Assembly: GCF_026914265.1 (NCBI RefSeq)
Contig: NC_069125.1
Coordinates: forward strand, 68,609,046-68,673,045
Source of the DNA: Mya arenaria
Taxonomy: Eukaryota > Mollusca > Bivalvia > Myida > Myidae
Direction of reading: 5' to 3'
DNA length: 64,000 nucleotides
The notes beneath the pieces were generated by a model. The model made no database searches, was not told where the DNA came from, and worked only from the letters and a program-made list of their open reading frames with translations. This document shows, piece by piece, positions 1-64,000 of this stretch (the first letter of the stretch is position 1; the number at the start of each line of letters is the position of its first letter). Position numbers and translations under genes: made by a program.

Positions 1-2414
1 TAATGGGCATTCATTTTACATATATGTAATCTGCAAGCTGCGATATAACAATAACATGAAGGATTATCACGCTGTAACTTACAATTGGCATTTGGGGCGG
101 AAACGAGTGATGAAGTTATAATTATTTTAATATACAAGCTCATATTAAATAATGTTTAAAATTCAGGTAATTGAATGAGAGACGTTAAATGCAATAACCT
201 TTATTAAAAAAACAACAACTTTATTCTAAAGTAATCAACTGTTTTAATGTAGAAAAAATATGAGAAAAGAACAAAGAAGAAATAGAAAGAGAGGCAAGGT
301 AAAAGATGTGTAAGTGTTGGTGGTTTGAGTCGATCACTGGCTTTCAAATCTTTTTGACTAATAAATAAAACGATGAAGTGCATCAAACAGAGTACTATTT
401 TGCTCTTCAGTCAGTGTGTCATATAGTAAGCAACGGAGGGTAACCTCAGTTAGATATTGAACAGTATCAACATTATTGTTTGCAGAATTCACATACCAAT
501 CGGCTATACAACATCTTCCGTAACGATAATGTACACTATCACACAAACTATCCATTAACACCACAGTTCCTTCAGATAACACACATCAACAGCTCTAACA
601 CAAAAGTCATGTTCATTTTTGACATAATTTCAAATGATGTAAGCCTTATCTTGCAATCCCCTCTCTAATTATTTGTGTCATCAAAATCAGTCTCGACGAC
701 ATCCACACTACCATTCCCTCAGTCTCTCAGCACTTTCAGTGCTTTGATATTATATGGACATCATTTTAAAAGGAAGAAGTACGAGCGAAGCGTGTTTGTT
801 AGGCGTTCAGGCAGCGTTATCGATCCTAAAAAGGCCGTTATTGATAATGTTTTTAGGTCTATTGAAAACGAATGTTGTAGTAGATCGCATTTAAACCGTA
901 AAAAAACGTATGGAACCGTACAATATTGGCTTTTATATTTTCGCGGCCATCTTTGACGCCATGTTGATATTGATATGATCCAAAGTGCTTTTTCAATTTA
1001 AGTATACTTTTTCGATGTTAAAACCAAACTACAATACTTTCTTACCACATATTAAGCCATTGAACAACTTGGAGATACTAGACAATTTCGGTACATTTTG
1101 TGGGTCAACTTAGACCCTTAGTTTATGCAGATTCTGTTCAAAATGCTGTTCGAATGCCTAAAAGAATATTTTTATTCAAAGCAATACCATATATATAATT
1201 TACACCGAAGCAAATGGAGAAATTCATCTGAAATTAAGCATGTTCGTACATTTGGCGGTCATTTTAAGCTCGAGTTTAGAATTTAACCGTGTGTTACCGT
1301 ATATGTTGTGATATAAAACTATACATTTTATTCAGTTCAAAAGCTAACATATACAGACTTATCAAGGTAAATGCACATATTTCTACGAGTTTTGAAACTA
1401 GTGGCGGACATCTTTGACGCCATCTTGAATGAAAAGAAAGCAACTGAAATGATCACCGACCGAGTAGGATTCTAAAAGCTACATGTTATCGACGCTCTTG
1501 GGAAAAATTGAATTTGTAAATATACTTTAATAAAGAAGACATCATACCGTGGGATATAGATTTGGTTTCACTTTTAAGGAATCCAGAAATAGCAGTTGTT
1601 CATGTGTTTTGAGTCTATACTGTGAAACTGTGCCCCCTGCGTACATTTTGTACTGTATGTTTATCACAGGTTTGGATCGACGCCGCGGAACAAGTATTTT
1701 TCTCGCTGCGTCCAGGCTTCGGAGTTTTCCTTGCTTTATCGAGCTATAACACGTTTTCGAACAACTGTTTCAGGTGAGGCATAAAAGAAAACAAACGACA
1801 TGTTAGATCGCTGGTTGTAAGATAGAAACTCAACATTTTATTCAAAATAGGTTCAGTGCTTGACATACATACTAGATATAATAAACTTCCATTTCGGGAT
1901 ATCACATTAATATTCTTCTACCACTTCTACAATTCTAGAGATGCCATCTTCTCTTGCCTAGTAGTGTAAACATAATGTTCTTACAATGTTCAGTCCTTTA
2001 CACACATTGTAGCACTGTTAAACATCTATTCTGGGATATCACACTACTATTCTGTTATCACTCTTTCTAGAGATGCGCTCTTGACATGTGGTGTAAACTG
2101 CGGTACCAGCTTTCTAGCCGGGTTTGCGGTGTTTTCTGTGCTCGGTCACATGGCACACACCCAACACGTCTTCAAATAAATCCATCTGCTGTAAATAAAC
2201 CTGACAATTCTACAAACAGAATAAAATATAGTTTTACTTAATTATTGTAGTTTTTGTCACGATACTATCACAACAACAACATTTCAGATTAACTTTATAT
2301 CTGATAACTGTTTGTATAGTTCACTAAAAGTAACGACTACCAAATCAGTTGTATGACTGAACAAATAACAAAAAAATTGAAGTAAAGCATCTTAACATTT
2401 CCAATGTAAGTTCC
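1..2414. other. Non-coding stretch left of the SERT-like exons
   Basis: No exon with convincing SLC6 similarity was found here, although the stretch is probably intron or upstream sequence of the transporter gene that starts at 3529. A diverged direct duplication of about 85 bp is visible at about 1881-1970 and 2021-2098; both copies contain a gggatatcac word, a tctagagatg word and end in gtgtaaac. The word catctttgacgccat occurs at about 949 and 1409, suggesting another old repeat. Short open frames in this part have no recognisable product. Confidence 0.5.
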
Positions 2415-3520
2415 CTTTTTCTTTCATGCTTTTCGATGAAATATGGGGGTTTATCAGTGAAATAACAACAGTGAAAATTTGATATTTTTCAGTGCAAAAT
2501 AAGGAGTGAAAATATCAACTTTCAGAACTTCTTTTAAAATCCTTTGTAGTAACTTCCCCTTGATCAAAACATAACACTTTACTTTGAACCAGAAAATGTT
2601 GACAAATTTACCGAAACGTTTTATATATTTAAATAAATATATATTTGGAAATTAACTTCTTACCGTTTATTACCGGTTATCCCGTTTTTCAAACATTTTC
2701 TTGATATTGAAGCTGAATGTTCATACCAAACAAATTACAGACGAAAACAACTGTTCGAACATAAAAAAGAATGTTATATCATCGTTCAAATGTATTTTGA
2801 TCTGTTTGTCGTTATAATACGTAAAACTAGCTTCCCGGAAAATTCACACAACAATTTACAGATAATCTTATAATTTTTACCCCACCCACGCCTCAAAATA
2901 TGTCAACAAACTAGCGTGGTCCTCATCATTACCTTCAAGCAAAACAGACTGGTCTCTGACAGTAAGATGACTGAATATCCATGTATCATGAAACACACTC
3001 TAAAACCAAGAAAAATGTTTAAAATCCAATGATTATCCGCATTTGTTTTGCTAACACATTTGACCTTCCAAATTTTCATTCATTAAATCGCGGCGTAGTA
3101 ATTTGGTTATGTATTTATGCCCCGCTTAAAATAAGTGTTTTCGTTATTTTTTGGAACATATGTGCACTTATATAACTTCATTGATTACTGTTCATAAAAG
3201 CTTTGCACTAAAAAACGAGCGAAGAATAAACTATAAGAATGAATAGCAGAGAACTTTTTCGCAACAAACAGGAAATAGAGAAAAGTTGACAGCTATAATT
3301 TTGCGTTAGGGGCGCCCCACGGGTAGCGGCGTTAATAACACCCTTTTCAAAAAAGGGGATAATTAAGAAATAAATTTAAAAACTTAATAAAACTAATAGA
3401 ACTCTGAAAATAAGCATAAAAGAAACAGCTTCGCCACTCGTGAAAATATGTTTTTCTATGACACTCGTGAAATAAAATACGATCTTACACTGAAATAAAC
3501 AAATATCCTCTTTATATCTC
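2415..3520 (-). repeat. Dispersed ~1.1-kb repeat, copy 1 (inverted relative to 23406-24610)
   Basis: Read on the minus strand this matches 23406-24610 over nearly its full length, with scattered substitutions and small indels. Shared landmarks include the reverse complement of acgatcttacactgaaata, the word acccgtgg..gcgcccctaa, and cgggataaccggtaataaac. No coding capacity is seen, so it is a non-autonomous interspersed element of unknown class. Its right end lies about 8 bases from the splice acceptor of the transporter exon at 3529, so it supplies the sequence just upstream of that acceptor. Confidence 0.8.
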
Positions 3521-3528
3521 TTTTGCAG

Positions 3529-6500
3529 ATGTGGGGATTTTATTCATCCTCTTATATGAAGCCATCTCCAATCTGAGCATCTCCAGTTTCTGGGCGATCT
3601 TATTCTTTTTCATGTTGATAACAGTGGGCCTGGATACTACGGTTTGTCTTACCAGTTATTTCAAAAACGTATTAATTTTTAGGTTTCAAATTATTATTTT
3701 GGAAATTATTTCTTACAGGATATGATCCTTGAACGAAAAACCGATAAAAAAACTAGTAAGTAAAGTAATACCACACTGTTGACAGTTTGGAGGACTAGAG
3801 GCGATATCGACAGGAATCCTTGACGAATGGCCACACCTGAGGAAACGGCGGGAAATCTTCGTATTGGGCCTCGTGTTTTGCTGCTTTTGCGGGGGCCTCG
3901 CCACAACTACTAATGTAGGTTTTCTGGAATACATTTAGCATACAGCGCTGATATTTGTGTCGATAATACCACTACTTCACCGTTCCTTCACAAGGACATG
4001 CATCATTAATTAAAACGACTGCATGTGAAGGTGACTTTGTCACTCATTTTTGTTTTTGTTTTTAAACGTCGATCCTTCCATGCAAATTTTTTTTGTCTTT
4101 TTCCCACCTCAGATAAGTAGATCCAAAACTTTAACCATGCCAGAAATTCTTATCTTGCCCACAGGCAAAGATAAAACTAGTACCCGTATGGAACTCCTTT
4201 TAATGATCATTACATTGTAATTACCTCCCTTGTTGAAGACTGTTGTCTGTGGCATCATAAAACCTGGCAATATTTAGAATGCTAATTAATTGTTTCTCGT
4301 TTCAAATGTCACCATAAAAACGTTTTTATGCATCTTTCAAGAAATAATTCTTCACTCTCCTCGGAACTATTTAAAGACCGTTTTGTGTATTAATATAATC
4401 TGAATCACTGCGCGCATATCAATGACAACCACGAATCATCACATATCCATGCACATTTATTTTCACTACTCACAAAAAGGTTCCAGCAGGTTTTTTTTAC
4501 TTAATTTTGTTTAAATGAGATGGGAGAAAAAGCATCTACAATAGCCGCTCGTGTAAGATAGGTTCGTCACTACCCTCGCGCAGGGTGTTTTGTGGAAACT
4601 CGGTAAACCTCGTTTCCGCAAAACACCCTACGCTCGGGTTACACTCTCGGCCATGGAAGATACCTATATTCTCACATTAGAGGCTTCCCTAAACCAACAT
4701 ATTAATTTTCTTTATACAGCTATATTCGGCTAAAATATGTTTAAGAAGAACTAGTAACTTACAGGGATAGATGGTTTTGTTTTCTAGGGTGGAATTTACC
4801 TCGTGCGATTGCTGGATACATACGGGGCCCCGATATCCAGCCTCTTCATCGCGTGTCTGGAGGCTGTGGCAGTATCGTGGATTTATGGTACGAAAAGTTA
4901 TATGGTTTATATAAACTATTCATTTTTAGGTACTATTCAAAACTTTGAACGATTATCATTTTTATTATCTGATATCTTAAGCCGTAAGAAAATATGTCGT
5001 TTGTTTACAAATGGCGTTAATCCATGTATTAAAACTTCCGGTTAAAATGCATTTACCATTCATCAGGCGATAAACAATATCGTTTAAATTCTAGGAGCCT
5101 CCCGTTTCGCAAGCGATATCGAGGCTATGCTTGGGCCGCAACATCCCGTCTACTGGTGGTTCTTGAAGATTTGCTGGATGGCAATATCCCCCATTATCCT
5201 TTTGGTCAGATAACTGTTTTACGTATTTTTCCGCCATTAAAAGAGCGATATATCAATTATGCTGGTATAAAGCAGACATATGCAAAATGTTGAGACAAAT
5301 GTACCGATACTACTGTTTGCAAATGGAATAAGCATTTCGGGGTTTTGAAGCATTGGTCAGTTGCGATGGTTACTCCCCTGAAATCCACGATTGCTCTCCG
5401 AACGAATTATTTCGGGAACATCAAAAAAGGATCACATACAATAATCTAAATTGTAACTGCCATACTGAGCTTTCAGTTAAATCCAAGCCATTTGGGGTGT
5501 CATTTATATGGTTTAAACCGCTGTTCTATAGTTTTGGCGGCATAACGTGACCTGGTAATCAGTTTATACATTCAATGTTAACGAGTTGTGTATAGCTGAT
5601 TAACAAGCGCGTTTCCCTGAGTATATTTGCAAATATTTACACCTCAACTTCCATTCCTTAAATGAACTGCCTTTCGGCAATTGCGTTCATCAATCGATGA
5701 ACGCAACATCTTCGGATATGTTCGGATCGTAATTTATTGCATAACAATATACATGAAAGCTATTGATCTTGTAATTGGTTGTATTGTGTCTGCAGGTCCC
5801 GTAAAATATAAATCAACATTTTTAAAAGTGTTAGTTTATTATATTTAAATATATTGGTACCAGAAGTGTTTCAATTTTACGTTTTAAAGTGATTTCAAGT
5901 GGTTGATCTTTTCCCGCGTTATTGTGACGTCATTTGAAAAAAATGTTTCCGGTTATAGTCGGGTCGTTCTATTTACCGAATGGGTAAGAACGGTTCACTG
6001 AAAGTTTTTTTTAAAGAAATGAAGTCTTTTTTTAACAATTCTTGAATGAAATAATGAACTATTGGTGTAAATATAAGAATTTAATTGCGGGGTTGGTGTC
6101 ATTATCGGGGATGTGAACGCAATTGGGTTGGTCATAGTTCGGACTCCACACACATTGACCAACCCAATTGCGTTCATACCCCGATAATGACATCAACCCC
6201 GCAATTCATTCCTTAAATAGTAATATACCTATTTCTTATGTTTATTTTTTCATCGTGGTGTGTAAATGCTCACCTTTTTTTATTTCGTTTACACGACAAA
6301 AATACTTCACAACATCACTAAGTTGACTCCATTAAATTTTCGAAAAACGTCTTGAAAGTTCACTTCATTCCTTTCAGATATTATTCATTCTATCCCTGTA
6401 TATCGCTCCAATGCCTTATTACGGGGAATACGAATACCCGACGTGGTCCATAGTAGTCGGATGGTTGCTAGTGTGCTCTTCGTTAGTTCTCGTACCCGCG

Positions 6501-6789
6501 TACGCCGTCTACAAGATCTGTATTACTCCTGGGACTGTCGCTGAAGTAAGTTATAAAGCGAAAGTACCAATACATGTTTATAACTTATTGTAACAATGTA
6601 AAAAATAATCGTGAAATTGCGCAATCGAAAGGAAATAAAACAAACAAAAATGGCCATGAGCAAAAATATTAAGACTTACTAGTATGGCATTTCTACCTAT
6701 AACATCTTGTTTATTTCTAGCGAATTCGCACAGTGATGACCCCAGAGGAGGTCCACGAAAATACCGAGGAGATGCGCGTATATAACTAG
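3529..6789 (+). CDS. SLC6 sodium-dependent neurotransmitter transporter, serotonin-transporter-like (C-terminal exons only)
   Basis: Six exons with GT-AG boundaries and consistent phase: 3529-3641, 3786-3914, 4788-4887, 5095-5204, 6378-6545 and 6721-6789 (TAG). They encode about 196 residues from the end of TM7 through TM12 and the cytoplasmic tail. Recognisable pieces are FWAILFFFMLITVGLDTT (TM8, Na2 site), GGLEAISTGILDEWPHLRKR, GGIYLVRLLDTYGAP (TM9/10), LEAVAVSWIYGASRF, ICWMAISPIILL (TM11), YPTWSIVVGWLL (TM12) and ITPGTVAERIRTVMTPEE in the tail. The DEWPH..KRRE..FVLG loop and the ITPGT..ER..ITPE-type tail match vertebrate SERT better than dopamine or GABA carriers. Family role: plasma-membrane Na+/Cl- coupled reuptake of an amine. 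The Ser normally following the Na2 Asp in SERT is Thr here. N-terminal exons are not in the window, so substrate identity is inference. Confidence 0.9.
4096..4664 (+). repeat. Palindrome-bearing dispersed element, copy 1 (in SERT-like intron)
   Basis: Inverted match to 32555-33147. The body of about 440 bp is bounded by inverted ends (cccacctcag near 4103 and gagatgggag near 4517, better preserved in the other copy). Next to it, at about 4540-4664, is a nested palindrome whose core is gggtgttttgtggaaactcg facing cgtttccgcaaaacaccct. It looks like a MITE-type element plus a hairpin module. No transposase is encoded. Confidence 0.8.
6083..6206. repeat. Near-perfect hairpin in SERT-like intron
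   Basis: Left arm 6083-6134 and right arm about 6153-6206 are reverse complements over roughly 52 bases, with an 18-base loop. The arms contain gaacgcaattgggttggtca and its reverse complement. A short related palindrome, gttcatcaatcgatgaac, lies near 5687. It is probably a foldback or MITE remnant; no target-site duplication was established. Confidence 0.75.
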
Positions 6790-6979
6790 AAGAAACTGCA
6801 TTCCATTTTACGTTGAATGATGAACTGCAGAAATAGTTTTAGACAAGGGCGGACTAGTTTGTCAAGTAAAGAAGGACTAGTTTGTCATGGAGAAATTATA
6901 CTGGAATCGTATATTTACGTCTTTGAAGATATTATGGTGACGGGGAAAAATACCCTCTATTTTGCATAATTGATTCACA

Positions 6980-9030
6980 GACCCTTTCCCTATGTCACTG
7001 GAACAGGCGCACTCCCTTTCTTACACCTCTAGAACACGCTTTCTTCCTTTCCTATACCAGTAAGGCACTCTGACCCCCTGACTCGTACCACCTTTCTTAT
7101 ACTACCAGAACACGCGTAACCCTTTGCCAATACTACAAGAACATTCGTACACCACTAGAGGACGCTTATACGTTTCCTTTACCATTAAACCACGCTTACT
7201 ACCCTTTTACCATACCACTAGAACACGCTTGTCCTCTTTCCTATACACCTAGAGGAACACGCTTACGCCCTTTTCCATACCACTTAAATTTATCACTAGA
7301 ACACGCTTGTACGCTTTCAAATACAAGTTGAACCCGCTTACCCCGTTTTTCATACCACAACAACACGATCAACCCCTTTCCTATACAACTACAAGACATC
7401 TAATCCCTGTCTGTACGACTAGAACACTTGATTATTTTCCTATATAGATACCACTGAAACACTCTTTTTTCCTTTTTATACACAACGAGGATGCTTGCCC
7501 TTTCCCATACCACTACAAGATGCTTACCTCGAACTCGCTTTCCTATATACCACTAGAACACGCTTATCTCCTTCACTATACCAATAGAGCACACTAAATC
7601 CGTTTTCTTTACCACTAGAACATGCGAACTCGCTTTCCTACACCATAATAACACTATTACTTCCTTTCCTTTACCAGTAAAGCACTCTAAATCCGTTTTC
7701 TATACCACTAGAACATGCGACCTCGCTTTCCTATACCACTAGAACACGCTTACCTCATGTCCTGTACCAGTAGAGCACGCCAATTACCCCCTTCCCTGTA
7801 CCACTAGAACACGCCAACCCACGTTCCTATATCACCAGAACTGGCGGAGGTCCTTTCCTATATAACCAGAACACGACTTCTTCCTTTCCTTTACCACAAA
7901 ATCCGATAACTCCCTTTTCAATACGACAAGAACACGCGTTAGCTCTTTCCTTTACCAGAAAGGCACGCTTACCCCTTAAATATACCACTAGGTCACGCGT
8001 ACTCACGTTTACTCCCTTTTCTTTCCCCCTTTCTTATACCACTAGAAAACGTTTACTCCCATTCCTATACCAATAAATTACACCGCTTATCCCCTTCCCT
8101 ATAACACTAGAACAGGCGTAGTACTTTTCCTATACCACTAGACACGCTTACACCCTTTCTTATAACATAAGAATACGCTTGCTTCCTTTCCTATACCACG
8201 AGAACACGCCTGCTCTATTTCCTATACAACTAGAACCCTAAACCCACCTTTCCTTTACCACTAGAAAACGCGTACCCCCTTTTCTATACCACAAAAACAC
8301 GCCTTCACCCTTTCCTATACCACTAGAATACGCTTGCTCCCTTTCCTATACCACAAGAACACGCTTAATCCATTTCCTTTACAACAAGAACCCTATGTCC
8401 ACTTTGATATACCACTAGAACTGGTTTACCCCCTTTCCTTTACCACTAGAACTCTCTAACCCCTTTCCCATACTACTAGAGCACGCGTACCCCTTTCACA
8501 TACATATAGAACACGCTTACTTCCTTTCATATACATCTAGAACACGCTTACTCCCTTTCATATACATCTAGAACACGCTTACTCCGAACACGTAGAACAA
8601 AATTATTACCTTTATTTTACCATTAGAACACGCTTACTCCCTCTTCTTTACCAGTAGAGAAAGGTTACCCACTTTCCTTTACCACTAGAACAACCGTACC
8701 CCTTTTCTATACCACTAGAACACACGTACTCCCTTTCCTTTACCATGCATAAGAACACGCGTAATCCTTTTCCTATAGCACTAGAACACACTACCCCATT
8801 TCCTATACCACAAAGACACGCTTACTCCCTTTCTTATACCACTAGAACACGATATTGTAACTTTGATATACCAGTAAAGCACTCTTACACCTTTTCTATA
8901 CCACTAGAACACGCGCACTCTCTTAACTTTACCACGTTAACCCCCTTTTCCATACCACTAGAAGACCTTCATTCTCTTTCCTATACCACTAGAACACGAG
9001 TACACCATTTCCAATGCCATTTAACCACAT
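6980..9030. repeat. Imperfect ~30-bp tandem/interspersed satellite
   Basis: About 65 degenerate units with the core cctataccactagaacacgc followed by ttactccctttc. Unit length drifts (about 28-33 bp), so reading frames are not kept. The array starts about 200 bases past the stop codon of the SERT-like gene and ends near 9030. Confidence 0.9.
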
Positions 9031-9040
9031 TCACCCTCTA

Positions 9041-10366
9041 AGCAGTGTATATCACATAGGGCTGTGAATGTGTTTATGTGTATGTGTTTGTGAGTCGTTG
9101 TTTATGTGTCTGCAAATTATACATAAGGGTAAAAGTGTTTTATACCCAGCTTGCTGTCCTCATGTTATATGGCTAGTTAGCTTTTGTATATACTGTGTCA
9201 AAGTATTTGGTATTATTTTTATTGTTAAGTTTCGTTTATAGTCAGTAAGGATCTTTTACAATCTTTAAGGGTAAAACAACGACTTCTCATTGCAAAACAT
9301 CTGCCTTGAAAATGAAAATGTTTCATTTATAGAAAGTGAAACAATCTTTCCTTAGTTTTAACTTAAATGTATTTGAATATTTAAGAATATCAATAGACAT
9401 GTTACTATGCTGCCAAACATACATGTATGCATTCGTTGTTTTAAAATACTCATTACCAGGCTAGTTTTCATTCTAAGATGATATTTGTTCAGTGTGCAAT
9501 ATATAGACTGGCGCGATAGGTACCATTAACATGTTAACAATTTCGCTCAAACAATCTCAAAATTACCTTTCATAAGCTTATATATCTTATAATACTCTGT
9601 AATATACTTGTAGCTGTTTCACAGCAAAAATGAAAAGAAAGGAAGATAAAATTATCGTCTCATACATGTAAATACCTTTTTTAAGATAAATGCAGTTGAA
9701 ATTAACAAGTAATTGTTAAAAATTATCTTGGGTATCAACCCGCTCGTAACGAACAACTTTCGTAAATAGAAACCGTTCTTCAAAGTAAAATACTGCTATA
9801 ACATCAATGTTCAACGACGACGCATTTAACAAATATAATAATTAATAATTAATATGTTTTCAAATTACATTGTCAACACAATGAAAATAAATATTTGTTA
9901 AAAAACGGAACTTATGATATCGTTAATGGCGGATGTGTGTATCATATTGTGTAATCCTGTATCTGCGTAGTGTGGTCAATTATGTTTCCTTGTATTGCTG
10001 TGAATACACTTTTGTAAGCATATTGTGTTGCAAATAAAAGTATACCTTAGTGTAATATAAACATGCGTAACATTGTTCATGATTACGATAATATTGGTAT
10101 CCAGAACGAGTGTTAAATCGTGTACAGTTTAAAACACGTAGCGATTACAGTACAAGAATAGGACCGCTATTCAAAGGCAGCGAAAATAGCTTTTCCATTA
10201 ATTGCATAATAGCAATCCATATAGAACATGAACAAGTTTAGCTTTTTTGCATAAATATAATCTTTCAAAAGAGGATAAGACAAAGTTATTAACAAACGTA
10301 TGATATGGTCAATCAGTTTAAATATTAAACAATATCACAAAATCATAAAATGGAACGAAAAAGCAA
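9041..10366. other. Non-coding stretch downstream of the minus-strand membrane-protein gene
   Basis: AT-rich sequence with no recognised gene or repeat. It should contain the 3' UTR of the minus-strand gene ending at 10367; a possible minus-strand AATAAA (TTTATT on the plus strand) lies near 9217 but is not decisive. Confidence 0.5.
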
Positions 10367-12316
10367 TTATCCTTGGATCGATCCATCTGAGGACAATCCT
10401 TCGGCGTAGCCGCTGCTTTCGAGGGAGGTCATACTGAACGTTCTGGTATCGCTTCTGTTAGAGTTATGTCGTCTGACTTTAGGCGACTCACTTTGAGCTT
10501 TGATTCTGGGCAGCGTTTCCCCGCACTGTTTACAAATATGTTTAATGCACTCACATTTAGTTTCATTGGTCTGAAATGTAGTGTTGTCATTGTTCCCAGT
10601 CTCCATTTTAAAAGCATATTTTTTGGAATTGCTATTCGACCTCGTTTTTTCAACACAAGTAACAGCCGATGAATCACTTTTTAATGGTTCCACAACGTTG
10701 CATGAGCAATGATTTAACCTGAGACCATATGGGTCACTAACAGACTTCGGAATCTTTACATTATAAGCTATATTTGTGACCTTTTGTTCACAGTCGGTTT
10801 GTGTGGTTGCTGATTCAGAGGGAGGCCGAGCTGTTTCATCTTCCACAATTGTATTCGGGCGACATGTGGCTTGTGTAGAAATCTCAAAAGCATCTGTGTC
10901 ACCTTCTGTTACAAAAACATCGTCCGTTAGATCGGTTTTACAGCTTTCATTATTTTCACTTGAAATTACTATATTAGGCTCAATTGGATAATGTGTTTGC
11001 GTGTCGCTGGCAACAGTGTTCGGGCTGTCATGCAATCCCTGTCCGTCACGCCGATTGGCTGCAAATCCTCGGATAGAAATGTCACGACACTTTGTATTTG
11101 TAAGCGCACTATTATCGTTCCTTTCCTTTTTCTTGGTAAGGTCGGATTTTAAAGGCGGTGACTGTGTTGGGTCCACACCACTTTCACTGCAATGGCGTCT
11201 TTGTGCTCGTTTCAAACTATATCTGAATGACTTGTTTGTTTGCGTGCCGACTGAAACCATTTGAGGAAAGTCTAAAGTGCGTTTATTGTCTTCTATCGCA
11301 CCACCCGAATCGGATTTTATAGTTGACAAAGGCCGTTTGGCAGGTCCATTTAGTCCGGGTGATCGAATATATCTAGGTGAACCAGTTGGACTATTCGTAC
11401 TTGTTTGAGTATAGTCTGTCACAAAAGAAACACGAAAGCGATTATTCTTTCGTAGAATGGAAGCATCTGAGGAATTCAGGGGATCGGTCTCTGTGTCGTC
11501 GCTTGACGTTGAACATGGCCTATGCACATTTTGCTTTAACAATGAACGTCTGTTTGAAGGCACTGATAAACTTGAATCACTCATTTCAAGGTCACATTGA
11601 TTGGACGTATGTGTACTGTGATTTAGCTTTGATAACAACCATTTTCTTGGAGAACGTTTGTCACTATCGCTTTTTAAAGAACGGAATGATGATATGGTGG
11701 CGTCGTTCGTCCCTCGTTTTAAGAAGGAAGCGAATGATGAGACGGTATCGTAGTGTGTGGATGTGGTCTCGGAGAGCATGTCAATGTGGCCATAATCTTG
11801 ATCGCCGTCTTCTACGATAACGGCATACGTGGTCGCTTCCTTCGAGCCGTCTCCGCCGCGCGTGTACCGCCGGAACCACTGGCAGCATTTCAGACACACG
11901 GCCACGCTAAACACAACCGCCGCCATTGCAGGAATGATCGCCAAATTAAAACTCGAGTGAAAGTCCGTACGGTCATTTGAGGTAGTTGAGTTTGTACTTA
12001 TTGTAGTTGAAACATTCGAGTCCAAAGGATCCTGTTTAAAACTTCCTGTTTGATCATGATAAACAGTGTTTCGAGTGTTTGGTGTCACTGAGGACAGTTG
12101 AAAGTCTGTTTCCGGTGTGACTGAGAAGTTTCCAGCCTCAATTTCCTGATAGGCATTCTTATCCCAACCTTTTGTGCTTTTCGCTGAATCTGAAACGGAA
12201 GTTATCTTCAATACCGGTGAACTGCTTATCTTTTTAGCACACAGTATCATTAAAACAAATGTCTGTACACTGTGTTTATCTTTAAATTTCATATTTTGTT
12301 TATTCTTTGTTCGCAA
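10367..12316 (-). CDS. Predicted single-pass type I membrane protein with multiple TQT motifs, single exon
   Basis: An uninterrupted 649-codon frame on the minus strand; I do not recognise the family. A hydrophobic segment at residues 17-27 suggests a signal peptide, so the start could also be Met9. The short ectodomain (about 30-122) is Ser/Thr-rich with N-glycosylation sequons (NFS 63, NVS 101, NST 109). A transmembrane helix at about 123-142 (FNLAIIPAMAAVVFSVAVCL) is followed by a basic stop-transfer KCCQWFRRYTR. The cytoplasmic tail of about 500 residues is low-complexity, Ser-rich and basic, and carries four TQT motifs (YTQT 302, GTQT 357, DTQT 438, TTQT 504) plus STQA 480. These resemble dynein light chain LC8 binding sites. 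A CxC-x4-CxxC cluster at 588-598 could bind zinc. The lack of introns and a TATA element about 85 bases upstream support a single-exon gene. Function unknown. Confidence 0.8.
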   Translation of the reverse strand: MRTKNKQNMKFKDKHSVQTFVLMILCAKKISSSPVLKITSVSDSAKSTKGWDKNAYQEIEAGNFSVTPETDFQLSSVTPNTRNTVYHDQTGSFKQDPLDSNVSTTISTNSTTSNDRTDFHSSFNLAIIPAMAAVVFSVAVCLKCCQWFRRYTRGGDGSKEATTYAVIVEDGDQDYGHIDMLSETTSTHYDTVSSFASFLKRGTNDATISSFRSLKSDSDKRSPRKWLLSKLNHSTHTSNQCDLEMSDSSLSVPSNRRSLLKQNVHRPCSTSSDDTETDPLNSSDASILRKNNRFRVSFVTDYTQTSTNSPTGSPRYIRSPGLNGPAKRPLSTIKSDSGGAIEDNKRTLDFPQMVSVGTQTNKSFRYSLKRAQRRHCSESGVDPTQSPPLKSDLTKKKERNDNSALTNTKCRDISIRGFAANRRDGQGLHDSPNTVASDTQTHYPIEPNIVISSENNESCKTDLTDDVFVTEGDTDAFEISTQATCRPNTIVEDETARPPSESATTQTDCEQKVTNIAYNVKIPKSVSDPYGLRLNHCSCNVVEPLKSDSSAVTCVEKTRSNSNSKKYAFKMETGNNDNTTFQTNETKCECIKHICKQCGETLPRIKAQSESPKVRRHNSNRSDTRTFSMTSLESSGYAEGLSSDGSIQG

Positions 12317-12399
12317 TGTTTTAGATCACAGATACACCTCGTCAAAATCATATCCGACTCACACAGGCTGCTGTAATAATATCCTCGACGCTTGAGGCG

Positions 12400-12409
12400 A
12401 TTTATATAG
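12400..12409 (-). promoter_or_regulatory. TATA-box candidate for the minus-strand membrane-protein gene
   Basis: On the minus strand this reads ctatataaat, lying 84-93 bases upstream of the ATG at 12316. With a start of transcription about 30 bases downstream, the 5' UTR would be about 55 bases. The fit to position is good; transcription itself is not shown. Confidence 0.5.
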
Positions 12410-13972
12410 TTAACACTAATCACGGCATTCATGCTTCATGGTTCAGAAATCGGGTTTGATCAATATCCAAAACGTTTTCTTTCAAAATCCAATTCTTTTG
12501 AATATAACCTCATTCATTCATTCATTCCACTACTGCATATTCGATAGCCATGAATACCTGTAACCCGACTAAAACTATCCAAATTGCTGTCGTTTCTTTT
12601 TCAATGATATTATGTTCCTGGAAAAGAAAAAAACAACAGCAGCATAATGTTTACGGAGAAGTTGTTTGTTTTGATACTGACACAATTAAATTTTAAAAAC
12701 TAAGAACGTACGAATCCGATACCAACTGTCTGTTTGAAGTGTATCAACTTAAAAGTATTTAGTCAAAATTCTAAATTATACCTCTTATACAATAATCATC
12801 TAAAATGTTTAAAAACATTTAACAGTCCGGAGCTAAAAAATGGTGTTCAATTTCTTTTTAACCCTTTACTTTACTTTAGAGTTTGTTTTATTGTGTGTAA
12901 GAAGATTAGCCTTCCACAAAGACAGGAATATTCAGACATACTTATGTCTTTGGAATAGATCCATGGGAATAAGTTGTCAAAACAACAATGAATAGGTCTT
13001 TAACCAACTATCGCCAATTGACGTACAAGCAAAAACAATGCAAGATGCCACACATATCACTTGAAGGAACTCATTATATGCTGTAAACAATGTATCCAAA
13101 ATGTGGCACACATTTGACGTTTTTGTAAGATACTCTACTAACAAGATTGGGAAAATGTGTTCCTTACATGAATTAAACAAACCTTTGTTCTGCCAGCTAA
13201 CCTTCGTGTTCACTCGCACGCACTCTGTCGTATCATTTTACAGTTTCGTCCAGATGTCTGGAAAGCAGACGAGAAAAGGAACTTAAAGTACAACCAGACA
13301 CAGTCAAACACACATTTCAATCGCTAATCCTAATCGCGTTAGTTTATAAGCTGGTATGACTAAGTTGAATGGTAAATCCATCACTGGAAGGAACATCACT
13401 TTATACCTGTAAAGATGCATGTTTCACGCATCTTTGGCAAAGGTATAGATTTGGGAATCAAAAACATTGTTCCGCTCCATTAACATTTATTAGGTGTATT
13501 TCAAACGGCTTTAAGTACTAAATGAAATATTTTCGCTTCGCCTGTGAAATTTAAAGCCTTTAGAATATTTAGAGTCAGTTCATGCATATTTACAAAGTTC
13601 TTTGAGATGTAAATAAAATCACACTAAGATTACGGTATGACACATTGCACTTTATATCACCATGTTATATAGTTAATTCCTGAATATTCTGAAAAGTATC
13701 ATGAATTAATTCGAACCAAGGACGTTTTTACAACTAACTTCATTAACATCCCATGATACCTCGGGACAGGTCTCGACGTCAAGTACGCGATTTACACAAG
13801 GCTGTCCTAACATGATCTATTATTTCAAGAATAGTAAGTTGAAAATTAAATCAAAGAAAAAACATTTGAATAAATATACATGTTGGATTGTATGCATTTC
13901 TGGTATAGTTTCGCATAGTTATTATGAATTAAAGTGCTAGCCATATGGTTAACCTCCCAATGCAGTATGTCC
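12410..13972. other. Upstream region of the minus-strand gene, no gene seen
   Basis: Holds a short (cattcatt)n run near 12510 and a small hairpin near 13412-13436 (aaagatgcat..acgcatcttt). Short open frames on both strands at 12977-13286 overlap each other and have no recognisable product. Confidence 0.45.
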
Positions 13973-14203
13973 GTGACGTCATGTTATGGTGATATGAGAG
14001 TCTGCGTGACGTCATGTTATGGTGAGATGAGAGTCTGCGTGACGTCATGTTATGGTGAGATGAGAGTCTGCGTGACGTCATGTTATAGTGAGATGAGAGT
14101 CTGCGTGACGTCATGTTATGGTGAGATGAGAATCTGCGTGACGTCATGTTATGGTGAGATGAGAGTCTCCGTGACGTCATGTTATGGTGAGATGAGAGTC
14201 TGT
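13973..14203. repeat. 33-bp minisatellite, 7 exact-length units, each with a CRE palindrome
   Basis: 231 bases equal 7 x 33. Every unit begins gtgacgtcatgttatggtga and carries the full 8-bp cAMP-response element TGACGTCA at 13974, 14007, 14040, 14073, 14106, 14139 and 14172. Units differ by only a few single bases. Because 33 is a multiple of three, both strands show open frames of about 120 codons; these are by-products. The array lies about 1.6 kb upstream of the minus-strand gene's TATA candidate. Confidence 0.95.
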
Positions 14204-16839
14204 TCACGTTTTTTATTAGATTATTTTCTTTGGCTCTTATATTGTAGTTATAATTTGCACGAGTTAAATAATTATTTTGTGGTCTTTCTACATTAAAACA
14301 GAGCATTATATATACTGGTTTGATCTTCTGCGATGTATATCTTGCATACCATTTTAGTTTGAGAAATAACTATTTATAAGCTATATTCTAAATAAAATTT
14401 TCAGAAATGGATGTTTATACAATGCTTAACTGGTCGCTGAATATTCGATTATCATATTTGTTTCACCATTTGCTTACCCAAAGAATAAAGGATGTAATTT
14501 TCTTTATAACTTGACTCATATAAATTATACGAGACTGTAAGTTTTCCGATTTATTTCCTTCTACATCTCGAAGCATATACGACAGTACATTTTATTTTTG
14601 TTTAGTAATAATTTCATTTCGTTTCACATCCTGGTTTGTACACAGATACATTCATTATGAATCTATATGAAATAATACTTTTAAGCAGTGAAACTGCTAA
14701 GATGAGCTATATCAGATTGCTGTCGTTGAATGACTGCATGATACATTTTAAGGATTGGCACAGTTAATGCAGCATGGTGCTCCAGCATGGTTAATTGTCT
14801 GTATCCGGGGGTTGAGTATTTTCAGCACTAAAAATTACTTTATCGTTATACATACTAATTTTACTTCATTCTTCACTCTTTTCACTCTTTGCCTCCGACG
14901 TGGCTCATGTTTTTACTTTTGAAAATATTAGTAAAAGTTGAGAAAACTGTGAGGTTTTGTGCAACAAGTTCTACCCCCAGTGACCTCGTGTTTCCCTGAC
15001 AACTCCAAGGTGGTTACCCCATCATTTACCATTTACTGATACAGCTATTTCGATGCATGCGATGTTAAAGGTGCAAGTTTGAACGTTCGTTTCCCCCACT
15101 AAGTGTCGTTAGGGTCCTCTAAACTTGGTTTTAAACCCTTAATTACTGGTATTGTCCCTGTAGTTCTCATTGAATTATTGTGTTAACCAAAAGAAATCTC
15201 AACGGTTTTCAACATAAACAAACCTAAAATGTCCCAGTATATGATAATGATCTAGTTTTGTGAATAATTACGTTAACAATCAATTGAGTTCAATTGTCCA
15301 CATAATTTACTGACATACCTCGTATTTCAAATGAAAAGAAATTATATACATACACACATGTCTCACTTTCTGCCTCAAAGTATTGAATTCGAACAAAGAA
15401 AACACTTACCTAAACGTGCAAGTTATCCTACACTTAAGATTTCCTCATAAAAGATGTCGCGCTGTAGCCGGCGTATTGGTATTCAAGTTAATAACATATA
15501 ACATATTGTAACCGCATACATTAGAAAATACATCAATAGTTAAAGCCAAAGTAACAATTCTTTTAATGGTAACACGCGGTTTCAGTATCACTATCCTTGA
15601 GACGAAGAGAGGTAACTCGACAATCGGCGATGTTTGTCTCTTGCTATGTATTAATTAGCTGTGATATTTAGGTTCACAATGCACATTCTCCATGTACACG
15701 CGAGAACAGTAGTGCGTGCTTTGTGCCAAATTAACTTCAATAACAAGCAGCTCCCGGACATTTTTCCTTACTTGAATAGTGTCATTTAATACTCTTACCT
15801 TAATGTTTAAGGGCGTGTTTTTGCTTGTTTTGGCGTTTATATTGTCATGTTGCATTAAAGGAATGAAAACTCCCTATATCAACAACGGCAGCACCACATA
15901 AGAAACCACCTAAAATAATTAATATATATTTGTCATTAAATATATATATCAGTACACTAAACTTTATGGTCAGGCGCTGAAATATTTGTTACACTATCTA
16001 ATCCTGACCTGCATGATCGTGAGTTGAAACTCACCATGATACAATTTTTGAATTTCAGACAAAACTGTTAAGGGCATGGACATTTACTTGCGACAATATT
16101 GATTCCATTGAAGACATTCTAAGCCTTGGTCTGCAAGATTTACCCCCTACAGTGAATAATCGCAGGAACTAATTTGATAAATCGTTCGGTAGCAGTCTTA
16201 TTGAACGTCAATATCGGTCAATGACAGGAGGCCAGCCTGACACAGACCGGCACTATCACAAAACAATCGCTTTCTTATTTTGAATTGGACTAAACAAGAC
16301 AATTCCTTAATACGGTTACATTGGAATATGTGCACATGAAAAAGTCCTTCATTATTGATAAATTATAAATTTTATCAAAGAAATGTACAATTTCGTTCTT
16401 TCACGTCATTTAGTAACTCTGATTTCGGTGATATTCACGTTTTGCCAACATTTAGGCGTTTTGATCAACGCATCTTAACTATGTGTGTGCTCACGGTTCA
16501 CCTAAGGGCACACTCAATGTAACCAAGGTCTGTCAGCTGCATTCTTGTTAAATGCCAGAGTCTAGTCGACGTTATAGTTCGAGATGATTACGTGATTAAC
16601 AAAAGCTTGGTGGCGCGATTTGGTTCGATGTATTGTTGGTTAGTTGGAAATTTAAGACTTGAGTAAAAATGGGGACGAGTATCTCATTTCTATACATGTC
16701 TTCCCCATTCAAAGCTCCGTTTACAGCCGGAAGATTATGCGTCTACAAATTGAATACTTTTGTCTTTATATAAAGGTCCGCCTCCAATCAACTTTGCCAG
16801 CTAGAGTACATGCATGCAACCATACTTAGCCTTCATGAA
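14204..16839. other. Intergenic stretch, no gene recognised
   Basis: AT-rich. Around 15005-15045 the sequence ccaaggtggttaccccatcatt resembles ccaaggcggtaaccccagcatt near 30765, so both may be fragments of one short interspersed repeat. A minus-strand frame at 15655-15855 has no recognisable product. Confidence 0.45.
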
Positions 16840-18780
16840 TGGAGCTCCGTCATGTGTGTGTGTGCGTGCGTGCGTCCGTGCGTGCGTGCGTGCGAGCGTG
16901 CGTGCGTCCGTGCGTCCGTGCGTGCATGTGTACGTGCCTGCGTGTGTATGTGTGCGTGTAATGACTTCTATAATGGCAGCTCTGTCAGATGGATGTGTGT
17001 GTATATGTGGCGTACGTGTAATGACTTCTATAAGGGTAGCTCTGTAAGATGAATGTGTGTTTGTATGTGTGCGTACGTGTAACTACTTCTATAAGGGTAG
17101 CTCTGTAAGATGAATGTGTGTGTATATGTGTGCGGCGTACGTGTAATGACTTCTATAAGGGTAGACTGTAAGATGAATGTGTGTGTATATGTGTACGAAC
17201 GTGTAATGACTTCTATAAAGGTAGCTTTGTCAGATGGATGTGTGTGTATATACATATGTGTGTGTGTGCGTGTGTGTGTGTGCGTGTGTGTGTGCGTGTG
17301 TGTGTAATGACTTCTATGAAGGTAGCTCTGTCAGATGAATGTGTGTGTGTATAATCTGTGCGTACGTGTACTAACTTCTACAAAGAAAGCTCTGTCAGAT
17401 GAATGTGTGTGTATATATGTGTGCGTACGTGTAATGACTTCTACAAAGGCAGCAATGTCAGATAAATGTGAGTGTGTATATGTGTACGAACATGGAATGA
17501 CTTCTATAAAGACAGCTCTGCCATATGAATGTGTATGTGTATATGTGTGCGTACATGTAATGACTTCTATAAAGGCAGATCTGTCAGATAAATGTGAGTG
17601 TGTATATGTGTACGAACATGTGATGACTTCTATAAAGACACCTCTGTCAGATGAATGTGTGTGTGTTTATGTGTGCGTTTGTTATGACTTCTATAAAGGC
17701 AGATATGTCAGATAAATGTGTGAGTATATGTGTGCGTACGTGTAATGACTTCTATAAAGGTAGCTCTGTCAGATAAGTGTGTGTGTGTGTATATGTGTGC
17801 GTACGTGTGATGACTTCTACAAAGGTAGCTATGTCAGATAAATGTGTGTGTATATGTGTGCGTACTTGTGATGACTTCTATGAAGGCAGCTATGTCAGAT
17901 AAATGTGAGTGTGTATATGTGTGCGTACTTGTGATGACTTCTATGAAAGCAGCTATGTCAGATAAATGTGAGTGTGTATATGTGTGCGTACGTGTAATGA
18001 CTTCTATAAAGTCAGCTATGTCAGATAAATGTGAGTGTGTATATGTGTGCGTACGTGTAATGACTTCTATGAAGGCAGCTATGTCAGATAAATGTGTGTG
18101 TGTGTATATGTGTGCGTACGTGTAATGACTTCTATAAAGGCAGATCTGTCAGATAAATGTGTGTGTGTGTATGTGTGCGTACGGGTAATGACTTTTATAA
18201 AGGCAGCTATGTCAGATAAATGTGAGTGTGTATATGTGTGCGTACGTGTAATGAGTTCTATAAAGGCAGCTCTGTCAGATAAATGTGTGTGTGTGTATAT
18301 GTGTGCGTACGTGTAATGACTTCTATAAAGGCAGATCTGTCAGATAAATGTGAGTGTGTATATGTGTGCGTTCATGTAATGACTTCTATAAAGGCAGCTA
18401 TGTCAGATAAATGTGTATGTATATGTGTGCGTTCGTGTAATGAATTTTATAAAGGCAGCTCTGTCAGATAAATGTGTGTGTGTGTGTGTGTATATGTGTG
18501 CGTACGTGTAATAACTTCTATAAGACAGATCTGTCAGATTGATGTGTGCTTAGCTGCCCTCAACAAGAAAAGCTCTGTTAGAAAGACGAGTGTGTGCGTG
18601 CGTGCGTGCATGTGTGGATCTGTGTGCGTGTGTGTGCGCGTGTGTGCGTGTGTGCGTGTGCGTTCACCGTTCTGTCCGATGGAAATATGTATGATGCACT
18701 TGAGCTCTGATAGATGAATGTGTATATGATTTGTAACTGCGATTCTTTCAATAAGGGAAGCTTTATCAGATAAGTGTGTG
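16840..18780. repeat. GT-rich satellite with ~63-bp units
   Basis: Begins with a TGCG/TGTG run (16852-16960) and continues as about 27 units containing cgtgtaatgacttctataaa, then ggcagctctgtcagataaat, then a variable GTGTGTGTATA tract. The period is about 63 bases with small changes in the GT tract. The Cys/Val-rich open frames across it are by-products. Confidence 0.93.
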
Positions 18781-19059
18781 TGTATGTTGCCTTAATGAAG
18801 TGAAGCTCTTCTCGCTGTGTTTTCTCTGGCGGTTCTAAGGTGTTAATCTGTGATATAAATTTGATACACGATTTCAATTAAAGTTTGGTTGAATACGTGT
18901 GTTTTAATATGCTTCTTGTTTATTGTCTTTTGATACGTGTACAATTTGACTAGATCAGAGTCTAGTAGCTCTTATGGTCTGTCCACGTAATTTCAATAGA
19001 ACAGTTTTACCACTGTACTGGCATTTATTCCCTAGATGTCTAGAAAGTTCTGCCTTGTG

Positions 19060-22000
19060 GACATTTCCCCTCTAAGACACACATTGTCAGGACATTTCTC
19101 CCACAGAACGTAATGCGAACATTTCTCCTCTATATAGCACACACTGTCCGGTCACTTTTCCCAAGAACGTTGTGCGGACATTTCTCCCCTTAATAGCACA
19201 CACTGTCCGGACATTTTTCCCCAGAACGTTGTGCGGACATTTCTCCCTCTATAGAATGCACACTGTCCGGACATTTCTCCCCAGAACGTTTAGCGGACAT
19301 TTCTTCCTCTATAGAATGCACACTTTCCGGACATTTCTCACCAGAACGTGCTCCCGCACACTGTCCGGACATTTCTCACCAGTACGTGCTCCCGCACACT
19401 GTCCGGACTTTCTCCCCAGAACGTTGAGCGGACATTTCTCTCTGTAAAGAACGCACACTGTTCGGACATTTCTCCCCAGAACGTGCTCCCGCAAACTGTT
19501 CGGACATTTCTCCCAAGACGTTGTGCGGACATCCCCCCTTATTGGACACAAACTGTTCGGACATTTCTCTATATAGCACACACTGTACGGACATTTCCCC
19601 CACAGAACGTTGTGCGGATATATCTCCCTCTATATAGCACGCACTGTCAAGAAATTTCTAGCACAGAACCCTGTCCGGACATTTTTACCCAGAACGGTGT
19701 GCGAACATTTCTCCCCTATATAGCACACACTGTCCGGTCATTTTTACCCAGAACGTTGTGCGGACATTTCTCCCTCTATAGAACGCACACTGTCCGGACA
19801 TTTCTCCCTCTATATAGCACACACTGTCCGGTCATTTCTCCCACAGAACGTTGTGCGGACATTTCTCCCCTTAATAGCACACACTGTCCGGACATTTTTC
19901 CCCAGAACGTTGTGCGGACATTTCTCCCTCTATAGAATGCACACTGTCCGGACATTTCTCCCCAGAACGTTTAGGGGACATTTTCCATCTATTGAATGCA
20001 CACAGTTCGGACATTTCTCCCCAGAACGTTTAGCGGACATTTCTTCCTCTATAGAATGCACACTGTCCGGACATTTCTCACCAGAACGTGCTCCCGCACA
20101 CTGTCCGGACATTTCTCACCAGTACGTGCTCCCGCACACTGTCCGGACTTTCTCCCCAGAACGTTTAGCGGACATTTCTCCCTCTATATAGCACGCACTG
20201 TACGGACATTTCTCCCACAGAACGTTGTGCGGATATATCTCCCTCTATATAGCACGCACTGTCAAGAAATTTCTAGCACAGAACAGTGTGCGGACATTTC
20301 TCACAAAGAACGTTGTGCGAACATTTCTCCCCTATATAGCACACACTGTCCGGTCATTTTACCCAGAACGGTGTGCGGACATTTCTCCCCTATATAGCAC
20401 ACGCTGTCCGGTCATTTTACCCAGAACGGTGTGCGGACATTTCTCCCCTATATAGCACACGCTGTCCGGTCATTTTAACGCAGAACGGTGTGCGGACATT
20501 TCTCCCTCTATATAGCACACACTGTCCGGACATTTTTACCCAGAACGTTGTGCGAATATTTCTCCCCTATATAGCACACACTGTCCGGTCATTTTTACAC
20601 AGAACGGTGTGCGGACATTTCTCCCTCTATATAGCACACACTGTCCGGACATTTTTACCCAGAACGGTGTGCGAACATTTCTCCCCTATATAGCACACAC
20701 TGTCCGGTCATTTTTACCCAGAACGGTGTGCGGACATTTCTCCCTCTATATAGCACACACTGTCCGTACATTTCTCCCCAGAACGTGCTCCGGCACACTG
20801 TTCGGACATTTCTCCACAGAACGTTTAGAGGACATTTCTCCATTTATAGAATGCACACTGTTCGGACTTTTCTCCCCAGAACGTATAGCGGACATTTCTC
20901 CCTCTATAGAATGCACACTGTCCGGACATTTCTCCCCAGAACGTTGTGCGGGCATTTCTCCCCTTAATAGCACACACTGTCCGTACATTTCTCCCCAGAA
21001 CGTGCTCCCGCACACTGTTCGGACATTTCTCCTCAGAACGTTTAGTGGACATTTCTCCCTCTATAGAATGCACACTGTCCGGACATTTCTCCCGAGAACG
21101 TTAAGCGGACATTTCTTCCTCTATAAAATGCAATCAGTCCGAACATTTCTCCCCAGAACGTGCTCCCGCACACTGTCCGGACTTTTCTCCCCAGAACGTG
21201 CTCCCGCACACTGTCCGGACTTTTCTCCCCAGAACGTGCTCCCGCACACTGTTCGGACATTTTTCCCCAGAACGTTTAGCGGACATTTTTCCCTCTATAG
21301 AATGAAAACTGTTCGGACATTTCTCTCACAATCCGTTTAGCGGACATTTCGTCCTCTATATAGCACAGAACAGTGTGCGGACATTTCTCCCACAGAACGT
21401 TTAGCGGACATTTCTTCCTCTATAGAATGCACACTGTCCGGACATTTCTCCCCAGAACGTTGTGTGGACATTTCTTTCTCTATAGAATGCACACTATTCG
21501 GACATTTCTCCCACAGAACGTTGTGCGGACGGACATTTCTCCCTCTATAGAATGCACACTGTCCGGACATTTCTCCTACAGAACGTTGTGCGAACATTTC
21601 TCCCCCTATAGAATGCACACTGTCCGGACATTTCTCCCCAGAACGTGCTCCCGCACACTGTCCGGACATTTCGCGCCAGAACGTTGTGCGGACATTTCTC
21701 CCTCTATAGAATGCACACTGTTCGGACATTTCTCCCCAGAACGTTTAGCGGAAATTTTTCAATCTATAAAATGAACACTGTCCGGACATTTATCACCAAA
21801 TCGTTTAGAAGACATTTCTCCATCTACAGAATGAACAATGTCCGGACATTTCTCCCCATAACGTGCTCCTGCATACTGTCCGGACATTTCTCCCCAGAAC
21901 GTTGTGCGGACATTCCATCCTCTATATAGCACACACTGTCCGGACATTTCTCCCCAGAACGTTTTGCGAACATTTCCCCCTCTATAGGATGCACACTGTC

Positions 22001-22910
22001 CGGATATTTCTCCCTCTATATAGCACACACTGTCCGGACATTTCTCCCCCTATATAGCGCACACTGTCCGGACATTTCTCCCTCTATTTATCACACACTG
22101 TCCGGACATTTCTCCCCAGACCGTTGTGCGGACATTTCTCCCTCTATAGAATGCACACTGTCCGAACATTTCTTCCCAGAACATGCCTCCGCACACTGTT
22201 CGGACAATTCTTCCCAGAACGTGCCTCCGCACACTGTACGGACATTTCTCCCCAGAACGTGCCTCCGCACAATGTTCGGACATTTCTCCACAGAACGTTT
22301 AGCGGACATTTCTCTCTGTAAAGAACGCACACTGTTCGGACATTTCTCCCCAGAACGTGCTCCCGCAAACTGTTCGGACATTTCTCCCAAGACGTTGTGC
22401 GGACATCCCCCCTTATTGGACACAAACTGTTCGGACATTTCTCCCACAGAACTTTGTGCTAACATCCCCACCCCAAATTAAACATACACTGTTCGGACAT
22501 TTCTCCCCAGACCGTTGTGCGGACATCCCCCCTAATTGGACACATACTGTTCGGACATTTCTCCCACAGAACTTTGTGCGGACTTACCCCACCCCCAATC
22601 GAACACATATTGTTCGGACATTTCTCCCACAGAATGCTGTGCGGAAATTTTCCCCACAGAACACTGCGCTGATACCCCTCCCCCCCCCCCTTCGAACACA
22701 CACTTTCCGGTAATTTCTCCGCTAGAGCACACCTCGTTCAGAAACTTCTCCCCTAGAACCCTGTGAAGACACTTCTTCGCTAGAACACACGTTGCCATGA
22801 CATTTCTTCCTATATAGAACGCACACTGTTCGGACATTTCTCCCACAGAACGTTGTGTGGATATTTCTACCCTAGAAAACACACTGTCCGACATTTCTCC
22901 CACAAAACAA
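19060..22910. repeat. 3.85-kb satellite built on GTCCGGAC / GTGCGGAC half-units
   Basis: Roughly 30-base half-units alternate: cactgtccggacatttctcc followed by ccagaacgtt, and gtgcggacatttctccctct followed by atagaatgca. Variants carry atagcacaca or cagaacgtgctcccgcaca. Blocks are themselves duplicated: a stretch near 19170-19400 recurs near 19860-20140, and one near 19440-19550 recurs near 22310-22430. The array decays at its right end (22450-22910). The His/Arg/Thr-rich open frames in several frames are by-products. Confidence 0.93.
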
Positions 22911-23405
22911 CAATTTTTCAAACCTTCTTATATCATGAAGACAAAACACGCCTGATTTGTGGCAATCAGTAAAAGTTGTACTAAGGGTGAGATATCATTA
23001 AACGTTACAAAAGCATTATTTTTTAAATGATGGTTTCAAATGTTCCAACCAATAATCTTATCCTTTGAAGCATTGTATTCGATTACGATTCGGTACTGAT
23101 CCTGAACAAAATCGTTCTAATTCCAGCTATAGGGATGCCCTTTGACACATGAGCAATCAGTGTAGATTAAGATCAGTTTTAACTACTTGCACTTACTTCC
23201 AAATACTTACAAATATTATCTCATGTTCAGATTTGTTTCTGTCATATCAGGTACAAAATTATGCTATATTATTGCGAAAAATAAGACTTCTTCGTTATGG
23301 TAACGGGTACCTGTTCTGTTTCCCGCGTATTTCCGACTGGTTTACGTCGTATCGTAGTAAAAAGACCATGTATAATGTATGGCAGTTGGTACACCATTTG
23401 GTTCT
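22911..23405. other. Short spacer between satellite and dispersed repeat
   Basis: No gene or clear repeat recognised. A plus-strand frame at 23149-23439 runs into the neighbouring repeat and has no recognisable domain. Confidence 0.4.
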
Positions 23406-24610
23406 GAGATATAGAGGATATTTGTTTATTTCAGTGTAAGATCGTATTTTATTTCACGATTGTCATAGAAAAACATATTGTCACGAGTGGAGAAGCCACG
23501 AGTGAAAATGTAGTTTTTTTATGATCACGAGTGAAATTAAATACGATCTTACACTGAAATAAACAAATTTTCTGTTTCTTTAGTGCTTATTTTCGGAGTT
23601 TTATTAGTTTTTTTATTTATTTCTGAATTACCCCATTTTTAAAAAAAACAAACGGTTTTTACGCCGCTACCCGTGGTGTGCCCCTAATGCAAAATTATAG
23701 CTGTCAACTTTTCTATGTTCGGTTCGCTGAGAAATAGTTCTCTGCTATTCATTCTTATAGTTTATTATTCGCTCGTTTTTAGTGCAAAGCTTTTATGAAC
23801 AGTAATCAATAAAGTTTTATAAGTGCACATATGTTCCAAAAAATAATGAAAACCCTTTTATTTTAAGTGGGTCATGAATACATAACCAGATTACTACGCC
23901 GCTATTTAATGAATGAAAATTTGGAAGGTCAAATGTGTTAGCAAAACAAATGCGGATACTCATTGGATTTGTAAACATTCTTCTTAGTTTAAGACTGCAT
24001 GTGTTTCATAGTAAATTAATATTCAGTCATCTTACTGTCAGAGACCAGTCTGTTTCGCTTGAAAACAGGTTTGTTTTCCAGATAAAAAGTGAATGCCACG
24101 CTAGTTTGTTGACAAATATTGAGGTGTGGGTGGGGTAAAAAATAAAGGATTATCTGTAAATTGTTGTGTGAATTTTCCGGGAAACTCACTTTACGTACTA
24201 CAACGGCAAACAGCTCAAGATACACTTGAACGATAATATAAAATTCTATTTATGTTCGAACAGTTGTTTTTGTCTGTAATTTGTTTTGTATGAAAGCAAA
24301 TGTTCGAACATTCAGCTTCAAAGATCAAGAAAATGTTTGAAAAACGGGATAACCGGTAATAAACGGAAAGTTGTTATATTCCAAATATAGATTTACTAGT
24401 ATTTAAAATTATAAAACATTTCTTTAATTTTTAAACATTTACTGGTTCAAAGTCCAGTGTTCTGTTTTGATCAAGGCAAAAGGAATTTAAAAGTAGTTCT
24501 GAAAGTTGATATTTTCACTCCTTATTTTGCTGTGAAAATATCATTTTCACTGTTGTTATTTCACTGTTAAAACCCAATATTTCATCGAAAAGCATGAAAG
24601 AAATAGGTTT
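23406..24610 (+). repeat. Dispersed ~1.2-kb repeat, copy 2
   Basis: Same family as 2415-3520 in the opposite orientation. Unlike copy 1, its left end is folded: about 23424-23496 and 23504-23568 are inverted repeats of each other (cagtgtaagatcgtatttta facing aaatacgatcttacactga), forming a terminal hairpin. Non-coding. Confidence 0.8.
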
Positions 24611-26318
24611 TAAAACACTAATTTTATTTTCTTCTTTCTTAAAACTACGAAATTTATTTTTATTTTTATTTGGTTTTTGCAATATTTAGGTAGGGCGCTG
24701 CAGTAAATCTAAAGATATAAAAACTCTGGCCTTACCTGACTTATACAGAATAGAGGCTTCATGGCTTGAGATCTGTATTTGGTTGGCGAGAACTGGTGAT
24801 ATGACAACTTGGTAGACAGTGAACGACAACGGCGGGCGGGTTGGTTTTGGGATTACTCCGTCCATATATATTGACGGATGATGTTTTTTTGTTTGTTTTT
24901 AAAAAAACAACTCATACAATGTGATACTGCTCACAAAAAAGGAAAATGTGCAGGTAACCGTACACACATCGTTAACTTATTCGTACGATTATGTTGTCTG
25001 TTACGCGTCTCATGCACCATTCTGTACAATATGTACGATTGAGGTGCTAGGTAAACGTGACAACACCTTGGACGCTAAGATTGTATAGAGATACAATTAT
25101 CGTTTCAATCGCCCGACAAAAAGTGAGAAAAACGCAATATATTCACCTTATGACATGTCTTCTATACGTGCTGAAAACACTTCACCAATCTCGTTAATAT
25201 CACATTGCAACGTTCTCTTCATTTCCTCATGCATTATTGAAAATCTTAAGATATGGGTTTGGAGCAAATGTGACAAGTGTTTTAACACGTTTAACGTCAT
25301 ATACTACTGAAAATAGTATTTACTATTACAACTTCTGAATATGTTTAGCAGTACTCGTGTAGTCATCGGAAAATAGAGTAATTAATTACAGAAATCACAA
25401 TGGTTGCTTTCCAGCGTGATACAGGATCCCGAAAGAAAAAGATGCGTCAGTTGAACCAGCTTTCTTCTGCCTTAGGAGTAGACGATACTAACCTCCTTGT
25501 CTAAGTGTTCAAAGATATTTTATAGACAATGTTATTGATGTTCCAAATATTGACATATAGGTATAAATATCATTTTTATATCAATATATTGTATAAGATT
25601 ACGTTTACTCGCGATGTAACAACACTTCTATACCCTAAAGAAGGTTTATTTTACTTATACTATTAAGTAGAATAACGTGAACGCCGTTCCCTGGATCGTT
25701 CACTAGAGAAACGTTATCCAATAGTCATTTGAGATTTGCGTCAAATGAGATATTTTTCTTACAAATGACAACATATGTACAGTTTTAAAGCGTTCATGTA
25801 CCGTTCGCTGGGAGATCGCCGATACTAATCATCGATCTCACTCGGCCATCGCAGTCAATCAAAATATTTTTGTTTTAATTATGAAATAAAAAAAAGTCTT
25901 CTTTTCTAACAAATTGAAAGTGAAGTGTAATAAACAGCACATTCTCATGTCGTTATTATCTTTTAAATAACCAAAATCACCCCTAATGAAAATTAATTGC
26001 TAAAGATAGTAAAGTAGGTAAAACAATGAACGAAATCATATTCGGCAATATAGTTTAACTTATACATGATACCAATGCGAAGCTCTAGCATAGAATGAGT
26101 CGTGTATGCAGAGCTAGATTTGTTATCACTTTGGTTAGCGTCTTGAGTCGCCTTGGAAACTGTAACGACACCTTTGAATCGCATCTTTAAACATGTTGCT
26201 AGGATATGCCTTGTTAACATTTTACATAATAAAAAGGTCTCAATTAGCCGCTAGTGATTGGCTTTATATTAGTAAAAACATATAAGTATATTTCTTACAT
26301 GAAATTGGAACTACTATC
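24611..26318. other. Region upstream of the NIT-guanylate cyclase gene
   Basis: AT-rich, no gene recognised. It should include the promoter and 5' UTR of the cyclase gene whose predicted start is 26319; no convincing TATA element was picked out. Confidence 0.4.
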
Positions 26319-26322
26319 ATGA
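26299..26322 (+). promoter_or_regulatory. Short upstream ORF overlapping the predicted cyclase start
   Basis: ATG at 26299 opens a 7-codon frame whose TGA (26320-26322) overlaps the predicted main ATG (26319-26321) as ATGA. If the transcript starts upstream of it, this could limit or couple translation of the cyclase. It depends on exon 1 being right. Confidence 0.4.
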
Positions 26323-29300
26323 CAGACTTAAAGTGAGTATTGTTTTCTTTGATTATATCTTACTGTAAACAATGCTGTTTTCCAAGCTCTTTCATTGATT
26401 ATATATTCACATAGTTTTTAAATATTTTGCCATCGCTAGTTTGTCCTAGGCTCTGACCAAATATAGATATATATATTATTTTTTTTTATCTTTTTTATCC
26501 AAAACTAATGATCTTCTTTTTCTTCTTAAGTGTTTTAAAACAAGTTCGTTTATACATGCTTTAAATTTCGAGATTTCTTTTTTTCTATATACATGTTTAT
26601 TTAGACCTAATGAGGTTTATGTCAAACACTTGTAAATATGATGAACATCTAATACAGGGTTGAAAATCTCCGTAAAGGGGCGGAACCGGTGAACAATGCT
26701 GCCATCATTGACATGATTCAAACCAATATTTTTGAAGACATAGGATGTGGTACGTAATGATAAGCTACCAAAGCCAATGCATACGAAAGACCCTAGATCA
26801 TTTGATTCATTGGGATTCAGGACTTTCCTAACTCGTAATAAACTCAGTACAATGAAACAGGATCTTCATTTTCCTTAAACTTTATTGAGCTTTTAACAAG
26901 ATTCTGGGCATTTCAATGCTTGGATCGTATTCCAAGGCCATTTATCAGAGCCAATAAACATACCTTGATAAATAGTTGATTGACAGCAACACACTTTTAA
27001 ATAAAAACGTTGCTAACAGATAAAAACCTTAAGGCAGCCATTGCTTAATTGTAGTTAATTCATATGAAATGTTTTGTCGACAGCAACACACTTTTAAATG
27101 AAAACTTTACTAAAAGATAAAAACCTTAACACAACCATTGCTCTATTCATATGAAATGGTTCATCGACATACTTTGTAAATCAATTATACCCCTGCACAC
27201 CATGTTGTTAAGGTCCCCTGTGTAGAGTGAACCCACTGACGGACCGGGGCAAGAGGTTCCAGTTGATGAAGATCCTCTGTCTCACCGTCATCCCTATCCT
27301 AGGAGTATGGGGCTTCACCATGTACTCCCTCTCAGACAGCGTCAGGAGCAAGTCGGAAATAGAAATGGTAACTTACACAAATGCAAGAAAGGGTGCAGCA
27401 TGTAAGAGTTTGTTTTCTCTCCTGCCATGTTCATGACATGTATGTGATAACTGCAAGAGTGCAGGTCGCTTAACAGTTTTCCAAGATATTTAAAAAAAAA
27501 TCGCATTAAAACATTTTTCATGTGGCAATACAGAAAAAAAAACAATGCATTCAACGCCTACGATAAATATAGAATATTGTATCATAATTGCATTAGATTC
27601 AATCAATGAATGTTTTATGTACGTGAAGTTAGCGGCCTAGCAGCCTAGCGGCCTAGCGGCCTAGCGGCCTAGCGGCGTGAAGTTAGCGGCCTGGCGGCCT
27701 AGCGGCCTAGCGGCGTGAAGTTGGCGGCCTAGCGGCCTAGCGGCCTAGCGGCCTAGCGGCCTAGCGGCCTAGCTTACGGGGTGTGTAAGCACCGAAATGT
27801 ACTTGCTATGGTAATCAGATCTCAAAATATGCACAAGTCCGATTCGGGAGAAAAGCTCCTGGCACCACAGTTTGCACAATATTGAAACAAAATAGTAACC
27901 AGCCTACAGTAGAAGTGTTCTTACACGGTACCACATTCTCCGATTTTCGAAATATGTCCGTTAAATGAAATTATCAAATAAAATATAAATCATACTCACG
28001 TTTTTTCATGTAAACATAGGGCACAGCTCCACCACGGAAGTGTCGACAGCTCTTTTTCTTTGCACCACCGTAAAGTGGTGGAGCTGGCGTTTAGACGCCG
28101 TGAGTTTGCTTGAGTTTTTTTTATACAATCAGGCAAAACAGTCTATGACGATCGTGGTCATGTTGGGTCGGCTGATCCACCGGCTGCAGCGAGAGCGGGA
28201 TATGAGCGTTCTCTACCTGAGCGACCTGGGGCCTGGAACCAAATCCTTCCTCCTAGCAGAGTACATCGCAACGGACGAGGCCATGCAGGAACTGTCCATA
28301 TGGCCAGGTATTGTATGGCACGTTATGTCTAATATAGCGTCTTAAAATCAGCCACTGGCGATATATATAGGATATATAGTATTATGCTTATCGAACGTTC
28401 GGAAAATCAGAAAGGTGCTGTCGACCTCATATGCATTGACTTCTTGTTATTGCTACAAAAATACGTCATGTTGTTTTTCGGTTCACAGTAATCTCATTTT
28501 CACTGGTCGGGTGCTTCGGTGGGACATGACATGTGCAAAGTAGTTACTTAGTGAAAAAGACACAGCCTAGATGTAGTAATCAAGTCTATAGATACACTCT
28601 TTACCATATATCATAAAGTATAGTATGCCTATATAAGAATACAGTAAACATTGGAAATTTGTATAGCCGTTTACTCATAAACACATTCTAGGCGAGTTGA
28701 AGGACAACCCCCGTGAGGAGTTCCGGTCGAAGGCGAATCTGATGTCGTACATTTCCCAGCACCGGAACTCCCTAAACCCGCTCACTGTCGACCTCTATGT
28801 GGAGATCAACTTCTACAGCTCAATCACAAGGTACATATACCTGCATTTAAGAGCGGTATACATCCAACTCGGACAGCATTCTTAATCAAATCTAGCTGGG
28901 CCAAACTCTATTGTTGAACACCACCTATAGGTCTTGTTTTACAACTACCATGCGTATTTATGACAAGGGTACTAAGTTACAAACACATTCATTATTTCAT
29001 TTGCATTATAGTTACAACCATTTGCCCCTGCCTCTTTTACAAACATGAACCAACAGCAAAGCATTTGAAAATAAAACCAATAAAATAATTTTAATTACTG
29101 TATAAAATATTACGTGCTGTTATAAATGGTAGGATTCCAAATCACCTTTATTTGTTCTAAGGACTGCAATTATTTTATGACACGTGTAAGCGAAATGTTA
29201 AGCCTAGCTTCGAAATCAGTCAAATACTTCATGTTCGTTTTGATTGCGAAGTCAGTGTTAAGACTTTACCTTCAACTCCAGTCATAATATTTCTTTACGT

Positions 29301-31380
29301 GTGTGGCTCAGCTGTCCCGTTTTCTTGTGTTCAATCATTGTTCGGCTTACTTTTCAAACCAGTCAAAATAGTTTATTTAAGAATTGTTTTTCTGTGAAAT
29401 AAATGTTTGGACTCGCGTTAAGCCCCATTAAAAATTTACTTACGAATGTGTCCTTATTTTTAACATCAATATTTGGACTAGTTTAAGAACCAATCAAAGT
29501 ACAAAATTGGTGTTTTGTTTGACATTTGTGTCCCTTTTTGTGAAATCAATGACTGGCCTACACTTAAATCCAAACATGTTACGACAACTATTAAAAAGAA
29601 CCTTTAAAAACCCCTCATTGTTTTCAATCACTACTCCAAGGTACTACCAGCATATTTAATATTAGACAAACTGTTGCATTTATGTTTCAATGTTGTACCA
29701 TCACGTGATCAAAATGGACAAGCCAATATTAGTATTGTAAAATAAAACTATAAAATATGTTTGATAAAGAACAACCTTCATGAACAAACAATTGTATAAA
29801 CTGATTAAAGAATAAAGAACCACAGGATACAAAAACGTATGTCTTAACATAGTATGGACATTAAAGAACTTGTCCCCAAACTCATAGGTTACGGAGTTTA
29901 TAGCTTGGTTTACGAACCATAGGACCCGTTTCATCAAAGCTCGGAAAAAGTTTCGGAGGATGTTTTGCTAATTTAAAATAATCTGATTTTTAACAAATGG
30001 GTAAATCTGAACATTCAATGACAATTCATTACATATAACAGCATGAATGATGCAATGAGGAACAATACGTATGCGACAAGCATGGTGATATCATTGTCTT
30101 ATTTCCTCCCTTTTTTAAGTGAAGTTAATTTAGCTTTCAGTATCAAAATATTTTATGAACATAACAGTGTAAGATTTAATAAATATGCGAAGTATTAGTA
30201 TCTAGAGTAATATTGTAAAACTTGCATTACAAAAGTCATGTGATATGCAAGTTCAGTCATGACCATGTGTGCGCTAAATTTTGACTTTGCTTTCAGTTTT
30301 ATGTCATGTTTGTTTTTGCGATAAATGCACCTGATATTGTTATGCCTAAGGGTGGCATATAGTTAATTAAAAATCGCATTGGCCTAAAGACCTCAAACTT
30401 GGTAGAGGTCTAGCAAACTTGACAATCACCCTAACTATTTTGCCGGCAGTTGTTCAAAAGTCAAGGTCGTGGTGACCATGAGATGAAAATCCGATTTCGC
30501 TCAATAAATGAAGAATGCTATACAGGTACCTCAAACTAGGTATGCTGGTAAGCTGCACTTGCTTCCATTTAGTCATGTTACAAAAACATTTGTAATGTCT
30601 TTGATTCTTTGCATTAATAAGCTTGTTGTTTTGTTGTGTAGTATTTGCTTGAAATGTATGATTCTGTCTGATTAAACACTGTGTTGATACTTGTTGCAAC
30701 ATTCATAAGTTGAGCAATCGAAAACTGGTTTAAATCTCCCATGAACTCCTATTTCGCTGGCCGTACCAAGGCGGTAACCCCAGCATTACATACTATAGAC
30801 AATTTAATGTATTTGTAATCTGTGTGTGTTGTTTTGAGACGTTACGTGTCTATATTTCAGTGTTCATTTATCCTTGAACTTTGTGTCTCCAGTTCTCACG
30901 TATTTTCTCAATTTACACATGCGCTGGATTATATCCAATACGGATTCATATTACACGGGTGCGAAAAGCACTCGATAATACTGGCTTTATCTTAAATGTA
31001 AGCTTCTTGAGTGAAATTCAGCTGAAAATTGGTGAAAATGTTCTACTTTCGTTTGTAAACATTGATGTGTTTGATAGGAGAATCGGTTTTATAACTCCAT
31101 AAACAATATGTTTACAAAATAACCCAAATACGTGTGAAGATTAAACATATTTATATGGCACTGCATTCCCCGATTTCTCAAATAAGCCCTCATAATTGTG
31201 ATATTAGATAAAATAACGAGTCATACTTACGTTTTACGATGATATCCGTTCTTTTGCTCTAGCTCGGAAATGTCATTGGCTCCTCTTTATACACAGCTCC
31301 TTAAAGAGCTGGAGCCACTGTTTCGCAACCGTGTATTAGGAAGTATACTGCCTATTGTGATTGAAGTATAAATGGGATTT

Positions 31381-31422
<42 letters not shown>

Positions 31423-34400
31423 CAGAACTGATACATTATTTGAAGGCTTGCATTTTAAACTTTACATCTAGTGATATGTTGATGACAGTTCGTTTTGTTA
31501 TTAGGCCTTAGTGTAAATTATTTGATCTAAGCGATATCGAATTATGATAGCAAAAATTCGGTCAAGATTAATATTGTGAAGACTTTAATCACAATATACA
31601 TATCTCAAATATCCTATTAGTCAAAAAGGACAATGACATTGTTAAACAAAACCGTTCAATGAAGCCATGAAAATCTCTATGCCAAAAAATAGCTCAATAT
31701 ATCTTCCCATATTGAATGAAAAAAACAATGAATCAGTGATCGATTTCTATGAAATAACAAATGTAGAGGCTTTTTCACACACATACAGGTTATAAATAGT
31801 ATTAATAGATCATTATAATTCGTACATACCTATATATAGTTATGTCTTAAATTTATTGTAATTTTCCACCTCTCCGAAATTCCTAACAAATACATACCAA
31901 AATTCCCAATTTGACGGGTATGTGTCAAGTTTATAAATAGTCAGAAAAAAAAATCTTAAAAATAGTTCTATTTTGTACGCACAGTCATATTTATAAATAA
32001 GTCTTCCAAAATTGTTATCAGCAATTATCAAACATGATCAGACATAATAAATGTTACATTGTGTGGTTTTGATGACTTATTTTATTTCTTAATTCTATCA
32101 GTGGAAGTCTCGTATTAGTTTCACTCTATAGTACTTGGTATTACCTCTCAATTACAAACATCACTATGTCCATTGTTCAGAGAGTTCCTTGAATGGCTAG
32201 TGGAGAACATCAAAGGTTCCGGGTTTGGCTCCACGTGGAAAACTCTGGTTGCCTATCAGAAGGTCACCAGGTGCAAGGAGGACATCGGTGTCGAGCGGGC
32301 ATACGGTGCCATGTTCTATGCATACGGAGGTACGTATTTGAGTCTTGCACATATTGAAACGTTTACGATTGCCTTGTCTATTCTGATATGGTTCGAAACA
32401 AAAAATAAAATAAAAAGCCATAACATTACGTCACCCTAGTGCAATAACTCAATAACTGCATAAAGAAATTGAAGCTGATATTTAGTTCTTGCATCAAGCT
32501 GATGAAATTTATCAAATTGTTATAATAATTAAAAGTAGGTATATAAGATTATAAGTATCTTCCATGGCCGAGAGTGTAAGATAGGTTCATTCCGACCCGA
32601 GCGTAGGGTGTTTTGCGGAAACGAGGTTTACCGAGTTTCCGCAAAACACCCTGCGCGAGGGTCGGGATGAACCTATCTTACACGAGCGGCTATGGTAGAT
32701 GCTTTTTCTCCCACCTCAGTTAAACAAAATTAGGTAAAAATGTATTTTTTGCTGGAACTCTTTTGTGCTTAGTGAAAATAATTGCGAATGGATATGCGAT
32801 AATTCGTGGTTGTCATGGATATGCGCGCAGTGAATCAGATGATGTAAATAGTCAAATCGGTCTTTAAATAGTTCTAAGGAGAGTGAAGCATTATTTCTTG
32901 AAAGGTGCGTGAAAACTGTTTTATTGTGACATTTAAAGCGAAAAATAATTAATTAGCGTTCTAAGTATTGCCACAAGACAAGGTTTCCATGATGCTACAG
33001 ACGACAGTCTTTAACAAGGGAGGTAACTACAATGTGGTGACCATAAAAAGGGAGTTCCATACGGGCATTTTATCTTCGCCCGTGGGCAAGATAAGAATTT
33101 CTAGCATGGTTAAATTATTGGATCTACTTATCTGAGGTGGGAGAAAAAATGGTTAAATTTTAATTCGATGTGCTGAATAGTGTACAATATTTGTCTTATG
33201 TTTCAAGGTACTTATACTGACATACCAGCTGCTTTTTACCCGTAAATGTTTTTATTTTGGTTTCATTATTTTGTCTGGTACACAGGTTTTCCTAGCTGGA
33301 GCGACTTTGAGTTTTACAACGAGCAGATACACGACTTCAAGTACAATTACAAGACCGCTGTGTTCTACTCGGACATCGTGGTGCCCCTTCACACAGAGGA
33401 GGTCAAATCGCAGAACGAGTTCGGCCTCAACATCACTGTCATTCTTAACTACTACAGGTAAAAGTTATTGTCCAAAACATTCGTAGAACTAGTTCGGTGT
33501 CATCATTACTGTAATTCCACTAAACTATATCAGGTAGATGCCGTTGTCCAAAACATTCGCAAGTTTTCTATATGTGCATGGTACCTAATGTATTGAATCG
33601 TTATATTATTTTCTGTGTGGCTCGTTTTTGGTATTTGGCAGGTAATGTTTGTGCATGGTAGGGTACCAGATCCAGATGGCATGCGTTCCAACTAATGCAA
33701 TCCTTACATTTTCAATGGCAAATAAAATTACTTTTTTTTGGTGATTTTGAGAGTCGCAACTTTGATTTTAAAATATTTAATAATGCCAGTCCCTTACTTT
33801 ACGTTCGGCGAATACGTTGCTAATACTTGTTTACATTGTTTTAAATTGATTTCCTGCAGGAAAGAGATACAGTACCACGTGCCTGGTCAGAACTACACGT
33901 CGAACGAGAAGGCTAAGTATTTCTTCGACAATATGACAGAGTACCTGGACTCCCTCCTGCTTATACAAGAGGAGGTGGCACATAGGATCTCTGAGGAAGT
34001 GGACGTGGTCCTCGCCCAAGTCATATTCAAGGTCAAACTGGATCATTATATCATACTCCCCTCTACCTAGCTACTACCCTGTATTCGCTAGCTGGTAGTT
34101 CATGCGATACTGGCTGTGATGTTGATTTACCATCAAATATCACCATGTAATTGCTAGGTTGTAGAACATGTGGTAATGGTTATGTCGGTGATTTGTATTC
34201 CCCCCGTCTTAATGTTCTCCGTAATAGTTAGATGACATAAAATTAATTCTTAATGAAAAACAAAAGGTGGAGTGAGCGAAGCTAACGAGCCCTTCCTGTT
34301 CAATCAGAAATTACTTCAGGTCATCTATCTGACTTAGAATCGACCTCATTGGCTGATACATTGACAACGCAAAATCAAACGCAGGGAGTGTGTATCGAAT

Positions 34401-35982
34401 GAGTGGCAGTAGGCGGACCTTTAAACACCCGCGAAAGTTGAAATTCTTAATGATTAAGCGTAGTACTTGATGAATGTCTATCTGGAATTTCATTGGCTGA
34501 GAACGTATGTTCTTTTCTAATTCGTATTTCCTTACAACTATTACCATGTAATTGCTGGGTTGTAGTATGTGTGGTACTGGCTACAATGGTGATTTGTATA
34601 TGCGCCTCGTAATAATGTTCTCCTCCTAAGTACCATCTATGTATTATACACTGTTTTACTCATTTGTAGTATATGCGGTACTGGCTGTAATGTTGATGGG
34701 ATGCGCCGCGTCATAACGTTCTCCTCCCAAGTACCATCTATGTGTACCCCTATTTGTTCGCAGTACTGGCTGTGATGTTGATTTGATGTGCCCCGTCATG
34801 ATGTTTTCCTCCTAAGTATCATCTATGTGTATCCCTATTTGTTCGCAGTACTGGCTGTGATGTTGATTTGATGTGCCCCGTCATGATGTTTTCCTCCTAA
34901 GTACCATCAATGTGTACCCCTATTTGTTCGCAGTACTGGCTGTGATGTTGATTTGATGTGCCCCGTCATGATGTTTTCCTCCTAAGTACCATCTATGTAT
35001 AACCCTATTTGTTCGCAGTACTGGCTGTGATGTTGATTTGATGTGCCCCGTCATGATGTTTTCCTCCTAAGTACCATCTATGTGTATCCCTATTTGTTCG
35101 TAGTACTGGCTGTGATGTTGATTTGATGTGCCCGTCATGATGTTTTCCTCCTAAGTACCATGTACTGGCTGTGATGTTGATGGGATGTGCCACGTCATAA
35201 TGTTTTCCTCCTAAGTACCATCTATGTGTACCCCTATTTGTTCGCAGTACTTGATGTGATGTTGATGGGATGCGCCGCGTCATAACGTTCTCCTCCAAAA
35301 TACCATCTATGTGTATCCCTATTTGTTCGCAGTACTGGCTCTGATGTTGATGTGATGTGCCGCGTCATAATGTTCTCCTCCTAAATACCATCTATGTGTA
35401 CCCCTATTTGTTTGCAGTACTGGCTGTGATGTTGATGTGATGTGCCGCGTCATAATGTTCTCCTCCTAAATACCATCTATGTGTATCCCTATTTGTTCGC
35501 AGTACTGGCTGTGATGTTGATGTGATGTGCCGCGTCATAATATTCTCCTCCTAAATACCATCTATGTGTACCCATATTTGTTCGCAGTACTGACTGCGAT
35601 AGTGATTGGTATGTGTTATATCTAGGTTTCGTCTTACGTTACATCAAACTATGCTTCTGTACTTCCCAGGTTGTAGTGTACGCGGTGCTGGTTGTGGTGG
35701 TGATCGGGATGTGCCCGATCATCATGTTCTCCTCCGAGGCACTCGCCAGTGACATACAGAGATACACACAGACACTCGTCCACAAGACCACGGAACTCAA
35801 TATCGAGAAACACAAGGCTGACACTCTCCTCTTCCAGGCAAGTACCTAATGGACGGTCAGGTTCAGAGTAAAGTGGTGTAGAAAGGTTATTTTGTGGATT
35901 CTTCTTAAAAACTTTTATCATAAATGGCAGTTATAAATATATTGCAAAAATATGTATTGAAAACTTGAATGTTCTATTATAC

Positions 35983-36021
<39 letters not shown>

Positions 36022-39000
36022 CAACACCTTTACTCATTCTTAGTCGATAATAGAACAAAAATACTATGATGATTCCCCTTATGTACAAATAAAAACTATA
36101 AGAAATGGAACAGTCCAACCAGTTGAATCGCTTAATCTGTTGACGTAAACAATGAGTATAAATAAGACAACTCTCCGATATGTATTAAGTCCCTTACCTA
36201 CTCATACGACTGTAGAGATCAATAAACAGGAGACAAGGATAATATTAAACAGTTCATTGCCATCGTTTGTAAAAAACAAAAAAAAACAAAAAACACAAAA
36301 ACAAACAAAAAAAACACTATGGTTATAGTACAGGAAGATTTGAAGAGAGAAGTACATTTTTGTTGATTAACCATCAATACGGAAATAACCTTTTTTCCTT
36401 TTAAATAATTCCCTTATTTGTTGCTACAATTGATTGTCAAAGAATCTAAGATAAAACTAGACTATGTATTTGAAGAAAAGCTATCCACGGCACACTACAA
36501 TATATCATGGCGGGCAATCATTGGATCCGCCACATTTTGATATATTTTGAAAATGCTCCCACGCGTCTTTCGTTAAAGTGCCAATAAGTAGAAAATGGAC
36601 GTAAATGGTGAGTATGGCCTCTTTGTTTCAGAGATATATAGGAGTAAACTTGACTATGCGTTGTGTAAAAGTTCTAAACAAAAACCAAAGCTGATCGTCT
36701 AGAAGTTGCATAACATGTTAGATGTTAGAGCTAAATGTTGACAATTCTGGATGTTCATGAAGCGTTGTCTTTCTGTAGGTTTAAAAAGTGTCTTTACATA
36801 TTTGTAGCTTCTATTGACTGAACGTTGTCTCGTTACTTTTTGCTAGACTCGATATTGTGAACGTTGTGGTGCCAATGGGTAGGTCGTGGTGCCAATGGGT
36901 AGGTCGTGGTGCCAATGGGTAGGTCGTGGTGCCAATGGATAGGTCGTGGTGCCAATGGGTAAGTTGTGGTGGCAATGGGAAGGCTGTGGTCCCAATGGGT
37001 AGGTCGTGGTGCCAATGGGGTAGGTTGTGGTGCCAATGGGGTAGGTTGTGGTGCCAATGGGGTAGATTGTGGTGTCAGTTGGTATTATGTGGTGTCAATG
37101 GGTAGGTCGTGGTACAATTGGATAGGTCGTGGTGCGTGTCAATGGATAGGTCGTGGTACAATTGGATAGGTCGTGGTGCGTGCCAATGGATAGGTTGTGG
37201 TGCCAATGGGGTAGGTTGTGATGCCAATGGGTAGGTTGTGGTGCCAATGGGGTAGGTTGTGGTGTCAGTTGCTATTATGTGGTGTCAATGGGTAGGTCGT
37301 GGTGTCAATGGGTAGGTCGTGGTGCCAATGGGTAGGTCGTGGTGCCAATGGGGTAGGTTGTGGTGCCAATGGGTAGGTTGTGGTGCCAACGGATAGGTCG
37401 TGGTGCCAATGAGGTAGGTTGTGGTGCCAATGAGGTAGGTTGTGGTGCCAATGTGGTAGGTTGTGGTGTCAGTTGGTATGATGTGGTGCCAATGGGTAGG
37501 TCGTGGTGTCAATGGGTAGGTCGTGGTGCCAATGGGTAGGTTGTGGTGCCAATGGGTAGGTCGTGGTACAAATGGATAGGTCGTGGTGCGTGCCAATGGA
37601 TAGGTCGTGGTGCGTGCCAATGGATAGGTCGTGGTGCGTGCCAATGGATAGGTCGTGGTACCAATGGGGTTGGTTGTGGTGCCAATTGGTATGTTGTGGT
37701 GCAAATGGGGTAGGTTGTGGTGTCAGTTGGTATGATGTGGTGCCAATTGGTAGGTCGTGGTATCAATGGGTATGTCATGGTGCCAATGGGTAGGTTGTGG
37801 TGCCAATGGGTAGGTCGTGGTACAAATGGATAGGTCGTGGTGCGTGCCAATGGATAGGTCGTGGTGCCAATGGGGTAGGTTGTGGTGCTAATGGGTAGGT
37901 CGTGGTGCCAATGGATAGGTCGTGGTGCCAATGAAGAGTTGAGATTCTCAGGAGGAAACGAATGTTTTAAAAAAAGTGAAGTAATTAATTAAACGAAAAT
38001 TAACAATTAACCTAATCATTGACGATCTTTTGAAAGAATGTCGAACAAACACGCCGCTGGGTTACTTGGAGCATGATAAATCAATAAGTGAATGCAAACG
38101 ATCACTTTTAGATCTAATTCTGTATTTCCAGGTTTCTTTAGGCACAACTTGTGCAAATTTGAAGTATTCGAAGATATGATTTATTCACGTATTGTTAGTA
38201 TATTATGCATTAATACTATTTTTATTGAAAGCTAAAAGCCTCATTTGGGGACGAACTTTGACTCTTGCATACTTCGTAATAGATCTCCCATGTGTTCCCA
38301 TGCAAAACAATTGCCACTGTTAAAATAGATATTGGGTACAGTACAAATGTTCACTTTATTGTGAAGAATAGAACGGGCAAGCACGAGATATGTATGATAT
38401 CGAGAGTCGAACAGGATAAAACCCAGATTAAATCAATAATGTGCTTCAAAATTCCATTCTAGTGTCCTGTGCATTTCGTTGTGTGTGTCAGTCTCGCAAA
38501 ATGAAATAAAATATTTCTATAAGTAAGGGAAGTAACCGTACACAATATACGGATGTATCAACAGTTGGTTATCTTTACTTGTGCTCAACAAGATATACAT
38601 TTTCAACATAAACAATCCATCCCTGTCCCGATACATCTCGAAACATGATTTTTTTGGCGGAAAGGATGGAAGGTCTGGTTGCTCTATGAATTCACACGTG
38701 TGCCATCACAACTGAAAGTGAATTCAAATGTCATAACTGACATGAGCTAAAAGTGACTGTCATTTCCAGTCACACCTGAACAACAGCTGTTGAGGAACAG
38801 AATAAGATAGGAGCAGATCCGGGCACGATAACCTACCTATTTTCGAACAGCCCTCTTGGTTCTTTGGCGTGGCCGGTGTAAGGCACATATACATGAAATA
38901 CAATTGTACTGTTTTTTAAACATGCACTTAGATCACCAAATTTCCAAGATCAGAGAACCAGTCAAGGGAGAATCATTTTAAACGTACTTTGGTTTGACAA

Positions 39001-42000
39001 AGTCGGGGATTATACCCTGGATCTTCCGCAAGGGGGATGGGGTGGGCGTGATCAAGCCAGATTATAACTGAATGAACTACTCACGGTAAACTTAAATGTT
39101 TTATGTTTCTCATTGCAGCATAATCGAATATATCAGATATATTGCTCTGAATCAGTATCCATGTAAGACATTTCGTCCTTGTTCATAACTATTTGCGAAT
39201 TTCGATGTACACCGAATAAAAACACAGTATATAACAGAAATCTGGTCATCGGACTTGTTTAATAACAAGAATAGCAAAGCCGATTAAATATAGCAATTAG
39301 TCTAGAGGCACTAAGCCAAGAATGGAACGAGGACAACATTTTTGCAGTGGCTGGTATCAGCTTTACCGTCAGAGCCTGCCGTCGCCCGGTGATGGACACA
39401 CCTTCGCGTCAATGGTCCTAAGGTTATTAAACGTCATGATGCAACTCCTAACTTTTCCACCACTCCTTGTGTTGTAATGAAGCGTTCCTTGAAGTAATGA
39501 ACAACGAACAATAACATGGAAGAAAGGAAAATAGTCGTATATTTATAAAAGTGTATTTCCAGTTTTGCCCATTTTTTAAAGCTAGCCCTTTGGGCAAAGT
39601 ACTACAAATTGGATGCTATTACTCAGCATTGTATTCTGTATTCTTGATCACGCTGTCTTGTTGCTAGATTCCATTTTTGACGGCCTGTCAGCGTGGAAAT
39701 AGCCTGTCAAAAATCCCTGAATTAGTGGTCCATTACCTTTAAGACAAGGTCTGGGGTACAAACTTTTATCGAACTTGTCACTGTTGGCCATTAATTTTAT
39801 AATTCTGTGGAGTGATAATGAAATTTTCAACCGTTTGTATTTTTTAATTTAAAAATTCTTTGTAACGGTTAATAGTGAGGTATCATAAACACAAAATTGG
39901 TAGGATTTCTGAAATTGGAAATCTTAAAAACGGTTCAAATGAAAATAAAAACATTATTCGTATACAAATATCTGAAACATATATTTAAAAAAAACAAACA
40001 TTTCTACTGTGTTCAAATATATGTCGACTGGAGTGTTTTTGTATTTGTTACAAAAACACCAAAACGAGGTTAAATATATAAAGGTAATAATAAAAGGTAT
40101 ACAAATGCGCAAGCATCTTTTCATAGGACTAAGAAAAAGAGCTTCTTTCCACGAGTTAGTTTGTTAGAACACAAACGGTTTTCATGGTAATCTGCAATAC
40201 AACGACACCAAGAAGGACATACTACGCAGGCACTACGTGGAAGTCGGTCACTTTCATCACGCCATTGTGAACTATCTAACATTTCCTAAACCGCCGAAAT
40301 CCATAGATCTTTTAAACGCTAACATATTACGTAGAAAGCAACATCTCTTAATGAGTGTTGTTTGTAACAACAATAGTATATCTCCTTCTATGTCTCATTT
40401 TTCATCTTCAGATGGTACCCAAATCAATAGCAAAGAAACTACGCAGCCAGGGCACATATTCAAACTCTGACTTCTTCAAATGCGCGACGATCATGTTCGC
40501 GGACATCTTCGGGTTCAACCAGATCAGCATGGAGCTGGCCCCGGGTGAGGTGATTGACCTCATCAACACGTTCTATGGTGTGCTGGACGAGAGGATAGCC
40601 AACTACAACGTGTACAAAGTGGAAGCAATCAACGACTCCTATATGGTCGCATCCGGTGAGTGAGGGTTCGAAATATAATTGACATTTAGTTGGAAAATCA
40701 GCATTGCGTGTTGTGAGTATTGTCAAGAGCAATTTCCGAAATGACTTAACATGTTTCAGGTATACCTAACAAAGACGATAACCACGTGGCTGAGATATGC
40801 ACGCTAGCCCTGGATTTACTGCACGTGATGAACCAGACAAGTTTCAGCTTCAACACATCACGCTCCATTCACATCCGTATTGGCATTCACACAGGTAGCA
40901 CCTTTGTAGTCTAGATAGAGGGGGAGGGGCAACTGTGTAGTCTGGAGGGGGGCAATTGTGTAGTCTAGAGGGGGGGGGGGGCAACTGTGTGGTCTGGAGA
41001 AGGAACTGTGTAGTCTGAGGAGGGGCAACTGTGCAGGCTGGAGGTTGGGGACTGTGTAGGCTGGAGGGGGAACTGTGCAGTCTGGGGAGGGAATTGTGTA
41101 GTTTGGAGGGAATAAACTGTGTAGGCTGGAGGGGGTAACTGTGTAGTCTGGAGAGGGGCAACTGTGTAGGCTGGAGGGGGGAACTGTGTAGTCTGGAGGG
41201 GGGGCAACTGTGTAGGTTGGAGGGGACAACTGTGTCGTCTGGAAAGGGGAAATTGTGTAGTCTGGAGGGGGCACCTGTGTAGGCTGGAGGGGGAACTGTG
41301 CGGTCTAGGGGGGGCAACTGTGTAGGCTGGAGGGGGGGGGGTGCTGTGTAGTATGGGGGGAAACTGTGAAGTCTGGAGTGGGGGTTGGGCAACTGTGTAG
41401 TCTGTATGGGGTATCTGTGCAGTCTGGAGGGGGGCGTGTAGTATTGGGGGCAACTGTGTAGCCTGGAGTGGGGGTGGGCAACTGTGTAGTCTGGAGAGGA
41501 TTCTGTGCAGTCTGGAGGGGTAGGCAACTGTGTAGGCTGGAGGGGGAAATGTGTAGTATGGAGGAGGGGGGCAACTGTGTAGTCTGGAGTGGGGGGCAAC
41601 TGTGTAGTCTGGAGTGGGGGCAACTGTGTAGCTTGAAGGGGAAACTGTATATTCTGGAAGGGGGGCAACTGTGTAGTCTAGAGGGGGAACTGTGTAGTCT
41701 CGAGGGGAGGCAACTGTGTAGTCTGGAGGGAGGGGGGCAACTGTGTAGTCTGAATGGTGGGAGAGCTGTGTAGTCTGGCGTTGGGGGGACTGTGTAGTCT
41801 GGAGTGGGGGGCATATGTGTGGTCTGGGGTAGGGATATGTGTAGTCTAGAGTGGGTGTGGGTGGCAACTGTGTAGTCATGAGTGTTGAGGCAACTGTGTA
41901 GTCTGGAGTGGCGGGTGGAGGGGGGGCAACTGTGTAGTCTGGAGTGGGGTGGCACTGTGTAGTCTGGAGGGGGGTGTGGGGGGGGCAACTGTGAAGTCTG

Positions 42001-45000
42001 GAGTAGGGGTCAACTTTGTAGTCTGGAGTCTGGGCCACTGTGTAGTCTGGAATGGGGGGCAACTGTGAAGTCTGGAGTGGGGGCGGGGGCAACTGTGTAG
42101 TCTGGAGCGGGGGGCACTGTGTAGTCTGGAGTGGGGGGCTACTGTGTAGTCTGGAGTAGGGGAACACAGTCGTATATAGGAGTATGTCTATTACGTTGTG
42201 TAGATGTTCTCACCTTCTGAACAGATGAATTTTACTGCTTATCCATTGGGTACATTGGGTAATGACATCATTGTCGAATTCTTGTTATCGTTGTCGGGCG
42301 ACTTCATAGAATACCCATCAATTCCATTTGGAAAGTCATTTTCATAATGAAACTATACTTTGGCTCAAAATTTAACGCAAGTTTGAATATTTTTTTTCTT
42401 ATATTGAAGTGATAACTTCCGAAATATGTGATATACTGATAGTTTGGGATGACACTTATGATACTCATATATTCCTTACCAGAGTATATAAAGGTAATTC
42501 TTTCAACTACACTGCTAGAACATCAAACATCTAATATAGTTCTGAGGCTTTTTATCAATGATTTGCTAGTAAAACACAAAGCATTTTCATCTCACTAAAA
42601 CTGATGACACCATCTACCCTACCCCAAAATCACCAACATCCTACTACCCCTTCCGAAATAACATCGACGCCCTATCATTATTCTTCCTGAATATCACCAG
42701 CATCCCACCTCTTCATTTCCTCAACATCACCACCAGCCCACCTCTTCCCTTCCTTAATATTACTAACATCCCTCCTTTTCCCTGCCTCAATATCACCAGC
42801 ATCACTCGCCTTCCTCAATATCATCATAAACCTGCATATTCCCTTCCTAAATATCACAAACATCTTGCCTATTCCCTTCCTCAATATCACCAACATCCCA
42901 CCTCTTCCCTTCCCCAATATCATCAGCATCCCACCTCTTCCTTCCTCAATATCACCAACATCCCTCCTCTTCCCTTCCTCAACATCACCAGTATCCCGCC
43001 TCTTCCTTCCTCAATATCACCAGTATCCCGCCTCTTTCTTCCTCAATATCACCAACATTCCACCTCTTCTTTTCCTCAATATCACCAGCATCCCACCTCT
43101 CGCCTTCCTTAATATTACCATAATCCTGCCTTTTCCCTTCCTCAATATCACCAACATCGTACTTCTTCCCTTCCTCAATATCACCAGGATCCCTCCTCTT
43201 CACTTCCTCAATATCGCCAACATCCCACCTCTTCCCTTCCTCAATATCACCAGGATCCCGCCTCTTCCTTCCTCAATATCACCAACATTCCACCTCTTCT
43301 TTTCCTCAATATCACCAGCATCCCACCTCTCGCCTTCCTTAATATCACCATAATCCTGCCTTTTCCCTTCCTCAATATCACCAACATCCCACCACTTCCC
43401 TTTCTCAATATCACCAACATCCCTCCTCTTCCCTTCCTCAATATCACCAGTATCCCACCTCTTCCCTTCCTCAATATCACCAGTATCCGGCCTCTTCCTT
43501 CCTCAATATCACCAACATTCCACCTCTTCTTTTCCTCAATATCACCAGCATCCCACCTCTCGCCTTCCTTAATATCACCATAATCCTGCCTTTTCCCTTC
43601 CTCAATATCACCAACATCCCACCTCTTCCCTTTCTCAATATCACCAACATCCCTCCTCTTCCCTTCCTCAATATCACCGACATCCCACCTCTTCCCTTCC
43701 TCAATATCACCAACATCCCACTTCTTCCCTTCCTCAATATCACCAACATCCCACCTCTTCTTTTCCTCAATATCACCAACATCCCACCTCTTCCCTTCCT
43801 CAATATCACCAGCATCCCACCTCTTCCCTTCCTCAATACAATATCACCAACATACCACCTCTTTCCTTCCTCAATACAAAATCACCAACATCCCACCTCT
43901 TCCCTTCCTCAATATCACCAGTATCCCGCCTCTTCCTTCCTCAATATCACCAACATTCCACCTCTTCTTTTCCTCAATATCACCAGCATCCCACCTCTCG
44001 CCTTCCTTAATATCACCATAATCCTGCCTTTTCCCTTCCTCAATACCACCAACATCCCACTTCTTCCCTTCTTCAATATCACCAAGATCCCTCCTCTTCA
44101 CTTCCTCAATATCACCAACATCCCACTTCTTCCCTTCCTCAATATCACCAGGATCCCTCCTCTTCACTTCCTCAATATCACCAACATGCCACCCCTTACC
44201 TGCCTCAATATCACCAGCATCCTACCTCTTCCCTTCCTCAATATCATACGCATCCCACCTCTTCCCTTCCTCAATATCACCAACATCCCAACCCTTCCCT
44301 GCCTCAATATCACCAACATCCCACCTCTCGCCTTCCTCATTATCACCAACATCCCACCTCTCGCCTTCCTCAATATCACCAACATCCCACCTCTCACCTT
44401 CATCAATATCACCAACATCCCACCTTTCCCCTTCTTCAAAATCACCAACATCCAACCTTTCCCCTTCTTCAAAATCACCAACATCCAACCTTTCCCCTTC
44501 TTCAAAATCACCAGCATCCTACCTCTCCCCTTTTTCAAAATCACCAACATTCCACCTCTCCCCTTCCTCAAAATTACCAACATCCTACCTCTTCCCTTCC
44601 TCAAAAGCACCAACATCCTACCATTACCTTTCCTCAAAAGCACCAACATCCTACCATTACCTTTCCTCAAAAGCACCAACATCCTACCATTACCCTTCCG
44701 CAGTATCACCAACATCCTACCATTACCCTTTCCGTGTATCACAAACATCCTACCATTATCCTTCCGCAGTATCATAAACATCTTTCCATTACCCTTTCTC
44801 TGTATCACCAATATCCTACCATTACCCATTGCTCTGTATCATAAACATCCTTCCATTACCCTTTCTCAATATCACCAACATTATACCATTAACCTTTCTC
44901 TGTATCACCAACATCCTACAATCACCCTTTCCCTGTTTCACCAACATGCCACCATTGCCCTTTCTCTGTATCACCAACATCCTACCATTACTCGTTCTTT

Positions 45001-47536
45001 GTGTCACAGACATCATACCATTAGTCTTTCTCTGTATCACCAACATCCTACCATTAGTCTTTCTCTGTATCACAAACATTGTACCATTACCCGTTCTCTG
45101 TATCACCAACATCCTGCCATTAATCTTTCTTTGTATCACAAACATCCTTCCATTACCCGTTCTCTGTATCACCAACATCATGCCATTAATCTTTCTTTGT
45201 ATCACAAACATCCTTCCATTACCCTTTCTCTGTATCACCAACATCCTGCCATTAGCTTTTTTCTGTATCACCAACATCCTACCATCACACTTTCCCTTTT
45301 TCACCAACATCCTACCATTGTCGTTTCTTTTTATCACCAACATCCTACCATTGCCCTTTCTCTATCACCAACATCCTACCATTACCCGTTCTCTGTATTA
45401 CAAACATCCTACCATTACCCGTTCTCTGTATTACAAACATCCTACCATTACCCGTTCTCTGTATTACAAACATCCTACCATTACCCGTTCTCTGTATTAC
45501 AAACATCCTACCATTACCCGTTCTCTGTATTACAAACATCCTACCATTACCCGTTCTCTGTATCACAAACATCCTACCATTAGTCTTTGTCTGTATCACA
45601 AACATCCTTCTATTGCCCGTTCCCTGTATCACCAACATCCTTCCACAATCCTTCACCAATACCACTACCATGTCCTTCCTTGAGAAAGAGGCTGTTTTCC
45701 ATATCCAATATTACTGTTTACAGGTCCATGTCGAGCTGGTGTTATAGGAACTGTCATGCTCAAATACTGTCTGTTCGGGGAGGCAGTGTTTGTAGCCAGT
45801 CGTATGAAGCTCAAAGGCCTTCGTAAGTCACAAACAACAGTTATCTTAATGCGTTTACTTAAAATATTTTAAGTCGTAAAACAATGTTTTGAACTGTTTT
45901 CTATTACTCTTTACCAATTATACATTTTGTGTGAGAGTGGTTTTAATTTTTTGCCAATTTAATATTTTGTTAAATTGTGATTTCAATTCCTCCGTGGTAG
46001 AACAACATTGGAAAATGATATTGCAATAAATCGCAAATGCAATAGTTAATAGGTGCAATTTCATCACAAATGATGTATTTTCAATGATAAATGATTTCAT
46101 TTCTTTGAAGGTGGCTTAAATACACTTATACTCATGCCATAGTCTACAAGAAATTCGTTCTAGTTTTTTTTAACGTAACCTGGTTGTGAGTGTGCTTGAA
46201 AGGTGTGGAATCACGACGATTCTGTCCTTTCAATGAGGAATAACATGACAAATGCATTGAAAGTGCAAAGAAGGGAAATCATGCGTCACTTATGATCTGT
46301 ACAAATGCTCATAAAATGTTACAAGAGCGTTATTTGGCAGTAATTTGTATTTACCTACTTAAGTTTGCCATATCTTTCAGCCAACAAGGTGCATATCAGC
46401 GATAAGACAGTTGCATTTCTTATGAAGAGCGGTCGATTCAAAACGAAATGTCGAGGTTCAGTCGACCTTTCAGTAAGAACATTTGAATTTAATACGTGAT
46501 TAAGAGGCTAACGTAAGTACTTGTGTGAAAACGTTAAGAGTACAGTTTATAACTGCACCATTCAAAAACATTTTCATATCTCAGATTTAGTCCAGAAAGA
46601 CAAATAGAGGGCTTCAAAAAGCGTAATCGAAGCAAACTACATGAAAAGAAAATTTAAGATGATGTTATTAGAAATCGATTTATTAGTAAAGCTAAACGTT
46701 GATGTCTGTAAACGGTCTGTGAATCATTTCGTTTCGTAACAGTACGTGCTTGAGACCAAATGCAATCCATATATAAAGTAGCCAACTTTTGTAGGCTCGT
46801 TTTTCGAACAATTATACCAAACAAGTCACGTTTGTGAAGGTGAATTAATCTTTAAATCAACGCCATAGTTTTATGTAGCATGTATATCCAAGACATTCTA
46901 TTGTTCTTTATGTTGAAAGGGCCCTTGGGGATGGCCTAGACCCCGTGGTCCGTATTGCGGGTCAAATAAAAGAGGTCTTCGAGGCCTCAAAGATTATTTG
47001 AAAAATGTATGTATGTATGAATGTTTCATACATCTGCAGAGCCAATTGCGGATGACGACGCACTGGCTGTTGGACAGGCACGAGTTTGACACGGGAAACC
47101 TGGGCGACTCAGGGAGAAAGAAGCGCGAGTCTTTCGAGGAGAACATGGACAAGTACAAAGACGTGAAGAGAAATTCATACCAAAGCGTAACCTCAAGTAC
47201 GTATACCAGTGTACCTGGGGATTGAAGTTCGTACATTTCGGATCCAATATAGCATTCCACATTTTACGAAAACTCCCGATTTGAAAATATAGTTTTCGCA
47301 AGATGGTTTAAATTTCTAACAAACCATATCAGCTCGAATAGGCCTAAGAGGTCCTAGTCCCACATCGCAGACACCCTTTATCCCATATTCGCTATGTTGA
47401 AATCAGTTACCTAAGCCCCCATGCATGTTGTTATTTTCTAGACGAGAGCGTAGCCATCGAGAAGGCGGTGCCGCCGTCTCTGCTGCAGATGCCTATAAAT
47501 GAGTGGAAAGAGGAGGAGATCTTCGACAAGTATTGA
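26319..47536 (+). CDS. NIT-domain receptor guanylate cyclase (15 exons, 680 residues)
   Basis: Exons: 26319-26332, 26658-26749, 27228-27367, 28133-28307, 28692-28830, 32181-32329, 33286-33457, 33860-34031, 35670-35837, 40412-40655, 40760-40894, 45724-45822, 46381-46472, 47040-47196, 47442-47536 (TGA). All phases join without a stop, total 681 codons. Order: short cytosolic N-terminus, TM1 (about 48-68), extracellular NIT domain (about 85-340, opening LIHRLQRERDMSVLYLS), TM2 (352-371), linker with KADTLLFQMVPKSIA, cyclase domain (about 428-608), tail. There is no kinase-homology domain. Family role: makes cGMP; NIT domains bind nitrate/nitrite in bacteria, and NIT cyclases in marine invertebrates are tied to nitric-oxide signalling. 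Metal Asp438 and Asp482, and guanine-selecting Glu478 and Cys549, are present, but the transition-state Asn is Phe556 and the phosphate Lys is Ser597. Exon 1 is the least certain; intron 9 uses a GC donor. Confidence 0.92.
27622..27773. repeat. GCGGCCTAG 9-bp tandem array in cyclase intron 3
   Basis: About 15 nonamers of gcggcctag, interrupted by gcggcgtgaagtt spacers. The same word and the same spacer, preceded by tgtacgtgaagtta, reappear in LPMO intron 1 at 50268-50445. It is strongly CpG-rich in an AT-rich setting. Confidence 0.95.
27890..28110. repeat. Dispersed repeat, copy 1, with terminal hairpin (cyclase intron 3)
   Basis: Diverged direct match to 31130-31340. Shared order of words: ccgattt..aaata, ataatcatactcacgtttt-like, then a hairpin. 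Here the hairpin arms are cagctccaccac (about 28024-28035) and gtggtggagctg (about 28075-28086). It ends about 25-45 bases before the acceptor of exon 4. Confidence 0.6.
30340..30560. repeat. Probable common molluscan interspersed repeat fragment (cyclase intron 5)
   Basis: Contains aagggtggcatatagttaat, cctcaaacttggtagaggtc and tcaaggtcgtggtgacc, a word order I recognise as typical of abundant dispersed repeats in bivalve genomes. The family name cannot be fixed without a library search. Confidence 0.45.
31130..31340. repeat. Dispersed repeat, copy 2 (cyclase intron 5)
   Basis: Diverged partner of 27890-28110; its hairpin reads cagctccttaaagagctg near 31303-31320. The two copies lie in the same orientation in neighbouring introns of one gene. 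Confidence 0.55.
31386..31417. repeat. Homopolymer A tract of about 32 bases
   Basis: An unbroken A run in cyclase intron 5. It could be a retroposon tail, but no element body with target-site repeats was recognised next to it. Confidence 0.85.
32555..33147 (-). repeat. Palindrome-bearing dispersed element, copy 2 (cyclase intron 6)
   Basis: Inverted match to 4096-4664. Here the inverted ends of the body are clear: tttttctcccacctcagtta at about 32704 and ttatctgaggtgggagaaaaa at about 33127-33147. The adjoining module at about 32563-32700 is a nested palindrome, with outer arms gagtgtaagataggttca and tgaacctatcttacacgag and an inner pair around gtgttttgcggaaacgagg. Confidence 0.82.
34086..35600 (+). 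repeat. ~86-bp tandem array of decayed cyclase exon-9 (TM2) copies in intron 8
   Basis: About 15 units fill nearly all of intron 8 (34032-35669). The copy at about 34554 aligns in order with the start of real exon 9 (35670): gttgtagt, then ggt-ctgg, then ggtgat, then atg-gcc, then atgttctcctcc. Most units also keep a splice-acceptor-like ttgttcgcag before the exon-like part, then tactggctgtgatgttgat and catgatgttttcctcctaa. Stops in every unit show they are not coding. An unrelated insertion at about 34210-34540 separates two early copies. Confidence 0.85.
35670..35837 (+). other. Cyclase exon 9: TM2 and signalling-helix linker
   Basis: A 56-codon exon in phase 0 encoding VVVYAVLVVVVIGMCPIIMF (TM2) and a helical linker ending KADTLLFQ. 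Exon 10 continues directly with MVPKSIAKKL, matching the DTLLYQMLPKSVA stretch of receptor cyclases. The donor is GCAAGT rather than GT; reading through it gives a stop after three codons. Confidence 0.88.
35979..36018. repeat. (TA)n microsatellite
   Basis: A TA dinucleotide run of about 36-40 bases in cyclase intron 9. Confidence 0.9.
36865..37940. repeat. ~20-bp minisatellite in cyclase intron 9
   Basis: About 53 units of ggtcgtggtgccaatgggta with variants (ggttgtggtgccaatggggt, tggtacaaatggatagg, gtgcgtgccaatggata, gtcagttggtattatg). Some multi-unit blocks recur, for example near 37440-37560 and 37720-37870, suggesting higher-order duplication. Confidence 0.93.
38000..40411. other. Rest of cyclase intron 9
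   Basis: No exon or repeat family recognised. A small inverted repeat, gtgtttttgta facing tacaaaaacac, lies at about 40033-40058. An open frame at 40237-40470 crosses the exon 10 acceptor out of frame and is not considered real. Confidence 0.5.
40895..42165 (+). repeat. G-rich minisatellite at the start of cyclase intron 11
   Basis: About 45 units of caactgtgtagtctggag followed by a run of 3-10 G. The first diverged unit (gcacctttgtagtctagatag) begins within a few bases of the exon 11 donor at 40895. The G runs are on the transcribed gene's sense strand and meet the G-quadruplex pattern many times over. Pro/Leu/Thr/Gln-rich open frames on the minus strand are by-products. Confidence 0.95.
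42640..44690. repeat. 33-bp pyrimidine-rich array in cyclase intron 11, type A
   Basis: Units of tcaatatcaccaacatccca plus cctcttcccttcc. A block of several variant units (attccacctcttcttttc, then ccacctctcgccttcc, then taatcctgccttttcc) recurs near 43040-43140, 43270-43370, 43500-43600 and 43935-44035, showing higher-order repeats. Open frames on both strands (for example 42865-43353) follow from the 33-base period. Confidence 0.94.
44690..45650. repeat. 33-bp array in cyclase intron 11, type B
   Basis: Units of catcctaccattacccgttc plus tctgtatcacaaa; it clearly derives from type A (shared tatcaccaacatcc core), with a gradual change near 44600-44720. Six nearly identical units at about 45370-45560 mark the most recent expansion. 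The array stops about 70 bases before the acceptor of exon 12. Confidence 0.94.
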
Positions 47537-49700
47537 ACGCACTCCGTCCATCCATCTGTCCGTTCGGCCGCTAGGATAGAAAACGCTTACGCGAATGTCT
47601 AAATGTAAATTAGTCTCAAATACTTCGATAGTTTAATTCAATACACAAGAATATGCTGAACAGACATGTGCAAAGGTTCCAAGAACGAAATGTGTTGCCA
47701 TGATTCTTGACGACATCGTGGGTTATTGGAATCATCATGACCATTAGTATCGCCCTTAATGTACATCTTTACTCATTGTTATCATTTTTAGCAATAGTGT
47801 TTCAAAACTTGAAAAGCAGCTTACAATTTATAATTGTTAGCAGAAACATGTCTTTCATCTTGTTTTTCACGATGAACGTTATAAACTGTACGAATAAACT
47901 CGTACTGAAAGTTGAAAAGTTACACTTTACTTTTAAAGTCGTGTCGAAGAATTTCACACAATCATGTATATGCAATAATTCAAAGTTATGATATATGTGC
48001 GCTTGGCGAGGTCGTTCTATTACCAAATGTTTTAATTTGGCATGGTACTGAATGTATTTGTAAAAGTTTTATATTGTGTTTCTTATTGGTCAATTGGCAG
48101 AATGCTTGTATACGGGCAACGACAGGAGAACGTGAATTATAACTGTATGTTTGAATTAAACTGATTTCCTCAATGGTTGCATTGTTTGTTTTTCTTTGTT
48201 AAAGTATTTGATAAAACTGGACTTCCCCACACTTACAATGTCCGTAAATTAATTAAAGAATTACAGATAAGTCCAAATAGTTATATAGACAAGCTTTTAC
48301 TTGCGGATTAAACTGAAGCAAATATGGTCATTAGGTGGACGCGTTTTATCTTTAATTAATCCCCAGGATTGGAAGGTGTCACAAGACGTCAGAAGAGATA
48401 CATAAATGCACAAACAAACCTCACGGAAACTCTTGAGATATGACTTCGCGGGTCATCCTGTTTACGATTATAATTGGTTATAGTTTGTCCAATGGAATGG
48501 CAGCATTTTTTAAAACTGCCGTTCTTTGAATTGGGTAAATTAACAGTCAACCTAAATTGATTTGAGTCGGGTGAATCGGTAGAATTCGACAGAGACACTG
48601 ACAGTAGACGAAATATAATCCTGAACACTAAGCTGGTTGAGAGGTTATAAGTATGCATTTAGCAAATAAAAATGGTTGTGCCGATTACTTTCAATTTAAA
48701 ATTGAAGCAAATGCAACTGCCGAATTTAAAACTAATTGAAAGCACTTCCTTCCTTAAAAATAAATACGCATTTAAAAGTAGATATGATTTCTAAAATCTT
48801 AACGTATTTATTAAATATCATTTTTCTCTTCGACACATACTTACTGTCTGTATTTCTACTAGACTAAGTTTCCCCTTAGGCTCCCTATAGTTTCGTTTTG
48901 TAAAGGTTGTCCTATGTGGGGAGTTACAGATTATTTGTTAATATAACTATCAGCATAGAACAACTATTGTATATGTATGAGTTTACTCTTAGTAAGACAT
49001 GTAAATTAATTCAAAAGAAAGAATAATGCAATATATGGATTTACTTAACTTATGCAGTTGACCATATGTGAATTCGATATTTCAATTATTTTTATCTTTA
49101 AGTTTTGTAATGATGTTTGCACTGAATCACGTGTTAACACTATATTGTATGTTTATTTGTCCAAATGTGCCTTTGCCTTCTGGATTTTTTGTAAATAAAT
49201 CTTGAATCTATCTTGAATCTAATTCAGAATCTCAATAGTATGTTTGTTTGTTACACTCGATTGATATATGTTTTGACAAATTGCATCCAATTGCGTACGT
49301 TATCGTGTCACTTGTTCCCTTATCGGCGGCAAGCCCACGCAGGAGTGCTGGGTTTTGGGAAGTTTCAAAGGGATTGGGTCGGGGGTCGTGTTCGGGAATG
49401 CAAGAAAGTACAGAAACAAACAGACCGGCGGAACGGGAAATCGAGAACAAACAAATAATAACTCGAAATAATTCCCCGATCAGTCACCGCCCAACTAAAT
49501 CGATGCATCAATGGAAGAATTCCTGGACTTGTGACGGTTGCCCGTTCGGACTGTCTTATCTGCGTTCGACCCTTTCCTATCAATCGCGGGCTAATCATCT
49601 CTGAAATCCCCTCATTGCAATTTGATAAACTCGTTTTTCATTTTAGTACTTGAGCTGTATTGAAGAAAGATTTTTTTATTTTCAATATCTGTCAATGGTT
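47537..49700. other. 3' UTR of the cyclase and intergenic spacer
   Basis: AATAAA occurs at 47893-47898, about 360 bases past the cyclase stop, and again near 49193; either could be the poly(A) signal. Open frames at 47707-47991 and 49213-49604 have no recognisable domain and overlap frames on the other strand. Confidence 0.45.
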
Positions 49701-49709
49701 CGGTTTTCG

Positions 49710-49717
49710 TATAAATA
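49710..49717 (+). promoter_or_regulatory. TATA box candidate of the AA15 LPMO gene
   Basis: tataaata, 214-221 bases upstream of the ATG at 49931, in the context cgtataaataaagg. It would place the transcription start near 49740 and give a 5' UTR of about 190 bases. Confidence 0.6.
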
Positions 49718-49930
49718 AAGGTGCCCTCGCCAGCTTGATGTAATCCGAGTGATTTGCTCCGACGGAAATAAGTGAAAATTGTAAACTTGTACCGGCTTTA
49801 AAAGCTTTGTTTACACATTCGTGCACTTTTTACATTTGATTGTATATATATATAAACATATATGCTCTCTTTATGAAACGACTTCTATAGCATTTAGGTC
49901 TCTTCGTTCTTCCGTTGGTAAAATTTGGCA

Positions 49931-52900
49931 ATGAAAGGAATGATACTCGCGGCGCTTGTTTGCTGGGTGTTTGTAGCGGAAGTGGAGAGTCACGGACGCC
50001 TTATGGACCCACCGGCCCGTGCAAGCGCCTGGCGGGCAGGATTCCCGACACCCCGAAACTACGACGACAACGCCCTGTTCTGCGGAGGATTTGCGGTAAG
50101 CCATGCGTAAACATTTGTGATGTGTGGACAGCATGTCTTGTTTCCCTTCTTCATGTTTTTCATGCTTAGTAATGTCGATTCGACTAAGCAGGAATATGCT
50201 TATTATTTTTGCACAAACCACCCACCACATAAATTAAATTTTCTTTATTTCTTGCTTGTTTTGATGTACGTGAAGTTAGCGGCCTAGCGGCGTGAAGTTA
50301 GCGGCCTAGCGGCCTAGCGGCGTGAAGTTAGCGGCCTAGCGGCGTGAAGTTAGCGGCCTAGCGGCGTGAAGTTAGCGGCCTGGCGGCCTAGCGGCGTGAA
50401 GTTGGCAGCCTAGCGGCTTAGCGGCCTAGCGGCCTTATTTTTTTTTTGCTATTTCCAAGCAATTGTTAATGCGTTTTTTTTTTAAAACACTGATAAATCA
50501 AAGTTTTTTATTCATATAGGTACATAGCGGCCTTAAATTGTTATCTATTCAGAATATTTTTCTTTACCTTTTATTCTAAAACAATTTTAAATTAACTGTT
50601 TTATTAATCACATATTATCACTCTGAAGCGTTTTTTACTTTTTTAAAAAAAAAATCGATCGAGCACTTCAGCGGCCAAGCGGCGTGAAGTTAGCGGCCTA
50701 GCGGCCTAAAATGGTTTCCTATTTCAAAGCATGTATTCATGCTTTGAAATAGGATGCCATATTAGGCCGCTAGGCCGCTAACTTCACGCCGCTAGGCCGC
50801 TAGGCCAGGCCGCTGAACTGCTTGAACGATATATTGTAAAAAATGTTGAAAAAACTCCATCGATTTGAAATAGGATGCCATATTAGGCCGCTAGGCCGCT
50901 AGGCCGCTAACTTCACGCGGCTAGGCCGCTGAATCGCTGGATCGACTTTTTTGAAAAATGTTGAATATCGATTCAGATTTATAACTTATGAATAAAAACA
51001 GCAAATAGTTCATTGTTTTAGAAGAGCAGGCATGTTTGCGTGCTTTAAAATATATAAATGTTTGATCGACTATTTTGTAAAAAATGTTGAAAATCGTTTC
51101 AAATTGATATTTTGTGCATAAAAACAGTTAATATATCATTGTTTTAGAAGAAAAGGCATGTATACATGCTTTGAAATAGGATGCCATATTAGGCCGCTAT
51201 GCCGCTAACTTCACGCCGCTAGGCCGCTGAACTGCTTGATCGACTTTTTTGAAAACCGCTTCAAAATGATAATTTGTGCATAAAAACAGTTAATATATCA
51301 TTGTTTTAGAAGAAAAGGCATGCATACATGCTTTGATATAGCTAGACCGCCAGGCCGCTAACTTCACGCCGCTAGGCCGTTAGGCAAATGAGCTGCTTGA
51401 ACGACTTTTTGGAAAAAATGTTGAAAATCGCTTCAAAAGGATATTTTGTGCATAAAAACAGTTAATTTATCATTGTTTTAGAAGAAAACGCATATAAAAA
51501 TGCTCTGCAAATAAAACAAATTATGGCCGCTATGTTAATATATGAATAAAAAACATTGACTTATCATTGTTTTCCAAAAAATAAACGCATGAACAATTGC
51601 TTTGAAGTAGGGAAAATTAAGGCCGCTTGGCCTCTAGGCCGCCGACTTCCCGCCGCATAATCACGAAATCACCTGAGGTACTCTCTTGATTGCAAGATCA
51701 CGCAACGCTCGAGGTACTCTCTTGCTTGCAACATCACGCACCACTCGAGGTACTTTCTTACTTGCAAGATCACGCACGACTCGTGGTACTCTCTTGTTTG
51801 CAAGATCACATGGTACTCTCTTACTTGCAAGATCAAGCACCACCCGAGGTACTCTCTTACTTGCAAGATCATGCACAACCCGAGGTACTCTCTTGTTTGC
51901 AAGATCACGCACTACCCGAGGTACTGTCTTGCTTGCAATATCACGCACCACTCGTGGTACTCTGTTGCTTGCAATATCACGCACTACCCGAGTTACTCTC
52001 TTGCTTGCGAGATAACGCACTACACAAGGTACTCTCTTGCTTGCATGATCACGCACCACTCATGGTACTTTCTTGTTTGCAAGATCACGCAATACCCGAG
52101 GTACTCTCTTGCTTGCAAAATCACGCACCACTCGAGGTACTCTCTTGTTGCCAAGATCACGCAATACCCGTGGTACTCTCTTTCTTGCAAGATCACGCAC
52201 CACCCGAGGTACTCTCTTGCTTGCAAGATCACGCACTACCCGAGGTACTCTCTTGCTTGCAAGATCACGCACCACCCGTGGTACTCTCTTACTTGCAAGA
52301 TCACGCACTACCCGAGGTACTCTCTTGCTTGCAAGATCACGCACCACCCTTGATACTCTCTTGTGTTCAAGACCACGCACTACCCGGGCCGAGGTACTTT
52401 CTTGCTTGCAAGATCACGCACTACCCGAGTTACTCTCTTGCTTGCAAGATCACGCACCACCCGTGGTACTCTCTTGTGTTCAAGACCACGCACTATCCGG
52501 GCCGAGGTACTCTCTTGCTTGCAAGATCACGCACTACCCGAGTTACTCTCTTGCTTGCAAGATCACGCACTACCCGAGTTACTCTCTTGCTTGCAAGATC
52601 ACGCACCACCCGTGGTACTCTCTTACTTGCAAGATCACGCACTACCCGAGGTACTCTCTTGCTTGCAAGATCACGCACCACCCGTGGTACTCTCTTGCTT
52701 GCAAGATCACGCACCACCCGTGGTACTCTCTGACTTACAAGATCTCAATATCCAAAAGGATAGGACAGGCAAAGTACTATTAGGTAAAAGGCACATTTTG
52801 AGACAATGTCTTCGATTCAGCGTTACATTACGTATAGCAACGTTTTGCTACAAATCTCAGGGCTGGTCGCATATATTCCAAAATGTATGGATTTATTTCT

Positions 52901-53078
52901 TATGTTTTTAAATTATTTCCTTTTATAATCAACCAAGCACAAATAATATCATATGAAATTAAACACTCTGCGTTTGGTGTTTTTCAGTTGATGTTTGAAT
53001 TTTTTCCCATATTAATCACGTATCTTAATGTGATTTTAACCATTAAGTTAGGTAGCCATTCTCATAAATGTAAAGATA

Positions 53079-53116
<38 letters not shown>

Positions 53117-56100
53117 CACAATAAAAACACACGTGTGAATTGCATTATCTATAGAGCATTGAACGGTCTAAAACATAATCATAGAAAGAAAGAATAGTAA
53201 TCAGAAAAGCAGCGCCTCACTTCATGACGAAAACAGAGTTTAAGATGTTCAATATATAGAATTTAAGCCGTATTGAATCTCCTAAAAAAAACCATGTTTT
53301 TATGCTAACCGTCACCGGCATTTCATAAATGACACCGATAACCCGAAAAAAATACTTTGAACAAATTACCAAATTGGGGACAACCCATGTTCTAGTGTTT
53401 GTTTGACTTTGCCATCCGACCTCTTAAGAGTTCTTATGCTGATAAGTCCTGTTCACTTGGAGGGTGTCCCGGCGCTTGGCTGGTGACGGGCCGTCCGCTA
53501 TGGCACGCCGCAATGCGCTCACACTAGAAGCCTGTAAAGCTGATTGATCCGCACGTATGTGTCTGTGGGAGAGACATGCGGTCATATTAAGTAAGCGGTC
53601 TCACATTTCTGCGATTAAAGCCAGGCATATCCAACTTACAACTTAAGCGTTACCCGGGTACATGATCACCCCATACAGACATTTAAATCACAACTGTGTT
53701 GTAGTACATTTTTATGTGATAAAATGATTATCAAATACTTACCTATCATGAGTACAAGATATTTTAAAACCAGATTTTCATAAATTAACAGGTAGACCTA
53801 GTAGAAATTTGGAAATAAATAAACTGTACTTGCATGGTCTATTTTCAGAACCGGATGAACCAGGGAAATAAGTGCGGTGTGTGCGGGGACCCCTACAACG
53901 GTCGACGGGAGAATGAGGCGGGCGGCAAGTTCGCAACTGGAACCATTGTCCGCAAATACAAGGTCGGGTAAAAAACAACCCAGAGCAGAACACATAGTAA
54001 AAGAGCATTCGAGACAAATTTGAACAAGAAATATCTTTTAAAGAAAACAACAGCGACGATGAAATGATGTTTGCTATAAATTGAAAAGTAGCATATTGGT
54101 CTCTTACACCGGCAACTTTGCAAATTTTAGAAGATTGACGGGGTTGTTTCGATTGGTTTTCAATTTAACTAAACTTAAATCAAGCCATTTAAAATTTCGT
54201 GCATTTTGTTTCTAATGACATATGCATATTGTTTCTAGTCGATATTAAACACTTAAGGTTCAAATATGCAAGAAGTTTTATTATTAAAAAAACCTACGAT
54301 TAATTTGTATCAGTAAAGGTATGGCTTTGGTTCCCCGCTTGCGTTGTTTGCGCTGCGATGCAACAATCTAACGTGAGCGACTGTTAACTAGGTACCATAG
54401 TTATTATTACACAAAGGTAGAACCTACGCAGTTTGAAGTTCACCATTCGATTATTATTTTTTAATAGATGGGTCAGGTGGTTACAATGAAGGTGGATATA
54501 ACTGCAAACCACTTCGGCTGGATGGAGTTTAGAATCTGCCCCAACAATAACGTCAACGTGCCCGTTAAGCAAGCATGCCTCGACAAGCACGTGCTGCAGA
54601 GAGCTGATGGACAAGGCACAAAGTGAGTGCGTTTTCATTGATGAGATTACAAAACACCACGTGCACGTGTACTTGTATGTCAATACACCACGTACACGTG
54701 TACTTATATGTCAAAATACCACGCTCACGTGTACTTATATGTCAAAACACCAAGTGTACGTAAACTTGTATGTCAAAACATCAAGTGTACGTGTACTGGT
54801 ATGTCAAAACAGCACGTTAACGTGTACTTATATGTCAAAACACCAAGTGAACTTATATGTCAAAACATCAAGTGAACTTATATGTCAAAACACCAAGTGA
54901 ACTTATATGTCAAAACATCAAGTGTACTTATATGTCAAAACTTCAAGTGAACGTGTACTTATGTGACAAAACACCACGTACACGTGTACTTGTGTGTCAA
55001 AACCCAACGCGCACGTGTACTTATATGTCAAAACAGCAAGTGTACATGTACTTATATGTCAAAACACAACGTGAACGTGTACTTATATGGCAGAACACCA
55101 AGTGAACATGTACTAATATGTCAAAACACCAAGTGAACTTATATGTCAAAACATCAAGTAAACTTATATGTCAAAACACCAAGTGAACGTGAACTTATGT
55201 GTCAAAACACCACGCGCGCGTGTACTTTCATATCAAAACACCACGTGCATGTGTACTTATATGTCAAAACACCAAGTAAATGTTTACTTATTTGTCTAAC
55301 TACAAGACTGACATGTACAAGTTGCAGTTGAGTTTAAAATCATTTCTTTATCCGTGAAGTATCCTGTGAAGGCTCGTTGGCCAATTTATGGATCCTATTA
55401 TAGGTGTTCACATCATTACAAATACACCATTTTGCATTACTCTTTGATGAAAAATATATTTCCAAAAATGATTTTCAAACAATATCATTATATTTCCAGG
55501 GAGCCAATAAACGATAAGCGGACGGGTTACTGGAACATGGACTTCCGGTTGCCGGCCGGCATGACCTGCTCACAGTGCGTTATCCAGTGGAAGTACCACG
55601 CAGGTATTATGCACACGCTTTGTAAACCTTGAATGTTTAATAGCTGTTTGATTATTTTTATGATCGTGAGAACAAATATGTTTCTGTTCTAAATTTCAAC
55701 ATTAATGTCAATATTTATTGCAACAGCAAACAGTTGGGGTGTCGGATCAAACGGGGAAGCGTGCGTAGGCTGCGGGGAACAGGAGGAGTTTTACGGCTGT
55801 GCGGATGTTGCCATAGAAGCGGACGGCGCTCCCCTGCCGCCTGTCACACAGGTGCCACCACAAACGACCGCTGCTCCGCCCAAAACCACCAGGCCGACAA
55901 CCACGAGGACGACGCCTACCACTACCACACCTAGACCAACAATGACCAATGTTCAGAAAGAAACTACGGTGTGTGCTTTTATCCCAGCGACACTTCAGGG
56001 CCTATATTGTCATCAAATAAGAGCTATTACTTTTTCAGAAAGAACGTAAACATTAAAAAAATGCCTAAACTGGATGAGTCTCAAATGAGATGTTGCGTTA

Positions 56101-58082
56101 GTCGGATATTTTATTGTGTTGAATTCTGTCTAACATAAAAATTAATGTACAATTTCACTGATTTTAGATATGTTAGTTTTACCGATAAATATGTTATTCT
56201 TTTATCAGAGGTTTTTCATCGGTGCCCGTGTGGACGGCGACTGTTACGCTATCAACCTGTGGAAGGGGGACCCGACCCTAGACCAGTGGTGCGTGGAGAA
56301 CTGTGCCCAGGGCAGGTGCCCAGCATATGGATGTGCCTGTAACGACGCAAGTAGCACCGACACTACCAGACGCACCACAACCACCACGACAACAACGACA
56401 CCTAGACCAACAACAACACCGACAACAACAACGACGACCACGACGCCGCGGCCCACAACAACCACGACAACAACAAGAAAGATAACTACTACCGTAATAA
56501 CTCTTTCGATTTCAAATATACACGCTCCCTTTCGACATAGCAAGTTTGAAACTGTTGATGCTTGCAAGTATGCACAGTTATCAACAGAGAACTGCCTATT
56601 TGTTTCAAGATAAAAACTCAAACAAAAAAATACATGTTAATGTTTATCATTTCCTTCAATGAAATTACCATTTTTCAGCCGACAACGACGACGAGCACTT
56701 CCACGGCGGCTCCCGGAAACGGACAGATGACGTATGTGACCAGATATGTGTGTAAGGCCATCAACCTGTGGGCCGGAAACCAGTACCTCGACAGGTGGGC
56801 ATTGAAATACGGTGTAAAAATTTTACTACGTTTTCGAAAAAAAATCTTAGAGGAACAAAACACCCATATAGTTATTTAATATCAGTAAATGTTTCCACCA
56901 TACACGTTTTCGCTAAGAATATGTTTGTGTTTAGATGGTGCGCGGACTCGTGTGCACGCGGGAATTGCCCGGATGACTCGTGCAAGTGTTCGATGGTTCA
57001 GCAGGTGATGACAGTCCCCACCACCAAGATCGTGTTCCCCATGTCAACATCTGCCCCTACCAAGCCACCAACCCAGCCGGACACACAGCCACCTACCACC
57101 CATGGCGTCCAAAACACCCGGGTCTGTCGGGCCCTCTCACTGTGGGAGGGAATCGATGTCTTTGACAGATGGTATAACTTATCGTTATGTTATATGTGCA
57201 GTTGTGTATGACATCATCTCCAGTGTAGTCTTGTTTGGAGTCTTACCACGACTGTTTCAGCCGCATTGCTCCGGTTTTAATATATTGGTACACAGTTGCA
57301 ATTATGTTTAAGTGACACTCGTATTTAAAATCAATACATACTCAAATATAACAAAACTAGATTTTGAGAGATAATGATTTAACTGCGTACTAAATAATGC
57401 ATTTATGGGAAATATACACTACTGATAACAAGATTGTAACCGTGTATTTGATAGCTGAAAACTCACAAATATCAAATGATTGGTGGGTCCTTAACTATCT
57501 ACAGTGATCAATTAACGTCTCATCAGGCAGAAAAAACTTGTTTTTTTGCATCTTTCTTTCAAATTAAACACGATATCCTTCAAAAGAACCATTGTTTTTT
57601 TTATATGTTTCACCCTTTTGGGTAAATTAGATTAATTGCATTAATTGTGGTACATCGTATTTGGGAGTAAGAGTGCATCTTTAATAATTCAACAAAAAGA
57701 GTTGGACAGAAATCATGCTATAATGCAGCAGACCTTCAAAATATTGAAGATTGACGGTAAAAGTTTATTGCAGGATGGAAATATTGATATGAGCTTTACC
57801 ATTCCATACAATTATGTTTCTAGGTGTACGGAGAACTGTATAAAGGGTGACATATGTCCACCAGAAACATGTGAGTGTACAGACAGCGCGCTCTTCCCAA
57901 TGTCGACCACGACCGCCGCAGCCCGCCCCAGCACGACCGCCGCAACCCAACCGGCCAACGCGCGCTCCGGCAGGTGCGAGCCAAACGGCATTCTTGGAGG
58001 GGCGTACTGGAGCCAGTGGTGTCAGGACCAGTGTGACCGCGGCTACTGCGCCGTCGACCAGTGCATCTGCTACCAAAACTGA
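49931..58082 (+). CDS. Secreted AA15 lytic polysaccharide monooxygenase with four C-terminal cysteine modules (9 exons, 558 residues)
   Basis: Exons: 49931-50095, 53849-53962, 54468-54622, 55500-55603, 55727-55968, 56209-56493, 56679-56794, 56935-57171, 57824-58082 (TGA); every junction is GT-AG and in phase. Signal peptide 1-20 is followed by His21 at the mature N-terminus (HGRLMDPPARAS). With His108 in TANHFGWMEFRIC it forms the copper histidine brace, and Tyr202 in EEFYGCADVAI fits the axial ligand. Other AA15 hallmarks are CGVCGDPY, EAGGKFATGTIVRKY and CSQCVIQWKYHAANSWG. Family role: copper-dependent oxidative cleavage of chitin or cellulose outside the cell, in digestion or cuticle/shell matrix work. 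After about residue 210 come Thr/Pro linkers and four 6-Cys modules (272-304, 380-412, 458-491, 524-555). I do not recognise the module family; carbohydrate binding is a guess. The start at 49931 gives the best signal peptide; poly(A) signal AATAAA at 58202. Confidence 0.95.
50268..50445. repeat. GCGGCCTAG array in LPMO intron 1
   Basis: Same 9-bp word and gcgtgaagtt spacer as 27622-27773, about 12 nonamers, ending in a poly-T. Confidence 0.93.
50680..51660. repeat. ~160-170-bp tandem units carrying inverted GCGGCC words, with a central hairpin
   Basis: Five to six diverged units. A unit reads, in order: tttgaaataggatgccatat, taggccgctaggccgctaac, ttcacgccgctaggccgct, gaactgcttgatcgac, aaatgttgaaaatcgcttc, then gcataaaaacagttaata and catgctttg. 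At the left end a hairpin centres near 50735 (aggaaaccatttt-type arm around caaagcatg facing catgctttg), where the orientation of the gcggcctag words flips. Confidence 0.8.
51661..52745. repeat. 36-bp minisatellite in LPMO intron 1
   Basis: About 30 units of gcaagatcacgcaccacccg then tggtactctcttgctt, alternating with units reading cactacccgaggt. A longer block containing tgttcaagaccacgcact and gggccgagg is duplicated near 52360-52400 and 52475-52510. The 36-base period keeps several frames open on both strands (for example 51690-52733); none is taken as a gene. Confidence 0.95.
52746..53848. other. Right part of LPMO intron 1
   Basis: A (TC)n microsatellite at about 53081-53112. The rest is AT-rich except for a GC-richer patch at 53450-53590 that I could not assign. 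Confidence 0.5.
54655..55310. repeat. ~30-bp minisatellite in LPMO intron 3 with CACGTG words
   Basis: About 22 units of acttatatgtcaaaacacca plus cgtgcacgtgt variants, starting roughly 30 bases after the exon 3 donor (54623). Several units contain the E-box CACGTG or the near palindrome cacgtgtac. Confidence 0.92.
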
Positions 58083-58201
58083 CCGAAAATCGAAGATCTG
58101 AAACAGTTACAATAGAAAGAAACAAAAACAATATAGTGAAAATAGCGACCTATTGATTGTTGATACTTGAAGAGTGTCATGTGTATCATATTTTATAAGA
58201 A

Positions 58202-58207
58202 AATAAA
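58202..58207 (+). terminator. Poly(A) signal candidate for the LPMO gene
   Basis: AATAAA, 120 bases after the TGA. Confidence 0.6.
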
Positions 58208-58730
58208 ATTAAAATTTATTTCAATGTGACCATGAACGGTGTTTGCTTTGCCATCGCTGATGTAACTGTCAATCCCCGATAGTCCATCATACAATTGATA
58301 TCGTACAATTCATAATAAAACTGTCCGCAGAAATGTCTCCAATTGGTTACAACATTATTCAAAACTATTTTTTTGTTTAAAAGAAACCACTCGCTATCAC
58401 ATAATATACCACAAACACTGTGATTACTTTGACATACATATGGTAATTATTCAAAAAATGCTCACATAAATGCAAGTGAAAGATTAATTATGAGCTTACA
58501 TGGTGAGTGCGCAGAAGCAATCACGTGGCCACAAATGTAAAAGATCACAATGAGTTTAACACAACGCGTTACACCAGCTCATTAGAACCTCATACATAAT
58601 CTTGTTCAGAACAAAAAGCTGTTTGTAGCATCAGTAAGAGATCACCTGAGTTGCTTTTTTATAAAGTCATATTTAGCTCGCACTGGAGCTAATAATGTGC
58701 ACATATATTTACTCATGTAGCAAACGAACA

Positions 58731-59210
58731 CAGTGTGTGTATACCACGTGATAAATTACGTCATAAATGCTACATCAGAAGGCAAATTTTGCTTAAAATG
58801 AAGACTTAAATCAAAGATAACTTTTCTTTTACAACACCATTTTAAATGAAACAAAGAACAGTCTATGCCGCTTAGGGAGCCTCGCCTTCGTTAAATTACT
58901 AGAGTTTGACAAGGTGATTAGTTTCATTAAACACTTCGACAAACCTGTTTCCAAAATAATGTTTTGAAAATGCTCCGTCAGACGGCCGTATTGTGAAAAG
59001 GTTTGTCGAAGTGATTTAATACGCTCTCAATCAAACTCTGGTTAACGACCGAAGGCGGGGCTCCGTAAGCGGCGTAGACTGCGCTATGTTTCATTTAAAA
59101 TGGTGAAGAAATAGGAAAGTTATCTTTGTTTAAAGTCTTCAATCGAAGCAAAATATTGCCTTCCGACGTAGCATTTATGACGCAAATCATCACGTGGTAT
59201 ACACACACTG
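58731..59210. mobile_element. 480-bp foldback (MITE-like) element with long inverted arms
   Basis: Arms of roughly 210 bases (58731-58945 and 58995-59210) are inverted copies. The left end is cagtgtgtgtataccacgtg and the right end is its complement. The pentamer gaaca flanks both ends directly (58726-58730 and 59211-59215), a likely target-site duplication. Non-coding; the superfamily is not assigned. Confidence 0.85.
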
Positions 59211-59215
59211 GAACA

Positions 59216-61780
59216 TGTTTTCGTCAATACATCTGAAATATGTACGCGTACGAAACTGAAGCAACTTGAATACATACAATTACTATCTTTTGTCATTTCA
59301 ACCTGTCTTTAGCAATTGACATATTGTTGGTGATTAAGCTGCATTATTTATTTAGCTAAGATAAATTGTCATTGAAACAAAAATTAGACTAATTTTACTT
59401 TACAGCATTTAAGAGTGTGTTGGTGTTTTGTTGGTAGTTCGTTCTCCCACATGACAGCCACGGTGGCGTTGGACATTGTCGTCATGACAAAATGTTGAAC
59501 ACTGATTAAAACTAGTTAAGACTACACCAGTGACACTAGCAATACGTCTTCTTTGTTGACCAACTATCAGGTCAAAATAGATGATTACTTGTGTTCCTTG
59601 ACTAAAGGACGAGCGTTGTCATCTGCAAGCAAGGCTTTTGTGTGTTATGGTTCATGCATAGTATAAAAATTCAGGTTCACAAGAAAAAGGATTTTTGCAT
59701 ATTTAAATATTGTGTAATCTAAGCAGAAGCGCCGATATCCGCGTACTACTTTCAGCACTGTTACATGAGTATGAATCTTACGTCACAAACTAATCGGACA
59801 AGTTATTTTCTTTCAAATTTGCTATTAACGGCCAATATATTGACGTTACGACCAATAAGTACGGCACGTAGAACGTCGACCAATATGGTATTTAAAGGTA
59901 AAATAAACTGCAATCCCATTAGTTTATAAATAATTTCAGCCCTCATTTTGGAAACTGTCAAAATGTGACCTCCCTTATAGATTTTCGTCGTCTGTTACAC
60001 ACAGAAATGTGCCAAAAAACGGAACACGCAATTTCACGAAGCAGTAAAACATGTCCGGATTTTGTTTGCCTCCATGTTCAATAGAATCTATTATTTAAGA
60101 CTTTTCTCAACTCATTTCGAGTTTTAAAGTGGCGTTAAGTCGACTTGCTGCAAAATGCCGCCTGAAGGTTTTCACTGAAACACCATCTTTACATGAATGC
60201 AAAAATTCATACTTTCCGTTTTCTATGGCATAGAGAGGGTAAAGCAATGATGTTTTTTGTTTTCATTTTTATTTAATTGTCTCTAAAAGTCTAAATTGAT
60301 CAATCTTATTTGTTTCCCACATCTGCTTCTCCATGTAGAACGGTAACGTTTCCAGAGCATACGCACGTCCTGGCAAGCGTTTAATATAACCATTATTTAA
60401 TTTTTATAAAACTTCATTAATTACATGTGTAAATTTTTTCAACGTAAAGCAAAGCTTGATTTGAAGTTCTGTTAAAACTGTTTTAAGCGTTTTTTTGCAA
60501 TAAGAAATCAAAACGTTATTTCATACTTCTTTCACTCGAAATCACCTTTACTCATAACAAATTTAGCCATGTAATGATTTGAATTTATAAAAGGTGCCAT
60601 CACCCACACGATTTAACACTTAATCACGCAAGAAAGTCCATGAAGATCCCATTGCCTTTCCATAGTTTTTACCTAAAATTTCAAAATCCATAATTTTTCA
60701 TGATTAAAAGCTGGAAGTCACCAATATTTTGATGGGGCAGGGAGGGGGCGCGGGGCAATACTGGTCAAGCGACACATATGTAAATAGTTAGCGGTAAGCC
60801 TGGGTTGACCATTAACAAGCAAAGATCACTTAATACATTACCTATATATATATATCATATAGTCACTTGACCAATTTACTCGCAAACTAACAATGATTTC
60901 TGGTGATTCACGATCCCCACCCCCACCCCGACTTAATTAATGAAAAGAAAGTTCCACTTGTGTACTAAACATAAAACAGCGTTAGAAAAAAATTACATTT
61001 TTAATGAGATATATAAAATTGTTTAAACGTAGCAACTTTGTGTTTCGATTAAGTGACCACATCCGAGGTAGGCATACAAACAATGCGATGAAAATGTAAA
61101 CCAAAAAAGTAGATCAAGCATGTTAAGTCAGTTATTTTAAGTCCTAAACCATCCAACTTTAAAACCTTTGAAAATGGAAAGTAGACAATAGTCTGAGACG
61201 GTATAACCATGCTTTGATTCAATGGCAAATGTTAGAAAAAATGACAAAAGTATTTAACACTGAGAAGTCACTTATTATTATGAATGTTGTACTTTGCCTT
61301 ACATCTAAAGTCAGGAGACCAACACAATGTCAACAAGTTCAATATTAACGACCGATTAATTTTAGATTCGACCATTAAAAATGCGAATATATCACTTTGA
61401 CTTTTTATATGGAAATACACAGAGTTATGTTTTCCAAAATACTGAAACGCCGTTGGTCCCAAAAGAATTTAACCACTATACAATGTTGCTAACGCAAACG
61501 CAAGCAAGTGTACGGTAACGTGCACTTCTGTACAAGCCTGGAAAACCAACTCATGTGTAAAGTCGGCTCTATCCATAAACGATTTATTTTGTATTTACAA
61601 CAGTTATTGATGGTTTTGTTGTTTGAATGCTCACTATTTGAGTTCACAAACATCCGCTAGCTTGTATTTTAAGTTCAACAAGGACTGGATTAGAAACAAA
61701 GAAACAAAACACATGTGAGGTCAAACTGCAAGTGCTTAAAATCAATTCCTGATCCTATGTGACGGAGCTCATAGAGTCGG
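59216..61780. other. Spacer between the two LPMO genes
   Basis: AT-rich, no gene or clear repeat seen apart from a short TA run near 60843. It should hold the promoter of the second LPMO-like gene. A tttataat at 61782-61789 is a weak TATA candidate, about 70 bases before its ATG. Confidence 0.45.
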
Positions 61781-61856
61781 CTTTATAATTTAATAACTAC
61801 CGGAGTTTTTCAGATTCAAATTAAAATGTGTAATTAAAAAAGTAAAAAATAACACG

Positions 61857-62036
61857 ATGTGGTCAATGTCAATGTTTTGTCTAGCGACATTATCGCTCGT
61901 GCTGTTGATGTGCGTGTCTCATGTGTCGGGCTCGGGAGCACTGTACGACCCGCCAAATCGCGCCGTCATGTGGAAATACGGGTTCCCCGTCAAGAAAAAC
62001 TACAACTATATGCAGCTAAACTGTGGGGGTGAAAGG
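61857..62036 (+). CDS. AA15 LPMO-like gene, first exon only; N-terminal His missing
   Basis: Sixty codons ending at a perfect GTACGT donor (62037). A hydrophobic signal segment (residues 6-20) is followed by GALYDPPNRAVMWKYGFPVK and NYNYMQLNCGGER, which line up with HGRLMDPPARASAWRAGFPT and NYDDNALFCGG of the gene at 49931. The residue matching the copper-binding His1 is Ser26 (tcg). The nearest His is His22, four residues earlier (SHVSGSG). If signal peptidase cut just before His22 there would still be an N-terminal His, but displaced from the fold. The remaining exons are beyond the window, so whether this is a working enzyme, a non-catalytic relative or a decaying copy is open. Confidence 0.85.
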
Positions 62037-64000
62037 GTACGTACAGTTTTATAAACACACATACCGTGGTTGGGGTACGTACAGTTTTATACGTGTATGA
62101 TTACACTTGACAATTACACATACCGTGGTTGGGGTACGTACAGTTTTATACACGAATGATTAAACTTGATAAACACACATACCGTGGTTGGGGTACGTAC
62201 AGTTTTATACACGAATTATTACACTTGATAAACACACATACCGTGGTTGGGGTACGTACAGTTTTATACACGTACGATTACACTTGATAAACACACATAC
62301 CGTGGTTGGGGTACGTACAGTTTTATACACGAATGATTACACTTGATAAACACGAATACCGTGGTTGGGGTACGTACAGTTTTATACACGTATGATTACA
62401 CTTGATAAACACGAATACCGTGGTTGGGGTACGTACAGTTTTATACACGAATGATTACACTTGACAATTACACATACCGTGGTTGGGGTACGTACAGTTT
62501 TATACACGAATGATTACACTTGACAATTACACATACCGTGGTTGGGGTACGTACAGTTTTATACACGAATGATTACACTTGATAAACACACATACCGTGG
62601 TTGGGGTACGTACAGTTTTATACACGAATGATTACACTTGACAATTACACATACCGTGGTTGGGGTACGTACAGTTTTATACACGAATGATTAAACTTGA
62701 TAAACACACATACCGTGGTTGGGGTACGTACAGTTTTATACACGAATGATTACACTTGATTAACACACATACCGTGGTTGGGGTACGTACAGTTTTATAC
62801 ACGTATGATTACACTTGACAATCACATATACCGTGGTTGGGGTACGTACAGTTTTATACACGAATGATTACACTTGACAATCACATATACCGTGGTTGGG
62901 GTACGTACAGTTTTATACACGAATGATTACACTTGATAAACACACATACCGTGGTTGGGGTACGTACAGTTTTATACACGAATGATTACACTTGACAATT
63001 ACACATACCGTGGTTGGGGTACGTACAGTTTTATACACGAATGATTAAACTTGATAAACACACATACCGTGGTTGGGGTACGTACAGTTTTATACACGAA
63101 TGATTACACTTGATAAACACACATACCGTGGTTGGGGTACGTACAGTTTTATACACGTATGATTACACTTGACAATCACATATACCGTGGTTGGGGTACG
63201 TACAGTTTTATACACGAATGATTACACTTGACAATCACATATACCGTGGTTGGGGTACGTACAGTTTTATACACGAATTATTACACTTGATAAACACACA
63301 TACCGTGGTTGGGGTACGTACAGTTTTATACACGAATGATTACACTTGATAAACACACATACCGTGTTGTGGGTACGTACATTTTTATACACGAATGATT
63401 ACACTTGATAAACACACATACCGTGGTTGGGGTACGTACAGTTTTATACACGTATGATTACACTTGATTAACACACATACCGTGGTTGGGGTACGTACAG
63501 TTTTATACACGTATGATTACACTTGATAAACACACATACCGTGGTTGGGGTACGTACAGTTTTATACACGAATGATTACACTTGATAAACACACATACCG
63601 TGGTTGGGGTACGTACAGTTTTATACACGAATGATTACACTTGATAAACACACATACCGTGGTTGGGGTACGTACAGTTTTATACACGAATGATTACACT
63701 TGATAAACACACATACCGTGGTTGGGGTACGTACATTTTTATACACGAATGATTACACTTGACAATTACACATACCGTGGTTGGGGTACGTACAGTTTTA
63801 TACACGAATGATTACACTTGACAAACACACATACCGTGGTTGGGGTACGTACAGTTTTATACACGAATGATTACACTTGATAAACACACATACCGTGGTT
63901 GGGGTACGTACAGTTTTATACACGAATGATTACACTTGATTAACACACATACCGTGGTTGGGGTACGTACAGTTTTATACACGAATGATTACACTTGACA
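62037..64000 (+). repeat. 59-bp array made from the splice-donor region of the LPMO-like gene; continues past the window
   Basis: The intron begins gtacgtacagttttata, and the same words open every following unit: gggtacgtacagttttatac, acgaatgattacacttgat, aaacacacataccgtggttg. The first unit is short (about 38 bases), later ones are 59 bases; about 33 units are in the window. Units are nearly identical, with alternating variants (gaatgatt or gtatgatt; gataaacacac, gacaattacac or gacaatcacat), implying recent expansion and multi-unit duplication. Confidence 0.97.

Follow-up and report, generated by a model that had tools for sequence, protein, structure and literature searches.

The cyclase gene and its intron

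The DNA analysed here is a stretch of 64,000 nucleotides of the Mya arenaria genome, hereafter the window, which occupies positions 68609046-68673045 of its contig; the genome searched comprises 1,216,080,610 bases in 18 contigs. A Pfam scan of ten open frames of the window identifies the host gene as a guanylate cyclase with a NIT (nitrate and nitrite sensing) domain. Matches were obtained in four of the ten frames, namely the NIT domain at 27989-28345 and the cyclase domain at 40355-40663, 40750-40914 and 45684-45872. Ten further open frames gave one weak match, to WD40/WDR3. The gene model is provisional, and the names exon 7, exon 8, exon 9 and intron 8 follow the numbering of a preliminary description of this DNA. 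The features discussed below are listed in Table 1.

Intron 8 is flanked by exon 8, for which protein matches of 69% and 66% are found in two paralogues, and by exon 9. The donor and acceptor of the intron were placed by scores from approximate splice-site matrices. Exon 9 encodes a hydrophobic segment with a 19-residue hydropathy of 2.93, in line with the transmembrane segment previously assigned to it. No tandemly neighbouring paralogue was detected at E 0.01 in the 40 kb on either side, and the region 33800-36000 gave no Rfam match to a structured RNA at E 1.

Table 1. Features of the cyclase locus, in window positions.
Feature	Position	Strand	Description
Exon 7	33260..33457 (start approximate)	+	3' edge from 33414, with donor, is the source of the donor-side copy
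Donor-side boundary copy of 33414-33483	33487..33559	+	55/73 identical, E 1.3e-9; copied CAG|GTAGAT donor
Exon 8 (upstream exon)	33860..34031	+	ends ...VLAQVIFK, phase 0
Intron 8 (host intron)	34032..35669	+	1638 bases; likely donor AAG|GTCAAA (weak), acceptor CCCAG|GTTGTA
Copy u01	34079..34126	+	34/48 to exon edge, score 40; spans acceptor homologue, CTAG kept
Copy u02	34146..34220	+	52/75; spans acceptor homologue, CTAG kept
Dispersed repeat, ~300 bp	34221..34523		between u02 and u03
Copy u03	34547..34633	+	60/87; reaches acceptor region, AG lost
Copy u04	34651..34734	+	63/86; reaches acceptor region, AG lost; one-base deletion
Core block u05-u09	34755..35151	+	85-bp period; 97-100% mutual identity over aligned part
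Intermediate units u10-u11	35155..35296	+	u10 follows a shortened 59-bp spacing
Core block u12-u14	35324..35551	+	97% mutual identity
Truncated last copy u15	35579..35615	+	27/37, score 34, the level of the best controls; without the u04-u14 deletion
Exon 9 (source exon)	35670..35837	+	VVVYAVLVVVVIGMCPIIMFSSEALAS..., transmembrane segment, 168 bases

Copies of the exon 9 edge in intron 8

In intron 8, the first ~75 bases of the following exon recur as 15 copies that do not overlap, all on the exon's strand. They were found by iterative local alignment of the exon edge (35651-35745) against 34036-35650, with alignment scores of 34-74 and identities of 69-78%, and BLASTN is concordant. The exon edge, shuffled 1000 times with dinucleotides preserved, scored 35 at most, and the best score among 653 other 95-base stretches of the window used as query was 34; both values are exceeded by 14 of the 15 copies, the exception being the truncated u15 (34). 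Markov resamples, 500 each at orders 1, 2 and 3, reached maxima of 43, 38 and 43. Thirteen copies score above 43 and hence above every control, leaving u01 (40) and u15 (34). The preliminary description had counted about 15 decayed exon-edge copies and had set the comparison with shuffled sequence beforehand as a check, and both are borne out by these figures.

Other details of that description need correction. The intron, said to be almost wholly array, has 937 of its 1638 bases aligned to the exon, and the dispersed element takes up another 303. The period is 85 bp rather than ~86 bp, and the first copy starts at 34079, not 34086, within an intron that most likely begins at 34032. None of the 15 copies extends beyond about base 73 of the 168-base exon. 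Within the window, one of 15 tandem arrays (period of at least 18, merged by hand) matches a known exon of the cyclase gene, a tally that covers the exons of this gene and not those of others. Searching the genome with the array DNA, with very common words skipped, returned only the array itself and u03, and membership in a wide repeat family was rejected on this result.

Anatomy of the array

Four of the 15 copies (u01-u04) span the intron-exon boundary, with alignments that run from 35657/35658 through the acceptor. The remaining 11 (u05-u15) begin within the exon at 35677/35678, corresponding to exon base 8 or 9. As these lack an acceptor, what has been amplified is, strictly speaking, a piece of exon with its spacer and not a boundary. 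The units had been described as aligning in order with both the acceptor and the start of the exon; they are indeed homologous and collinear, but only u01-u04 reach the acceptor. A one-base deletion common to u04-u14 shifts the exon frame and is absent from u02, u03 and u15. In copy u02 the exon frame stays open for the 21 aligned codons (VVEHVVMVMSVICIPPVLMFS), 10 of the 21 residues being identical to the exon. Since 68% of randomly mutated copies are open as well, this frame is no sign of selection.

Units u06-u08 are 100% identical over the aligned part, the blocks u05-u09 and u12-u14 share 89-91% identity with each other, and u01-u03 and u15 are divergent. Identical inner units accompanied by divergent edge units are what is expected of array turnover. 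The unit tree is poorly resolved, with 10 of 11 inner branches below 80. In the stretch u06-u08, where the units are identical, the assembly may still have the wrong number of copies.

The dispersed repeat differs at 36 of 303 positions from the consensus of five other copies. It has many copies in the genome, of which 40 out of 4488 candidate places were scored; the alignment took in seven copies, one of them aligning poorly. A search for inverted termini on the element gave only short matches. Its location between u02 and u03 suggests that the first duplications are probably older than its insertion.

Direction of copying

Exon 9 matches five other places in the genome, all of them on contig 14, at 38-82% identity. 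In paralogue A the exon is 82% identical. The intron of A, about 230 bases long, holds no detectable copy: the best score there is 18, with 500 mononucleotide shuffles reaching up to 31 (P 0.34), and the wider scan described below returned no match for this exon either. Exon identity in the other paralogues is 38-64%. The corresponding region of paralogues C, D and E lies within one long open frame, the intron being absent there, and no copy of the exon was found in the surrounding DNA scanned. Because these paralogues have the conserved exon without the array, the direction runs from exon to array, and the array was rejected as the source of the exon. The six window units compared, out of 15, all score highest against the window exon; at sites where that exon differs from both paralogues, their base is that of the window exon in 31 instances, of a paralogue in six and of neither in three. 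The exon is established as the source of the array.

A second array in a paralogue and copies beside other exons

Paralogue B (L033) has an 814-base intron with a smaller array, seen as four alignments to B's own exon edge that score 58, 50, 35 and 26. The best of them, at L033 1058-1104, is identical at 38 of 47 positions and passes through the acceptor. All three B units compared score highest against B's exon. At discriminating sites the three units match the window exon 0, 2 and 0 times and a paralogue 4, 0 and 5 times; the one unit that sides with the window exon does so at its only two informative sites. When the B exon edge was resampled, 1000 times at each order, the maximum was 39 at order 1, which two alignments exceed, and 56 at order 2, which only the best exceeds; at order 3, eight of 1000 resamples reach 58, and the edge is GTG-rich. 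Resampled B introns never reach 58 (maximum 45). Paralogue B is a weaker case than the window array. Most simply, the two arrays would have arisen separately.

A wider scan comprised 63 match intervals, 36 from paralogues (20 distinct open frames), 10 from the window and 17 from ion-channel genes, with flanks of up to 3 kb per side and less for some exons. The window intervals were chosen by hand, nine being backed by a Pfam or paralogue match and one, 47090-47200, by neither. Seven of the 17 ion-channel intervals contain stop codons and so straddle introns. Nearby copies were found for 5 of 30 distinct cyclase-family exons, each with a best E of 1.24e-6 or lower; with the window exon, the starting case, set aside, the unbiased figure for the family is 4 of 29. 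Shuffled exons gave 27 matches at E 0.01 in 1260 trials, the lowest being 4.3e-5. None of the 17 ion-channel intervals had a copy, a difference from 5 of 30 that is not significant (Fisher P 0.14). Among the matches listed, the copies of all five exons lie on the exon's strand.

Besides exon 9 of the window and exon 9 of paralogue B, the five comprise three further exons, one of them, exon 7 of the window, copied on the donor side of its boundary. The copied donor downstream of exon 7 scores 6.6, compared with 7.1 for the real exon 7 donor on an approximate matrix. Upstream of a cyclase-domain exon of paralogue C (L035), at 1716-1804, lies a decayed copy that is shortened internally; in paralogue E (L036) the equivalent exon is followed by a copy at 5988-6091 (75/104). 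With similar copies beside a few exons of related genes, the copying process seems to have happened several times.

AG sites of the array and splicing

The motif TTGTTCGCAG occurs in 10 of the 15 units, as eight exact matches and two one-base variants. It aligns to the exon-internal TGTACGCGG (35677 onward) and not to the acceptor. The array's ttgttcgcag corresponds to tgtacgcgg in the exon, so that its AG was gained by mutation and is not an inherited acceptor. The preliminary description was thus right that most units carry an acceptor-like ttgttcgcag, but the motif derives from within the exon. The ladder of copied decoy acceptors that it drew from this is not supported: the AG of the acceptor homologue is kept in u01 and u02 only and is gone in u03 and u04, and the ten ttgttcgcag-type AGs score 4.9-7.0 bits.

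On an approximate acceptor matrix the real acceptor scores 10.2 bits, the fourth-best value among the window's 2857 AGs and the best among the 56 of the intron and exon together. The best array AG, at 7.0 bits, is not of comparable strength. It is outscored by 150 of the 2857 window AGs, and the array AGs are therefore not special as decoys. Splicing of exon 8 to each of the ten TTGTTCGCAG-type AGs would bring a stop after one to three codons, and the copied donor of the preceding intron, if used, reads straight into TAA (the open frame ends at 33461). Use of either would be wasteful. The splicing machinery presumably ignores the array because the real acceptor is stronger. We see no sign of function for the array, which is most likely neutral intron sequence without a regulatory role.

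Interpretation and alternative explanations

We are confident that the intron array represents a 'mirage' minisatellite, a tandem duplication of a boundary that has grown and decayed within the intron and that is most likely neutral. The preliminary description knew of no standard name for such an arrangement, but one exists: mirages, tandem duplications of an intron-exon boundary, have been described in amphioxus (PMC3087553, PMC3902484). The array lies beside the authentic exon, derives from it and runs on its strand in 15 of 15 units. Ten of the 15 units contain AG/GT splice signals, these AGs not being inherited acceptors, and the array combines concerted inner units (u05-u09, 97-100%) with divergent edges (u01-u03, u15). 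Copies spanning the boundary itself make up only part of the array, 4 of 15 units (u01-u04).

The starting duplications probably came about by replication slippage or unequal exchange, the mechanism that best accounts for the data, as the edge sequence and the presence of arrays in two paralogues suggest; duplication was perhaps favoured by the repeated GTG and GTT codons that encode the valine-rich membrane segment. Slippage at a GTG/GTT edge leaves the copies of window exon 7 and of paralogues C and E unexplained, the edges of which are not GTG-rich by eye. The 5'-most copies, u01-u04, preserve the boundary, and the dispersed element lies between two of them. A frame-shifted form, in which the exon-like part starts 7 bases into the exon, makes up the 85-bp array with its locally homogenised blocks, and turnover of the array probably proceeded by unequal exchange.

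A functional reading would have the array AGs compete with the real acceptor or slow its use, thereby tuning the amount of functional cyclase. The ten units with TTGTTCGCAG or its one-base variant do have a pyrimidine-rich lead, eight of these ten carry CTAA 37 bases upstream, scores rise to 7.0 bits, and use of such an AG gives YWL-stop or similar, which could feed message decay. We nevertheless regard this reading as improbable, given the mutational origin of the AGs, the high rank of the true site and the 150 window AGs that score above the array's best; identical units are expected from array turnover and would thus be no sign of selection on the AG, and amphioxus mirages apparently leave splicing undisturbed by the accounts in PMC3087553 and PMC3902484. 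We give equally little weight to the idea that whole exons were duplicated for alternative membrane segments and later decayed. It could draw on u02, with its acceptor-like CTAG and open 21-codon frame VVEHVVMVMSVICIPPVLMFS, but an open frame of this kind is expected in most randomly mutated copies, u04-u14 are frame-shifted, and the copies end near base 73 instead of covering the whole exon.

Two further explanations appear scarcely credible. That the start of exon 9 was recruited from a pre-existing intronic minisatellite would fit the adjacency and similarity of array and exon; the transmembrane segment is, however, conserved in paralogues A, C, D and E with no copy found around it, and each window unit that was compared resembles the window exon most. 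Similarity by chance or low complexity, or an artefact of assembly, might be suspected from the GTG/GTT-rich exon edge and from u15, u01 (in one control) and parts of paralogue B, all of which lie near chance level. Against this stand the 13 window copies above every control used and units that differ from each other by at least 20%, which are not assembly errors. A mirage minisatellite derived from exon 9 is the reading that we retain.

More tentatively, and as a possibility somewhat less likely than not, an active route from exon to intron may operate outside chordates, in which acceptor- and donor-side exon edges are repeatedly and independently copied, amplified and decayed, affecting roughly one exon in seven of the cyclase family and with hot spots at the valine-rich (GTG) edges of membrane segments. 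If this doubtful generalisation were true, mirages would contribute generally to the growth of introns and to the origin of new splice sites, and would not be an oddity of amphioxus. The 15-unit clam case, the paralogue array at the same edge and the family's three other boundary copies point to a recurrent, measurable process, and how often exon edges give rise to longer introns, to new splice sites or to new introns would become testable.

Comparison with known systems

Mirages in amphioxus are known from Adh, troponin C, the globins BflGb6 and BflGb9, and PGBD5 (PMC3087553, PMC3902484); PMC3902484 adds PGBD5 and cites troponin C. Splicing is apparently not disturbed by them (PMC3087553, PMC3902484), and all but the edge units evolve in concert (PMC3087553). 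In the accessible open-licence literature, the word in its minisatellite sense occurs only in these two cephalochordate reports. The clam array shares with the amphioxus mirages tandem boundary copies in an intron adjoining the authentic exon, AG-bearing repeats, concerted inner units and divergent edge units, and the donor-side copies described for BflGb9 have a counterpart at 33487-33559.

Several properties set it apart. The host is a bivalve instead of amphioxus, and the array has 15 units, compared with 6 and 3 reported in two BflGb6 haplotypes. Most units start inside the exon without an acceptor, and their decay is further advanced (identity to the exon 69-78%). The array is interrupted by a dispersed element, a paralogue has an array of its own, and boundary copies recur within one family. 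The present array adds a bivalve case to the mirages.

Related phenomena differ more strongly. Variable internal tandem repeats at exon-intron boundaries have been reported for human genes in segmental duplications (PMC2812944); like the clam array they are minisatellite-like and adjoin exon-intron boundaries, where they may bring cryptic splice sites into use. As far as the text of that source extends, they lie within or at exons and are linked to the formation of new introns, whereas the clam array consists of decayed exon-edge copies in an existing intron, for which we claim no new splicing. The Rogers model, as cited in PMC3087553, explains intron gain by tandem genomic duplication of a segment containing AG/GT. 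Here too, duplicated segments bearing splice sites adjoin an exon, but we claim neither an origin of the host intron's boundaries from the copies nor a gain of an intron. A 27-bp array in intron 3 of an abalone TSSK1-like gene (PMC6905558), an ordinary intronic minisatellite, is likewise tandem and intronic. The unit of the clam array comes from the neighbouring coding exon, an origin that the available text of PMC6905558 does not describe for the abalone repeat.

Exon-edge copies and intron turnover in the cyclase family

Copies of exon edges are found in the cyclase paralogues B, C and E as well as on the donor side of exon 7 in the window gene. The set in paralogue B is smaller and irregular, with one copy running across the acceptor. 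Near exon 7 of the window gene, the copied donor scores 6.6, compared to 7.1 for the real donor, and is almost equal to it in strength, both values deriving from an approximate matrix. The 3' boundary of exon 9 apparently reads CAG/GCAAGT (window 35835-35843); if the exon ends in this manner, the following intron would be of the GC-AG type.

Exon-edge copies and other tandem arrays (L033, L035 and L036, paralogue DNA in its own coordinates).
Feature	Location	Details
Paralogue B, exon-edge copies	L033 1058-1273	Equivalent intron; own exon as match
Paralogue C, decayed boundary copy	L035 1716-1804	Cyclase-domain exon, upstream
Paralogue E, decayed boundary copy	L036 5988-6091	Cyclase-domain exon, downstream
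Exon 7 3' edge and donor	window 33414-33559	Duplicate in next intron
Large minisatellite, same gene	window 36866-37933	Unit ~20 bp
Large minisatellite, same gene	window 40898-42163	Unit ~23 bp
Large minisatellite, same gene	window 42609-45645	Unit ~33 bp
Tandem array	window 62051-63998	Unit 59 bp, 33 copies, 95% matches

The three large minisatellites of the cyclase gene had no match in the remaining window at an E-value of 0.01. The 59-bp array extends to the window end.

In paralogues C, E and D (L035, L036 and L037), a single open frame of 418-510 codons corresponds to several exons in the window gene, and introns have therefore been gained or lost within the family.
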